DNA of 64,000 nt from Diprion similis (Eukaryota; Arthropoda; Insecta; Hymenoptera; Diprionidae). Below, in pieces: positions 1 to 64,000 of the stretch. The position numbers and the translations under genes were made by a program. Location: NCBI RefSeq assembly GCF_021155765.1, contig NC_060113.1:6215001-6279000 (forward strand), given 5' to 3'. Below the pieces are notes generated by a model. That model worked only from the letters and a program-made list of their open reading frames with translations. It did no database searches and had not been told where the DNA came from. How positions within the stretch are numbered: the first letter of the stretch is position 1; each line of letters opens with the position of its first letter.

Positions 1-397
1 CACTGAGTCAGGCAAGAGAATTCGTGACGCGACAAACTCGTAGGAAACTGTAAGATGGCCGATGAGGAGAATATTCAGAATAATTTCTCCATACTTCGGC
101 CTTCGCAACAGGATTTAGCTATCGCCTCACTTTTCGCTGATAACAAGCATTGGGCGTCAAGGACGAGGAACTTTTCCACTTCGTATATACCGATTCCAGC
201 AAAAGATTAGTGTTTGTTGCGGTAAAACAGGATTCCTATTTTAGGTTTTTTATCAGAGTTGACGTATGTTTGCGCTTATGATGTAACCCATTTTACCCTT
301 TGCTGCACGTTGAAGGCATTAATTGAGTGTAGTTCGTAGAGTGAAGTTCCGCAGTCGAAAAGAATCCACGATTCACGGTGTACGTCGAAGAGACGTC
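1..397 (+). other. 5' flank of RTK copy A
   Basis: This stretch precedes the signal-peptide exon of RTK copy A and matches the flanks of copy B (12051-12293) and copy C (41161-41364). Copy B lacks about 100-150 bases that are present here from about position 71. I see no clear TATA box or initiator, and the transcription start may lie outside the window. Confidence 0.6.
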
Positions 398-3300
398 ATG
401 TCGCGGGATCCTCGAGCCCTACTGATGGTAATACCATTACTATTTGGTTGTCTCGTGTTGGCTGTCGGGAATTCTGAAATCAAGGGTAAGTGGAAATATT
501 GAGGCACTCGGAGAGAAAGTGATGTTAGAAATCTAATTGGGTACATGATACTGTTGACCGAATTTCGAAGTCGTGATATCCGCATCACTGGAGCTGTATC
601 CACGCCACGTCACGTATATAATTGATCCTATAGTTCTTCATGCATAATTTTTTTTTTTCACTTCAATACGGCACAAAGAAGGCGTACTCGCTTGTGTCGA
701 TATCTTCTTCCTATTCAGAGTCATGACCGACTGAAAATGAACAAATGTGATATGTGTTTTATTGTTTGGAAATTCATATGGCGAACGTAATGCGCTGAAT
801 GTGAGATGAACATCATCAAATTGATGAGCAAGTCACTTCAACCAAAACAACTGTTTCAACAGAAATCAGAGAAGGTAAAATCCCCGCGGGTTGAAACCTG
901 AATTTCAGTCGGCATGGACAACCTCGCAAACCCTTTGTAAGTTTTCTGTACTTTGTGCTAGGTCGGACTATTCCGGATGCCACAACTGTTTTGGGGATTG
1001 TAGGAAATCCAGCGGCTCTAGAATGCGACGTGCGGGGATCTGTCGCTGAAATTAAGTGGCGAAAAATCAAAGGGCAACCGAGAAGCGAGAAGATCTTGAG
1101 GAAACTCACCGAAACTCGGCGCTACAACAAGACGTATTCAAGAACGAGTCTATATTTTTCAAACTTCTCACGGGACGACGAAGGAACTTACAAATGCTGG
1201 GCAAATGATGACAAAAACTTGACAACAAGCAGTAACATTTATCTTTATGTTATTTCGGATCGGACCGATGTGAAGTTGCTTCCCGTTGCTTTGGATGCGA
1301 ATACGATTTGTGTGAAATGGGAGATTTCATATTATTTGGCGCGCTATTATGTTAAATCGCTTCGCATTGAATCCCAGGAAAACGATTCACGCGAATGGCA
1401 TGGCAAGTATCAGACGTCAACTGAGCTCCGCAGCGGTGTCTATATTGCAGAAGGATTGAAACAAGACACAGACTACTGGTTCAAATTTATTTTGGAAAAT
1501 AATTTTCCACTAACTCTTGTTGGTTTTTCGGGACGAACAAAGACGCTAGAGAGAAATCCAGGTATAGCAGCTTCTCAATTCATTCAAAATTACACCCTGC
1601 AGTGATGAATATCACTCTCGCTATGCAAATTTTCAAGCTGCTTTAAGAAACTCCGTTCATTTTTTTATGATCAGAGATTTTTTGAACATGTATGGAAATG
1701 AATTTGAATATTTATTTTTGTTAATTTATTCGGTGAGATCTGTGAAAACGCATTTTGTATTTATTTGAGGTGATTTACTGTGATTCATTTTTATGCAGAA
1801 CCTCTATACCTTCCAATCGTTTCGGCTAGAGAAACGTCTGTCGATTCAATAACGATTGAATGGACAAAGCCACCTCTGGAAGTGGAAGATTGCTTCAAGT
1901 GGTACAAAGTTGGAATATACGAGTCAAACAGCAGTGGAGAACGCATATACAAGAGAGTAGCAACCACCAAAAACACTTGTAGAAAATTTGAGAATCTGAG
2001 ACCTTCAGTCGCTTATACGTTTGAATTACGTTTATGCGTCGATTCTTTGTGTCAACAAATCCTTTACGAAAGTTTCTGGTCGGACGATATCGTCCCAAAA
2101 GACAGGGGTATTGATATAACAATCACGGGTATAGATTGGCGAGGGATAACATGATGAAACTTGGAATTTCCAGATCCGAAATTCACCCCGAATGTTTCGG
2201 TGGTCGAAACTGGCGTCGCTTCAGCAACGATTGCGTGGAACGCACCACCGGCGAACTTGGAAGACCGCATTTATTACTACAAAATAGCATTGGACACCGA
2301 GTATTTCAGGAAGGAACTATACGTGAAGAAGACAGAGAATTTTTACAAATTCGAAAATCTTCCGCTGAACAAAACTAATCGATTCAAAGTAGCAGCCTGC
2401 AGCGATTACAAAACGCAATGCGGTAATTGGAGCGAGGAACGAGAAGCTTTCATAGACATCACAGGTATGACATGGAGATCTCAAAGAATTCAAGTGGAAA
2501 TAGAAAGAAGACTCGACGTTACTCGCTTCTATCAGAATTTGTTAATCATCATTGTATTTCTGTAACTAAACCGGTAAGATGCGTGACATTTTTCGGCTTC
2601 TCGCCGAACGAGAATAGTTCACGAGATTTTCGATAGAATGAAGTTGAACAAAAGCTTGAATAGAGGTGACACTTAACAAGGAACCGAGATTTATTAGTTC
2701 GTCAAGTTAGAGCAAGAGTGAAATTTTATTGACAATCGGGAATTGACGGAATTGACGATAGATTGCAATGGTAGTGACGAAAAGAAGAAAATACAGAATT
2801 TACGATGGACGATGAATAACGGAAGAGATAGACATTGATCAACAATTATCAAACATCGGTAGCTTAGATGACAGGATATTGATTACAGTGGTAAAATTGA
2901 TGATTTACAACAGTCAAAGGTATGAGGTAAAACTAACAAACAAATTCGGATTTATAATTCAGGAGAGATTATAAAACTATGAGAGTGAGAGAATTAGAAA
3001 AGGTTTCGCGAGGTAAAGGAATACACTGAATACACCTGATTACGATAAGCAGAACTCAAATTAACAAAAAAGTACGGTATTCTAGAAACATGAAATATAT
3101 GAAAGGTGAAAAGATATCGATACAAAAATACAAGAGAAATTACAAAAGCAGTTATAGCATGCAACTACAAAAGAATCGGAGAGATCAGAGATACAAAAGA
3201 TAGTCATTCGATAGTTACGAGGTCAGTCAACGATAATTTTTCGGAATTAATTATTCAACGAAATCGTGCAGTCACACGACTACTTACAGCGAGTCATCGT

Positions 3301-6066
3301 TTCCGGACCATGACTCAAAATGATTATAATCCTTACTGATTGGAAGGCTGCGTCGATCTTCGGAACGAGGGCTCCATTAAACTGGATAAGGATTGTGGAT
3401 GTCTTGGTACCTGGTTAGATTGCACGAAGGCGCGGAATTACAGAATTTACGAAGAAAAACATTAGTTACTAGTAGTTGTTGCCTATTTTGTATCAGATTT
3501 TCTTTGAGGACCTTACCGGGGACGCGTTTCACGAGAGTTTCTTTCAACCTTTTGGCCTTGTAACGGGCCATTCTAAAATGCCACATTACAACGTATTATT
3601 GATTCAATTACGTTATCCGATTATCAGATTCCAGAAGTGGGATAGAAGATGAAATATGGCTGATCACGGGAGCAATAGCTGTTCTACTTGTCATCGTCGT
3701 TGTAACGCTGCTGGCTCGGAACTGTCGCAGAAAGGTACTTTATACCCTGATAAATTTACTCTTGGCTCTCGTACCACGATGAACGGACTCATTGATTCCT
3801 CAACATGGAAAATGGCTCTGACGTTGTTGTGCAGGTACTAAAGCGAAAAATGATAAAAGCAAGACTGGAGTACTTCAATTTCGGGGCCCAGATTTCTCTT
3901 GATCCAGAATTGGCTGTGAGCGATCAGGCCGAGTTACTGCCGTATAACAAGAAATGGGAATTTCCACGGGATCTCCTGAAACTCGGTAATCCGCTGCTTC
4001 ATTTCCTCCACAGTAGTAGAAACTAAATACTAACCAAGAAACTCGGTATTTATAGTTAAGGATCAAGTATCGAAGCATGAGGTTTTTCCGTCAATTGACA
4101 TTTTCTTTCTGACATGAAATCATTTACTTCATGTTTCCGCAAAAAAGTTTCAGGTCTTATCGTCATGCTTATCCGACACAGACCCTTTGTGCACTACCCA
4201 ACTCGCTCTGTCGAAGTTTTTCCAAGCACAACCAATCGGTGGTCCGTCATGCATACCATTTACCTTTCAGACGAAGTACTAGGAAGTGGTGCGTTCGGCG
4301 TTGTGAGAATGGGACATGCGAAAACGATTTCCTCACGCGAGACAGTCACGACAGTTGCCGTCAAGACGGTCCGACCGACGGCCAACCTGAAGTGCATGAA
4401 GGCCCTTTATCGCGAACTCAAGATTCTCGTCTACCTGGGTCAACATCTGAACATCGTCAACCTTCTCGGCGCGTGTACCAAAAATATTGATTTGGGTGAG
4501 TCGGTGTAGGTGATTGATGGGTAATGAGTATGACGTCACACCATACGACCTCATGGAGAATAAGACTCACATATTCCGTTGGATTTCGATAGGAGAACTC
4601 TTGGTCATCGTCGAATACTGCCGATACGGAAATTTGCACGACTACTTGATACGACGCAGAGTCAACTTTGTCAATCAATTGAACAGTTCCGGAGAAGAAA
4701 TGAGCGTTCTGACTGCCTGTGAAGACGCGATGAATATCGATGACGTTGGGTAAGTCGCATGACCCAACACTGACATAAATGTTGGTGATTTCCGACTTAT
4801 CTTTGTTACGTCTCTATTTATTCGTGTCCGTATGACGGCGATATCATCATGATTTGTTTGACGATAGCTGCAATTGACTTCAAACCGATTCCCACCTTTA
4901 GAACCGGAATTCTCTTCACTTATTTTCGAATGGTCTCGGGAGAATATCATGACTTGACATGAGCTAATCAATTTATCTTGTCGCAACTGAATTGCGATGA
5001 ATCTCCGAGGACTAACCGTCATCGTCGAAACGGTTGCGCGTTTGTCCAGAGGATTCGTGAGAAACGAGTTCATTATTTCACCATCTAAACTGTAGCTTAA
5101 TTTTATTGTGTTATTCATGCAGTATCAACACGGATAGAGATTCCGACGGTAATTCAGAAATAATCAACTGCCCGAGTGACGTTGCTTCTACGACTACGGA
5201 TGCGAGAGTAGAAGAGTGTTCCTCTAATGATATTTCAACGGAACTCACCGCGCCATTGAAGTATCCAGGTGATCAGACAGACTTCAACTCAAAGCCGATG
5301 TGCACGTCCGACTTGGTGTGTTGGGCTTGGCAAGTCTCGTGTGGCATGCAGTACATCAGCGAGAAAAGAGTATGAAAAAATTCAAGACTGTCATCTTTTC
5401 GTAACAGCAGTCCCAAATGCTGACATATTTCACACGTGGTTTTATTCGCTAGCCTTAGACCGACATTGAAAATCACCCAAGTCTGTACGGACATTGGTGC
5501 GTAGAATGGAGTCTGCGATTATTCGTGTTTCAGATAATACACGGTGACTTGGCAACGAGAAATCTACTTCTAACCGACGACAACGTGGTGAAGATCTGTG
5601 ACTTTGGTTTGTCCAAGTCTCTCAGGGAAGAAGAGAATCAGACGAGCACGGAAAACGGTCCTCTTCCCGTCAAGTGGATGGCCATCGAGTCGCTCAGAGA
5701 TCGAGTATTTTCCACAAAATCGGACGTCTGGTCTTTCGGGGTGGTTTTGTGGGAACTGTTCTCCTTAGCGAGAACTCCTTACCCCCTGATAAGACCCGAG
5801 GATATGTGCCAAACACTGGCCGAAGGTTATCGTATGGAGAAACCGCAATACGCGTCCAGAAGCATGTGAGTGCCAAAAGCCGATTTTACCCGAATCGTCA
5901 ACGAATAAACACGCAACTCATAGGAATATTTCAAACCAAGATTTTTCACTTGTACTTCAGTTACCAAATGATGCTTCGTTGCTGGAAAGCGGAGCCATCG
6001 GAACGACCATCGTTCGAAAGGCTGAAGATCGACATTTCCGAGTTAATCGAAGAGCATGTGAAAACG
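398..6066 (+). CDS. Receptor tyrosine kinase, Pvr/PDGFR-VEGFR type, copy A
   Basis: This gene encodes a membrane receptor with a cytoplasmic tyrosine kinase. The exons I read are 398-485, 962-1561, 1799-2128, 2174-2464, 3628-3734, 3835-3985, 4271-4495, 4593-4749, 5123-5369, 5534-5865 and 5961-6066. All junctions are GT-AG and keep phase, giving 878 codons before the tail. Exon 1 is a signal peptide with a hydrophobic core after the ATG at 398. Exon 2 holds an Ig domain (Cys pair, DEGTYKC) and an FN3-like domain. Exons 3 and 4 are FN3 domains. Exon 5 contains the membrane helix (AIAVLLVIVVVTLLA). The kinase has GSGAFG, AVK, HGDLATRN, DFG and a Ser/Asp-rich insert. The closest kinase family I know is insect Pvr, but Pvr has seven Ig domains, so the ectodomain does not fit. 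The splice acceptor of the terminal exon used in copy B is deleted here, so the C-terminal tail is uncertain. Confidence 0.8.
2465..3627 (+). other. Large intron of RTK copy A
   Basis: This intron separates the last FN3 exon from the membrane-helix exon. It begins with a clear donor (ACAG|GTATGA) and ends at TTATCAG. I see no gene in it. Short open frames such as that at 3106-3339 are not shared with the matching intron of copy B, which is only about 656 bases long. Confidence 0.6.
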
Positions 6067-6169
6067 GTAAGCTTAATCGCTTGTAAAATTTGCAAGTATA
6101 TATCCATCGTTACCTGCTAAATCATCTGCATCAATTATACTTGACAAATTGTGAAAAGCAACACTTATT

Positions 6170-6285
6170 TGTGTCTTCAATAGTGCGATTTAGTTCAAAA
6201 AAATTTCAATATACCTACAAAAAATGTTCCCTTCGGGTCTGCAACGAAGCCTCAAAAAGACTGATCATTGTGGCACCAGTTTCAG
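6170..6285 (+). other. Terminal-exon remnant of RTK copy A without its acceptor
   Basis: The sequence around 6213-6260 matches the last coding exon of copy B (17581-17634), and the tail frame still ends at a TGA. The bases carrying the acceptor CAG and the first tail codons in B (CCAGGCGTATGC) are missing here and read CTAC. Either another upstream AG, for example at about 6191, is used, or the preceding intron is read through to the TAA near 6118. Confidence 0.6.
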
Positions 6286-6378
6286 TGTGTGGAAAAAATA
6301 TTTTTCTATAAACGTAAAAAATTTATATCCGCGAATTTTCAACACAACTTGTCTTTCTTGAGTCTCAGGAAGAAATGT

Positions 6379-7911
6379 GTGATAGATTCCTTGGTGTCAA
6401 AGGTCGCTCAGTCAAAAATTGACGGATAAATGACGTTTCGGCCCTGAGTGGGGCTCTCCTCATAACCACAATTTGATGAACAATTGATATTGCACACAGG
6501 CAAAAATTCCTATATACGCTTTAGCGCAATAGAACATACAAAGAAAGGAGACAAGAAATAAAGAACTTACATTAAAATACGAAAAAAACCTCAAGTCGAG
6601 GTAAAGATTCCATGCAAGGAAGAAAAGAAGCTTTACACATCAGATCAACAAATAACAGAACAAAGAACCTCAATCTTATTCCTGGTCAGGGGATGCAATC
6701 GTCGACTGAAAAGTACGGTCAGGTGTCAAAAGTGTAAACGTTGAGCTCACTCGTCGTGCGTGAAAGGGGCTTACCACATATTTACAACTAGTGTAGTTCA
6801 AATTCCATCTGGCTCTTTGGGAGACATGATAAATCAGAGGTAATCAGTAAAAATAAAACTTGTCACATGTATAAATAAAATTGTAAGTGTAAATGTAAAA
6901 ACGTGGAGTGTAAACACGTAAAAATTGCATAGCGAGCTGGCAGAACGTGCCTACAACCGAGGGGAAACTACTGATACGGAAACCAGAGAATAAATACTAG
7001 AACGAAACACAGTGTCTAATTATGCCGTTGTGTCGCCAACGAATCACGCTTAGTTTGACCAAGAAAGTTAAAATGTTACGGAAAGTTAAAAGTTATAAAT
7101 GTTAGAAAAGGTGTAAAAAAGTTAAACAGTTAGGTACATACGTTGTCGTGAAGAGGATTACTTGTGGAGTTTGAACGTAATCAAGTTGTAATACGCGTTA
7201 CTGAGGCTGTCTGTGTCTGGTCTCAAGTTAATAGAATCTCTGTCTCCCAGGATACTGCACATTTCTAGGACCAACCGCTTTCTGTAATCCTTTGCACGAC
7301 GAAGAATGCTGACATTATCATAATTAAAGTTATGATTTTACTCCACTCTTGTGTTTTCTCAGGGCTGTTTGTCTGTCTGGGTCTGCAAAAATGTTACGTT
7401 TGTGTTCATTTGAACTAGTTTTAAGGCAACGGCTTGTTTGACCTATGTAACATTTGTTGCAATTCCCACATGGTATCTTATATACTAGGTTTGAACGCTT
7501 TTAAATGGGGACATGGTCTTTTGGTAAGACTAACAGCCCTGACAAATTCTTGTTATTTTTGAAAACACATCTAATTTGGAACTTTTTAAGGGCTCTACGA
7601 AGAATTTGGGACAGGCCTTTGACATAAGGAAACGTCATAATAGAAGCCTTGGTGACTACATTGTCAGTTGTAGCGACTATTCCTTGTTCTAAATGTGCAT
7701 TGTCTCTAATCATCGATAAACGAGTAGTAATTCACTTATCAATCAAAGCGGGAGGATAATCGTTCTTCAACAAGACATCTCTGATCAACTTTATAGTCTT
7801 GAGATGAAACGATTCGTTTGCCGATAGGACACCCCTGTCCCTGCCCCCCTGTTTTGACACCAAGAAATCTATCACACAATTTTGAATAAGGTCGAGACAA
7901 AGTTTCAACTT
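6379..7911 (-). mobile_element. Penelope-like retroelement fragment, disrupted
   Basis: The insertion is flanked by a perfect 12-base duplication, AGGAAGAAATGT, at 6367-6378 and 7912-7923. The matching sites behind RTK copies B (near 17740) and C (near 45293) are empty. Minus-strand translation of about 7150-7911 gives a Penelope-type C terminus: a reverse-transcriptase end (FPYVKGLSQILRRAL), then a GIY-YIG endonuclease (KIPCGNCNKCYIGQTSR, NEHKRN), then a DYRKRLVLEM / DRDSINLRPDTDSLS segment. A TGA and a TAA break the frame, so it cannot make an intact protein. The 5' part of the element is absent. About 25 bases of the element recur in inverted orientation at the 6379 end, a layout common in this class. 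Confidence 0.85.
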
Positions 7912-7923
7912 AGGAAGAAATGT

Positions 7924-10013
7924 ATCGTGTAATTCTTGGCGACCCTTTTATATCGCCATTTGTCTGTTATGCGCTTCAGATAATCTTTTCCGGCCGTAGC
8001 GTGTTCCTTGGTACAATATGAAAAAGATAATACGTGTCGAAGGTTTGCTAATATCTATTTTTGACTAGTTTGAAAAAATACTTTTTACACGCTTTAAAAC
8101 CGGCGCTGCAGTGATCAGTATTTTTAATGCTTCCATTTAGACCAGAAGCACGAATTTCTTTCATGCGCTCGTAGAAAAATCAACAATTTTCGGAATCTGA
8201 AACATCCAAATATGTATTGAATGTATTTAAACGAATGATTTTTTTTCCACGTTGCATGATATAACGCCACGATGGTGGCATGGAAACACATTTCAGTTTT
8301 ACCTGGATTTGGGCAATCCGTACACCAGGATCTACGCAGATATCTGGAAACGCGAGAGAGAGAATCCGGCAAGTGCGGAAGAATCGGTCGACCTCCGAGA
8401 AGATTCGTGATTAAATAATTCCGGTCAACGTATTCAATGTTGATTCGTGTTCGCCTATCTGCATGGATCTACCACGATGCATAGCAAGCAGGGATACAAT
8501 GTCGTCAAAACTAAAGGTTCTGATTGGATGTTATTCCAATAACCAATTATGGTATGTCAAATCCTATCGAAGTATTCAAGCAATGGAATTCGACTTTTAA
8601 AAGGAAGAAAACCTCTGAATTTTTATTTTCAATAAAATTTTTTCGAACGAAAGTCACGCATCCGAAGGCTCAAAAAACGCTCTGATCGACTCAGGCATTT
8701 TCAGTGCTCATACGTGGTAAAACTTATGCAAATTGTAAATTAAAAAACTTGAGGAATTTCGAAAACTCAATTCTTTTCACGCCCACACGTTACGATATCG
8801 ACAAAAATATGTACGTTGGGTGAATCCCGATTGGATTGTAGACCAGAAAGGAGTTTCACACTGTATGAAATATTGTAGACGGAAAACTTTTCAAAGATAT
8901 TTTACAACGTATCCTTTCTACCGAAAAATAATTTGATGTTTTCAAAATAAGCTATAAACTTTACATAGAATGTCGACATAAATGTACGGAAGAGTCATAT
9001 TTGAGAATGATAACGAAAGAAAGAATCCCTCATCATTTCAATTGATTTCAGATCAGACGGTATATAAATTTTGGACACGTAATAAATTTTCTCGAATTCT
9101 ACGCGGCCTGATCACGAAACAAATGTGCCGGCAAAATTTTGATATTAATTTTACATACAGAATTTCAAACACTGGATGAACATTTGAAAGCGTTCGGAAC
9201 ATTTCATTCCAATGCAGGACGGTGGATAGAAATAAAAAAAACTACACATTTTGGTCCTGTTGCGTTAGCTTCTAACAAGTTTTTTGCGATATTTATCCAT
9301 ATCGACAACTGGAGGTAAAAATATCGATATTACACCTCCATATCTTACATAATCGATACTCGTACTGCAATATCGATAAGAGTGTATCAAGATCTCAACT
9401 GCCAAACAATAAACTGAGAATAATTCAATTCAGAGAAACCTGAAGTACTAATATTAAACGTAGTGTTGATGTATTTATCGAGTTATTATGGATTCTACTT
9501 AGATGATTAATTCTGATTTTTTGAACGGTAAAATGTTATGTACAATGAAAATTTTCTCAACTAGAGTAAGTCTGAATAAACAATACAAACTGAAGCAGAT
9601 TTACAATTCTTCTTCCAAGTAAATATTTGTCGATATTTTCTACATCGATATTGAAGAGCGCGATAAATATCGATTCGAAATATCGATACGCCAACGAAAT
9701 CACCGAACACCATTCAGACTGCTGCTCCTTCTCGATATTCAATTCCAAATCCAAGTTTACGGGTGAACCCCACCCCTGCGTTGTAGATCGCACATTTGTC
9801 AGTCGGCAAGACATTCCAACGAGAAAATACATCGACCAGACACTGTGCTGCCACCTTGTAACAGCCGACCAACAAACACACTTCCTTGGCTGAAAGCTAA
9901 TCGATTTAATCGCATACTTTGAAATTTCTAGCGCGAGTACAAAACATTTATGCATCTACTAAATATCCATACGTTATTATCCGCGCACCCGCTAACCGCT
10001 GATTATGAAACAG
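7924..10013. repeat. RTK downstream duplicated unit, copy A
   Basis: This non-coding block recurs behind RTK B (about 17750-19920) and in part behind copy C (about 45300-46529). A piece is inverted at 33360-33730. A landmark is the GCGCTTCAGATAAT stretch near 7970. Relative to B it has lost about 300 bases near 8515 and carries about 260 extra bases around 8780-9040. Open frames inside are not kept in the copies in a way that suggests a protein. Confidence 0.75.
9285..9700. promoter_or_regulatory. Cluster of TATCGATA-like motifs, copy A
   Basis: Several ATCGAT cores lie at about 9297-9400 and 9640-9690, including AATATCGATATT inside a near-perfect palindrome at 9310-9340. TATCGATA is the DRE motif bound by DREF in insects and is typical of housekeeping promoters. 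The cluster recurs in the copy at 19165-19600. No transcript can be assigned from sequence alone. Confidence 0.4.
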
Positions 10014-10020
10014 GTTTTAC

Positions 10021-10042
10021 ATATATATATATATATATATAA
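10021..10042. repeat. (TA)n microsatellite
   Basis: An uninterrupted run of TA dinucleotides. The shorter counterpart behind RTK copy B is at 19933-19948. Confidence 0.9.
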
Positions 10043-10113
10043 TTGCAGACACGTACAGGCTACTCAGTCTCGCATTTGCAATTTACAAGCAACTGTAAGA
10101 ACCTGTGTGTACA

Positions 10114-10729
10114 CGGGGGTGGCGCAAAAAAACCGACTATTTTTTTTTTTTTTCTCATTCTCGTATGACAAAATGTTAGTTTTTGATGTTTTAAGAGCCC
10201 ACTCCAAAGGACAGCTGAAAAAAAAAATTTTGAGAGGTTGCTCCAAGTTTTTTAAAATGTCGAAAATCGTCAAAAAATTAAATTAAACAAATTGTATTTT
10301 CGATATTTTGTTTGATTTTTAATTCATGTCGTGGTGTATTGTTATCGATTCTTTCTTACTAAATTCAGGAAAAAAAATTCATGAAATTTTAATAGGAATA
10401 TCAAAAGGTTGCTCGAAAAAATCTAAAGAAATGCACCAAAAAATTTAAAAAAAATCATGAGCGACCTTTCAAAATTCAAATTTTGAACTGAAACTTTCAG
10501 AGACTTATTTGTTTTTTATCTAAAAAATTATACCGTAGCGACAAAAAAAATTTGAAAAAAAAAATCGATTTTTGACGGGTTCTGAGGTTTCAAAAACTGT
10601 GGAACGACCTCTCAAAATTTTTTTTTTGAACTGTCCTTTGGAGTGGGCTCTTAAAACATCAAAAACTAACATTTTGTCACACGAGACTCAAAAAAAAAAA
10701 ATATAGTCGGTCTTTTTGCGCTACCCTAG
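10114..10729. mobile_element. hAT-type foldback MITE
   Basis: The two halves of this 616-base element are inverted copies of each other, with ends that read C(G/T)(G/A)GGGT(G/A)GCGC. It is flanked by an 8-base duplication with one mismatch: TGTGTACA at 10106-10113 and TGTATACA at 10730-10737. An 8-base duplication and CAGGGGTGGC-like ends are typical of hAT elements. It contains no transposase and is therefore non-autonomous. A transcript through it would form a long hairpin. Confidence 0.75.
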
Positions 10730-10799
10730 TGTATACACATGACACGTACTTTGAGGTGTATGTGTGCGGCACTCGCAAAGATAAGTCACAACAAGATAG

Positions 10800-12293
10800 G
10801 GATTATTCTATAGAATCTCTGTCGTTCTTTTGAATTATTTATTATCAACCAAGTTTCTTTTGAAATCACTTTCATGTGCATGTGCGAATGATTTTTTCAA
10901 TATATATGTATATATGTTTTTATCTTTTTCTTTACAATATATTTGGTAGATTTTGGCTATTGCCTTTAACCTTGTCTCGCTGTCCCTTTTATTTATACCT
11001 ATATACAAATATATGTGCTTACCAATATACATTTCTTTTTTTGCATTTATCTTATTTCGTTGATGATTTTGGCCAACATATTTTATAATTCGGACGTAAT
11101 CACCCAAATCCATTACATTCGTTACAGAACCTATCGACGCGCCCTGTTGCCTTGTTTTATTACTGCAAGCATGAATATATTTCACGGATCTACGACGATG
11201 TTGCAGAATTCTTCAGTTCTCTCAGAATTTGCAAAATTCTATGCATATTTGCTCGAATTCGAGGTGCATGTATTACAAATAAGTCCGTATGTCTATAATA
11301 CGACTGGCAGTAATGAAAAAAAAAAATCCTTCTGAAAAGTTTCCGTCATTTGTTTTGGCTTACTAACATAATAATCCTGACGTCTAGAAACTGATATAAA
11401 GTCACCGGTCAGGATGAACTACGCCCTATATTCTACAGAGTCTTTAGCAGATCTGCCGTGACTTGTAATCAGATACTGAATAGAAACATATTATTGGAAA
11501 GGAATCCATTTGACGCACGACGCATGTCGAGTATCCTGTTTCATTTCTCACTAATTCGATGACTTTCTGATGAATATCCTGTTATTGTACGTTTCTGATA
11601 TAGATAAAAGATGTGTTTCATCCGAATTGATGATTTAATGGCTAACCGTTTGATTATTGACCGGAATCAACGTTTCATTTCTGCGTCCATGTCCTCGACG
11701 TTCACCACAAGTTCTTACGAGCCCAAACGAGAGGAAAATGTATGAAAGAATTGAATATCATTGAGAATTCTAAAAAACAAGTATTGATTTATAACTAAGC
11801 GAACATCTTTGGCGCCTCGAAATTACATGTAAATATTTTGTTTGCTGTCCCGGCTGTAGCGATTTGAGTCATCCAGAAATAACTAATTGGAACATTGTAG
11901 ACAAGAGAATTATTGCAGAAGTCATTCATAATTCACCTACAGCTGCTTTTTGTTCGGGAGAATCCGATACTGCTGTGATAGATTCGACCGTGTTCAATGG
12001 AATGGAGAACTTGGCTACAACGTGATGTCCGTTACCAATAGAGACGTCGCACTGAGTCGGGCGAGAGAATTCGTGACACGACAAACTTACAGGAAGCTGT
12101 GAGATGGCCGATGTTTTTGCGGTCAACCACGATTTCCATTTTTGGTTTTTTATCAGAGTTGACGTATGTTTGCGCTTATGATGTAACCCATTTTACCCTT
12201 TGCTGCACGTTGAAGGCATTAAGTGTAGTTCGTAGAGTGAAGTTCCGCAGTCGAAAAGAATCCACGATTCACGGTGTACGTCGAAGAGACGTC
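10800..12293 (+). other. 5' flank of RTK copy B
   Basis: No gene is evident. Positions 10920-11325 reappear at 42845-43250 and positions 11826-12118 at about 40954-41270, both upstream of copy C but in the reverse order. The segment from 12051 matches the start of the window. Confidence 0.6.
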
Positions 12294-15200
12294 ATGTCGC
12301 GGGATCCTCGAGCCCTACTGATGGTAATACCATTACTATTTGGTTGTCTCGTGTTGGCTGTCGGGAATTCTAAAATCAAGGGTAAGTGGAAATATTGAGG
12401 CACTCGGAGAGAAAGTGATGTTAGAAATCTAATTGGGTACATGATACTGTTGACCGAATTTCGAAGTCGTGATATCCGCATCACTGGAGCTGTATCCACG
12501 CCACGTCACGTATATAATTGATTCTATAGTTCTTCATGCATAATTTTTTTTTTTTTCACTCCAATACGGCACAAAGAAGGCGTACTCGCTTGTGTCGAAA
12601 TCTTCTTCCTATTCAGAGTCATGACCGATTGAAAATGAACGAATATGATACTTGTTTTATTGTTTGGAAATTCATATTGCGAACGTAATGCGCTAAATGT
12701 CAGATGAACATCATGAAATTGATGAGCAGGTCGCTTCGACCAAAAACAACTGTTCCAAGAGAAATTGGAAGAGGTAAAATCCCTGCTGGTCAGTAGCCTG
12801 AATGTTAGTCGGCATGGACAACCTCACAAATCCCTTTGTAAGTTTTCTGTACTTTGTGCTAGGTCGGACTATTCCGGATGCCACATATGTTTGGGGGATC
12901 GCAGGAAATCCAACGGCTCTAGAATGCGAGGTGCTGGGATCTGTTGCTAACTTTGGGTGGCGAAAAATCGAAGGGCAACCGACAAGCGAGGAGAACTTGA
13001 GGGAAATCACCGAAACTTGGCGCTACAACAAGACGTATTCAAGAACGAGTCTATATTTTTCAAACTTCTCATGGAGAGACGAAGGAACTTACGAATGCTG
13101 GGCAAATGATGACGAAAACTTGACAACAAGCAATGACATTAAACTTTCTGTTGATTGGAAGGTGGAATACGTACAGTTGCCTCTCGTTGCTTTGGATGCG
13201 AATAGGATTTGTGTGAGATGGGAGATGTTGCGTCTTATAAATAACAATTTGGTTCCGTCGCTTCGCATTGAATCCCAGGAAAACGATTCACGCGGATGGC
13301 ATGATGGGTATCAGACGTCCACTGAGTTCCTCAACGGTATTTTTATTGCAAGAGGATTAAAACAAGACACAGACTACTGGTTCAAATTTATTTGGAAAAT
13401 GCAAGATTCAGATATTATTGTTACTTTTTCCGGACGAACAAAGACTCTAAAGAGAAATACAGGTATAGTAGCTTCTCAATTTATACAAAATTCCACCCTG
13501 CAGTAAATGAATATCACTGTCGCTATGGAAATTTTTAATTTGCTATGAGAAACTCCGTTCATTTTTTTATAATCAGAGATTTTTTAAACATGTATGGAAA
13601 TAAATTTGAATATTTATTTTTGTCACCTTATTCGGTGAAATTTGTGCAAACCCATTTCGTATTTATTCAAGGTGATTCACTGTGATTTATTTTAATGCAG
13701 AACCTCTATACCTTCCAATCGTTTCGGCTAGAAAAACGTCTGTCGATTCAATAACGATTGAATGGACAAAGCCACCTCTGAAAGTGGAAGATTGCTTCAA
13801 GGGGTACATAGTTGAAATATACGAGTCAAACAGCAAAGGAAATTTCATATTCAAGTACTCAGTAACCACTATAAACACCTATAGAAAATTTGAGAATCTG
13901 AGAACTTCAGCCACTTATACATTCGTATTACGTTCATGCAGCGATTCTTCGTGTCAACAATACCTTGGCGAGAGTTTCTGGTTGAAAGATATCGTCCCGA
14001 AAGACAGGGGTATTGATATTACATTAACGGGTATACATTGGCGAGGAAAAACATGATTAACCTCGAAATTTCCAGATCCGAAATTCACCCCGAATGTTTC
14101 GATAGTCGAAACGGGCGTCGCTTCAGCAACGATTGCGTGGGACTCACCACCGGCGAACTTGGAAGACCGCATTTATTACTACAAATTAGCGTTGCACAAC
14201 GAAGACTTCCATAAGGAACTGTACGTAAACAAGACTGAGAATTCTCACACATTCGAAAATCTACCGCCGAACACGACTCATCGATTCAAAGTAGCGGCCT
14301 GCAGCGATTACAAAACGCAATGCGGTAATTGGAGCGAGGAACGAAAAGCGTTTACACAAATTACAGGTATGACATGGAGATCTCAAGGAATTTAAGTGGG
14401 TATAAAAAGAAGACTCTAGGTCACTCGCTTTCTTCAGAATTCGTTGATCATCATTCTATTTCTGTAACTAAACCGGTGAGAAGCGTAACATTTTTCGGCT
14501 TCTTGCTTCTTCTCAGCTGCGAAGTGTAAATCACAATCCATTTGCATGTGTGTTGACATGAAGTTGGGACGTATGAGAAAACGTATTTATCATGTTGTAT
14601 GGCTAGTTAGGCTCATGTACTCAAACGAACTGCAGGTAGAGTGGCGGTATCCAAGGCAGTCAATGATAATAACAGGAGAAATTAACCGTTCAATCAGTCG
14701 TATATTGTTAAATTCACACGCGTTGGATTAGTTTGTTACAAAAGATAGCAATGAACAATTAGATTTGGCTCCATCAAACTGGATCAGGATTGTGGATGTC
14801 CTGATATGATAACCTGGTTAGCTTGCGCCAAGGCGCGGAATTACAGAATTTACGAAGAAAAATATTAGTGACTAGTAGTTCTTGCCATCAGGTTTTCTTG
14901 GAATACCCTGCCGGGGACGCGTTTTACGAGAGTTTCTTCTAACCTTTCGGCCTTGTAACGGATCATTCTGAAATGCCACGTAACAACGTATTGTTGATTC
15001 AATTACGTTATCCGATTATCAGATTCCAGAAGTGGGATAGAAGATGAAATATGGCTGATCACGGGAGCAATAGCTGTTCTACTCGTCATCGTCGTTGGAA
15101 CGCTGCTGGCTCGGAACTATCGCAGAAAGGTACTTTATACCCTGATAAATTTAGTCTTGGCTCTCGTGCCACGGTAACATTCGTTAACATGGGAAATGGC

Positions 15201-17634
15201 TCTGACATTGTTGTACAGACACTGAAGCGAAAAATGATAAAAGCAAGATTGGAGTACTTCAATTTCGGGGCCCAGATTTCTCTTGATCCAGAATTGGCTG
15301 TGAGCGATCAGGCCGAGTTACTGCCGTATAACAAGAAATGGGAATTTCCACGGGATCTTCTGAAACTCGGTAATCCGCTGCTTTATTTCTATCCCAGTAG
15401 TAGAAACTGAATACTAACCAAAAAACTCGGTATTCATAGTTAAGGATCAAGTATCGAAGGATGAGGTTTTTTAGTCAATTGACATTTTCTTTCTGACGTG
15501 AAATCATTCACTTGGTGTTTCTGCAGAAAAGTTTCAGGTCTTTTCGTCATACGTATCCGGCCCAGACCCTTTGTCCGATAACCAACTCGCTCTGTCGAAG
15601 TTTTTCCAAGTACAACGAATCGTCATGCATACTATTTACCTTTCAGACGAAGTACTAGGAAGTGGTGCGTTCGGCGTTGTGAGAATGGGACATGCGAAAA
15701 CGATTTCCTCACGCGAGACAGTCACGACAGTTGCCGTCAAGACGGTCCGACCGACGGCCAACCTGAAGTGCATGAAGGCCCTTTATCGCGAACTCAAGAT
15801 TCTCGTCTACCTGGGTCAACATCTGAACATCGTCAACCTTCTCGGCGCGTGTACCAAAAATATTGATTTGGGTGAGTCAGTGTATCATCGTCGTCACAAC
15901 ATCCGACGTCATATGGAGAATAAGACTCACATATTCCGTTGAATTTCGATAGGAGAACTCTTGGTCATCGTCGAATACTGCCGATACGGGAATTTGCACG
16001 ACTACTTGATACGACGCAGAGTCAACGTTGTCAATCAATTGAACAGTTCCGGAGAAAAAATCAGCGTTTTGACTGCCTGTGAAGACGCGATGAATATCGA
16101 TGACGTTGGGTAAGTCGCATGACCCAACACTGACATAAATGTTGGTGATTTCCGACTCATCTTTGTTACGTCTCTATTTATTCGTGTCATTATGACGGCG
16201 ATATCATCATGATTTGTTTGACGATAGCTGCAATTGACTTCAAACCGATTCCCACCTTTAGAACCGGAATTCTCTTCACTTATTTTCGAATGGTCTCGGG
16301 AGAATATCATGACTTGACATGAGCTAATCAATTTATCTTGTCGCAACTGAATTGCGATGAATCTCCGAGGACTAACCGTCATCGTCGAAACGGTTACGCG
16401 TTTGTCCAGAGGATTCGTGAGAAACGAGTTCATTATTTCACCATCTAAACTGTAGCTTAATTTTATTGTGTTATTCATGCAGTATCAACACGGATAGAGA
16501 TTCCGACGGTAATTCAGAAATAATCAACTGCCCGAGTGACGTTGCTTCCACGACTACGGATGCGAGAGTAGAAGAGTGTTCCTCTAATGATATTTCAACG
16601 GAACTCACCGCGCCATTGAAGTATCCAGGTGATCAGACAGACTTCAACTCAAGGCCGATGTGCACGTCCGACTTGGTGTGTTGGGCTTGGCAGGTCTCGT
16701 GTGGCATGCAGTACATCAGCGAGAAAAGAGTATGAAAAAATTCAAGACTGTCATCTTTTCGTAACAGCAGTCCCAAATGCTGACATATTTCACACGTGGT
16801 TTTATTCGCTAGCCTTAGACCAACATCAAAAATCACCCAAGTCTGTACGGACATTGGTGCGTAGAATGGAGTCTGCGATTATTCGTGTTTCAGATAATAC
16901 ACGGTGACTTGGCAACGAGAAATATGCTTCTAACCGACGACAACGTGGTGAAGATCTGTGACTTTGGTTTGTCCAAGTCTCTCAGGGAAGAAGAGAATCA
17001 GACGAGCACGGAAAACGGTCCTCTTCCCGTCAAGTGGATGGCCATCGAGTCGCTCAGAGATCGAGTATTTTCCACCAAATCGGACGTCTGGTCTTTCGGG
17101 GTGGTTTTGTGGGAACTGTTCTCCTTAGCGAGAACTCCTTACCCCCTGATAAGACCCGAGGATATGTGCCAAACACTGGCCGAAGGTTATCGTATGGAGA
17201 AACCGCAATACGCGTCAAGAAGCATGTGAGTGCCAAGAGCCGATTTTACCCGAATCGTCAACGAATAAACACGCAACTCATAAGAATGTTCCAAACCAAG
17301 ATTTTTCACTTGTTCTTCAGTTACCAAATGATGCTTCGTTGCTGGAAAGCGGAGCCATCGGAACGACCATCGTTCGAAAGGCTGAAGATCGACATTTCCG
17401 AGTTAATTGAAGAGCATGTGAAAACGGTAAGCTCGATCGCTTGTAAAATTTGCAAGTGTATATCCATCGTTACCTGCTAAATCATCTGCATCAATTATAC
17501 TTGACAAATTGTGAAAAGCAACACTTATTTGTGTCTTCAATAGAGCGATTTAGTTCAAAAAAATTTCAATATCCCTCCAGGCGTATGCAAAAAATGCTCC
17601 CTTCGAGCCTGAAAAGAAGCCTCAAAAAGAATGA
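12294..17634 (+). CDS. Receptor tyrosine kinase, Pvr/PDGFR-VEGFR type, copy B (intact)
   Basis: The twelve exons are 12294-12381, 12863-13462, 13701-14030, 14076-14366, 15023-15129, 15219-15369, 15647-15871, 15953-16109, 16483-16729, 16894-17225, 17321-17426 and 17581-17634, in total 2688 nt or 895 aa. Residues 1-29 are a signal peptide. Residues 30-229 are an Ig domain (YECW) plus an FN3-like domain. FN3 domains follow to about 436, then a membrane helix at about 448-469 and a basic stop (ARNYRRK). The juxtamembrane has KKWEFPRDLLKL. Kinase landmarks are the P-loop GSGAFG (527-532), Lys554, helix-C Glu571, HGDLATRN (735-742) and DFG (755-757). The kinase insert is rich in Ser, Thr and Asp. 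The tail is only about 17 residues. The arginine of HRD is glycine and the activation loop has no tyrosine. The ligand is unknown. Phosphorylation of signalling partners at the plasma membrane is inferred from the family. Confidence 0.87.
14031..14075 (+). other. Very short intron, 45 nt
   Basis: The donor GTATAC and the acceptor TTTCCAG keep the phase-1 frame between the two FN3 exons. The same 45-nt intron is found in copy A (2129-2173) and copy C (44847-44891). Read-through would bring in-frame stop codons, so splicing is needed. Confidence 0.65.
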
Positions 17635-19985
17635 GCACTGTGGTTTCACCAGTTTCAGTGTGGAAAAAAAATATTTTCTCATAAACGTGAAAAATCGATA
17701 TTCGCAAAATCTTAACACAACTTGTTTTTTTTTGTGTTTTAGAAAGAAATGTATCATTTTATTTTTTGCGACCCTTTTATATCGTTATTTCTCTGTTATG
17801 CGCTTCAGATAATTTTTTCCGGCCGTGACGTGTTCCTTGGTACAATATGAATAAAATAATACCTGTCAAAGGCTTGCTAATATCTATTTTTCACTTGTTC
17901 AAAAAAATAGTTCTCACACTCTTCAAAACCGGTGCTGCAGTGATCAGTCTTTTTGATGCTTCCATTCAGACCAGAAGCAAGAATTTGTATCATACGCCCG
18001 TAGAAAAATCAAGAATTTTCAAAATGTGAAACACCCGAATATAAATACAACGGACAACCGAATGATTTTGTTTCCAAGTTGCATGATGTAACGCCACGAT
18101 GGTGGCATAAAAACACATTTCAGTTTTACCTAGATTTGGGCAATCCGTACACCAGGATTTACGCGGATATCTGGAAACGCGACAGAGAGACTCCGGCAAG
18201 TGCGGAAGAATCGGGCGCCCTCCGAGAAGATTCGTGATAAAATCATTCCGGTCAACGTATTTAATGTTGATTCGTGTTCGCCTATCTGCATGGATCTACC
18301 ACGATGCATCGCAAGCAGGGATACAATATCGTCAAAACTAAAGTTTTGCCCTCGGTTTTGCCTAACAAAGATCCCGAGACACTGCATTTCCCGTCAACAT
18401 CTGCAGCACGATTCAGGTTCGATGAGTCGTTTTTTTTTTATCTGAAAACATTCCCTCCGTATATCAATTCCCAAAGTCAGTATAACTTTTATAAATACAC
18501 TGTGTGAAGAAATACATTCAACAAATCACGTGATGCATCCTGATGCACGCGGTCCTTATTTGTAGAGGTCGGATCGAGCCACGAATCGGTCTTATGTACA
18601 TACAATGAAAAGCAACCGGATAATGTCGGTCGATGGAACGTGAAAGGTTCTGATAGGATGTCATTCAAATAACCAATCATGGTATGTCGAATCCTATTGA
18701 AGTTTTCAAGCAATGAAATTCGACTTTTGAAAAAAAGAAATCCTCTGAATTGCCATTTTAAATAAAATTTCTTCAAATGAAAGTCACGTATCCGAAGGCT
18801 TAAAAAACGTTCCGATCGAATCAGCCATTTCCAGTGCTCATACGTGGTAAAACTGATGAAAATTGTAAATTAAAAAACTTGACGAATTTCGAAAACTCCA
18901 TTCTTTTCATTTTGTTGAAAATGAAAATTGATTTTAAATCAAACGGTATAAATTTTGAACATGTAACAAATTTTCTCGAATTCTACGCGGCCTGATCACG
19001 AAACAAACGTGCTCGCAAAATTCCGTTATTTATTTTTCATACAGAATCTGAAACACCGGATGAACATTTGAAAGCATTTGAAACATTCTATTGCAAAGCA
19101 GAACAGTGAATAGAAATAAAGAAAACTACACATATCGGTCGTGTTGCGTTAGCTTCGAACGAGTTTTTGGCGATATTTATCCATATCGACAACTGGAGGT
19201 AAAAATGTCGATATCATACGTCGACATCTTACATAATCGATACTCGTACTGCAATATCGATTAGAGTGTATCAAAATCTCAACTGCCGAACAATAAACTG
19301 AGAATAATTCGATTTAGAGAAACCTGAAATACTAACAATAAATGTATTTTCCTAGCTTAAGTGTATCATTGTAAGATCAATGTTATTATCGAGTTATAAT
19401 GGATTCTGCTCAGATGATTAAATTTAATTTCCTGTACGGCAAAATGTTATGTACAATGAATATTTCCACTACTAAAGTAAGTCTAAATAAACAACACAAT
19501 CTAAAGCAGATTTACAATTCTTCTTCCAAGTAACATATTCGTCGATATTTTCTACATCGATATTGAAGAGCGCGATAAATATCGATACAAAATATCGATA
19601 CACCAACGAAATCACCGAACACCATTCAGACTGCTGCTCCTCCTCAATATTCAATTCCAAATCCAAGTTTACGGGTGAACCCCACCCCCGCGTTGTAGAT
19701 CGCAAATTTGTCAGTCGACAAGACATTCCAACGAGAAAATGCATCGACCAGACATTGTGCTGCCACCTTGTAACAGCCGACTAACAAACACACTTCCTTG
19801 GCTGAAAGCCAATCGATTTAATCGCATACTTTGAAATTTCTACCGCGAGTACAAAACATTTATGCATCTGCTAAATATCCATACGTTATTATCCGCACAC
19901 CCGCTAACCGCTGATTATAAAACAGGTTTTACATATATATATATATAATTGTACACACGTACAGGCTACTCAGTTTAGCATTCGA
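17635..19985. repeat. RTK downstream duplicated unit, copy B
   Basis: This block matches the one behind copy A without the Penelope insertion and without the deletion near 8515. It contains TATCGATA-like motifs at 19165-19280 and 19540-19600 and a (TA)n run at 19933-19948. No gene is recognised in it. Confidence 0.75.
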
Positions 19986-19998
19986 AATTTACGAGCAT

Positions 19999-20057
19999 CC
20001 TATTAACGCGCCTTGTTTCCTTGTTTTAATACTGCAAGCATGAATATATTTTGCTAA
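19999..20057 (+). repeat. Truncated start of a further RTK unit
   Basis: About 58 bases, from CCTATTAACGCGCC to the ATGAATATATTT stretch, match the upstream flank of copy B at 11130-11187 and of copy C near 43051. Homology then stops. This is where the tandem array is broken. Confidence 0.6.
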
Positions 20058-22032
20058 TTGTAAGACTACATCACGTCTATTTTATAAAATACTGCAGAAT
20101 TCTATGCCTGACAAAGTTGGACATGAAAATGAATGCAATATCAGATTCAGATTCCATAAAGTGGGTTGGAAAATTGTATCAAAGCGTGAATAAAAATTTG
20201 AAATAAAGCAATGGAAAAATCGTCTTCAAATCATCCGACTCTTCAAACTCAAACACCGTACAAAACCGAAGCTTCACATGTATTGCTCTTAAAGATTTTC
20301 TTGGTTCATGTAACAAAAATTATTGTTCATCACGATGCACTGATTATATCCTTTTCATCCACGCGAGACTTGATTGTATTATTACTGTACGAATCGACAG
20401 ACATTTCATCTTTGCTTGTGCAACGTTCAAAAAATGTTAGCTGGTAACGAATTCCTGATTCTACAGATTATGTGAAGATCGAAAAAATCCTCAAAAAATT
20501 TTTATTCTGTTTTAGAATCTTCAAATATTACGTATAATTGATAAAAGATAAGCGTAATTTCATAACGGATGTACCTAATTTACCACATTCTTAATCATAA
20601 TGAAAGGTTGAAGAATTTCTTCACCAATTTCAATAAAATTCATTCTTCATCAATTCTGGATATCTACTGGAACGTATTACACAGGACTCAAAAAAAATAT
20701 TTTATATATATATATATATTTATAAAAATGACCTCCATTTCCCTCTATCACATACGCTATTCTTGCAAAATACAAGGTGTTTGGCATAACAAAGCTTAAC
20801 AATAATGAAAAAACTACCATTTCATCACAATGAGCTAAACAATATTTCTTAAAAACTTAAACAAAAATTTCCACTATGAAATATATTCTACATTCCTTCT
20901 TCGTTCTTTTTGCCCATGAAAACCTATAATTTGATACTTTTCCGAATACGTTTTCGCTTTCTATTTTCTGTTTTCCGCTTGAGAATCCAACAGTATTCAG
21001 CTATCATCTTACAATTAAATGAAAGTAAGAAGTCACTTTTGCTAAGGATTTTTATAATCAAGAATAAAATCGCAGATTTCTAGTTAAGCTGAAGTTTCAC
21101 TTTAAATGAAACTACAAACACGAGTTCAAGAAAAAACCTGACATTTTTTTCGGTTTCAGTTAATAAAAATCTATAAAAAAAACAATATAAAAAACCTGCG
21201 CAGTTTCTTGGTTGCAGATCTGCACTATCCGATTAAACGTGGTTTTTATTTTTGTTTTCTGTATTTACACGAAGGAGCTTCCACCAAACTGTAAACAATC
21301 GCTTATACTCTTTCATCGATATTTACAAAATCCAACATGTTATGCCGCGACACGTTGGTGCAAACTGTAGATAAATCCGAAAACAAAAAAAAACACGCAC
21401 TGCAATTGTGTTGAATTTTTTTGTTCAGCTGCCTTCGACCAACTCAAAATAACTGAAAGAAGTCCCTATATTTACAATCACGAAATCGCACTTCAAGATC
21501 GTCTATTTTTCAGTTTTTCTCTAATCTCTTTTAACGATGGTTCAATTATCTCGATTTCTGAATTTCGTTCGGAATCTGTAAACGATCTTGGAGACGAGCA
21601 GAAAAATTCGATCAGTCCCACGACGAAGACGATCAACGCAGCTGGATAATAATTCCGACCGTTTGAATCCCGAGAGGTCTTTTTTGTTTCGAGGGTCGAG
21701 TCCTGGAGTCGGAATTCCACAAAAATCCAGGAAACAAAGAAGATTCCTGCCTCGGCCTCGGTTTCGGGCCTTCGAATTCGTACGTATGTATCTAGACATG
21801 ATCTACGTGTACAGAAGCCCGTAAAATAGATTTCACGAGCCTTTAGACCTTCGGACCAAATTGTTGGTCATCTCTATATAGAACGAGGAGGAAAGTCTCT
21901 CGGAAATTCTCGTTTACGGCTAATTGACCGTACAAACACTTCGACGACGATTCTGTGCCACGTGCTGGCTGGTTCGCATCACTTTGTCGGATTTCGTCAC
22001 GGCGGGTTTCGTAATAATAAGCGTAGGTAATT
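20058..22032. other. Unique region without a recognised gene
   Basis: AT-rich DNA with a short TA run near 20704. The segment 21490-21830 has balanced composition and overlapping short open frames on both strands, but none resembles a family I know and none has convincing splice signals. Confidence 0.5.
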
Positions 22033-22034
22033 TA

Positions 22035-22677
22035 GACTGTATCAAAAAAATTGAGAATTTTTTTTTTATATTATACTGAAAATATTGTTCAAGATGACGA
22101 AAAAAAAATATCATCAAAATTTCAGATTTTAATATTGATATTTAGAGGTACCTCATCGCGATTTTCTACTTTCCATAAGAATAACATGGCAAAAATGGTT
22201 CTTGCTCCTTGCGATTTTTATAACTAGATAACGACTCGTCGTACAGAAAATTCATAAACATGTTCTTGTAGGAAATTGAACGTTCTACAAAAAAGGTCTC
22301 TTGTCATTTTACGATAAATCTACTCCTTCAAAAGTTATTTGAGATCAAACATCAGCAAAGGACCTCAAATAACTTTTGAAGGAGTAGATTTATCGTAAAA
22401 TGACAAGAGACCTTTTTTGTAGAACGTTCAATTTCCTACAAAAACATGTTTATGAATTTTCTGTACGACGCGTCGTTATCTAGTTATAAAAATCGCAAGG
22501 AGCAAGAACCATTTTTGCCATGTTATTCTTATGGAAAGTAGAAAATCGCGATGAGGCACATCTTAAAATCAAAATTAAGAGCTCCCATTTTAACAGGCAC
22601 CTTTTTTCGGTATCCTGAACAATATTTTCAGTATATTTTTCAAAAAAAAAAAAACAGTCAATTTTATTGATACAGTC
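22035..22677. mobile_element. Tc1/mariner-like foldback MITE
   Basis: This is a long inverted repeat of about 310 bases per arm with a short centre at about 22344-22363. The ends are GACTGTATCAA and TTGATACAGTC, flanked by TA on both sides (22033-22034 and 22678-22679). A TA target duplication suits the Tc1/mariner superfamily. No transposase is present. Confidence 0.65.
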
Positions 22678-22679
22678 TA

Positions 22680-24685
22680 GTAGGTAGGGATAAAAGGGAA
22701 GTCCGTCGAGAAGTGGTGGTTTGGCAGGAAAAAGGGGCCGGGGGGGGTGGGAGGGGGCAGGATTTGCAATTCGATTGCAAAAGATCTTGACGGTTAGAAA
22801 TTTAAGCGCGGTATGGTGGAAACAGAATTATTGTAAAAACCTCGGAATATTTAATTTTCTGAAACGTAGAAATCTGATTTATTGAAAAATTTGAAAATAA
22901 GGAAGTTGGAAGTATATTGAAGAAGAGTCAAAATCCAGAAAGTTGAAAATTACACAACTTGTAAAACTGGGATATATTTTGATTTTTTATATTTCCGTCC
23001 ATTCTAACGATTGTATATCAACTTTGATTTTCATAATTATAAATTGCTATAAGAATTCTATATCATGCAGCTCCACACGAGGTAGAAGTGCGATGATGTA
23101 TTCGTAGACAGTCACTTTCGTGTACAAACCATTGAGAGAGCTCTTATGATCAGTTCCAATGACCGATGCGACGCGTATACGCTTTGCCAACAGTTTTAAT
23201 TAATATCTTTGTTGAACAGTGCCTTACAAGTGTCTTGTATAATGGAGTGAAATAACATTCGAATTTGCTGTGCAAACATTTTATGAAACAATTTTTTTGT
23301 CTCGCAAGTCTCTCGCATTTTATATAAATTTATAATTGAATCTAGAAAAAGAAAAAGAAAAATAAAGAAGAAAAAAAAAAACAACAACAACAACAACACA
23401 ACACGAAATTTTAGAAATCGAAGACTTCAATCCATCAATTTTTAGGTATCAACACATGTTATTGATATAATTAGCTACGTTATAAAAAAAAAAAAGAAAA
23501 ACATTTATAATTTTTATCGGAATTCTGGTAAATCTTGTTAAATTACATTCGATTATTTTCACATCAATTGATTCATCATTCTCTTACAAACTTGAAGAGA
23601 AACTTGAAGAAAAATGTATTTAACAAGTATAAAATAATGCTTTCGTCCTGATTTTAAGTTACTCGGTTTAACCGTGTATAAAAGTGATTGAATCAAGCTC
23701 ACCTTTTTCTGATTCACACAGCAATGCGCGTTACCCATAATTCCTTGTTCCTCTCAGGCCATCCAGTGAAATTTTCTATCAACGAACAGCGAATAACGCT
23801 TCACATTCACGTATTAAGAATCCATTGTATTTATCGATCACACACACACACACACAGACACAACTATCACCGATTTTAAAATCACTTTCACCGATTCTCA
23901 CAGTCACATTTTCTTCGATTCACTGAAAAAACATTCGTCGATTTAGTATAACGAGATTTGCTTGCCGTTCGTGTTTACATTTCTTTTTCACATCAACAAA
24001 CAAAACTAACAGTTCGATGTATTCAATCGTAAACATTACCCCGTATATAACGCTTTCACCGACGCAACGGTAAGAATGAAAATTCTTCTTACGGAAGATT
24101 TCGCGAGTCCTTGGAATAAGTAGCTGCCCACTTGTTGTTGACCGAATTGCAGACGGATCGTAACGGTCTTAATATTTTCCCCGCCGCCATTTTTCCCCCT
24201 TCATTTACTTCTCTTCTCTTCTCTTCTCTTCTCTTGGCACTGTTTTGCGTACGAATCTTATATACTCTTAGTCTTTGTATAAAAACGTAGACAAAAATCT
24301 TTCGCTCACCTTCGACGTTCAGTTGTTGTGTGTGCGCGAGTCGCGACGCAAACGTCCAGAAAGATTCTTACGGCGTTCGAGAGAATAAATAACGCTATGA
24401 ATAGCAAAAATTGGATAAAGTGGTCATCGTCGAGGATAGTCAGAGGCAGGCAGGGCGAGGCGGCAACGGTTCTGCTGCCGGCTTGCCGAATATTTTCACT
24501 CGTGTCGGTGATATCATTACGCCGGATTCTCAAGCGAACTTGACCGCCAGCCGAACACAAGACGGACGCATGAAGGGGAAACGACGAGTCGACGCAACGC
24601 CTCAGGAGGGGGGAATAGAAAGAAAATCGACAAACTCTATCGATCAACCACACACACGACGCGACGGAACAAATCTCCACAGGTT
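22680..24685. other. Non-coding region with simple repeats
   Basis: No gene is recognised. It holds a G-rich patch at 22736-22760, an A-rich tract ending in (AAC)n at 23360-23400, a (CA)n run at 23839-23855 and a (CTTCT)n run at 24210-24235. Confidence 0.5.
24278..24325 (+). promoter_or_regulatory. Possible core promoter
   Basis: TATAAAA at 24278-24284 is followed by possible initiators CTCACC (about 24305) and TTCAGTT (about 24318). Downstream comes a less AT-rich stretch with a possible splice donor GTAAGT at 24711. No protein product is recognised, so this would be a non-coding first exon. Confidence 0.25.
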
Positions 24686-25020
24686 TTCTATTGTTTTTTC
24701 TTTTGTAATTGTAAGTAACTGTAATTATATAACGGAAATTCCGGTCTTATTTACATGTAACCTCTAAAAAAGAAAATCACGTGACATGCAACGAGATCGA
24801 CTTGGAAATATTATGGATCTAGGCACTAAACAACGATCACTCGTAATTCATTATTCTTTTGTTTTATCTTGTCAATTGTAAGAAACTGTAATTCTCTAAC
24901 GGAAATTTCGATCTTATTTACATGTAACCTCTAAAAAAGAAAATCACGTGACATGCAACGAGATCGACTTGGAAATATTATGGATCTAGGCACTAAACAA
25001 CGATCACTTGTAATTCATAA
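24686..25020. repeat. Tandem duplication, 167-bp unit, two copies
   Basis: The two units are about 24686-24852 and 24854-25020. Their central 120 bases are almost identical and both contain TCACGTGA, a CACGTG E-box palindrome. Their first 50 bases have diverged more. Confidence 0.85.
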
Positions 25021-28000
25021 CGTCAGCGATAATTTAAACGGGATCTTATGAGTCCGTCGTGAAGATCACACCGAATGCCAGTTTGGGTATTTTTATTGTT
25101 TTTATTTTTTATTATTTTATTCCAGAAGGTTGGTGAACTGAAAATTACTGTTTATTATTTTTTTTTTTTTAATTGAGTTATGAGATCAGAGTCTTGTATC
25201 GAACAAGGACAAAATTATTGGTTTTGCTAGCTACGACGAATCCTTTGAAAATGAGAGAATCAAAAATACTGGAATTTATTTTATCATCTTGGCATGGTGA
25301 AATGTTTACCTTCAAAAGCTTGCACTAATATTTGATTACGATTGTTCAATGCAAATATTAATGTGACAACAAAAAGAAGAGAATGAAATTTGTAGAAAAT
25401 AGTTTTTTTTTTCAAAAAATGAACCCTTCCGGAGTAAAATCAAACGAATCTGTTAGACTTCTGAGAATTTTCAAATGATTTGGAACGAAGCATCGATGTC
25501 GAAGATCTTTATTGTAATTCAAGTATTTTTTAGATTAGTATCGACAAAAAAATGAATGGTATAATGATCCAACACAAACCCAATGTACGACTGTGGCCCA
25601 AAGAAATTAGTTAAGTTATCGATTTTTAATTCACCAATCTCCTTAAGGGGGAGACGTCGACGAGGTGCGAAAAGCGAACGACGAGTGAATATCGGAGAGC
25701 GAGAGAAGCCGGTTCTCCCGGGAAGAAACGCGGACGCGAAATGAAGCCGGAAGAGTTGAGGCGTTAGGATGTCGAAGAGACGAGACTGACAGTAATGCGA
25801 AAGCTCGACGAGATTAGCGACGTGAGAGAAGCGAGTCTGGCTTAGAGGCCGCAGTCGTTTGAGCTTTCAGTAAATCGTCCCTTCGGGGATAACGATTTTC
25901 AACTCTACGGTTTCGACACGTTACAAGGTCTTCGCCAACAATGGTGCTGCGATATTTTTGCAAGTTTGCGAAATGTGAATTTCGTATCTCGATCCTCGTC
26001 GTCATAAGTGGTGCGTAGAAAAACGAGAAGAAAATAATTTTAGAACCGGAACTTATATGAAGGGATTTCAGAATCGATTGACAAAAAAGTTTGTTAATTT
26101 ATACCGAGTAAGTTTCATGCTTTACGTCTATGTTGAGGTCTTTTGAGTGCACGAATGCCGACTAAATTCTGTCAAGAATTGGAGAAAAGAATTTAATTGT
26201 GTTTCTTTTTCGGTATACTTTCGGATCTAAATGAAGAAAAATTGAAAAGGTGTTCATTGAAACCGTTTTACGATCCCAAAAATTCTATTTTTGATCATTC
26301 ATTCTCATGTCAGTCAAAATAGTTGGTGTTTCAACTTTCAAAATACGGACAAAATTTTTTAAATCTTCAACGGTGAATATTCAGTGCACAGTTTGATGTA
26401 AACACAAGCAAATGTCGAAAATATTTCAACCAACACGATATTGTAAACACTCACCGTAACAGTTAGAGAAATGGATCAAGTATTTGAACGAAGTATTCTT
26501 CATCTGTGCAAATTGTAGCCAGACGTAAAGTGGATTAAAGAGAGTAATATTAACAGCAGATCAAAGAGTCTTAAGTATCGAGAAAAACTAGAAAAAGACG
26601 AATGTATAGCGAGCTACAGAATTTATCGATTAAAGTTCAAAAATCCATTATAAACAAGAATGAATCTTTTCGAATACATCGCAAGAAATTCGTCAGTTCT
26701 GATAGTCTTCTCACCGGAATTATGCGACTCGGTAATAGAATTAACTTATTCCTCGCCATTACGTCACTTTCGACACCCATTATAGCCTATAGCCATCGAC
26801 TGGGTAGCGTAAGCGATTATCGCATCACGGTTACATCGACATAAATATGCAGAAGAGTCCCACGGCCACTCGGTGTTTTTCCCGCAATAAAATGGCGTGC
26901 GCAGGTCTGCGCAAGACTCGATACTGCGCCCCGTGAAATCGATGCGATGCGATCCGCTCTGCTCTACCGATAAGTGCGTGAATCCGCGTCGCGCATCTTT
27001 GCGGGCCCCACATTGGGCCCAAGGAGTGGGGGGGGGGGGGGGGGGGGGCTTGTCACGTGGGATACACGCGGCATCGAGTTTTTCGCCCCTGAAGATCGTC
27101 GAGGGCTATTCACTTAGAACAAATTCAATCGACGATTCCGATTCGTTATTATTGATTTTAAGTGGTTTCTAAATATTTGTACTTCGTCACGATATCTTCA
27201 GCTGATTTTTAGTGCGCTGCATGAGTTTTGTTGACTTCTAATGCGGAGCTGATTTCCGAGGATTGGAAGCGATTTTAAATGGTTTTGGTTTTCGAAAGAA
27301 TGACTGGAAATCACTGGATGTCACTTTGAATGCTCGGAAATCAGTGGAACGATGCTTCTTGAATTGGAATTCGACGAAAGCACGCGATAATAGTTGTGTT
27401 CACAAATTGTTGATGAATTTAAAGCATTAGTTTGTGTACCGAAGATTTCAAATCGCAACGATTTATAATCATTTCATTTACCTCGATTGATCCCTCGCGG
27501 TTTTGAAGAATACTTTGATCACTGCCATTACTTTTCATTGACAATCTCATTTGTACCTCTTATTGTTAAACTTATGTCTGCCTTGAGTCAATGGGACCTT
27601 GATATTCACGCACATGCTAACTACTATCCGTAAACATTACGCGATTATGCCATTTAGTAATCATGTATTTAGATTGAGACGCGTTTCGTATGGAAGCCAA
27701 ACTTTTTTTCGGAAAAATATTTTAAATAGAAAAATATACGCCTCGCGGGGTTTATTTATTAAATCTGATTTTCATAAATCGCAATCTCGAAGTTTTTTCA
27801 TTCTACGAATGTGAAATAACACCGACTTGTCATGGCTCTGACAGTATTTCGTATGGAAGCGAATTTTCTACGTAATTTTCGCTCGATTCTTTCTTATCAA
27901 TTAGACGGTCTAAATACAAAAAAGTTTTGAAGACAAATTTTGCGAGAAAATTAACTTCTAAGTTAAGGTTTAAAACGCCATTGACTAACGCCTGTCTGCA

Positions 28001-29189
28001 AATTTACCAACACAATATAGTTGTTTATGCCTCTGTATCAGAAAGTTCATGTACCCGTAAAAGAAAATATTACTAACAAAAGAAGAACAAAAAAAAAAAT
28101 TTGCTTTCATGTAATTATTCTTTCAGGCAGGTACATATATATATCGTTGGCAGTGATCAATGGAAAATGATTACATACTCGCTCATGGCTGTCTATCATA
28201 GTCGAGAAGGGTATGTATAATAAGCATCGACGGGTGGCGTTCGCTTCATTCTAAGATCAGCGAATCTGGCCGTAGTTCAAAACTGAGTCTATCTCGAATA
28301 GCTGGCATGTGACTCACCTGGAGTAGGAAACGATGGCTATAGGTTAAATACACGGTTATAGATCACGATTGGTAAATATAGACATGAATGAATCATTGAT
28401 GATATGCGCGTTCCAAACGCAATCGAAACCTTAACGTATCTCGGCAAAAAATTTACTTGTGGAAACAAATTCATTGTATCGATTTATTTAGACATAGCTG
28501 TGATAAATTTCTTAAAACAAAACTGACTGTATCAGTAGAATTTTATTATACACTTCATTATGGTCGAATGCATGTGCAATTCGCCAAAAATTTTCAGTAG
28601 GAATTGAATGGAAAATTACTCGGTTACTCTTGAAGAAGCTGAAATTGAACTCAATTATCGAAGGTCAATATAGAAATACTGTTTAAAGTTCTGTGTAAAA
28701 AAAAAATTAAGATAAGGTTTATCACGCAATTTAAATTTAACATAAATTGTAGCGCGTGTTACTTATTTATCTCACTCGAAGAACTCAACCTTTGATACTT
28801 AATTGAATAATACTTGAACCGAGAATAAAAGTCTCAATCTAGTGTTTTGTAATTACAGATAACTGTCCAAGTAAGTCACATTTTTAATCAATTTTATAAA
28901 GATTTCTCAGATGGTGTGTAAAATTGTTCAAACGAAATTGATTAAAATTAACTTTGATAGTCGATTGATAAAAACATATATAATAACTGATCAAGAAATT
29001 AAAACTTACTTGGAAACAAACCGTTTTTGGATTTTACATTCGTTAAATTAAACATTGCGTCAAATTAGATGAGAACCCATTGATTCAAATGAATTTCCCA
29101 TTCCTCGACAGTTATTAAAATGCAAGGACTAGGATGTATCCTAGGATGTAGGTAATAACCATGACGGGTACCAGTTTGTCATCACTTAC
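25021..29189. other. Region without a recognised gene
   Basis: The segments 25640-26010 and 26840-27080 are richer in G and C than the surroundings and could be promoter or untranslated-exon DNA. A run of 21 G lies at 27028-27048. I see no open frame with family motifs or consistent splicing. Confidence 0.45.
27028..27048. repeat. Run of 21 G
   Basis: An uninterrupted G homopolymer within a G/C-rich patch. The true length may differ because such runs are hard to sequence. Confidence 0.85.
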
Positions 29190-29306
29190 CTTTCTCGCTA
29201 ATTGTGCTGACCCTCTTCTGGAATACCTGCCGTTTCGACCACGCGAAGGATGAACTTTTTTCGAGTTTACTGCATCTCGCAAAATCTTTCTCGTTTTATC
29301 TGCCAT
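29190..29306 (-). CDS. Possible first coding exon of a small basic protein
   Basis: On the minus strand an ATG at 29306 opens a 39-codon frame beginning MADKTRKILRDAV and continuing with a basic Arg/Lys/Ser-rich stretch. It ends exactly at a strong donor, AAG|GTAAGT, in phase 0. An upstream in-frame ATG would add ten residues. I do not recognise the protein and could not identify the next exon, so this is a candidate only. Confidence 0.3.
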
Positions 29307-29339
29307 CGTTCCGAAGGTAAGAAGAAATTGCACTGTTAA

Positions 29340-31925
29340 TATAGTCTTCGCTTTGTGTCGTCACACTATCGATTCACTTTGAACGTCAAAATACTTTCTC
29401 AGCATTTCCAGATGTAGCAACGCGAAAAGTCTCTCCAAATCAGCACAACGAAATGCTGCAGAGTTCTTCGAAAATGTGCATACACGGCGTCTCTTGCTGC
29501 AGACTTGATCGGAGCTGCAGCCTACGCAAAATGATAATTCCGCGAATCCCGCAGGCTCGTCTCGTGGCTCAAATCGGCTGAATGCATCTTCTCATTCCAT
29601 TTTTCCACCCACCTTTAAACTGGCACGTTGCACCTGCTGCGTCACTGCAGAATTCCTTCGAACTCTATACGAATTTGGTGAGCTCTCTTCTTGTATGAAA
29701 GTTAATGGCGATTATAGTCCGCAAAACTGTTCTCTATTTCGTTATTCTTGAATTACGGTGAAAATAACTCACACATGAGATATAATTTGCTAGAAACGAT
29801 TTACTCCAAGAAGGAATCACTTCGTACTGACCAAGCTGACATGGTTTAGAGTTCACGCGAGTTGTGCAACCTCATAATTGATTAAGCAGACTGGTGTGTA
29901 CAGTGCGATAGATGATAAAGGGTAAAGTGGGAATTCCGACTAGAAATCTCCGCTATCGACGACGCGATGTATGTACATGGACGTCCTCTTGTTGGTCGAT
30001 TGGATTAAGAAAAAATGGAGTAAAAAATTTAGGATTTCAATTTATCACACGTCTAAGTTAAGGTTCGATGAAAACGGTGACCCTGAGGGAACGAAGTTTG
30101 TCAGGTCTTCGAATGATCGAGAAATTAGACAGCAAATGATAAGAATAAATTAGTGATAAGATCTGCACGGAAACACGACATCCACCCACGTGCAATTCGG
30201 CCGTATGATGTTGGGCCGAGATCTGGACCTGATTGCACTTCCTTCTGTCATTAATCAGAATTTTACACAGTTCAATTACGTCTTATTATTTAGTTATTTC
30301 CTCGTCACTTATGTACGCGGGTCTTCAGGCACCGATATGGTGCGAATGGGTTCTTAACTTTGTAACTTATGGCGTCCGGCGAGTGTAGATTATACAAGGT
30401 AGCTGCGTGTAAGTATTGCAACGCCAACTCACGATTAGCTGCGATTTCCTTAATGATATTAAGCAATTGCTGTACACTAGAATCGGAGTAGATCAGTATT
30501 GCTGATAACAGAAGTAAGATTCCTGACGGACTGAAGCGAATTTCCAGCTGTGACGAAATTCAATCTTCTCTCTGTTGAAAAGATCTACAAAAACCTAGTT
30601 CGTTCTAACAATTGGAAGTAAAATATATACTTTTTAAATAAATACCTACTCACGTGAAAAACTTACAGCTTTATAATGAATATATAAGCAATAAATGAAT
30701 GTTTAGTGAATCGCAAAAATCGTTCCTTGAACAGATATTTAACGTCAGTTGGATGGAGTTATGGAATTGTGTTTGCGATTGATTCACGACTTTTTAAGGC
30801 TGAAAGTAGCTGTTTGTATATCATTTGCACCAACTAATGGTACTCCAAGGTACCTCAAACGAGATCGTTGATCGGTAAAAGAGATGGTGGCGGACCGTTA
30901 GTTAGCAACGTTGAGTGACATCATCAGGTACCTTGTAGGTCAGTAACTAATTAGAATGCATCCTGTTTTTTCGAAAAATCTTTAGATTTTTGTCTGCAAA
31001 ACCGTCTTATCGAAATGTATTAAAGTTATGAAACACCAAAACTGGTAAAGTGATTAGTATTCATGAAATACTCATAGTTTCTCATTAACTCCATTTCTAT
31101 GCATTTAGTAACATAGTTTAAAATGATTTATGTCCATTCAGCGGAAAGTAAATGTGCTGTAAAATAGACAAAGACAGACATTGAAAAGGCTGATAAGATG
31201 TTGGGAGAAATCCTGAGTAACAAGTAATCGAAAAGTTTAAAGTTTACCAGAATAGTACGAAGTCAATCAGCGGAAGTCTCGATATGATCTACAGGAATTG
31301 TCGATAACCACGATGGTAACTGTGCGTGTCGGTATGGATCTAGGACATATGGTAAGAGCGTACCAGACTCTCACATGGTAAACTGCGCGTCGATAACTTG
31401 TGTAGTTGACAGCAGATCGTTGCAGCGAGGTGAATTGTTGGCGTTACCAAGATCATACTTAAACCAAAAGAGTATCAAACTCCTGAATTCTGCTGAAACT
31501 TCTCAGGATATTCCTTGAACCTAAATTAGTTCTTATATACTTATGTTATGTAATTTAAAACAAATCAAATCGACTAAAATCGCAGATTTTACACGTCACT
31601 ATAGCTTCACTCGGCAGGTATATTTATAAATCAACAGTAAATCATTAACCTTAATCACGTAATTGTCAATCATCTTCGAGGGTATCCAATACTACGGTAC
31701 TGACCACAGTTTCTCTATCACTTTTCCAAATACTGGCAACCATGACTGGCAAGATTATGACAATCCATTGTTCCCTCGGCCCTTTTGCGACTTCACTAAT
31801 TCAGCAATTCGAACTCGATTTGAATACTGTCAAAAAATCGATACTGCGATTAACGTCAAATTTAGTAGACCTTGACAATCTCTTTATCAAATCATACAAG
31901 TGAACATTGCCATTTGTACTGCCGC
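29340..31925. other. Unique region without a recognised gene
   Basis: Single-copy-looking AT-rich DNA. Short open frames, such as the one at 29971-30153, show no motif or splice pattern that I can defend. Confidence 0.45.
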
Positions 31926-31929
31926 TAAT

Positions 31930-32110
31930 TACGGAGTTATTTAACAAGTCGTTGTCTACTGAAGTGTTTCCAGCGGAATGGGAATTATCACACGTCATAC
32001 CTATTCCAAAAGAAATCTAATACGTCTAACTGCGAAGGTCATGGACCAATTTCACTCCCGTCTAATTTGTTAAAAGCGTTAGAGAGTTGGGTGCATAATT
32101 TCCACAGTCT
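31930..32110 (+). mobile_element. Fossil non-LTR retrotransposon reverse transcriptase
   Basis: Plus-strand translation gives ITELFNKSLSTEVFPAEW, then HVIPIPK, then after a one-base frame change GPISLPSNLLKALES. This is the N-terminal part of the reverse transcriptase of Jockey/CR1-type elements, where PxxWK, VxPIPK and RPISLL motifs are expected. The frameshift, and the replacement of the usual Arg before PIS by Gly, show that it is decayed. Confidence 0.7.
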
Positions 32111-32319
32111 TTTTTACGAAAATTAATTATAAAAACTTTGATAGATTGTCGACTGGTGTTTTTTGTAAAACGAACGAAACGGTTAACCTAACAGTAGATT
32201 GAATCGTCTAATCGCTGGAAATCGCTAAAAGCATTTTTGGAGGATTCAAATAATCTTGCTTAGTTCATTTTTAATTTATTCACGAGTGTGTGCGGCTATT
32301 CACGTGTTTTAACTCCAGC

Positions 32320-32970
32320 AGAAACATTCCATAACAGCTTCTGTATTAATGTATAATCATACTCTGGAGTAAATGAATCTCACTTTGCATGGCTATGAAA
32401 ATCTTTCAAGTGTTATTGGAAATTCTATTTATTGCTTGCCTGAGACTTAGGGAATTGTAACAAAGATTTCTTATTGTTTCGTAGAAAAGTAAAGTGAATT
32501 GTTAAGAAAACTTATATTTGACGAGGAGGGAAAAAATATGATGAGTTAAGTGATTTTTTTAATGAGAAAGGAACTTTTGATTCGGAAAATAACAGTGATC
32601 GGTTCAACAAATTACATTGTTGAACGAAATGCCAAATATTTCGTTCAGCTAAGAAATACTTACCTCAAGTATACCAGGTGTCCTATTTTAATCTTACACC
32701 TGATTTATTCCGGAAAATACGACTCCGATCGAGTAATGAGTATAACGAAACTCTTCTTTTAAGAGTTTTAAGGGGACGTTGAAAAAAAATATTCGTTTTG
32801 GTCCAAAATAAAAAATTCGGCGTTAAAATGGCCAACATTTTTATTTTAAGTGGACTTTTTTTTCATCAGAAAATTTGTCAAATCGAATCAAACGACTTTC
32901 GTCGGAAAATTTTTTACAGTTACAAGGATTATTCATTTGAGGTAATTCACTATGATTTTCCTCCACGCAG
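32320..32970 (+). other. Decayed RTK intron and exon-2 end upstream of relic D
   Basis: Positions 32325-32440 align loosely with the end of the Ig/FN3 exon and following intron of copy A (1555-1660), for example around AAATGAATCTCAC. The reading frame of exon 2 is gone. Confidence 0.5.
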
Positions 32971-33239
32971 ATCCTTTATACGTTCCACTCGTTCGGGCTA
33001 GAGAAACGACTATCGATTCAATCACCATTGAATGGCCAAAGCCACCGTTAGAGGTAGAGGATGGCTTTGTTGATTACAGAGTGAAAATAATCGAGAGAAG
33101 TTCTGGCATAACAAAATTCATGGATGAAACATTCACTCGAAACAATTATGCAAAATTCGAAAATCTGACAACTTCGTCCGCTTACAAGTTTCATTTATCT
33201 GTATGCGTGGATCCGGTTTGCGATCACATTGATGAGTAA
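32971..33239 (+). pseudogene. Lone FN3 exon, relic RTK copy D
   Basis: After an acceptor CACGCAG the phase-1 frame reads DPLYVPLVRARETTIDSITI and onward, with the FN3 signature EWPKPPLEVEDGF and the Cys pair near its end. It is the counterpart of the first separate FN3 exon of copies A-C (for example 1799-2128) but more diverged. It stops at TAA 33237-33239 instead of reaching the usual donor. No other RTK exon lies nearby. It is most likely a remnant of an older copy. Confidence 0.75.
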
Positions 33240-33359
33240 TACTTTCTTCCGTTATCATTCCTGGATATGATTCTTCCGTACATTTCTGTTAACAGTCTGT
33301 GTGAAGTACATGGCTTATTTTAAAAACATCAAATTATTTTTTGGCAGAGAGAATACGTT

Positions 33360-33730
33360 GTAAAATAACTTTAATAAGTTTTCCGTCTACAATATTTTCT
33401 GCCGTGTGAAACTTCTTCCTGATCTACAATCCAATCGGGATCAACCCAACGTACATATTTTTGTCGATATCGTAACTTGTAAGCGTGAAAAGAATCAAGT
33501 TTTCGAAATTCGTCAAATTCTTTAAATTATAATTTTCAATAGTTTTACCACACATGAGCACTGAAAATGGCTGATTCGGTCAGAACGTTTTTTAAGGCTT
33601 CGGATACGTGACTTTCATTTGAAGAAGTTTTATTAAAAATAACAATTAGGGGTTTTCTCCTTTTCGAAAGTCGAATTTCATTACTTGAATACTTCAATAG
33701 GATTCGACATACCATATTTGGTTATTGGTA
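33360..33730 (-). repeat. Inverted fragment of the RTK downstream unit
   Basis: The reverse complement matches 8535-8905 behind copy A, including ATGTACGTTGGG and GGTATGTC landmarks. Since relic D is on the + strand, its expected downstream flank has been flipped. Confidence 0.7.
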
Positions 33731-34504
33731 GTGAGATTCAGTCAAGACCGTCAATCTCTGAACTGGTTAGAAATTCGATCAGCCACAACTATTTTTGGAT
33801 TATTAATTGTGTTAAATTGAGTTCCACCAAGGTTGACTAAGGACTAAACTAAGGATAAAATAAGTTTAGACTCAACATCTTTTACATAACAAGAGTAAAA
33901 TTTGAAATCGATTAAAAATGTGCTTACGCGTCCAACCATACATAAATAAAGTTGAAATAAATTTATCTTTCAATCAAGAGTAACATTATTATTTCAAGTT
34001 TATTAGTTGAATGAAATAAATAAGGAAAAAGTACAATTGAAATTTCCAATTTTCTGCTTAACTGTTGTTCAGTAACCCTATCACTCCAGATGCCCAAGAT
34101 ATCCATAGAAATACATGTTCAAAGAACTGTAGTATGCAAATGAGGCAGTCCATCTCGATTCGACTCATGTACACTCCCTGACCTCTCGCATTTGGCCCGT
34201 CATTTTTCATATAATTGCTTTCACGTATAATTTCGTTGATCTTAATGTGTCGGACTGCGGTGGCTCTGCGTGCTCGGCGATGATTTCAAGCTAAACTACT
34301 TGATAAAGTGTTTTCTGATAGAATATCGTTAAAGTAATGAACCATAATTGAGGGATTGTTAATTAATCTGACACGAATTTCAAATCAAATATAAGAACAA
34401 AAGAATCATTCAAGGTGAATGGATTTATTTGAACACAGTAACAAAAGTTTATTCAGAATATATAATTGAAAATAAAAGTCGAACGTTGTTATTTTAGAAC
34501 GCAT

Positions 34505-35006
34505 TATTTGACAAAAGACAAAGTTGGTAATTGCCAATATTAAATTTTTTTATTCGCGTACTTTGACTTTCTAATTAAAAAATGCCTCACTAAGAAATCA
34601 AGATTTACAATGTTGTTTTGTAAGAAGATTTTAGAGGAGTACTCGAAGTATCTCGTAAAGTTGATCAATTCTTGAACAAGTGGATTTTTTTTAACTGCTT
34701 TAGTGAAAGTATTCTTTTGAAGTGATTCGGCAGAAGAATCTTTTTCAAGTGACTGATTCTAGTTGAGAAAAATTTTTCTCTTGGTGTTCGTCTTCTAATT
34801 TGACAAAATGTTCAAACAGAATACAAACTGGTATTTGGAACCTTGCAGATTCATAAAAAATCTAACAACTAATCATACGTAAATCCATTTATTTAGAATT
34901 CACGGACAATATGAATCAAAGATGTGACACTTGTTCCAATTATCGGTCTTTTCGAATATCGCGTCACCAACTTCGAGGAGATTTTTTCCAAAACTCACAC
35001 AATATT
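34505..35006 (-). other. 3' flank of GMC1
   Basis: This flank is shared with GMC2 (47785-48280). It holds the likely poly(A) signal AATAAA on the minus strand at 34888-34893, about 115 bases beyond the GMC1 stop codon. The preceding stretch 33731-34504 shows no recognised feature. Confidence 0.55.
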
Positions 35007-38000
35007 CTATATACTGCATCTACTGGAAGAGATGTAATCCCAATCTTCCTTGATAAGATCTGATGCCTTTTCGGCGATCATAATAGTTGGAGCGTTGGTA
35101 TTACCGGATACTATGGTTGGCATAATTGAGGCGTCAACAACCCGAAGACCATTCACCCCGTGGACCCTCAGGCGTGAGTCTACTACAGCCATTTCGTCGT
35201 CTGCAGGGCCCATTTTACAAGTCGAAGTATGGTGAAACACACTAAATGAATAAAATCGTGCGTAGCAACGCCAATAATCTCGTGACGGAAAATTCAAATG
35301 AGCACACTCTGGAATCACGTTGGAGTTGGGACGTGCATTTAATTCCTTCATAGCCCAGGTTCGGCTGAGGTTGTAGGCAAAATAGACTCCTTCTACCTGT
35401 GGATCCAAAAATCGTTCATAAAATCTTTATGATCTCCAGTTATGTAGCTGTTTCTCAATACAGAAAATAATGTACGTACCAAAACCTCCAGATCATTCGG
35501 ATGGTCGAAATACTTCGGAAATATGATTGGCTTGTGTGCGACATTATTGTCTCTCAGCTTAATGTAACCTCTACTCTTCGGGTGTATCAGTGCCGGCACC
35601 ACACTGTATGCTTCCTTATCGAGTATATTCGCGAATAAGGCTGAGTAAATGTCGTCTCTGAGGCCATAAACACTTTTAACAATATCACTGTTCGTATTAA
35701 GAGCGGTTGCACCGATGAATATTTGGAGGTCCGGGAAATCAATAGAACTGTTGGCATACCTGAAAAGAAAGGAAACCTTTGACTGGAGATATCTTTATAG
35801 ATAGATTATGTGCGCGATGAATCATTTGTTAATCCAGACAAAGCATGGTTGCTGTACTGAGCACGAATTATGCGTACCGTATCTTTCTACATTAAGAGCG
35901 TTCTAAGCAACCCTTACCGACTGAGTAGAATGTTACTTACTTTGACTATTATTGAAGTCTACACAGCACTGATGCAAAAATCCCGCAATCAGTGTAGTTT
36001 GACATGCAACGCTGAATAAAACTACCCGAAAACTTACTGCGAAAATAACTTAAGCAAGTTTATCCCAGCAAGAAGTGGTAATTGAGGTACAGAAATACGT
36101 TTCTTAGCATTATTGTTGCGTTAATTAAAAAATTTTTTCAGTAATTTGTAATTGACATTGTATAAAGAATTGCTCTGACTAGATATCTTCACATCAGTGA
36201 TGCATAAGCAACAGTATAGATTGGCAACATTTCGACTTGTAGTGAAAACTGAATTCGTTTGGATGAGAAAAAAATAAGCTTCTGATATTTACAAAAAAAA
36301 AAAACTGTGTTCCAACTCTTGGATATTTCGCGACTTTCACCCTCTGAATTTTGTATCGTGTAAATTCATGATGATGGTTCAATTTCAGCTAAAACATATT
36401 TGCCAAACGAAATTATTTCGCCCGAGAAAAAAAGAAAGATGTAACGTTAGAATATAATGAATAGACGAGAGGGATAATAATAAATAATATAATAGAAAAA
36501 ACTCGTAGAGAGGAGATATAGATGTTTGAGAATTTTCAAAGTTAGAGGAAATGAGGACTGGGAGAACTGCAGAAGGAAACCGAACGAGCTAATGATCTGA
36601 CTGAAAAGAAAATCTAAAACTGATTACAGTAACTTCCGATAAACACGATTCAAATAAAAAACCATCAAATTATTTACGTTTCAACCACACACCATAAATG
36701 TTACTATAACTCACCAAATTTTCAGTGATTATATATCTATACCAATACATGAAATTCTTTGTACTCATGTTTGTACGGATTTAACTTAAATTCTATTCGA
36801 CGGATTTTGATGAATCTTTTTTTAAAATGTTCTTCATGATTTCAAACGTGCTGTGGGCTATGTCATATTCGAAATTTTCTTCAAAACTTTGATTTTGATA
36901 ATTAATTAAAATTTTATGCCTTCCCTACTAGGTACTCTAGCTATCGCTGACGATGAGCACCCACCGTTGCCCCCCACTCCGATCGCGCGTAGTGGGGATA
37001 AGGTTAGTTACAAGGGCAGGGCGGGGGGGGGGGAGTATAGTATAAGTGGGAGAAGCAGAGCTTTGAGATCCGTAATATTGCCCAGCGCGGGGACTATAGA
37101 GGGTAGATAGAAAAAGGCTCCACTCGGCGCTTCTTACGTGGAGCTTTGGCTGTCCCTTGTTTACGGTGGAGACGAATTTTGCCGTCCCACTCTCCAAATC
37201 AACTTCAACTAATTCGAAAACAATTGCTTAATTTTTTTAGACTTCTACCTCAACTCTGGAATAGTGAGCTTGGTGATCGAAGTTTCTTATGGAAATAACA
37301 TGGAAAAAACTTGTTTCTTCAGTATATGTTTTATTGCAAGACTAATGATATTCAAAATAATCTGTTACTGCGGGGTTTTAGTGGGCATTAGTGCTACTAT
37401 CTGTAAAAAAATTGACATCACGATACCAGCAAATCTAGACGAATTGCACTGCTTCTACATGCAAAAAAGTCAGATTTAAAGAATATTATGACATGATTCG
37501 AATTATCACTATTGTTGATATTGTCATTGTCGTCGTCGTTGTAGTTTTTATAGTGGAAAATGTGTCAGGGTTCAAAGAACCATCTGCAAACTCGTGGTAG
37601 TTAGGTAGACGAAATAGTGACTTTGCCATTTTATAGTCACTTTCATGACAGGTGTTGTGAAAGACTTACGGACCCGCGTGCCTTGAAATTCAACCTACTG
37701 CCTAGGTAAGATTCATCTGAACAGATCAAAAAACATCTAAAAGTATGGAGTTCAATTGCGTATGCGATTGGTATTTTTTTGATTACAGAGGTTGTGCGTA
37801 CGTCTGTCATTTCTGGATTATTTTTGTACGAATTGTCAATTTGTCTTGTAATGCTTGAGAATATTCACCTGGTATTGATGAAACCAACTTCTTCGCGGAA
37901 GCCTATACCATAAAGCTGACCCTCTTGTTTCAACAGAAAATCCTTTACTTCAGCTAGAGTTGTTGTAGATGCATTGTATGGAGGATCGATTACAATAGTA

Positions 38001-39109
38001 AGTCCGCCCATCGACACGTGATCCTGAAGATTTTGCCCGACTGCTGGGCTGTCGTGAATAACCTTAACTCCAACCTCTTCAAGGTGTTCTTTAGGTCCGA
38101 TTCCTGAGAGCATCATCAGTTGTGGAGATAAAAGAGCGCCCGCTGAGAGGATGACCTCTTTTGTTGCACGAACGGTGTGCTTCATATTTTCTCGGACAAA
38201 TTCAACTCCGTAAGCTGTTTTTGTAGTTTTATCGATGAGAATCTTGCTGACCAGACATTTCTCACGAATGTGTAGGTTTGCCCTGATAGCTATAGGTCGC
38301 AGATAGGCTCTCGCCGTGCTGCATCGGAGGCCATTTCTAGTGGTGGTTTGCGGTCGATTAAATCCAATCTGCGTCTCACCGTTTACGTCCACCTGACGGT
38401 AACCCATTTCAGATGTACCTTTCAGTAAATATCTTCTTATCGGGTGCTCGTACTTTGGGTTTTCAACAGTGAGAGGGCCAGAAGTTCCGTGATAAGACGA
38501 TTCACGGAGGTCAGGAATCGTCATATTTTCAGCCTTTTTGAAATATGGTAAAACGTCATCGTATCCCCAACCAGGATTTCCTAAATCCCTCCAGTTGTCG
38601 TAATCTCTTCGATTCCCACGTATGTACAACAAGGTATTAATGCTGCTGGTCCCTCCAAGTACTTTACCGGCTGTCCAGTAGCATTGGTTGTTGATCATGC
38701 CTCTACAATAGTTCGATGAAGGTTCAGTTTTGAATTGCCAGTCCATATCAGTGTTCACCATTTTATAAGACAATGCCGGTATAGCGGAGATAAGTCTTTC
38801 GTCACCTCCAGCCTCCAGTAACAAAACATTCCAGTTTGTATTTTCCGTTAATCGGTTAGCAAGTACAGCTCCTGCGGATCCTGCGCCGATTATTATAAAG
38901 TCGAACTGACTTGGCAGCTCTTCCGTTGGAACGGTGCGTACTCTGTTATCTTTGTCGACGATGTCAGGTCGCAAAAGCAATATTAGAAGTTCAAAACATG
39001 CAATGTACCAGACTGTTGCCCCGGTGGACAAAGCTAAGCGGATTCCGTTATATGCCCACTGAACTATCAATTGGGTTATAAGCGTATTTCTGTTCGGTAC
39101 AATGTCCAT
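35007..39109 (-). CDS. GMC oxidoreductase 1 (glucose dehydrogenase-like)
   Basis: This gene encodes an FAD-dependent oxidoreductase of the glucose-methanol-choline family. The exons on the minus strand are 39109-37869, 35759-35480 and 35396-35007, giving 636 aa, a normal length. The ATG at 39109 opens a hydrophobic N terminus that could act as a signal peptide or anchor. Motifs are the dinucleotide fold [16 protein letters not shown] (about 72-87), VLLLEAGG, the first GMC signature [14 protein letters not shown] (about 152-165), the second signature around [12 protein letters not shown] (about 328-339), catalytic-region His ([11 protein letters not shown], about 562) and SGNTNAP (Asn about 606). 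The substrate cannot be told from sequence; glucose dehydrogenase and other insect GMC activities are possible. A short intron of 83 nt separates the last two exons. Around 35260-35620 the sequence resembles GMC3/4 rather than its sister GMC2. Confidence 0.88.
35760..37868 (-). other. First intron of GMC1
   Basis: This 2.1-kb intron shares blocks with the GMC2 intron. It contains extra DNA at about 36650-37365, including a G/C-rich patch at 36920-37130 with a G run near 37022, that GMC2 lacks. The TTAA at 37476-37479 is the empty counterpart of the foldback insertion site in GMC2. Confidence 0.6.
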
Positions 39110-39175
39110 TTTTACTCTGTGATTCGGTGTTGAACACGATACTTGTATTCATCAATTATTCGTCGAAATTCCCTT

Positions 39176-39213
39176 CTTTTATATTCGTGCACAAATTTGC
39201 GCGCATGCGCATG
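39176..39213 (-). promoter_or_regulatory. GMC1 promoter: TATA box and NRF-1/Ewg-like palindrome
   Basis: On the minus strand TATAAAA lies at 39183-39177, about 70 bases before the ATG. The palindromic run TGCGCGCATGCGCATGC lies at 39199-39215, just upstream of it. Both are kept in the other three GMC promoters. Confidence 0.6.
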
Positions 39214-39853
39214 CTTGACCTCAAAAGTGGGTGAATGCTTGCGAACACAGCTGTACTAATACCGTCACATATATTATAAAGGAATTTATATATTCGCCAG
39301 ACATCTCAAAAGTATAACAATGTTCTCACCCTGTATACATGACCCACAAAAGAAATGAATTCCTAACGTAGTACAAATAACTTGCGCCAAAGCAGTAAAA
39401 TATGTTTATTCGCAGTGAACGAAAACTCATGCAATCCTACACGTACAGCTATAGATACTCGCCCAAGGAACAAACTAGCGGACCTGCAGATTTGTTTCTT
39501 CATTTTTTTTTTTTATTGTCGTACCTGACCCTCCGCAGTAGAGAATCTGTAAAAATCATGTTCAAATGTTTTTTTCAAGCTTCTATAATCTTGTGAGTTC
39601 GAAAGTTCTGTCAAATTTTTTTTAACACAATTCGAAAAAATACGAATTTATTTCCTGTATATTTTAAGACTAATCAAGTTGTGTTAATTTCATCCAGAGA
39701 TACAGCGTTGGGAAGAAAATTCGGTCGATTTTCCAGGAACAGTTGCCAAGCATGTGTGAGAAATTAAATCCTTCACCTACGCAAATATTTAAAGATCAAA
39801 AGGAAAAGCTTCATATCCTTTTATTGGAAATTTAGCCAGTTAACACGCCGATA

Positions 39854-40890
39854 TCATTTCTTCAGGCCGATGTTCTCGCAGAGTTTCCTTAGTTTGACAG
39901 CTCCGATGGCCTTCGCGAACATGTCCGCCTCGTTGGATTCGGTAGAACAATATTTAATCATGACGATTCCTGCTTCTTGCAGCTTTCTAGTAGTATAGAA
40001 ATGTTTGGTGTCAATGTGTTTTGTCCGGTTTGTGAATCCGACAGTTTTAAGGCGGTTTATGCAGCTTTGATTGTCTTCATAAATGACGGTTGGACTTGCC
40101 TGGTTTTTGTCAAAACTTTCAAGTAGCTTCTGCATCCATACCTCTTCTTGGCAAGTTTCCATCAACGCTATGAGTTCTGCTTCCGTTGAAGACAATGCCA
40201 CGCATCCTTGCTTGCGACGAGTATATATCCGCTGTTGGATTTTCGATCTCCTCGATCTTCAGCCCAATTTGCATCTGCGAATCCTTTTAGCTCTGACATT
40301 CGTCCGTTATTTTTTTCACTCGATCGTAATTCATAATTGATCGTTTCCTACAGGTATCCTGCAACCCGTTTTACCTCCACCCAGTCAATTCTTTTTGGAG
40401 CTTCAATATGTCGACTCAGGATTGCAACTGGTGCCGCAATATCCGGTCTTGTGTTTACTGCGACGTACATCAAGGCTCCTATCATTCTGCGATCATTTTC
40501 GTTGACGATCGTTAGTGATTTTTCTCGAACTTTCTAGTATCCAGTGTCCATGAGGATATTCGATCCTTTTACTTCCAATATATTTCCGGATCTGAGTATC
40601 TTTTTAATGTAATCCCGCTGACGAATGTAAAAGTGTCCTTCGTCATCTCGTCGTATTTGGATTCCGAGATAGCACTGGACGTCGCCAAGGTCTACGATGT
40701 TGACTTGTGCGTTCAATGTGTCCTTCACTTCTTTGATCATTTTTGACGACCTACAGGCTACGACGATGTCGTCAACGTATACTGCAATATACATTGTTTA
40801 TTTTTCGCCATATGTTTTAATGTAGAGGCAAAGGCCGGCGTCGCTTCGGCGAAAACTGCGTTTCTTCAACACTTCGTTAAACCCGTCGTT
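39854..40890 (-). mobile_element. Ty1/Copia retrotransposon pol fragment, decayed
   Basis: Minus-strand reading from about 40890 to 39854 gives the end of a Copia reverse transcriptase (DAGLCLYIK, YVDDIVVACRS, CYLGIQIRRD, NTRPDIAAPVAILSR) followed by RNase H (SSTEAELIALM, IYEDNQSCINRL, NRTKHIDTKHF, ADMFAKAIG). Stop codons lie before the YVDD motif and between the two parts. No LTRs were identified. The fragment lies between the 5' flank of GMC1 and the upstream flank of RTK copy C. Confidence 0.88.
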
Positions 40891-40949
40891 TCAAATTTTA
40901 GCCGATTGATTGAGTCAGAAGTAATACAAGGGGAATTCTGCGCACAGAT

Positions 40950-41360
40950 TCCTGTAAGTATTTTGTTTGCTGTCCCGGCTGTAGCGATTCGAGTCATCCA
41001 GAAATAACTAATTGGAACATGGTAAAAAAGAAAATGAGTACAGATATCATTCATAATTCATCTACAGCTGCTTTTTGTTCAGGAGAATTCTATATTGCCG
41101 TAATGGATTTGACCGTGTTCAATGGAACGGAGATTTTGGCTACAACGTGATATTCGTTACCAATGGAGTCGTCGCATTGTTAGTCGGGTGAGAGAATTCG
41201 TGACGCGACAAACTTACAGGAAACTGTAAGATGGCCGATGAGGAGGGAGGCTTTGCAGCTGATTCGCTGTTCGATTATGCAGAATAATTTCTCCAGATTT
41301 CGGCCTTGACGACAGGATTTAGCTATCGCCTCAATTTTTGCTGATAACAAGCATTAGGAG
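40950..41360 (+). repeat. RTK upstream flank attached to copy C
   Basis: This matches 11826-12118 before copy B and the first 150 bases of the window before copy A, including the run ending in GATAACAAGCATT. Homology ends at about 41364, where a foldback element starts. Confidence 0.7.
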
Positions 41361-42150
41361 TCATTTAAAACGAACATTTTTTTTTCGCTGACACATAAAA
41401 ATTTTGTTTCTTTTATCGAAAAAAAAATTCCCTGAAAATTTGAGCCCTTAATTTTAATTTTAAGTGGTTCCTTTCGATCGATGTATATTTCCCATTTAAA
41501 TAACATGTAATTCATGATTTTTTTCATTTAAATTAACATAGCTCCGTTTGATTTCATGGTATTTCATTGCGATTAGTCAGAATTTGTAGTACATTAGAGA
41601 CTCTTTGAAAGTACCCACTAACATTTTTTTGTACTTGAACTCGTCTCATCGGTGTCGGTCTCAAAAGCCCGATTTTCTTAAAAATTGTTATATTTTCGTA
41701 CTTATCAACAAAACGGTTGAAGTTATAAAAAAATTGTCAAAGAACAATTTGTAGGAAATTAAATTTCAATTTTTCTATAACTTCAACTGTTTTGTTGATA
41801 AGTACGAAAATATAACAATTTTTAAGAAAATTGAGCTTTCGAGACCTACGCCGATGAGACGAGTTCAAATAGAAAAAAATCTTAGTGGGTACTTCCAAAG
41901 AGTCACTAATACACTACAAATTCTGACTAATCGCAATGAAATACCATGAAATAAAACGGAGCTATATTAATTTAATTTTAAAAAATCATAAATTACATGT
42001 TATTTAAATGGGAAATATGCATCGATCGAAAGGAACCACTTAAAATTAAAATTAAGGGCTCAAATTTTCAGGGAATTTTGTTTTCGATAAAAGGAACAAA
42101 ATTTGTATACGTCAGCGAACAAAACAATTGTTCGTTTTAAATGAAGCACC
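41361..42150. mobile_element. Foldback MITE, possibly PIF/Harbinger-like
   Basis: This is a long inverted repeat of about 790 bases. The right end reads GCACC followed by TTA. The left end shares TCATTTAAAACGAAC with it, but the outermost bases fit the RTK flank better, so the left tip may be lost. TTA occurs at both edges (41354-41356 and 42151-42153). The centre is near 41740. No transposase is present. Confidence 0.6.
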
Positions 42151-42179
42151 TTAATGTATATATATTATTGTCTTTTTGT

Positions 42180-42470
42180 TCGCGCTCGAACCTCGCGGAC
42201 CGTTGATACTTCGCGACCGCGACGTTGAGGTTACCCGGCCGCATGGCGGCGCGCTGAGCGAGAGCCGCGTCTAACGGGTGCGCACGCAGCCCCGGTTTCA
42301 CGCGTGCGCGCGCTTCACTTAGAATCGAGCGCTCGAGTAGGTAGGACGTACTGCTAAATTTATCTCTTCTGCCCGCGCTCAGTCGGGTGTCGAGTTCTTT
42401 CCATATCGCGTAGATTTAAGGATCGCGTTGTTAGGTTAGTTTTAGAACGGGTCCACCTCTTTCAATTTCC
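42180..42470. other. CpG-rich island of unknown role
   Basis: This is the most G/C- and CpG-rich stretch of the window, with many CGCG and GCGC steps, inside AT-rich DNA. It has no counterpart in RTK units A or B. It may be a promoter or the leader of an unrecognised mobile element. I see no open frame of note. Confidence 0.4.
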
Positions 42471-42687
42471 CCCCCTTAAAAGTTGCATTGAAATAGGACG
42501 CCCCCCAACTACCCGCTTCCAAGTAACAGTTGGAAGTTGCGGTGCATTGACGATTTGTGCTTACTTGGCAGTACATTAAGATTGTTGAATGATCAGTCAA
42601 CTAGATTAAGTTTTCAAAAAGGGAACACGCCAGATACCTTTGTTACCTTGTAACCTGTTAAACTGATATTGTTAAATTAATACAGGA

Positions 42688-42738
42688 CTTGCTTCGGCTT
42701 TTTGCTCTAAACCGTGAGTGTTTTTATGCCGAAGCAAG
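42688..42738. other. Stem-loop with perfect 11-bp stem
   Basis: CTTGCTTCGGC at 42688-42698 and GCCGAAGCAAG at 42728-42738 are perfect inverted repeats around a 29-base loop. The function is unknown. Confidence 0.5.
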
Positions 42739-42844
42739 CGCTCTCTTATCTCTCGCGAAAGTATGGACTTTATTCATTTACCCTCTCACTCACTCCTCCC
42801 TTCCCGATTAGCTTTAGAACCGAACTCTAGACAAGTAACAAACA

Positions 42845-43678
42845 CTTTTTATTTACAATATATTTAATAGATTTTGGCTATTGCTTTTAACCCTGTCTCG
42901 CTGTCCCTTTTACTTATACTTATATACATATATATGTGCTTACCAATATGCATTTCGTTTCTTGCGTTTATTTTATTTCGTTGATGATTTTGGCCAACAT
43001 ATTTTATAATTTAGACGTAATCACCCAAATCCATTACATTCGTTACACAACCCATTAACGCGCCCTGTTGCCTTGTTTTATTATTGCAAGCATGAATATA
43101 TTTCATGGATCTACCACTATGTTGCAGAATTCTTCAGTTCTTTCAGAATTTGCGAAATTCTATGCATATTTGCTCGAATTCGAGGTGCATGTATTACAAA
43201 TAAGTTCGTGTGCCTATAATAGGACTGGCAGTAATGAAAAAAAAATACATACATACAATTAACATACTGTTCACCGAATTTTGAAGTCGTGATATCCGCA
43301 TTACTGGAGCTGCATCTACGCCACGTCACGTATAGAATAGGTCCTATAGTTTTTCACGCATGATTTTTTTTTTACTTCAATTCGACACAAAGAAGCCGTA
43401 CTCGCTTGTGTCGATATCTTCTTCCTATTCAGAGTCATGACCGATTGAAAATGAACGAATATGATACTTGTTTTATTGTTTGGAAATTCATATTGCGAAC
43501 GTAATGCGCTAAATGTCAGATGAACATCATGAAATTGATGAGCAGGTCGCTTCGACCAAAAACAACTGTTCCAAGAGAAATTGGAAGAGGTAAAATCCCC
43601 GCTGGTCAGTAGCCTGAATGTTAGTCGGCATGGACAACCTCACAAATCCCTTTGTAAGTTTTCTGTACTTTGTGCTAG
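42845..43678 (+). repeat. Rearranged RTK flank joined to copy C
   Basis: Positions 42845-43250 match 10920-11325, and positions 43266-43678 match about 12441-12862. The segment between them in copy B, 11326-12440, is missing here. It contains the signal-peptide exon. Confidence 0.75.
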
Positions 43679-45151
43679 GTCGGACTATTCCGGATGCCAC
43701 ATATGTTTGGGGGATCGCAGGAAATCCAACGGCTCTAGAATGCGAGGTGCTGGGATCTGTTGCTAACTTTGGGTGGCGAAAAATCGAAGGGCAACCGACA
43801 AGCGAGGAGAACTTGAGGGAAATCACCGAAACTTGGCGCTACAACAAGACGTATTCAAGAACGAGTCTATATTTTTCAAACTTCTCATGGAGAGACGAAG
43901 GAACTTACGAATGCTGGGCAAATGATGACGAAAACTTGACAACAAGCAATGACATTAAACTTTCTGTTGATTGGAAGGTGGAATACGTACAGTTGCCTCT
44001 CGTTGCTTTGGATGCGAATAGGATTTGTGTGAGATGGGAGATGTTGCGTCTTATAAATAACAATTTGGTTACGTCGCTTCGCATTGAATCCCAGGAAAAC
44101 GATTCACGCGGATGGCATGATGGGTATCAGACGTCCACTGAGTTCCTCAACGGTATTTTTATTGCAAAAGGATTAAAACAAGACACAGACTACTGGTTCA
44201 AATTTATTTGGAAAATGCAAGATTCAGATATTATTGTTACTTTTTCCGGACGAACAAAGACTCTAAAGAGAAATACAGGTATAGTAGCTTCTCAATTTAT
44301 ACAAAATTCCACCCTGCAGTAAATGAATATCACTGTCGCTATGGAAATTTTTAATTTGCTATGAGAAACTCCGTTCATTTTTTTATAATCAGAGATTTTT
44401 TAAACATGTATGGAAATAAATTTGAATATTTATTTTTGTCACCTTATTCGGTGAAATTTGTGCAAACCCATTTCGTATTTATTCAAGGTGATTCACTGTG
44501 ATTCATTTTAATGCAGAATCTCTATACCTTCCAATCGTTTCGGCTAGAAAAACGTCTGTCGATTCAATAACGATTGAATGGACAAAGCCACCTCTGAAAG
44601 TGGCAGATTGCTTCAAGGGGTACATAGTTGAAATATACGAGTCAAACAGCAAGGGAAATTTCATATTCAAGTACTCAGTAACCACTATAAACACCTATAG
44701 AAAATTTGAGAATCTGAGAACTTCAGCCACTTATACATTCATATTACGTTCATGCAGCGATCCTTCGTGTCAACAATACCTTGGCGAGAGTTTCTGGTTG
44801 AAAGATATCGTCCCGAAAGACAGGGGTATTGATATTACATTAACGGGTATACATTGGCGAGGAAAAACATGATTAAACTCGAAATTTCCAGATCCGAAAT
44901 TCACCCCGAATGTTTCGATAGTCGAAACGGGCGTCGCTTCAGCAACGATTGCGTGGGACTCACCACCGGCGAACTTGGAAGACCGCATTTATTACTACAA
45001 ATTAGCGTTGCACAACGAAGACTTCCATAAGGAACTGTACGTAAACGAGACTGAGAATTCTCACACATTCGAAAATCTACCGCCGAACACGACTCATCGA
45101 TTCGAAGTAGCTGCCTGCAGCGATTACAAAAAATGCTCCCTTCAGGTCTGA
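43679..45151 (+). pseudogene. Truncated RTK copy C: ectodomain exons only
   Basis: The exons are 43679-44278 (Ig plus FN3-like), 44517-44846 (FN3) and 44892-45151 (FN3, cut short). They are nearly identical to copy B and keep frame and splice sites. The third exon is interrupted after CSDYK and fused to the terminal-exon sequence of the gene, which gives a TGA at 45149-45151. The membrane, juxtamembrane and kinase exons are gone, and the signal-peptide exon is missing upstream. As it stands it is probably a pseudogene. If an unseen leader exon were spliced in, the product would be a soluble ectodomain. That is speculation. Confidence 0.8.
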
Positions 45152-46529
45152 AAAGAAGCCTCAAAAAGACTGAGCACTGTGGTTTTACCAGTTTTAGTAC
45201 GTGAAAAAAATATTTTACTAAATAAGCGAAAAATTGATATCCGCAAATTTTCAACACGACTTGTTTTTCTTGAGTCTTACAATTAGGGAAGAAATGTATC
45301 GTGTGATATTTTGCGGCCCTTTGATATCACTATTTCTCTGTTATGCGCTTCGGATAATCTTTTTCGGCCGTAACGTGTTCCTTGGTACAATATGAAAAAG
45401 ATAATACGTGTCAAAGGTTTGCTAATATCTATTTTTCACTAGTTTAATAAAATAGTTCTTCCACACTTCAAAACCGGTGCTGCAGTGATCAGTCTTTTTG
45501 AGGCTTCTATTCAGACCAGAAGCAAGAATTTTTATCATGCACCTGTAGGAAAATCAACAATTTTCAAAATGTGAAACGCCCGAATATATATGCAATGTAC
45601 AACTGAATGATTTTGTTTCCACGTTGCATGTTACAACGCCACGATGGTGGCATGGAAACACATTTCAGTTTTACCTAGATTTGGGCAATCCGTACACCAG
45701 GATTTACTCAGATATCTGGAAACGCGAAAGTGAGACTCCGGCAGGTGCGGAAGAATCGGGCGTCCTCCGCCAAGATTCGTAATAAAATCATTCCGATCAA
45801 CGTATTTAATGTTGATTCGTGTTCGCCTATCTGCATGGATCTACCACGATGCATCGCAAGCAGGGATACAATATCGTCAAAACTAAAGTTTTGCCCTCGG
45901 TTTTGCCTAACAAAGATCCCGAGACACTGCATTTCCAGTCAACATCTGCAACGCGTTTTAGGTTCGATAAGTCGTTTTTTTTATCTGAAAATAGTCCCTC
46001 CGTATAATAATTTCCAAAGTCAGTATAACTTTTATAAATGCACTGTGTGAAGAAATACATTCAACAAATCACGTGATGCATCGTAATGCACGCGGTCTTC
46101 ATTTGTAGAGCTCGGATCGAGCCACGAATCCGTCTTATGTACAATGAAGAACAGTGTAGCAACCTGATAATTTCGGTCGATGGAATCTTCAAATGAAAGT
46201 CAGGTATCCGAAGGCTTATAAAACGCTCTGATCGAATCAGCCATTTTCAGTGCTCATACGTGGTAAAACTTATGAAAATTGTAAATTAAAAAATTTAATG
46301 AAATATCGATACACCAGCGAAATCACCGAACACCATTCAGACTGCTGCTCCTTCTCAATATTCAATTTAACGGGTGAACCACACCCCCGCGTTGTAGCTC
46401 GCAAATTTGTCAGTCGGCAAGACATTCTAACGAGAAAATGCATCGACTTGACACTGTGCTGCAATCTTGTAACAGCCGACTATTAAACACACTTCTTTGG
46501 CTGAAAGCCAATCGATTTAATCGCATACT
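45152..46529. repeat. RTK downstream duplicated unit, copy C
   Basis: This matches the unit behind copy B with internal deletions, for example of most of the TATCGATA cluster. It ends abruptly at ATCGCATACT, exactly where the CAGTG end of a hAT element begins. Confidence 0.7.
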
Positions 46530-46920
46530 CAGTGCCCGATTAAGTCAGCGCGGGGCCCGTAGCAAATTCTATCGAGAGGCCCTCAGCTTGCTTTAGGTTC
46601 GTAAGATTAGGGTGTTAAATAAAACAGAACTATTACAAATAATCTTTTTCGGATTTAATGTATGCAAATTTAGAGACGACACTACTCATATCGATTTCTC
46701 TAAGCGAACTATATTCTTTATTCATCGAGGTGAGATTATTTATATGTTCCTGACCCATCATGTTCCGTAACTCATTTTTATCGTACGTGTTAATGTTGAA
46801 AAAGAATCTGTGTTTTTTAAAATGTTTGCTTATGGGGTAGTCTAGCTTATTTCGACCTACGTACGCTTCTTGACTTCTGCAATTTGACCCGCAAGTTTTT
46901 ATATGATTGTTCTCACTTCA
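46530..46920 (-). mobile_element. 3' end of a hAT transposon with transposase C terminus
   Basis: The sequence starts with CAGTGCCCG followed by a GGGGCCCG run, as is usual for hAT ends. On the minus strand the frame ending at TAA (46635-46633) reads MGQEHINNLTSMNKEYSSL, then SSVVSKFAYIKSEKDYL. This matches the C-terminal dimerisation region of hAT transposases of the ZMYM/52 kDa-repressor type, where GQExLxxL is conserved. Only the last 60 or so residues are readable. The other end of the element was not found. Confidence 0.7.
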
Positions 46921-47336
46921 CTAATTTCTTTATTTTATATTTTTTCGACACGCTTCAAATTTTCTACAATTAATCAAAACGATCTTATTGATGGACACAA
47001 TTTAGGAATCTGAAAAGATTCTGAAAAATCATGTGTGAGATACAAAAACTTTTAATTTCGGAGCCGGAGTGTGGAGATTTTTCCTTCTCACTGTTCATAA
47101 ATTACATAATAATTTCGCGTTCGGCTTTGTCCTTCTTAATTTTACAAGGGCCTACTGACGATATGAGATACTATATAGATCGAGAAAATAAAGTTACACT
47201 AGTAATTTAATATTCGCAAAAGTGCGTAATACGGGAAGTTGTATATTTGAGTTTACTGGGCGGATTGCATGAAGCTAAAGAATGAATTTGAATACTAAGA
47301 TCTGCTCCTTACATGCAAAAATCAAGACAGTTTAGC

Positions 47337-47655
47337 GAGCAAGAAAGACCGAAGTCAATCGGCGGGCACCACTGTTGATTTAACTCGTAATGTCAAAGGA
47401 TTCGACAGGCAGAGAGACCAAAGTACACTTCGCGACGCTTTCCCAGTGGGAAGAGTTATTTAATTCAAATCCAAAAATGTTATAAGAAAATTCAAACGGT
47501 TCTGACAGGCAGAAGGACCGAAGTTCAATCCGCGATGCATCGCCAACGAAAATGGTTAAAAAAAAAAATGATTTTAATGAGCAAGGATTCTATGTTAACT
47601 CTCGACCACAAGCCGGAGACAGGCAGAAAGATCGAAGTGCGATCCGCGATGCGCC
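47337..47655 (+). repeat. Degenerate repeat with coding-like pattern DRQKDRSxIRDA
   Basis: Four copies of a roughly 35-base unit start near 47345, 47404, 47504 and 47618. The core is GACAGGCAGAAAGACCGAAG followed by a CGCGATGC-like end. Translated on the + strand, copies 2-4 give DRQRDQSTLRDAFP, DRQKDRSSIRDASP and DRQKDRSAIRDAPP. Unequal spacers and a stop between copies 2 and 3 argue against an intact gene. I do not know this repeat. Confidence 0.55.
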
Positions 47656-47784
47656 ACCTCAATATGAATGTCATCTGTACACAAATAAAAGCCGTGCTTA
47701 TGTTCAAGTCCTGAAGATACGTAAAAAAAATCAAATTCTTGAACAAATTCTTTGCGAAACCACTCCACCAGTGAAAACCTTGCA

Positions 47785-48280
47785 AAAAAAAGACAAAGTT
47801 GGTAATCACCAATATGAAATTTTTTTATTCGCGTACTTTGACTTTCTAATTAAGAAGTGCCTCACCAAGAGGTCAAGATTTACAACTTCTATTGCGAGAA
47901 GATTTTAAATAAGTACTTAAAACATCTCGTAGAGTCAATTAATTGTCGAACAAGTAGATTTTTTAGAACTGCATTAGTGGAAGGATTCTTTTGAAGTGGT
48001 TCGGCAGAAAAATCTTTCTCGAGTGACTGATTCTAGTTGAGAGAAATTTTCTTTTTCGAGTTCGTCTTCTGATTTGACAAAATGTTCAAACAAAATATAA
48101 GACGGTACTTGGAACCTTGTACATTTATAAAAAATATAACAAGAAATGATAAATAAATCCATTTATTTATAATTTACGGACAATATGAATCAAAGATGTA
48201 ACACTTGTTCGAATTATCGATCTTTTCGAACATCGCGTCGGCAACTTCGAGGAGATTTTTTCCGAAACTCACACAATATC
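47785..48280 (-). other. 3' flank of GMC2
   Basis: Shared with the GMC1 flank (34505-35006). A likely AATAAA poly(A) signal on the minus strand lies at 48162-48167, about 115 bases beyond the stop codon. Confidence 0.55.
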
Positions 48281-51200
48281 CTATATACTGCATCTACTGG
48301 AAGAGATGTAATCCCAATCTTCCTTGATAAGATCTGATGCCTTTTCGGCGATCATAATAGTTGGAGCGTTGATATTACCGGCCGTTATGGTTGGCATAAT
48401 TGAGGCATCAACAATCCGAAGACCACTCACGCCGTGAACCCTCAGGCGTGAGTCCACTACAGCCATTTCGTCGTCAGCAGGGCCCATTTTACAAGTCGAA
48501 GCATAGTGATACACACTCATTGAAAAAAATCGTGCATAGCAATGCCAATAATCTCGTGACGGGAAATTCAAATGAGCGCACTCTGGAATCGTGTTAGAGT
48601 TGAAACGTGCATTTAATTTCTTCATCGTAAAGGTTTGGCTGAGATTCAGGGCATAAAAAACTCCTTCCACCTGTGGATTAAAAGATCGCACATAAAAACT
48701 TCCTCTACTCTGGTTTCGTTGGTGTTATTCATTATAAGAATTATTTACGTACCAAAACCTTCATATCATCCGGGTGGTCGAAATAATTTGGAAATATGAT
48801 TGGTTTCTGTTTGAAATTGTTGTTTCGCAGCTTGATGTTACCTCTACTCTTCGGGTGTACCAGCGATGGTATCACGCCATAGGCTGGCTTATCGATTATA
48901 TTCGAAAATAAGGCTGCGTAAAAGTTGTCTCTAAGACCCAAAATACTTTTAACAAGTTCACTTTCCGTATTCTGAGCGGTACCACCAATGAATATTTGGA
49001 GGTCCGGGAAATCAATAGAATTGTTGGCATATCTAAGAAGAAAGGAATCCTTTGACCAGAGATATTTTTATCGATAGATTTATGTACGCGATGAATCATT
49101 TGTTAATCCAGAAAAATCATGGTTTCCATACTGAGCACGAATTATGCGTACCGTATCTTTTCACATTAAGAGGGTTCTAAGCAACCCTCACCGACTAAGC
49201 AGAATGTTACCTACTTTGACTGTTATTGAAGTCTACACAGCACTGATGCAAAAATCCCGCAATCAGTGTAGTTTGACATGCAACGTTGAATGAAACTACC
49301 CAAAAAGTTATTGCGAAAATAACTTAAGCAAGTTTATCCCTGCAAGAAGTGGTAATTTAGGTACAGAAATACATTCGTTGGCATTATTGTTGCGTTGATT
49401 AAAACTTTTTTTATATATTTGTAATTGGCATTGCATGGAGAATTTGTCTGATTAGGTATCTTCACATCAGTGATGCATAGACTCTTGTAATAGTCAAAGT
49501 AAGTGACACTAGGCGCACACTACGTGGCACAGCTCGGCATCGCGCGGAAGCGAACTGAAATTTTATGCAACAGTAGAGATTGGTAACATTTCGACTTGTA
49601 GTAAGAAATAAATTCGTTTGGATAAGAAAAAATGAAGCTCCTGAAATTTACCAAAAAAACTGTATTCCAAATTTTAGATATTTCGTGACTTTCACATTCT
49701 GAATTTGTCAAACGAAATTATTTTACCCAAGAAAATAAGAACGATGTAACGTTAGAATATAATAAAGAGACGAAGGGGATACTAGTAAATAATGTAATAG
49801 AAAAAACTCATAGAGAAGAGAGATAGATGTTTGAGAATTGTAAAAATTAGAGGAAATGAGGACTGGAAGAACTGCAGAAGGAAAACGAACGAGGTAATGA
49901 TTAGGATGAGAGATGGTAAAAATAACGTTACGAACATACGATTGATGACAGTAAAAACAATAGTGCTATGGTGTGAAAGATACTTCGAAAATTATTAAAA
50001 GGTAGAACCAAAAATTTGATTTTAAGAATAGACGAGATCCAGTGAATAGAACCTCGGAGATATAGAAGACTGATTTGTTAGTCAGATCTTTATATGTTTT
50101 CTAAATCTTTCGTATGGATGCATCACAATATGATTGTACTATGCATGAAAAAAATTTTGAAATTTAATCTGACTGCAAAGAAAATCTAAAACTGATAATA
50201 TGTGTTTATCGGGTAACTCCGATTTAAAAAAAATCTGTGACTGCGAGGTTTTAGTGGGCATTAGTGCTCCTATCTGTGAAAAAAACTACATCTCGATACC
50301 AGCAAATCTAGACGAATTCCACTTCTTCTAAATGCAAAAAAGTCAGATTTAAGGTGCTTATAAAGACCCGTTGTACACCTCGAAAACGCGGGGATGCAAA
50401 ACGCCTATACCGCTCAAGCGATCAGAGTGAAACTTGGGCAATTAATGCCTTATTTTGGCAAAAAGTGGAGCGGCTTTTTACTTTTTTGAAATTAGGAAAA
50501 AAAAATTTACAGATTGGTTACCACTTACAGAAATTGGCCAAATTTTCACAGTTGCACTGAATGGATCGGAATATCCGGTATGATGCCACTCGGCGGTGAT
50601 AAAACACACATTTTGAACCCATTCCCATGAGATTTGATAGTAAAGTGGCGAAATGGTAACTGATCTGGTTTTCGATTACAAAGAACGCCGAAATCTCATT
50701 TTGGTGACATTTGTCGGTAATTTCTTACCGATATTAGACGGAATTACATTACCGGCATGCGCGTTATGTCGGTAACAAATGTCGCCAAAATGAGATTTCA
50801 GTGTACTTCGTAATCGAAAACCAGATCAGCTGCCATTTCGTCATTTCACCATCAAATCTCATGGGACTGGGCTCTAAATTTGTGTTTTATCACCGCCGAG
50901 TGGCATCATACCGGATAGTTCGATCCATTCAGTGCAACTGCGAAAATTTGGCCAATTTCTGTGAGTGGTAACCAATCTGTAAAATTTTTATCAAAATTTT
51001 AAAAAAGCAAAAAAACGCTCTACTTTTTGCCAAAATAAGGCATTAACTGCCCAAGTTTCACTCTGATCGTTCAAGCGGTATAGCAGTTTTACATCCCCGC
51101 GTTTTCGAGGTTTACGACGCTTCTTTATAAGCACCTTAAAGCATATAATGACAGGATTCGAATTATTATTATTGTTAATATTTCCGTCGTCGTCGTTGTT

Positions 51201-52776
51201 GTTGTTGTTTTTGCTACAGTGGAAAATGTGTCAGGGTTTAAAAGAACCATCTGCAAACTCGTGGTAGTTAGGTACGCGAAATAATGACTTGGCCATTTTA
51301 TAGTCACTTTCATGACAGATGTTGTGGAAGACTTACGGACCCGCGTGCCTTGAAATTCATCCTACTGCCTAGGTAAGATTCATCTGAGTAGATGAAAAAA
51401 AATCTAAAAGTATGGAGTTCAATGGCGGATGTGATTAGTATTTTTTGGATTACAGAGGTTGCGCGTACGTCTGTAAGTTCTGGATTATTTTTGTACGAAT
51501 TGTCAATTTGTCTTGTAATGCTTGAGAATATTCACCTGGTATTGATGAAACCAACTTCTTCGCAGAAGCCTATATCGTATAACTGACCCTCTCTCTTCAC
51601 CAGAAATTCTGTTACTTCTGCTAGAGGTGTTGCAGATGCATTATATGGTGGATCGATCAGAAAAGTAAGGCCACCAATCGCTACATGATCCTGTAGATTT
51701 TCCCCGGCTCCTGGGCTGTCGTGAATAACCTCAACTCCAACTTCTTCTAGGTGTTCTTTAGGTCCAATTCCTGAGAGCATTAGCAGTTGAGGCGATTGAA
51801 TTGCACCAGCTGAGAGTATTACTTCTTTTCTTGCACGAACGCTGCGCTTCATGTTTTCTCGGACAAATTTAACACCGTAAGCTGTTTTTGTAGGTTCATT
51901 AATGAGAATCTTATTGGCCAGAGAATTCGTAATGATGTATAAGTTTTTCCTATCAGCTGTGGATCGCAGATAAGCTTTCTCCGTGCTGCATCGCAATCCG
52001 TTTCTAGTAGTGATTTGCGGTCGGTTAAATCCAGTTTGCGTCTCACCGTTCACATCTACCTCATGGTAGCCTGTTTCAGATATAGCGTTCATAAAGTACC
52101 TTTGCATCGGGTGCTCGTGCTTTTGGTTTTCAACTGTCAGTGGGCCGGAGGTTCCGCGATAAGATGATTCGCGGAGTTCGGGAATCGTGATATTTTCTGC
52201 CTTCTTAAAATACGGCAACACGTCATCGTATCCCCATCCAGGATTTCCCAAATCCCTGCAGTTGTCGTAATCTTTTCGATTTCCACGTATGTACAGTAAA
52301 TTATTAATGCTGCTGCTCCCTCCAAGCGTTTTGCCCTTGTGCCAGAGGCATTGATTGTTGACCATGCCTTGACAATAGGTCGACGAAGGTTCAGTTTTGT
52401 ATTGCCAGTCGATATCAGTGTTCAAAAGATTATAAGAAAATGCAACTACATCAGATATAAGTCTTTCGTCACCTCCAGCCTCCAATAACAAGACAGTCCA
52501 GTTTGTGTTTTCGGTTAGTCGGTTAGCAAGTACAGCTCCTGCGGATCCTGCACCGATTATTATAAAGTCAAACTGACTTGGCAGCTCTTCCGTTGGAACG
52601 ATGCGTACTCTGTTATCTTTGTCGACTATGTCAGGTCGCAAAAGCAATATTAGAAGTTCAAAACATGCAATGTACCAGACTGTTGCCCCGGTGGACAAAG
52701 CTAAACGGATGCCGTTATATGCCCACTGAACAATCAATTGTGGTATAGGCGTATTTCTGTTGGGTACAATGTCCAT
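48281..52776 (-). CDS. GMC oxidoreductase 2 (glucose dehydrogenase-like)
   Basis: The exons on the minus strand are 52776-51536 (1241 nt), 49032-48753 (280 nt) and 48670-48281 (390 nt), the same lengths and phases as GMC1, giving 636 aa. I chose the ATG at 52776 because it aligns with GMC1, although the frame is open 33 bases further upstream without an ATG. Motifs are [53 protein letters not shown] with the catalytic-region His, and [11 protein letters not shown]. The N terminus is hydrophobic and nearly identical to that of GMC1. The first intron carries a 783-base foldback element. Membrane-associated or secreted oxidation of a sugar or alcohol is the family expectation. The substrate is unknown. 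Confidence 0.88.
50353..51135. mobile_element. TTAA-flanked foldback MITE in GMC2 intron 1
   Basis: Two inverted arms of almost 390 bases with ends GGTGCTTATAAAG and CTTTATAAGCACC, flanked by TTAA at 50349-50352 and 51136-51139. The matching position in GMC1 (37471-37481) has one TTAA and no insert, which shows a 4-base target duplication. Internally it carries an ACCGCTCAAGCG stretch and a palindrome-like centre near 50740. No transposase is present. GMC2 pre-mRNA would contain it as a long hairpin. Confidence 0.85.
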
Positions 52777-52843
52777 TTTAACTTTGTGATTCGGTGTTGA
52801 ACACGACACTGGTATTCATCAATCATTCGTCGAAATTCCTTTC

Positions 52844-52879
52844 TTTTATATTCGTGAGCAAATTTGCGCGCGTGCGCAT
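52844..52879 (-). promoter_or_regulatory. GMC2 promoter: TATA box and NRF-1/Ewg-like motif
   Basis: TATAAAAG on the minus strand lies near 52852-52843, about 70 bases before the ATG. TGCGCGCGTGCGCA lies at 52865-52878, with one base changed relative to the perfect palindrome. Confidence 0.55.
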
Positions 52880-54283
52880 AGTTGAATTCAAAAGTGCGCA
52901 AATGTTTGCGAACACAGCTGTATTAATACCGTCGGCTATTTCATAAAGGTGTTAATCTATTTGCCAGACATTTCAAAATAATAATAATGTTCTTACCTTG
53001 TATACATGACCGACAAAAAAATAAATTCCCAACGTAGTAAAAATAACTTGCGTCAAAGCAGTATAATATGTTTATTCGCAGTGAACGAAAACTTATTGCA
53101 ATTCTACACCTACAGCCATAGATACTTGCCCGAGGAAAAAATTAGCGGACCTGCAGATTTATTTTTTCATTTTTTTTTTTTTTATTGTCGTACCTGACCC
53201 TCTGCAGTAGAGAATCTGTGAAAATCAAGTTTGAATCTTTTTTTCGAGCTTCTATAATCTTGTGAGTTCGAAAGTTCTGTCAAGTTTGTTAACATTTTTC
53301 GAAAGAATATGAATTTATTTCCTGTATATTATAAGACTAATCAAGTTGTGTTAGTTTATTCCAGAGATACAGCGTTTGGAAGGAAATTTGGTCCATTATC
53401 TAGCAACAGCTGCCAAACATGTGTGAAAAATTAAATGATCCTTTACCTACGCAAACGTTTAGTGATCAAAATGAAAAGCTTTATATTCTTTTTTCCACAA
53501 TTCAATCCGACAGATATGTATTATGGATTCGCTGATATTCCAAGTACACATATTTTTATTCCGTTGACGTCCGTCATACACAGTCACTCAAAATGATGAC
53601 AAGTTCAAGTCATAATTCGTGATCAGTTGTGAAATATATAAAACTGAAAATCAGGCATATATTTTATACGGAAAGATTAAAAGGTGCCGAAAATAGTAAG
53701 GATGAAGGATATATAAATCCGCTACAACCACTGATCGCGTGCGCATCCTGGCAAGTGACTGTTGGGATCTCTCACCTAATTCAGTATGGCGGCTGGATAT
53801 GAGTTATGTACCATATACGATGTAGGATAAGTAGCATCGAGGGAGTTTCCACTCAAAAATAGATCGACAGCGAATTCAAGTAAACTCAAAGTGAATCCAA
53901 GAGATTTCAAGTGAGATTTCAAGCGCTTCCAGAATGAGTGTGTTCTGAAGTGGTTTGCAGGTTCAACAAAACACTTATGTAAGTACGAAAACATTTTGCA
54001 AAATATTTAAATAATGGCATAATGGATGGTCAATAAGTCGTCTGAATTGTGTATGACATTCTGCACTCATAATAACAGTAGATAAGGTTATGAAAGAAAA
54101 TATAAGATGACGAAATAAACATCAAGATACATGTTAATTTTGTAACGCTCTAGCGTTTCGCGTTTGCGTCGCAAGGATTCGGGATCTTGCACAGTCGGGA
54201 CGATGCGTTTTTTGGGTCTCGCTTGTTCGTTATTTCCTTGTTCGAATTATCGGTCTTTCTGAATATCATGCGTCATGGTAGCT
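52880..54283. other. Spacer between GMC2 and GMC3
   Basis: The part up to about 53480 repeats the 5' flank of GMC1 (39214-39810). The remainder is AT-rich, and I recognise no gene in it. Confidence 0.5.
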
Positions 54284-57200
54284 TCACAACTTCGGGGAGT
54301 TTTTTTTCGAAGCTCTGACATTCGAAGTCCTACACCCACCGGAAAAGATGGGATTCCAATCTTTCTTAATAAGATCTGCGGCCTTTTCGGCGATCATGAT
54401 GATTGGCCCGTGTGGATTTCCGGAGGTAATGTTTGGCATGATAGAAGCGTCCACAACCCGAAGACGATTTACGCCGTAGACCCTCAGGCGTGAGTCTACT
54501 ACAGCCATTTTGTCGTCAGCAGGGCCCATTTTACAAGTAGAAGTATGGTGATACAGGTTCCATGAAAAAAATCGTGCGTAGCAACGCCAATAATCTCGTG
54601 ACGGGAAATTCAAATAAGCACACTCTGGAATCACGTTGGAGTTGGGACGTGCATTTAATTCCTTCATAGCCCAGGTTTGGCTGAGGTTGTAGGCAAAATA
54701 GACTCCTTCTACCTGTGGATCCAAAAATCGTTCATAAAATCTTTATGATCTCCAGTTATGTAGGTGTTTCTCAATACAAAAATTATGAACGTACCAAAAC
54801 CTCCAGATCATTCGGATGGTCGAAATAATTCGGAACTATGATTGGCTTGTGTGCGACATTATTGTCTCTCAGCTTAATGTAACCTCTACTCTTCGGGTGT
54901 ATCAGTGACGGCACCACACTGTATGCTTCCTTATCGATTATATCCGCGTATAAGGCTGAGTAAAAGTCGTCTCTGAGACCATAGACGCTCTTAACGAGTT
55001 CACTATTCGTATTTAGAGCCGCTGAACCCATGAATATTTGGAGATCTGGGTAATCATTGGTACTGTTGGCGTACCTAAAAAAAATGTAATGTTTAACCAA
55101 AGATATTTGTATAATACTTTCTAGTATGGGAATGTGTGTCAGGTACCAGGTGTACCGGTAAAGCAGGTCGTTTCACGCCTGGCGTAAGTTGCAAATACGT
55201 GGAGAGAAAAATACTTTGCTTCCATGATGCACTCCATACTTTGTTTATACCGGAATTCAACAAAGGGCACTTTTAACTACTAGGATATAAAAATCCACTT
55301 TACGCATTCCGATGCTCCATTTCATGATGTTGCAAAAATTATTCTCTTATCGGACGAAACGTAGGAAAAAAATGAAGCGTGAGCCATACTGTGTACACAA
55401 GTAGACTTATGCGTGATGAATCACTTGTTAATCCAGAGAAATGTTCAACCAAAACGCTGAATAATTCGCAGAATGTCAGCCTTCCGAATAAACATGTCGC
55501 AAGCATAATCCTTCAATGTATCTATCATAAATAGAATTAGAACTGTAAACACGTGCATCACTCTGATCGGACTGTGCATACGAACAATTTTTAATTACAA
55601 TCTGATTTTGAAGAAAATCCGAGTCTGACTACAGCAACTTCTGATAAATACAGAATTTAAAAAAAATCATGATGCTTATGTTACTATCATACCTGATAAA
55701 TATTACTATAAATCACTGAATTATCAGTACTCATCTATATACAAATAATAGCCGTGCTTGTGTTCAAGTCCTGCAGATACGTCGAAAAAGTCACATCGTT
55801 GAACGTTTTCTATGCAAAACCACTCTAGTAAAAACTATCCAATATCACATATCTAGTATGCAGCATTATGGACGTACACGAAAGCTACTATTTCAGGTTC
55901 ATCATTGGGTATATTCTACAGTAATATTGAGTTATCACACATTTGCACAGAAGGGCAAATGATGTGTCGGGGTTCAGAAGACCAATCTACAAAGATCGAA
56001 CAGTTAGGTACACATAATCGTAACTTTACTATTTTAAAGTTGCGTTCATGATAAGACTTCATGTCGGGCTCAAGACGCACCTTGAGAGGCGGGGAAACAG
56101 ATTAAAAATTTCTATTTCAAAGGTACATGAGATTATCTTCTCACGTTTTTGTTATTTTGCAATGTAGAGATAATGCATTATACGTCAGACAGTGGTGGAT
56201 TATTCTGGTTCGAGTTGACAATTTGTCTCGTAATGCTTAAGAGTACTCACCTGGTTTTGATGAAACCAAGTACTTCACCGATGCCTATACCATATAGCCG
56301 ACCCTCTTTTTTTACGAGAAAGTCCGTTATTTGTGCTAGGGTTGTTGTAGAGGCGTTATATGGTGGATCAATTAGGAAAGCGAGTCCACCAATCGTAACA
56401 TGATCCTGAAGATTTTGCCCGACTCCTGGGCTGTCGTGAATAACCTCAATTCCAATATCTTCCAGGTGTTCTTTGGGTCCAATTCCTGAGAGCATTAGCA
56501 GTTGAGGCGATTGAACAGCGCCCGCTGAAAGTATTACTTCTTTTCTTGCACGAACGCTGCGCCTTATGTTTTCTCGGACAAATTCAACTCCGTAAGCTGT
56601 TTTTGTAGCCTTATCCACGAGAATCTTACTGACCAAAGAATTCGTACTAATGTATAGGTTTTTTCTATCAGCTGTGGATCGCAAATAGGCTTTCGAAGTG
56701 CTGCATCGGAGGCCATTTCTTGTCGTGCTTTGCGGTCTATCAAATCCCATCTGCGTCTTGCCGTTTATATCCACCTGACGGTAACCCATTTCAGATGTAG
56801 CATTCAAAAAGTATCTTTTTATCGGGTGCTCGTACCTTAGGTTTTCAATTGTTAGGGGCCGGAGGTTCCGCGATGAGGTGATTCGCGGAGCTCGGGAATC
56901 GTGACATTTTCTGCCTTTTTGAAATATGGTAAAACGTCATCGTATCCCCAACCAGGATTTCCTAAATCCCTCCAGTTGTCGTAATCTCTTCGATTTCCAC
57001 GTACGTATACAAAGGCATTGATGCTGCTGGTTCCTCCAAGTACTTTACCTGTGTACATGGGGCATTGATTGTTGACCATGCCTTTACAATAGGTCGACGA
57101 AGGTTCACTTTTGAATTGCCAGTCTAAGCCCTTGTTTAAAAGATCGAAAGAAAATGCAGGTACTGCAGAGATGACTCCTTCATCACCTCCTGCCTCCAAA

Positions 57201-57490
57201 AGTAAGACAGTCCAATTTTCATTTTCCGTTAATCTGTTAGCAATTACCGCTCCTGCAGATCCCGACCCAATTATTATAAAGTCGTATTGGTCCATCAGTT
57301 CTTCCGTTGGAACGATGCGTACTCTGTTATCCTTGTCGACAATGTCAGGTCGCAAAAGCAATATCAGAAGTTCGAAAAATGCAATGTACCCGATTGTTGC
57401 CCCGGGGGATAAGGCTAAGCGGATCCCGGTATATGCCCACTTAACAATCAGTTGGGGTAGAGGCGTGTTTCTGTCGGGTACAATATCCAT
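54284..57490 (-). pseudogene. GMC oxidoreductase 3 with a one-base frameshift
   Basis: The exons on the minus strand are 57490-56251 (1240 nt, one base short of the other three genes), 55074-54795 and 54712-54284. Before the break the frame has [16 protein letters not shown] and GGTSSINAFVYVRG. Just after GTSGP a missing base turns the frame into TAA (56854-56852), and the correct frame resumes and runs on through [12 protein letters not shown]. Exons 2 and 3 are open, with [11 protein letters not shown]. The usual NPNAP near the C terminus is NPHGP here. The C-terminal extension is longer than in GMC1/2, as in GMC4. It is either a young pseudogene or a sequencing error. Everything else looks functional. 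Confidence 0.8.
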
Positions 57491-57580
57491 TCTGACTTTG
57501 TGATTTGATGTCGGCTTTGAAAATTTTTTGCTGTATCAAAAACTGAACATGACACTGATCAGAGTTCCGTGGAAACACTT

Positions 57581-57618
57581 GGTTTTTATATCCGCAAATA
57601 TATTTGTGCGCATGCGCA
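57581..57618 (-). promoter_or_regulatory. GMC3 promoter: TATA box and perfect NRF-1/Ewg palindrome
   Basis: TATAAAAA on the minus strand lies at about 57590-57583. TGCGCATGCGCA, a perfect 12-base palindrome, lies at 57607-57618. The promoter is kept although the coding frame is broken. Confidence 0.6.
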
Positions 57619-57619
57619 T

Positions 57620-58897
57620 ACTTCGGGTCAAACGGGTGCGGATGTTTGCGTACATAACGGTACGAATCACATGATCCTCATCATACCAGTATTTCTAATT
57701 TGGATTATCACTGTACGCGTATAATAATGATTTGGCTAATGTGTATGTGACTTAAATAAGTACTTAGGCTCAAATATTTTTTTTTCTGTCCCTATTTATA
57801 CATTCTACTTACCAAGTCATATCGGTACTCAGGTTCAAGTATTTATTTTCTCGTCCGTACCCACACATTCCAAATCCCTGGTCCAGTAAGTGTTCAGATT
57901 CAAATTTTTTTTCCCTTTCCATTCGTACGTAGTCAGCTATAGTAGGCTTGAAGTTCCGTGTTCACGCGCTCGCGAAGTACGCATGAGAACAGAAACTTCT
58001 TGCATTCGAATCACATCATAGACTCACAGAGATGTAGATGGAGTCAGATCTCTTACTATAGTCGATGACTTAGCAGAGGAAACACATAGACTTATAGAAT
58101 TATCTTGAATATGACGTTTTATAACAGCCTGTCACAAGTTCACAGAACTGAAGGAATCTCTCGGGATACTCTTCTCTCTTGGAGTTCGTTATATTACGTA
58201 CATAAAACCAATGTGATAAATGAATAAAGATTTGAGAAAGTCCATCAAGTTATGTTTTACATACAGTATTTATTCGATGACATTAGTCATTTGCGCTGTG
58301 AATACAATGGAGAAACAATCACCATGAAGCCATTTGAAATAATATACCTACAGAGTGGAAATAATGAGTTCAGAAGAAATTTACGTCGACGATATTCTTG
58401 GTTGTATGTGATAATTGTCATACCCTTTGATCACTGTACATATTTATTTATTAAATTAGTGATCATTCATAAACGTATCATGTACCTAATCGTGTTTATA
58501 CATAATTAGTTTATATGTTCACGTATAAACCATCTGGGTCATGTTTGGAATCCCGAAAGATCAAAAGTTTGAACGACCAAATACACGGAGTATAAATTTT
58601 TGAAAAGCCAAGCACTGAAAACTCAATATCCTAAATATACAAAAACTCTATTACGCAGAATTTGGAACGACCGACGCTGTGAATAACGAAATTTTAATAT
58701 ACCAGGATTTCAGAATGTCCTTCTATGGAATCCACCGCATTCAATTACGACTCGCATATTTATTGGCACTTTCACGCCAGCGACCCGTGCTTGTACAGTA
58801 GAAACGACTCGAGATTTTGCACCGTCGGAAGAATGCGTTTTCGAAGACTCTCATGGTCGTCGTAAATTCATCGTTCGAACTATCATCTTTCTGAATG
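57620..58897. other. Spacer between GMC3 and GMC4 with a duplicated block
   Basis: The stretch 57700-57990 repeats at 62360-62690, and 58182-58520 repeats at 63660-64000. The open frame at 58252-58509 is broken by an early TAG in the second copy, so I do not call it a gene. Confidence 0.6.
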
Positions 58898-61800
58898 CTA
58901 TGCGTAATCGTAGCCTTGCCATGCTGGGAAGATGTTTTCCGAAGCTCTGACATTTGAGGTCTTGCATCCACCGGAAAAGATGGGGTTATCTTTCTTGATA
59001 AGATCTGCTGCCTTTTCAGCGATCATGATAGTCGGCGCGTTGGGATTTCCGGATGTAATAGTTGGCATAATAGAAGCATCCACAACCCGAAGACGATTTA
59101 CGCCGTAGACCCTCAGGCGTGAGTCTACTACAGCCATTTTGTCGTCAGCAGGGCCCATTTTACAAGTAGAAGTATGGTGATACAGGTTCCATGAAAAAAA
59201 TCGTGCGTAGCAACGCCAATAATCTCGTGACGGGAAATTCAAATAAGCACACTCTGGAATCACGTTGGAGTTGGGACGTGCATTTAATTCCTTCATAGCC
59301 CAGGTTTGGCTGAGGTTGTAGGCAAAATAGACTCCTTCTACCTGTGGATCCAAAAATCGTTCATAAAATCTTTATGATCTCCAGTTATGTAGGTGTTTCT
59401 CAATACAAAAATTATGAACGTACCAAAACCTCCAGATCATTCGGATGGTCGAAATACAGCGGAACTATGATTGGCTTGTGTGCGACATTATTGTCTCTCA
59501 GCTTAATGTAACCTCTACTCTTCGGGTGTATCAGTGACGGCACCACACTGTATGCTTCCTTATCGATTATATCCGCGTATAAGGCTGAGTAAAAGTCGTC
59601 TCTGAGACCATAGACGCTCTTAACGAGTTCACTATTCGTATTTAGAGCCGCTGAACCCATGAATATTTGGAGATCTGGGTAATCATTGGAACTGTTGGCG
59701 TACCTAAAAAAATATGAAATGTTTAACCAAAGATATTTGTATAATACCTCCTAGTATGAGAATGTGTGTCAGGTACCAGGTGTACCGACAAAGCAGGTCG
59801 CTTCACGCCGGGCGTAAGTTGCAAATACGTGGAGAGAAAAATACTTTGCTTCCATTATGCAATCCATCCTTTTTTTATACCGGAATTCAAAAAAGAGCAC
59901 TTTTAACTACTAGGATATAAAAATCCACTTTACGCATTCCGATGCTCTATTTTATGATGTTGCAAAAACGATTACTTTATCGGACGAAATGCAGGGAAAA
60001 AATGATGCGTAAGCCATACTGTCTTACATAAGTAGACTCATGCGTGATGAATCACCTGTTGATTCAGAAAAATGTTCAACCAAAACACGGAATAACCCGT
60101 ATAATGTCAGTCTTTCGAATACACATGTTGCAAGCATAATCCTTTCATGTATCCATCAGAAACGGAATTACAACTGCAATTCTTGAAGTGTCTAATCTGT
60201 CAATCAGATCTCGACATGTTTTGCAGATTTTGTGTACACATACATCACGCTTTGATTGAACTCTGCGTACAAACAATTTTAAATTGTACTCTCACTATAA
60301 GGCTCACTACAGTAACTTCTCATAAACACGAAATTTAAAAAAAATCGTCATGCTTATTTTACTGTCACACGTGATCGATGTTACTATAAATCACTAAATT
60401 ATCAGTAATTATCTGTACACAAATAGAAAGCTCTGCTTGTCTTCAAGTCCTGCAGATACATAAAAATAATCAAATTCTTGAACAATTTTTATGCGGAACT
60501 ACTGTGGTGAAAACTTTCCAATTTCACGCATCATGGATGTATAAGTAACTATTTCAGGTCCATCATTATAGGTATATTCCACAGTAAGATTGAATTATCA
60601 CGCATTCGCCGAGAAGGGCAAAGGATCTGTCGGGGTTTAGAAGTACCATTTACAAATACCGGACAGTCAGGTACGCGTAATAGTCACTTGGCCATTTTAA
60701 AGTTATGTTCATGGCAGACTTTGTGTCGGGCTCAAGACGCACCCTGTGAGGTGGTGAAAAAGGCTGAAAATTTCTATTTCAAAGGTACATGAGATGATGT
60801 CATTACCATTTTGTTTTTTTGTAATGTAGAGATAATGCATTATACATCAGTCAGTGGTGGATTACTCTGGTTCGAGTTGACAATTTGTCTCGTAATACTC
60901 AAGAATATTCACCTAGTTTTCATGAAACCCAGTACTTCGCAGACGCCTATACCAAATAGGTGACCCTCTCTTTTCACGAGAAAGTCTGTAACTTGTGCTA
61001 GAGTTGTTGTGGATGTGTCATATGGTGGATCAATTGGAAAAGTGAGTCCACCAATCGTAATATGATCCTGAAGATTTTGCCCGACTCCGGGGCTGTCGTG
61101 AATAACCTTAATTCCAACATCTTCCAGGTGTTCTTTGGGTCCAATTCCTGAGAGCATTAGCAGATGAGGCGATTGAACAGCGCCAGCTGAGAGTATTACT
61201 TCTTTTCTTGCACGAACGCTGCGCCTTATGTTTTCTCGGACAAATTCAACACCGTAAGCTGTTTTTGTAGTTTTATCCATGAGAATCTTATGGACCAAAG
61301 AATTCGTACTAATGTATAGGTTTTTCCTATCAGCTGCGGATCGCAGATAGGCTCTCTCCGTGCTGCATCGGAGGCCATTTCTTGTCGTGCTTTGTGGTCT
61401 ATCAAATCCCATCTGCGTCTTACCGTTTATATCCACCTGACGGTAACCCATTTCAGATGTAGCATTCAAAAAGTATCTTTTTATCGGGTGCTCGTACCTT
61501 GGGTTTTCAACTGTCAGTGGGCCGGAGGTTCCGCGATAAGGTGATTCGCGGAGTTCGGGAATCGTGACATTTTCTGCCTTCTTGAAATATGGTAAAACGT
61601 CATCGTATCCCCAACCAGGATTTCCTAAATCCTCCCAGTTGTCGTAATCTCTTTGATTTCCACGTACGTATAGTAAGGTATTGATGCTGCTGGTTCCTCC
61701 AAGTACTTTACCTGTGTACATGGGGCATTGATTGTTGACCATGCCTTGACAATACGTCGACGAAGGTTCACTTTTGAATTGCCAGTCCAAACCTGTGTTT

Positions 61801-62153
61801 AAAAGTTCGAAAGAATATGCAGGTACAGCAGAGATGACTCCTTCCTCACCTCCTGCCTCCAAAAGCAAGACAGTCCAATTCTTATTTTCCGTTAATCTGT
61901 TGGCAAGTACAGCTCCTGCAGATCCCGATCCAATTATTATAAAGTCGAACTGATTTGGCAACTCTTCCGTTGGAACGATGCGTACTCTGTTATCCTTGTC
62001 GACAATGTCAGGTCGCAAAAGCAATATCAGAAGTTCGAAAAATGCAAAGTACCCGATTGTTGCCCCGGGGGATAAGGCTAAGCGGATCCCGGTATATGCC
62101 CACTTAACAATAAGTTGGGGTAAAGGCGTATTTCTGTCGGGTACAATTTCCAT
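58898..62153 (-). CDS. GMC oxidoreductase 4 (glucose dehydrogenase-like)
   Basis: The exons on the minus strand are 62153-60913 (1241 nt), 59703-59424 (280 nt) and 59341-58898 (444 nt), giving 654 aa. The frame is also open upstream to 62336, but the ATG at 62153 matches the other three genes and the longer version would run across the TATA box, so I prefer 62153. Motifs are [61 protein letters not shown] and [11 protein letters not shown]. The C terminus after IKKD is extended by about 25 residues relative to GMC1/2. It is the closest paralogue of GMC3, and their second introns and adjacent exon parts are identical over more than 300 bases. The substrate is unknown. Confidence 0.88.
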
Positions 62154-62247
62154 TCTGACTCTTGTGATTTGATGTCGGCTTTGAAAATTTTTTGCTGTAT
62201 CGAGAACCGAACATGAAATACTGATCAGACTTCCGTCAAAATGCCCG

Positions 62248-62285
62248 GTTTTTATATTCGAAAAAATATTCGTGTGCATGCGCAT
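62248..62285 (-). promoter_or_regulatory. GMC4 promoter: TATA box and NRF-1/Ewg-like motif
   Basis: TATAAAAA on the minus strand lies near 62257-62250, about 100 bases before the ATG. TGTGCATGCGCA lies at 62273-62284 and differs from the perfect palindrome by one base. Confidence 0.55.
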
Positions 62286-62289
62286 ACTT

Positions 62290-64000
62290 CGGGTCAAACG
62301 GGTGCGTATGTTTGCATACATAGCGGTACAAATCACATGATCCTCATCATACCAGTATTTCCAACTTAGATTATCAGTATATGCGTATAATAATGATTTT
62401 GCTAATGTGTATGCGATTCGAACAAGTACTTAGGCTCAAATATTTTTTTCCTATCCCTATTTATACATTCTACTTACAAAGTCAAATACGTACTCAGGCT
62501 TAGGCATTTATTTTCTCGTCCCCACCCTCACATTCCAAGTACCTGGTCTAGTGAGTGTTCGGGTTTAAATATTTTTTTTCCATGCGTTATATGTCTCATG
62601 TATAATGTTCATACGTAGTTAGCCAGCTATAGCAAGCTTGAAGATCCGTGTTCACGCACTCGCGAAGTGCAAATGAGAACAGAAATTTCTTGCATCCAGT
62701 TTATTGTCCCTGTTCTTTCATTGTTTTCCGAATTTCCCTAAGCTCAGACCAGGGACTAGATCAATGGCTCTCCGTCAGACTTGGGTTCCTCAAACTGGCG
62801 TCCCTGACATGAATAAAATAAAAAAACAATGCGGTCCACTAAGTGTTCGGTTCACCTAAACTGTCTCTGATCTAGATTTGGTCCGAGAAGAGGTACAGAT
62901 TTTTCAATTCAACGTCAGATACGAAACGGCAACAAAATAATGTACAATCGATATCTTAAGATTCGTCAGATATTAAAAAATAATTTAAGCTTTTAGTATC
63001 TGTGATAACAAAACAAAACAAAATAAAAATTACAGTTTTACAAAAGAAGAAGCATTAAAACTAGAACCATTTTGCAAAATTAATAGAACATAAATTAAAT
63101 GACACGATTAATCGAGTTACGAATCTTTCTAGAACATTCTAACATTGCCGGCTTTCCGTTTGATCAGGCTACTTTGCTACTTTTCGATTCTATATCGAGC
63201 TCTACGGTTACTTTAATTCGTCATTCAAAATTTTGATAATCTTCAATTCGTCAGCGACTTGCATTACGTGTACAAATCCAGTACATGTCCGTGATATGAA
63301 ATACGGAATGATGCTGATTTAGGTGACTATTTCAAGAGGAAGTTAGTACCACAGAAATATCAAGTGAGTCGACCGAACTCTTTGCTATAAATCACTTCGC
63401 AAGTGCCTCGTTACAACGTTTCATATTTACAGACTTTCCTCGGGTGTACAGTAGGTACTACCTCGTCATAAGAGAGTGTAAGGGAGGTCAGGGAATGGGA
63501 TTCATCGAAATTCGTCGCTGTTATCAGAGATTTTTAATTATTATCTTTACGTGACTCCTTTATACGATTCTCTCACTTATGCCTACTTCGTTTTTTCCAG
63601 TATTTACCACTCTTTTCGTTTCATTCATTTACTTCATTTTCAACTGGCCCTTGAATATTGGAGTTCGTTATATTACGTACATAAAACCAATGTGAGCAAT
63701 GAATAAAGATTTGAGAAAGTCCATCAAGTTATGTTTTACGTATAGTATCTATTCGATGGCATTAGTCATTTCCGCTGTGAATACAATGGAGAAACAATCA
63801 CCATGAAGCCATTTGAAATCATATACCTACAGAGTGGAAATAATGAGTTTAGAAGAAATTTACGTCGACGATATTCTTGGTTGTACGTGATAATTGTCAT
63901 ACCCCTTGATCACTGTATATATTTATTTATTAAATTAGTGATCATTCATAAATGTATCCTGTACCTAATTGTATATATACATAACGAGTTTATATGTTTA
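62290..64000. other. Upstream flank of GMC4
   Basis: The block 62360-62690 repeats 57700-57990. The block 63660-64000 repeats 58182-58520. Between them, 62697-63655 has no counterpart upstream of GMC3, and I see no gene in it. The repeated end block suggests that the array may continue beyond the window. Confidence 0.5.

Follow-up and report, generated by a model that had tools for sequence, protein, structure and literature searches.

Receptor tyrosine kinases of Diprion similis that probably combine a Pvr-type kinase with the ectodomain of a Ptp69D-like receptor phosphatase

Introduction

To our knowledge, insect receptor kinases are usually few in number, conserved and developmental. The kinase that most resembles those considered here is Pvr, which in flies signals through the Ras/MAPK route. 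Its decapod crustacean counterparts (PVRs) are reported to have two to five Ig domains, fewer than the five to seven given for Pvr and its relatives in the original prediction on this DNA, and to be marked, with one exception, by an HGDLA motif (PMC11024359). Here we describe a multiplied family of receptor kinases from the sawfly Diprion similis whose kinase is related to Pvr and whose ectodomain most resembles that of a receptor phosphatase (RPTP).

Results

Two complete receptor gene models

The window, by which we mean the whole 64-kb stretch of DNA analysed, holds two copies, A and B, each of which can be modelled in full as 12 exons whose splice phases match (897 and 893 amino acids; Table 1). 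In B, GT donors, AG acceptors and compatible phases run through all 12 exons, and A aligns to it exon for exon, with GT/AG at each internal junction; both reading frames are fully open and both sets of catalytic motifs are intact. These models confirm that two copies encode a signal peptide, an Ig domain, three FN3 domains, a membrane helix and a split kinase, and the four kinase landmarks quoted in the original prediction, CDFGL among them, are all found in each. The most hydrophobic 19-residue window lies at residue 441 in both proteins and the second near the protein start; by hydropathy and motifs, both have a predicted signal peptide, one membrane helix and the full kinase motifs of a receptor tyrosine kinase.

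In B, Pfam recognises the kinase (9.8e-85) and fn3 in two stretches (3.3e-15), while its Ig match is weak and under the curated cut-offs and the FN3 domain adjoining the Ig is missed. We read exon 2 as Ig plus FN3 because the best PDB match of its AlphaFold2 model (11 sequences, pLDDT 86.7) is the NCAM Ig5-FN1 tandem, which supports this predicted arrangement. The ectodomain is therefore not composed of Ig domains only, and the family is accordingly filed as a Pvr-derived kinase and not as Pvr.

Table 1. Features of the receptor family in the window (positions counted from its first nucleotide).
Feature	Position	Strand	Basis
Copy A, complete receptor gene model, 897 aa	398..6264	+	exon-by-exon alignment to B; last exon and stop, which ends at 6264
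Copy A, exons 1-6	398-485, 962-1561, 1799-2107, 2174-2464, 3628-3734, 3835-3985	+	
Copy A, exons 7-12	4271-4495, 4593-4749, 5123-5369, 5534-5865, 5961-6066, 6184-6264	+	
Copy B, complete receptor gene model, 893 aa	12294..17612	+	12-exon splice model, phases all consistent
B exon 1, probable signal peptide	12294..12381	+	splice model, hydropathy
B exon 2, Ig and first FN3, phase 1-1; part changing fastest	12863..13462	+	AlphaFold2, PDB fold match, dN/dS, homologous RPTP exon
B exon 3, FN3, phase 1-1	13701..14009	+	splice model
B exon 4, FN3, phase 1-1; best match of the second FN3 of the RPTP	14076..14366	+	splice model, reverse search
B exon 5, membrane helix; start of the Pvr-like part, preceded by a phase-1 intron	15023..15129	+	
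B exons 6-11, juxtamembrane part and split kinase; Pvr-like intron positions	15219..17426	+	
B exon 9, kinase insert with conserved KYPGD tyrosine	16483..16729	+	
B exon 12, short tail without tyrosine	17544..17612	+	splice model
Fragment D, lone FN3 resembling exon 3	32973..33239	+	
Copy C, exons 2-4 near-identical to B, then in-frame run into the last-exon tail; kinase-less	43679..45151	+	

A kinase related to Pvr

The HGDLA catalytic loop is present in all 12 tabulated family members and in the three Pvr genes of this genome (two on contig C11 and one on C7), which have Ig pieces upstream. A further candidate for a canonical Pvr, at C2:15009465 (L042), was rejected, as its kinase reads as a different receptor, which we take to be Cad96Ca-like. 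Splice models on which the kinase phases of B were imposed fit all three Pvr genes at consistent sites; the kinase insert and the intron positions are common to the family and Pvr, exons 6 and 10 have the same length in the seven genes compared, and a phase-1 junction follows the last Ig exon in L044 and L053. In trees built separately for the kinase, all rows of which come from this genome and for which the program warned of long outgroup branches, the family groups with Pvr: its 12 rows form one fork (93/95 in the first tree, from which the outgroup rows L006, L007 and L008 had been dropped beforehand, and 96/96 in the second), which sits inside a fork with the three Pvr genes (100/99 and 96/95, respectively). 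Intron positions, kinase trees and the 18 loci described below thus support the idea of a Pvr-type kinase on a non-Pvr ectodomain, later amplified.

The kinases have also changed. Their divergence from Pvr in the trees is large, and one or both of the two activation-loop tyrosines of Pvr are lost in all 12 members inspected (one is left in group 2 of the family, none in groups 1 and 3), with acidic residues abundant in the loop.

An identity with Torso, or with some other Ig/FN3 receptor class long known in insects, is suggested by the fact that Torso is an insect receptor kinase with an ectodomain unlike that of Pvr (PMC4772477). We regard this as highly improbable, since HGDLA and the common intron positions tie the kinase to Pvr of the same genome, the family falls with Pvr in the kinase tree, apart from the other kinases included, and no Torso chain is among the PDB matches listed for the ectodomain at E up to 10. 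Torso was thus rejected, by an indirect route, on Pvr-specific kinase features and this PDB search.

A receptor phosphatase with a matching ectodomain

On contig C10 (18.541-18.547 Mb), on the same strand as one kinase member and some 14 kb downstream from it, lies an RPTP with Ig, Ig+FN3, FN3, FN3, a membrane helix and two phosphatase domains, which we take to be Ptp69D-like from the layout of the fly protein (two Ig and three FN3). Its exons are packed as in the family and in the same order, with an Ig exon, Ig+FN3 in a single exon, and FN3. A genome-wide search with the ectodomain of B gave 59 matches up to E 1e-3, all but two of which fall in family loci or in the Ig+FN3 exons upstream of them; the two exceptions belong to this RPTP (FN3, 41%, 5.2e-12; Ig+FN3, 30%, 2.2e-9). 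In the reverse search, also genome-wide, the top matches of the RPTP after itself are family members (B exon 4, 1.4e-12), and the first outside the family is a gene at C4:10375574 (1.3e-5), about seven orders of magnitude behind, called LAR-like on the basis of an FN3 series ∼2 kb upstream of tandem phosphatase domains. Joined, the three RPTP exons align to family member L045 with 27.6% identity over 370 columns (E 2.9e-23), and in group 2 all three match in order.

Single-exon tests are weaker. In group 2, E-values against the RPTP range from 1.9e-7 to 0.019 for the FN3 (five members) and from 1.75e-7 to 0.011 for the first Ig (four members; that of L049 is incomplete, at the end of the stretch read). 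Entry phases 1 and 0 score equally for the Ig+FN3 exon of the RPTP, and phase 0 scores above phase 1 for its first Ig exon. Between the Ig+FN3 exon and the next FN3 of the RPTP, we saw no counterpart of B exon 3. In group 1, the membrane-helix exon resembles Pvr more closely than it does the RPTP; this does not hold for L048 and L052.

Since Ig and FN3 domains occur in many proteins, and single exons of the RPTP and the family are just 23-40% identical, the likeness could be that of any two Ig/FN3 proteins with no special link between them. Such a coincidence appears improbable when set against the genome-wide reciprocal best affinity, with its wide lead over the LAR-like gene, the equal exon order, the packing of Ig and FN3 in one exon and the ordered matches in group 2. 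The ectodomain is of the Ptp69D type, by comparison with the single gene of this kind that the genome yielded, and these comparisons of sequence point to that receptor phosphatase as its likely source; A and B themselves encode a kinase where tandem phosphatase domains would stand, and are not RPTP members.

The family across the genome

Kinase loci of the family number 18, over four contigs (C1, C5, C9 and C10) and in variable layout; of the tandem amplification originally proposed, the amplification stands and the restriction to a tandem pair does not. Five of the 18 look broken (L047, L056, L043, L152 and L154 appear broken or truncated, as does copy C). In group 2 (C10 and C1), the ectodomain comprises at least Ig, Ig+FN3 and FN3, and the upstream Ig+FN3 exons there may be part of the same genes. 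Copy C is probably a relic. It was considered as a soluble decoy because its frame is open to a stop, against which no signal-peptide exon was found upstream by blastn, by gene model or with four exact short peptides in three frames.

Eight matches to PDGF-like ligands are too few to claim a ligand expansion alongside the receptors. Features of the mitochondrial COX1 suggest a hymenopteran. Beyond this genome, four pattern matches in a viral contig collection included no relative, and of 74 loci matched in bacterial-titled genome contigs, the one inspected (L108, with the highest identity, 67% over 33 residues) is a bacterial kinase.

A fast-changing tip on a constrained kinase

Rates were computed leaving out L054 and L153, whose second Ig exon is incomplete, and the broken L047, L056, L152 and L154, with L043 and copy C kept. 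In the outer Ig+FN3 exon, dN/dS is often 1.6-2.2 in close pairs and exceeds 1 in six of eight, which are not independent and two of which involve copy C; the other two give 0.94 and 0.79, and all 10 distant pairs fall at 0.47-0.78. The kinase ranges from 0.13 to 0.22 in close pairs and from 0.12 to 0.40 across all 16 pairs measured, and exon 4, the membrane-near FN3, is likewise constrained (0.36 between A and B). Over the whole A-B ectodomain, dN/dS is 1.21 (bootstrap 0.85). Between these two copies, intron 1 is the only intron whose divergence is well below that of exon 2; identity is 88% in intron 2, 85% in intron 3 and 75% in the alignment of intron 4. In this pair, dS is lower for the kinase than for the ectodomain, and gene conversion may therefore distort the rates.

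The broken or truncated copies listed above would fit a family of mostly functionless, decaying duplicates whose ectodomains change fast under relaxed constraint. This is very unlikely to be the main explanation: the kinase is constrained in every pair measured, A and B are intact, and under relaxed constraint the tip exon should show a ratio close to 1 instead of one close to 2. A constrained kinase with a tip that often outpaces the synonymous rate in close pairs fits conserved output with changing recognition, and multiplied genes with unusually fast outer tips suggest a recognition system.

Discussion

We consider it probable that these genes are chimeric receptor tyrosine kinases, in which the helix, juxtamembrane part and kinase of Pvr were joined to a Ptp69D-like RPTP ectodomain and the product then multiplied. 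From the computed gene models, family size, relationships of kinase and ectodomain, and contrast in selection, we infer a direction and route of fusion, and an activity, ligand and pathway, as follows; the trees leave the direction unrooted. A Pvr gene would have contributed the membrane helix, juxtamembrane part and split kinase, and the Ptp69D-like RPTP the Ig/FN3 ectodomain, most likely by recombination between the intron after the second FN3 exon of the RPTP and that before the membrane-helix exon of Pvr; both being of phase 1, the frame would fit without further change. Duplication would then have spread the fusion gene to 18 kinase loci, several copies of which decayed. The ectodomain may bind a ligand, or else a protein on an adjacent cell, clustering the receptors and turning on the kinase, which would signal via the Pvr route. 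Activation probably depends less on loop autophosphorylation, given the loss of one or both tyrosines from the activation loop and its many acidic residues.

The large divergence of the family kinase from Pvr indicates that the fusion is not recent. The same divergence speaks for an ancient fusion found widely among Hymenoptera or insects and not special to this lineage, a reading to which we give somewhat less than an even chance and which is compatible with the chimera model. Our literature search, which covered few subscription papers, found no description of such a fusion.

A receptor kinase thus seems to have acquired the exterior of a receptor phosphatase, whose enzymatic sign is the opposite of its own, and to have expanded afterwards with its kinase conserved and its tip diversifying. 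Should this be confirmed, it would be a clean natural example of exons shuffled between introns of equal phase, with both parental genes still represented by relatives in the genome, and would offer a testable receptor pair of opposed sign. More speculatively, and in our view doubtfully, the RPTP and the kinase family could use their one ectodomain type to read the same or related ligands with opposite enzymatic output, as the seed of a fast-evolving recognition repertoire, be it immune, reproductive or self/non-self.

Among known systems, the family resembles Pvr in its split kinase, HGDLA, juxtamembrane and kinase intron positions and membrane-exon entry phase, but Pvr has a run of Ig domains where the family has Ig plus FN3, keeps two activation-loop tyrosines where the family has one or none, and is present in far fewer copies. 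With Torso, it shares being an insect receptor kinase with a non-Pvr ectodomain. It resembles the Ptp69D-type RPTP in its Ig, Ig+FN3 and FN3 exons, of equal order and packing, whereas the RPTP has two phosphatase domains in place of the kinase, as well as an extra FN3 and a juxtamembrane region for which A and B show no counterpart. In vertebrate immunity, paired activating and inhibitory receptors have related ectodomains and opposite outputs; these offer a possible analogy, for which we claim no homology.

Receptor copies in the window

The window holds two complete receptor gene models, a shortened copy and a fragment (table below). Copies A and B share one layout, with an Ig domain, three FN3 domains, one membrane helix, a juxtamembrane part, a split kinase (its insert exon encoding 82 residues) and a short tail, and both probably start with a signal peptide. 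Pfam recognises the kinase and FN3 clearly and the Ig weakly, and does not detect the first FN3, beside the Ig; when the exon encoding this Ig and first FN3 was modelled with AlphaFold2 (11 sequences, pLDDT 86.7), its best PDB match was the Ig5-FN1 tandem of NCAM. Copy C is without kinase exons, a search for its signal-peptide exon found none, and it is probably a relic. The window also carries a tandem gene cluster, presumably GMC-oxidoreductase-like from its GAGSAGAV motif.

Positions of the receptor copies and other features (C, contig; L, locus)
Feature	Position	Strand	Description
Copy A	window 398-6264		exon-for-exon partner of B, 897 codons
Copy B	window 12294-17612	+	12 exons, 893 codons; GT/AG sites and phases consistent (splice model)
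Copy C	window 43679-45151		exons 2-4 kept, then in-frame into tail of last exon
Fragment D			exon-3-like piece
Tandem gene cluster	window 35007-62429	-	at least four genes; several long open frames
Open frame	window 39854-40258	-	presumed end of a Copia-type retrotransposon polyprotein
L051	C9:5954700-5960600		near-identical receptor copy
L151	C9:5970600-5976500		near-identical receptor copy
L156	C10:18580300-18582400		two further Ig+FN3 units upstream of L052
L155/L157	C10:18.545 Mb		reads as receptor tyrosine phosphatase
L044, L050	C11:6629400-6646500		neighbouring Pvr pair
L053	C7:8138600-8144600		third Pvr gene

A Pvr-type kinase family

Searched with the kinase of B, the genome (269 Mb, 60 contigs) returned 18 family C-lobe loci (one partial) on C1, C5, C9 and C10, then three genes treated here as Pvr (C11: L044, L050; C7: L053), then other kinases at ≤53% identity. 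All 18 loci were inspected, A and B in the window and 16 as stretches some 5-6 kb long, in some cases too short for the whole gene. Pvr itself is multiplied, as a neighbouring pair and a third gene. A 25,279-base mitochondrial contig (G000:C45, L009), longer than the usual insect mitochondrial genome, has an AT-rich tandem repeat <1 kb upstream of cox1.

Each Pvr gene has, upstream of its kinase, open pieces reading as Ig, of which Pfam places three of five above a cut-off in L044 (one weak, one none), one of three in L050 (two weak) and two of three in L053 (one weak). Family and Pvr have in common the HGDLA catalytic loop, which, one exception aside, is reported for the PVRs of decapod crustaceans (PMC11024359). 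They also have kinase intron positions in common, with consistent splice sites found for exons 6-11 in Pvr models constrained to the phases of B; the exon 11 found in L050 is shorter. All seven genes compared agree in the lengths of exons 6 and 10. The 12 family rows form one fork in two kinase trees (support 93/95 and 96/96), nested in a fork with the three Pvr genes (100/99; 96/95) and apart from the other kinases included, where all outgroups come from the same genome and the program flags their long branches.

The family comprises group 1 (A, B, L046, L043, L051, L151, L047, L056), group 2 on C10 and C1 (L041, L045, L049, L052, L054, L055, L152, L153, L154) and group 3 (L048), with 12 members placed by tree and L151, L047, L056 and L152-L154 by similarity only. 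Group 2 ectodomains contain at least Ig, Ig+FN3 and FN3 in L041, L045, L052 and L055, the four with all three exons modelled, and may be longer, because extra Ig+FN3 exons lie upstream: L158, L159 and L160, near-alike and on the same strand, a few kb from L041, L045 and L049, and L156, whose two units lie in one 475-codon open frame. L051 and L151, spaced 15.9 kb, share 99.58% identity across 5,891 bases, 13 of the 25 differences being bunched in about 120 non-coding bases; they are a recent duplicate. Five of the 18 loci look broken or truncated, namely L047 (broken by in-frame stops), L056, L152, L154 and L043 (insert exon frame disturbed, judged by eye).

A receptor phosphatase as the probable source of the ectodomain

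A genome-wide search with the B ectodomain gave 59 matches up to E 1e-3, of which only two fall outside the family loci and their upstream exons, both at the phosphatase locus L155/L157 (FN3 41%, E 5.2e-12; Ig+FN3 30%, E 2.2e-9). This locus reads Ig, Ig+FN3 (one exon), FN3, FN3, membrane helix and two phosphatase domains (2.6e-83 and 6.7e-26), and we infer from order and strand that the exons form one gene, whose layout fits Ptp69D. Among the 43 reverse-search matches with E no higher than 0.01, family members come directly after the phosphatase itself, with 1.4e-12 for exon 4 of B and 3e-10 for Ig+FN3 in B and in C. Outside the family, C4:10375574 ranks first (1.3e-5); it is LAR-like, since an FN3 series lies near tandem phosphatase domains.

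Exon packing is the same in family and phosphatase, with Ig+FN3 in one exon exiting in phase 1 and FN3 in one phase 1-1 exon; entry phases 1 and 0 score equally for the phosphatase Ig+FN3 exon, and 0 scores above 1 for its first Ig exon. That first Ig matches the first Ig of group 2, where four members give E values between 1.75e-7 and 0.011. When three phosphatase exons are joined, the alignment to L045 spans 370 columns at 27.6%, with an E value of 2.9e-23 for a database size fixed at 5 million. The phosphatase lies about 14 kb downstream of L041, on the strand of L041 and L052. In an unrooted ectodomain tree its long branch attaches between groups 1 and 2.

Two Pvr genes, L044 and L053, have a last Ig exon that exits in phase 1, and this phase is also possible for the start of the Pvr membrane exon, so intron-to-intron recombination would keep the frame; by such an event the phosphatase ectodomain was probably joined to the kinase part of Pvr. 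In group 1 and in most group 2 members the membrane exon is closer to Pvr than to the phosphatase, though with weak scores; in L048 and L052 it favours the phosphatase by two points. We infer the direction as phosphatase to kinase because the phosphatase layout is known in flies. No such fusion was recognised in a search of open-licence papers, and the main text of a survey of 131 hymenopteran genomes lacks the words tyrosine kinase, PVR, VEGF and fibronectin (PMC12492102).

Divergence of the ectodomain tip

Among 18 pairs measured for the Ig+FN3 exon (Nei-Gojobori), dN exceeds dS in six, all among the eight with dS < 0.2: A-B (1.92), A-C (1.87), A-L046 (1.77), L041-L045 (1.59), L041-L049 (2.23) and B-C (2 to 0 changes), the two involving C weighing little because it is a probable relic. 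The other two close pairs give 0.94 and 0.79 and the ten distant pairs 0.47-0.78; kinase exons range from 0.12 to 0.40 in all 16 pairs, and exon 4 (FN3) is constrained (A-B 0.36). Uncorrected for many tests, the A-B excess in exon 2 has a one-sided Fisher p of 0.012, and the contrast with the kinase reaches 0.0004 for A-B, 1.0e-8 for L041-L049 and 2.2e-8 for L041-L045. A-B identity is 82.5% in exon 2 against 93.7% in the preceding intron (88% and 85% in introns 2 and 3). Gene conversion is likely (dS between A and B: 0.041 in the kinase, 0.146 in the ectodomain). Given this, the non-independent pairs and the uncorrected tests, dN > dS at the ectodomain tip with a conserved kinase is strongly suggested rather than proven.

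Possible mode of action

All 12 tabulated members have the VAVK lysine, the alpha-C glutamate and HGD, as well as DFG (replaced by DYG in L055), and are thus predicted to be active. The activation loop has two tyrosines in Pvr, one in group 2 and none in groups 1 and 3, where it carries a run of acidic residues. A KYPGD tyrosine in the kinase insert, a candidate docking site, occurs in 11 of the 12; the insert of the remaining member was unreadable. Most likely, a ligand would cluster the receptors, turning on the kinase with little or no loop phosphorylation and giving Pvr-like signalling, while the tip would bind fast-changing partners. An immune, reproductive or neural role would each be compatible; fly Ptp69D is described as helping to stabilise photoreceptor axons via presumed ligands (PMC5683756). 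Eight PDGF/VEGF-like matches lie on C8, C2 and C6, seven of them above the family cut-off and four within 200 kb on C8. Their number exceeds that of the fly, which has three Pvf genes.
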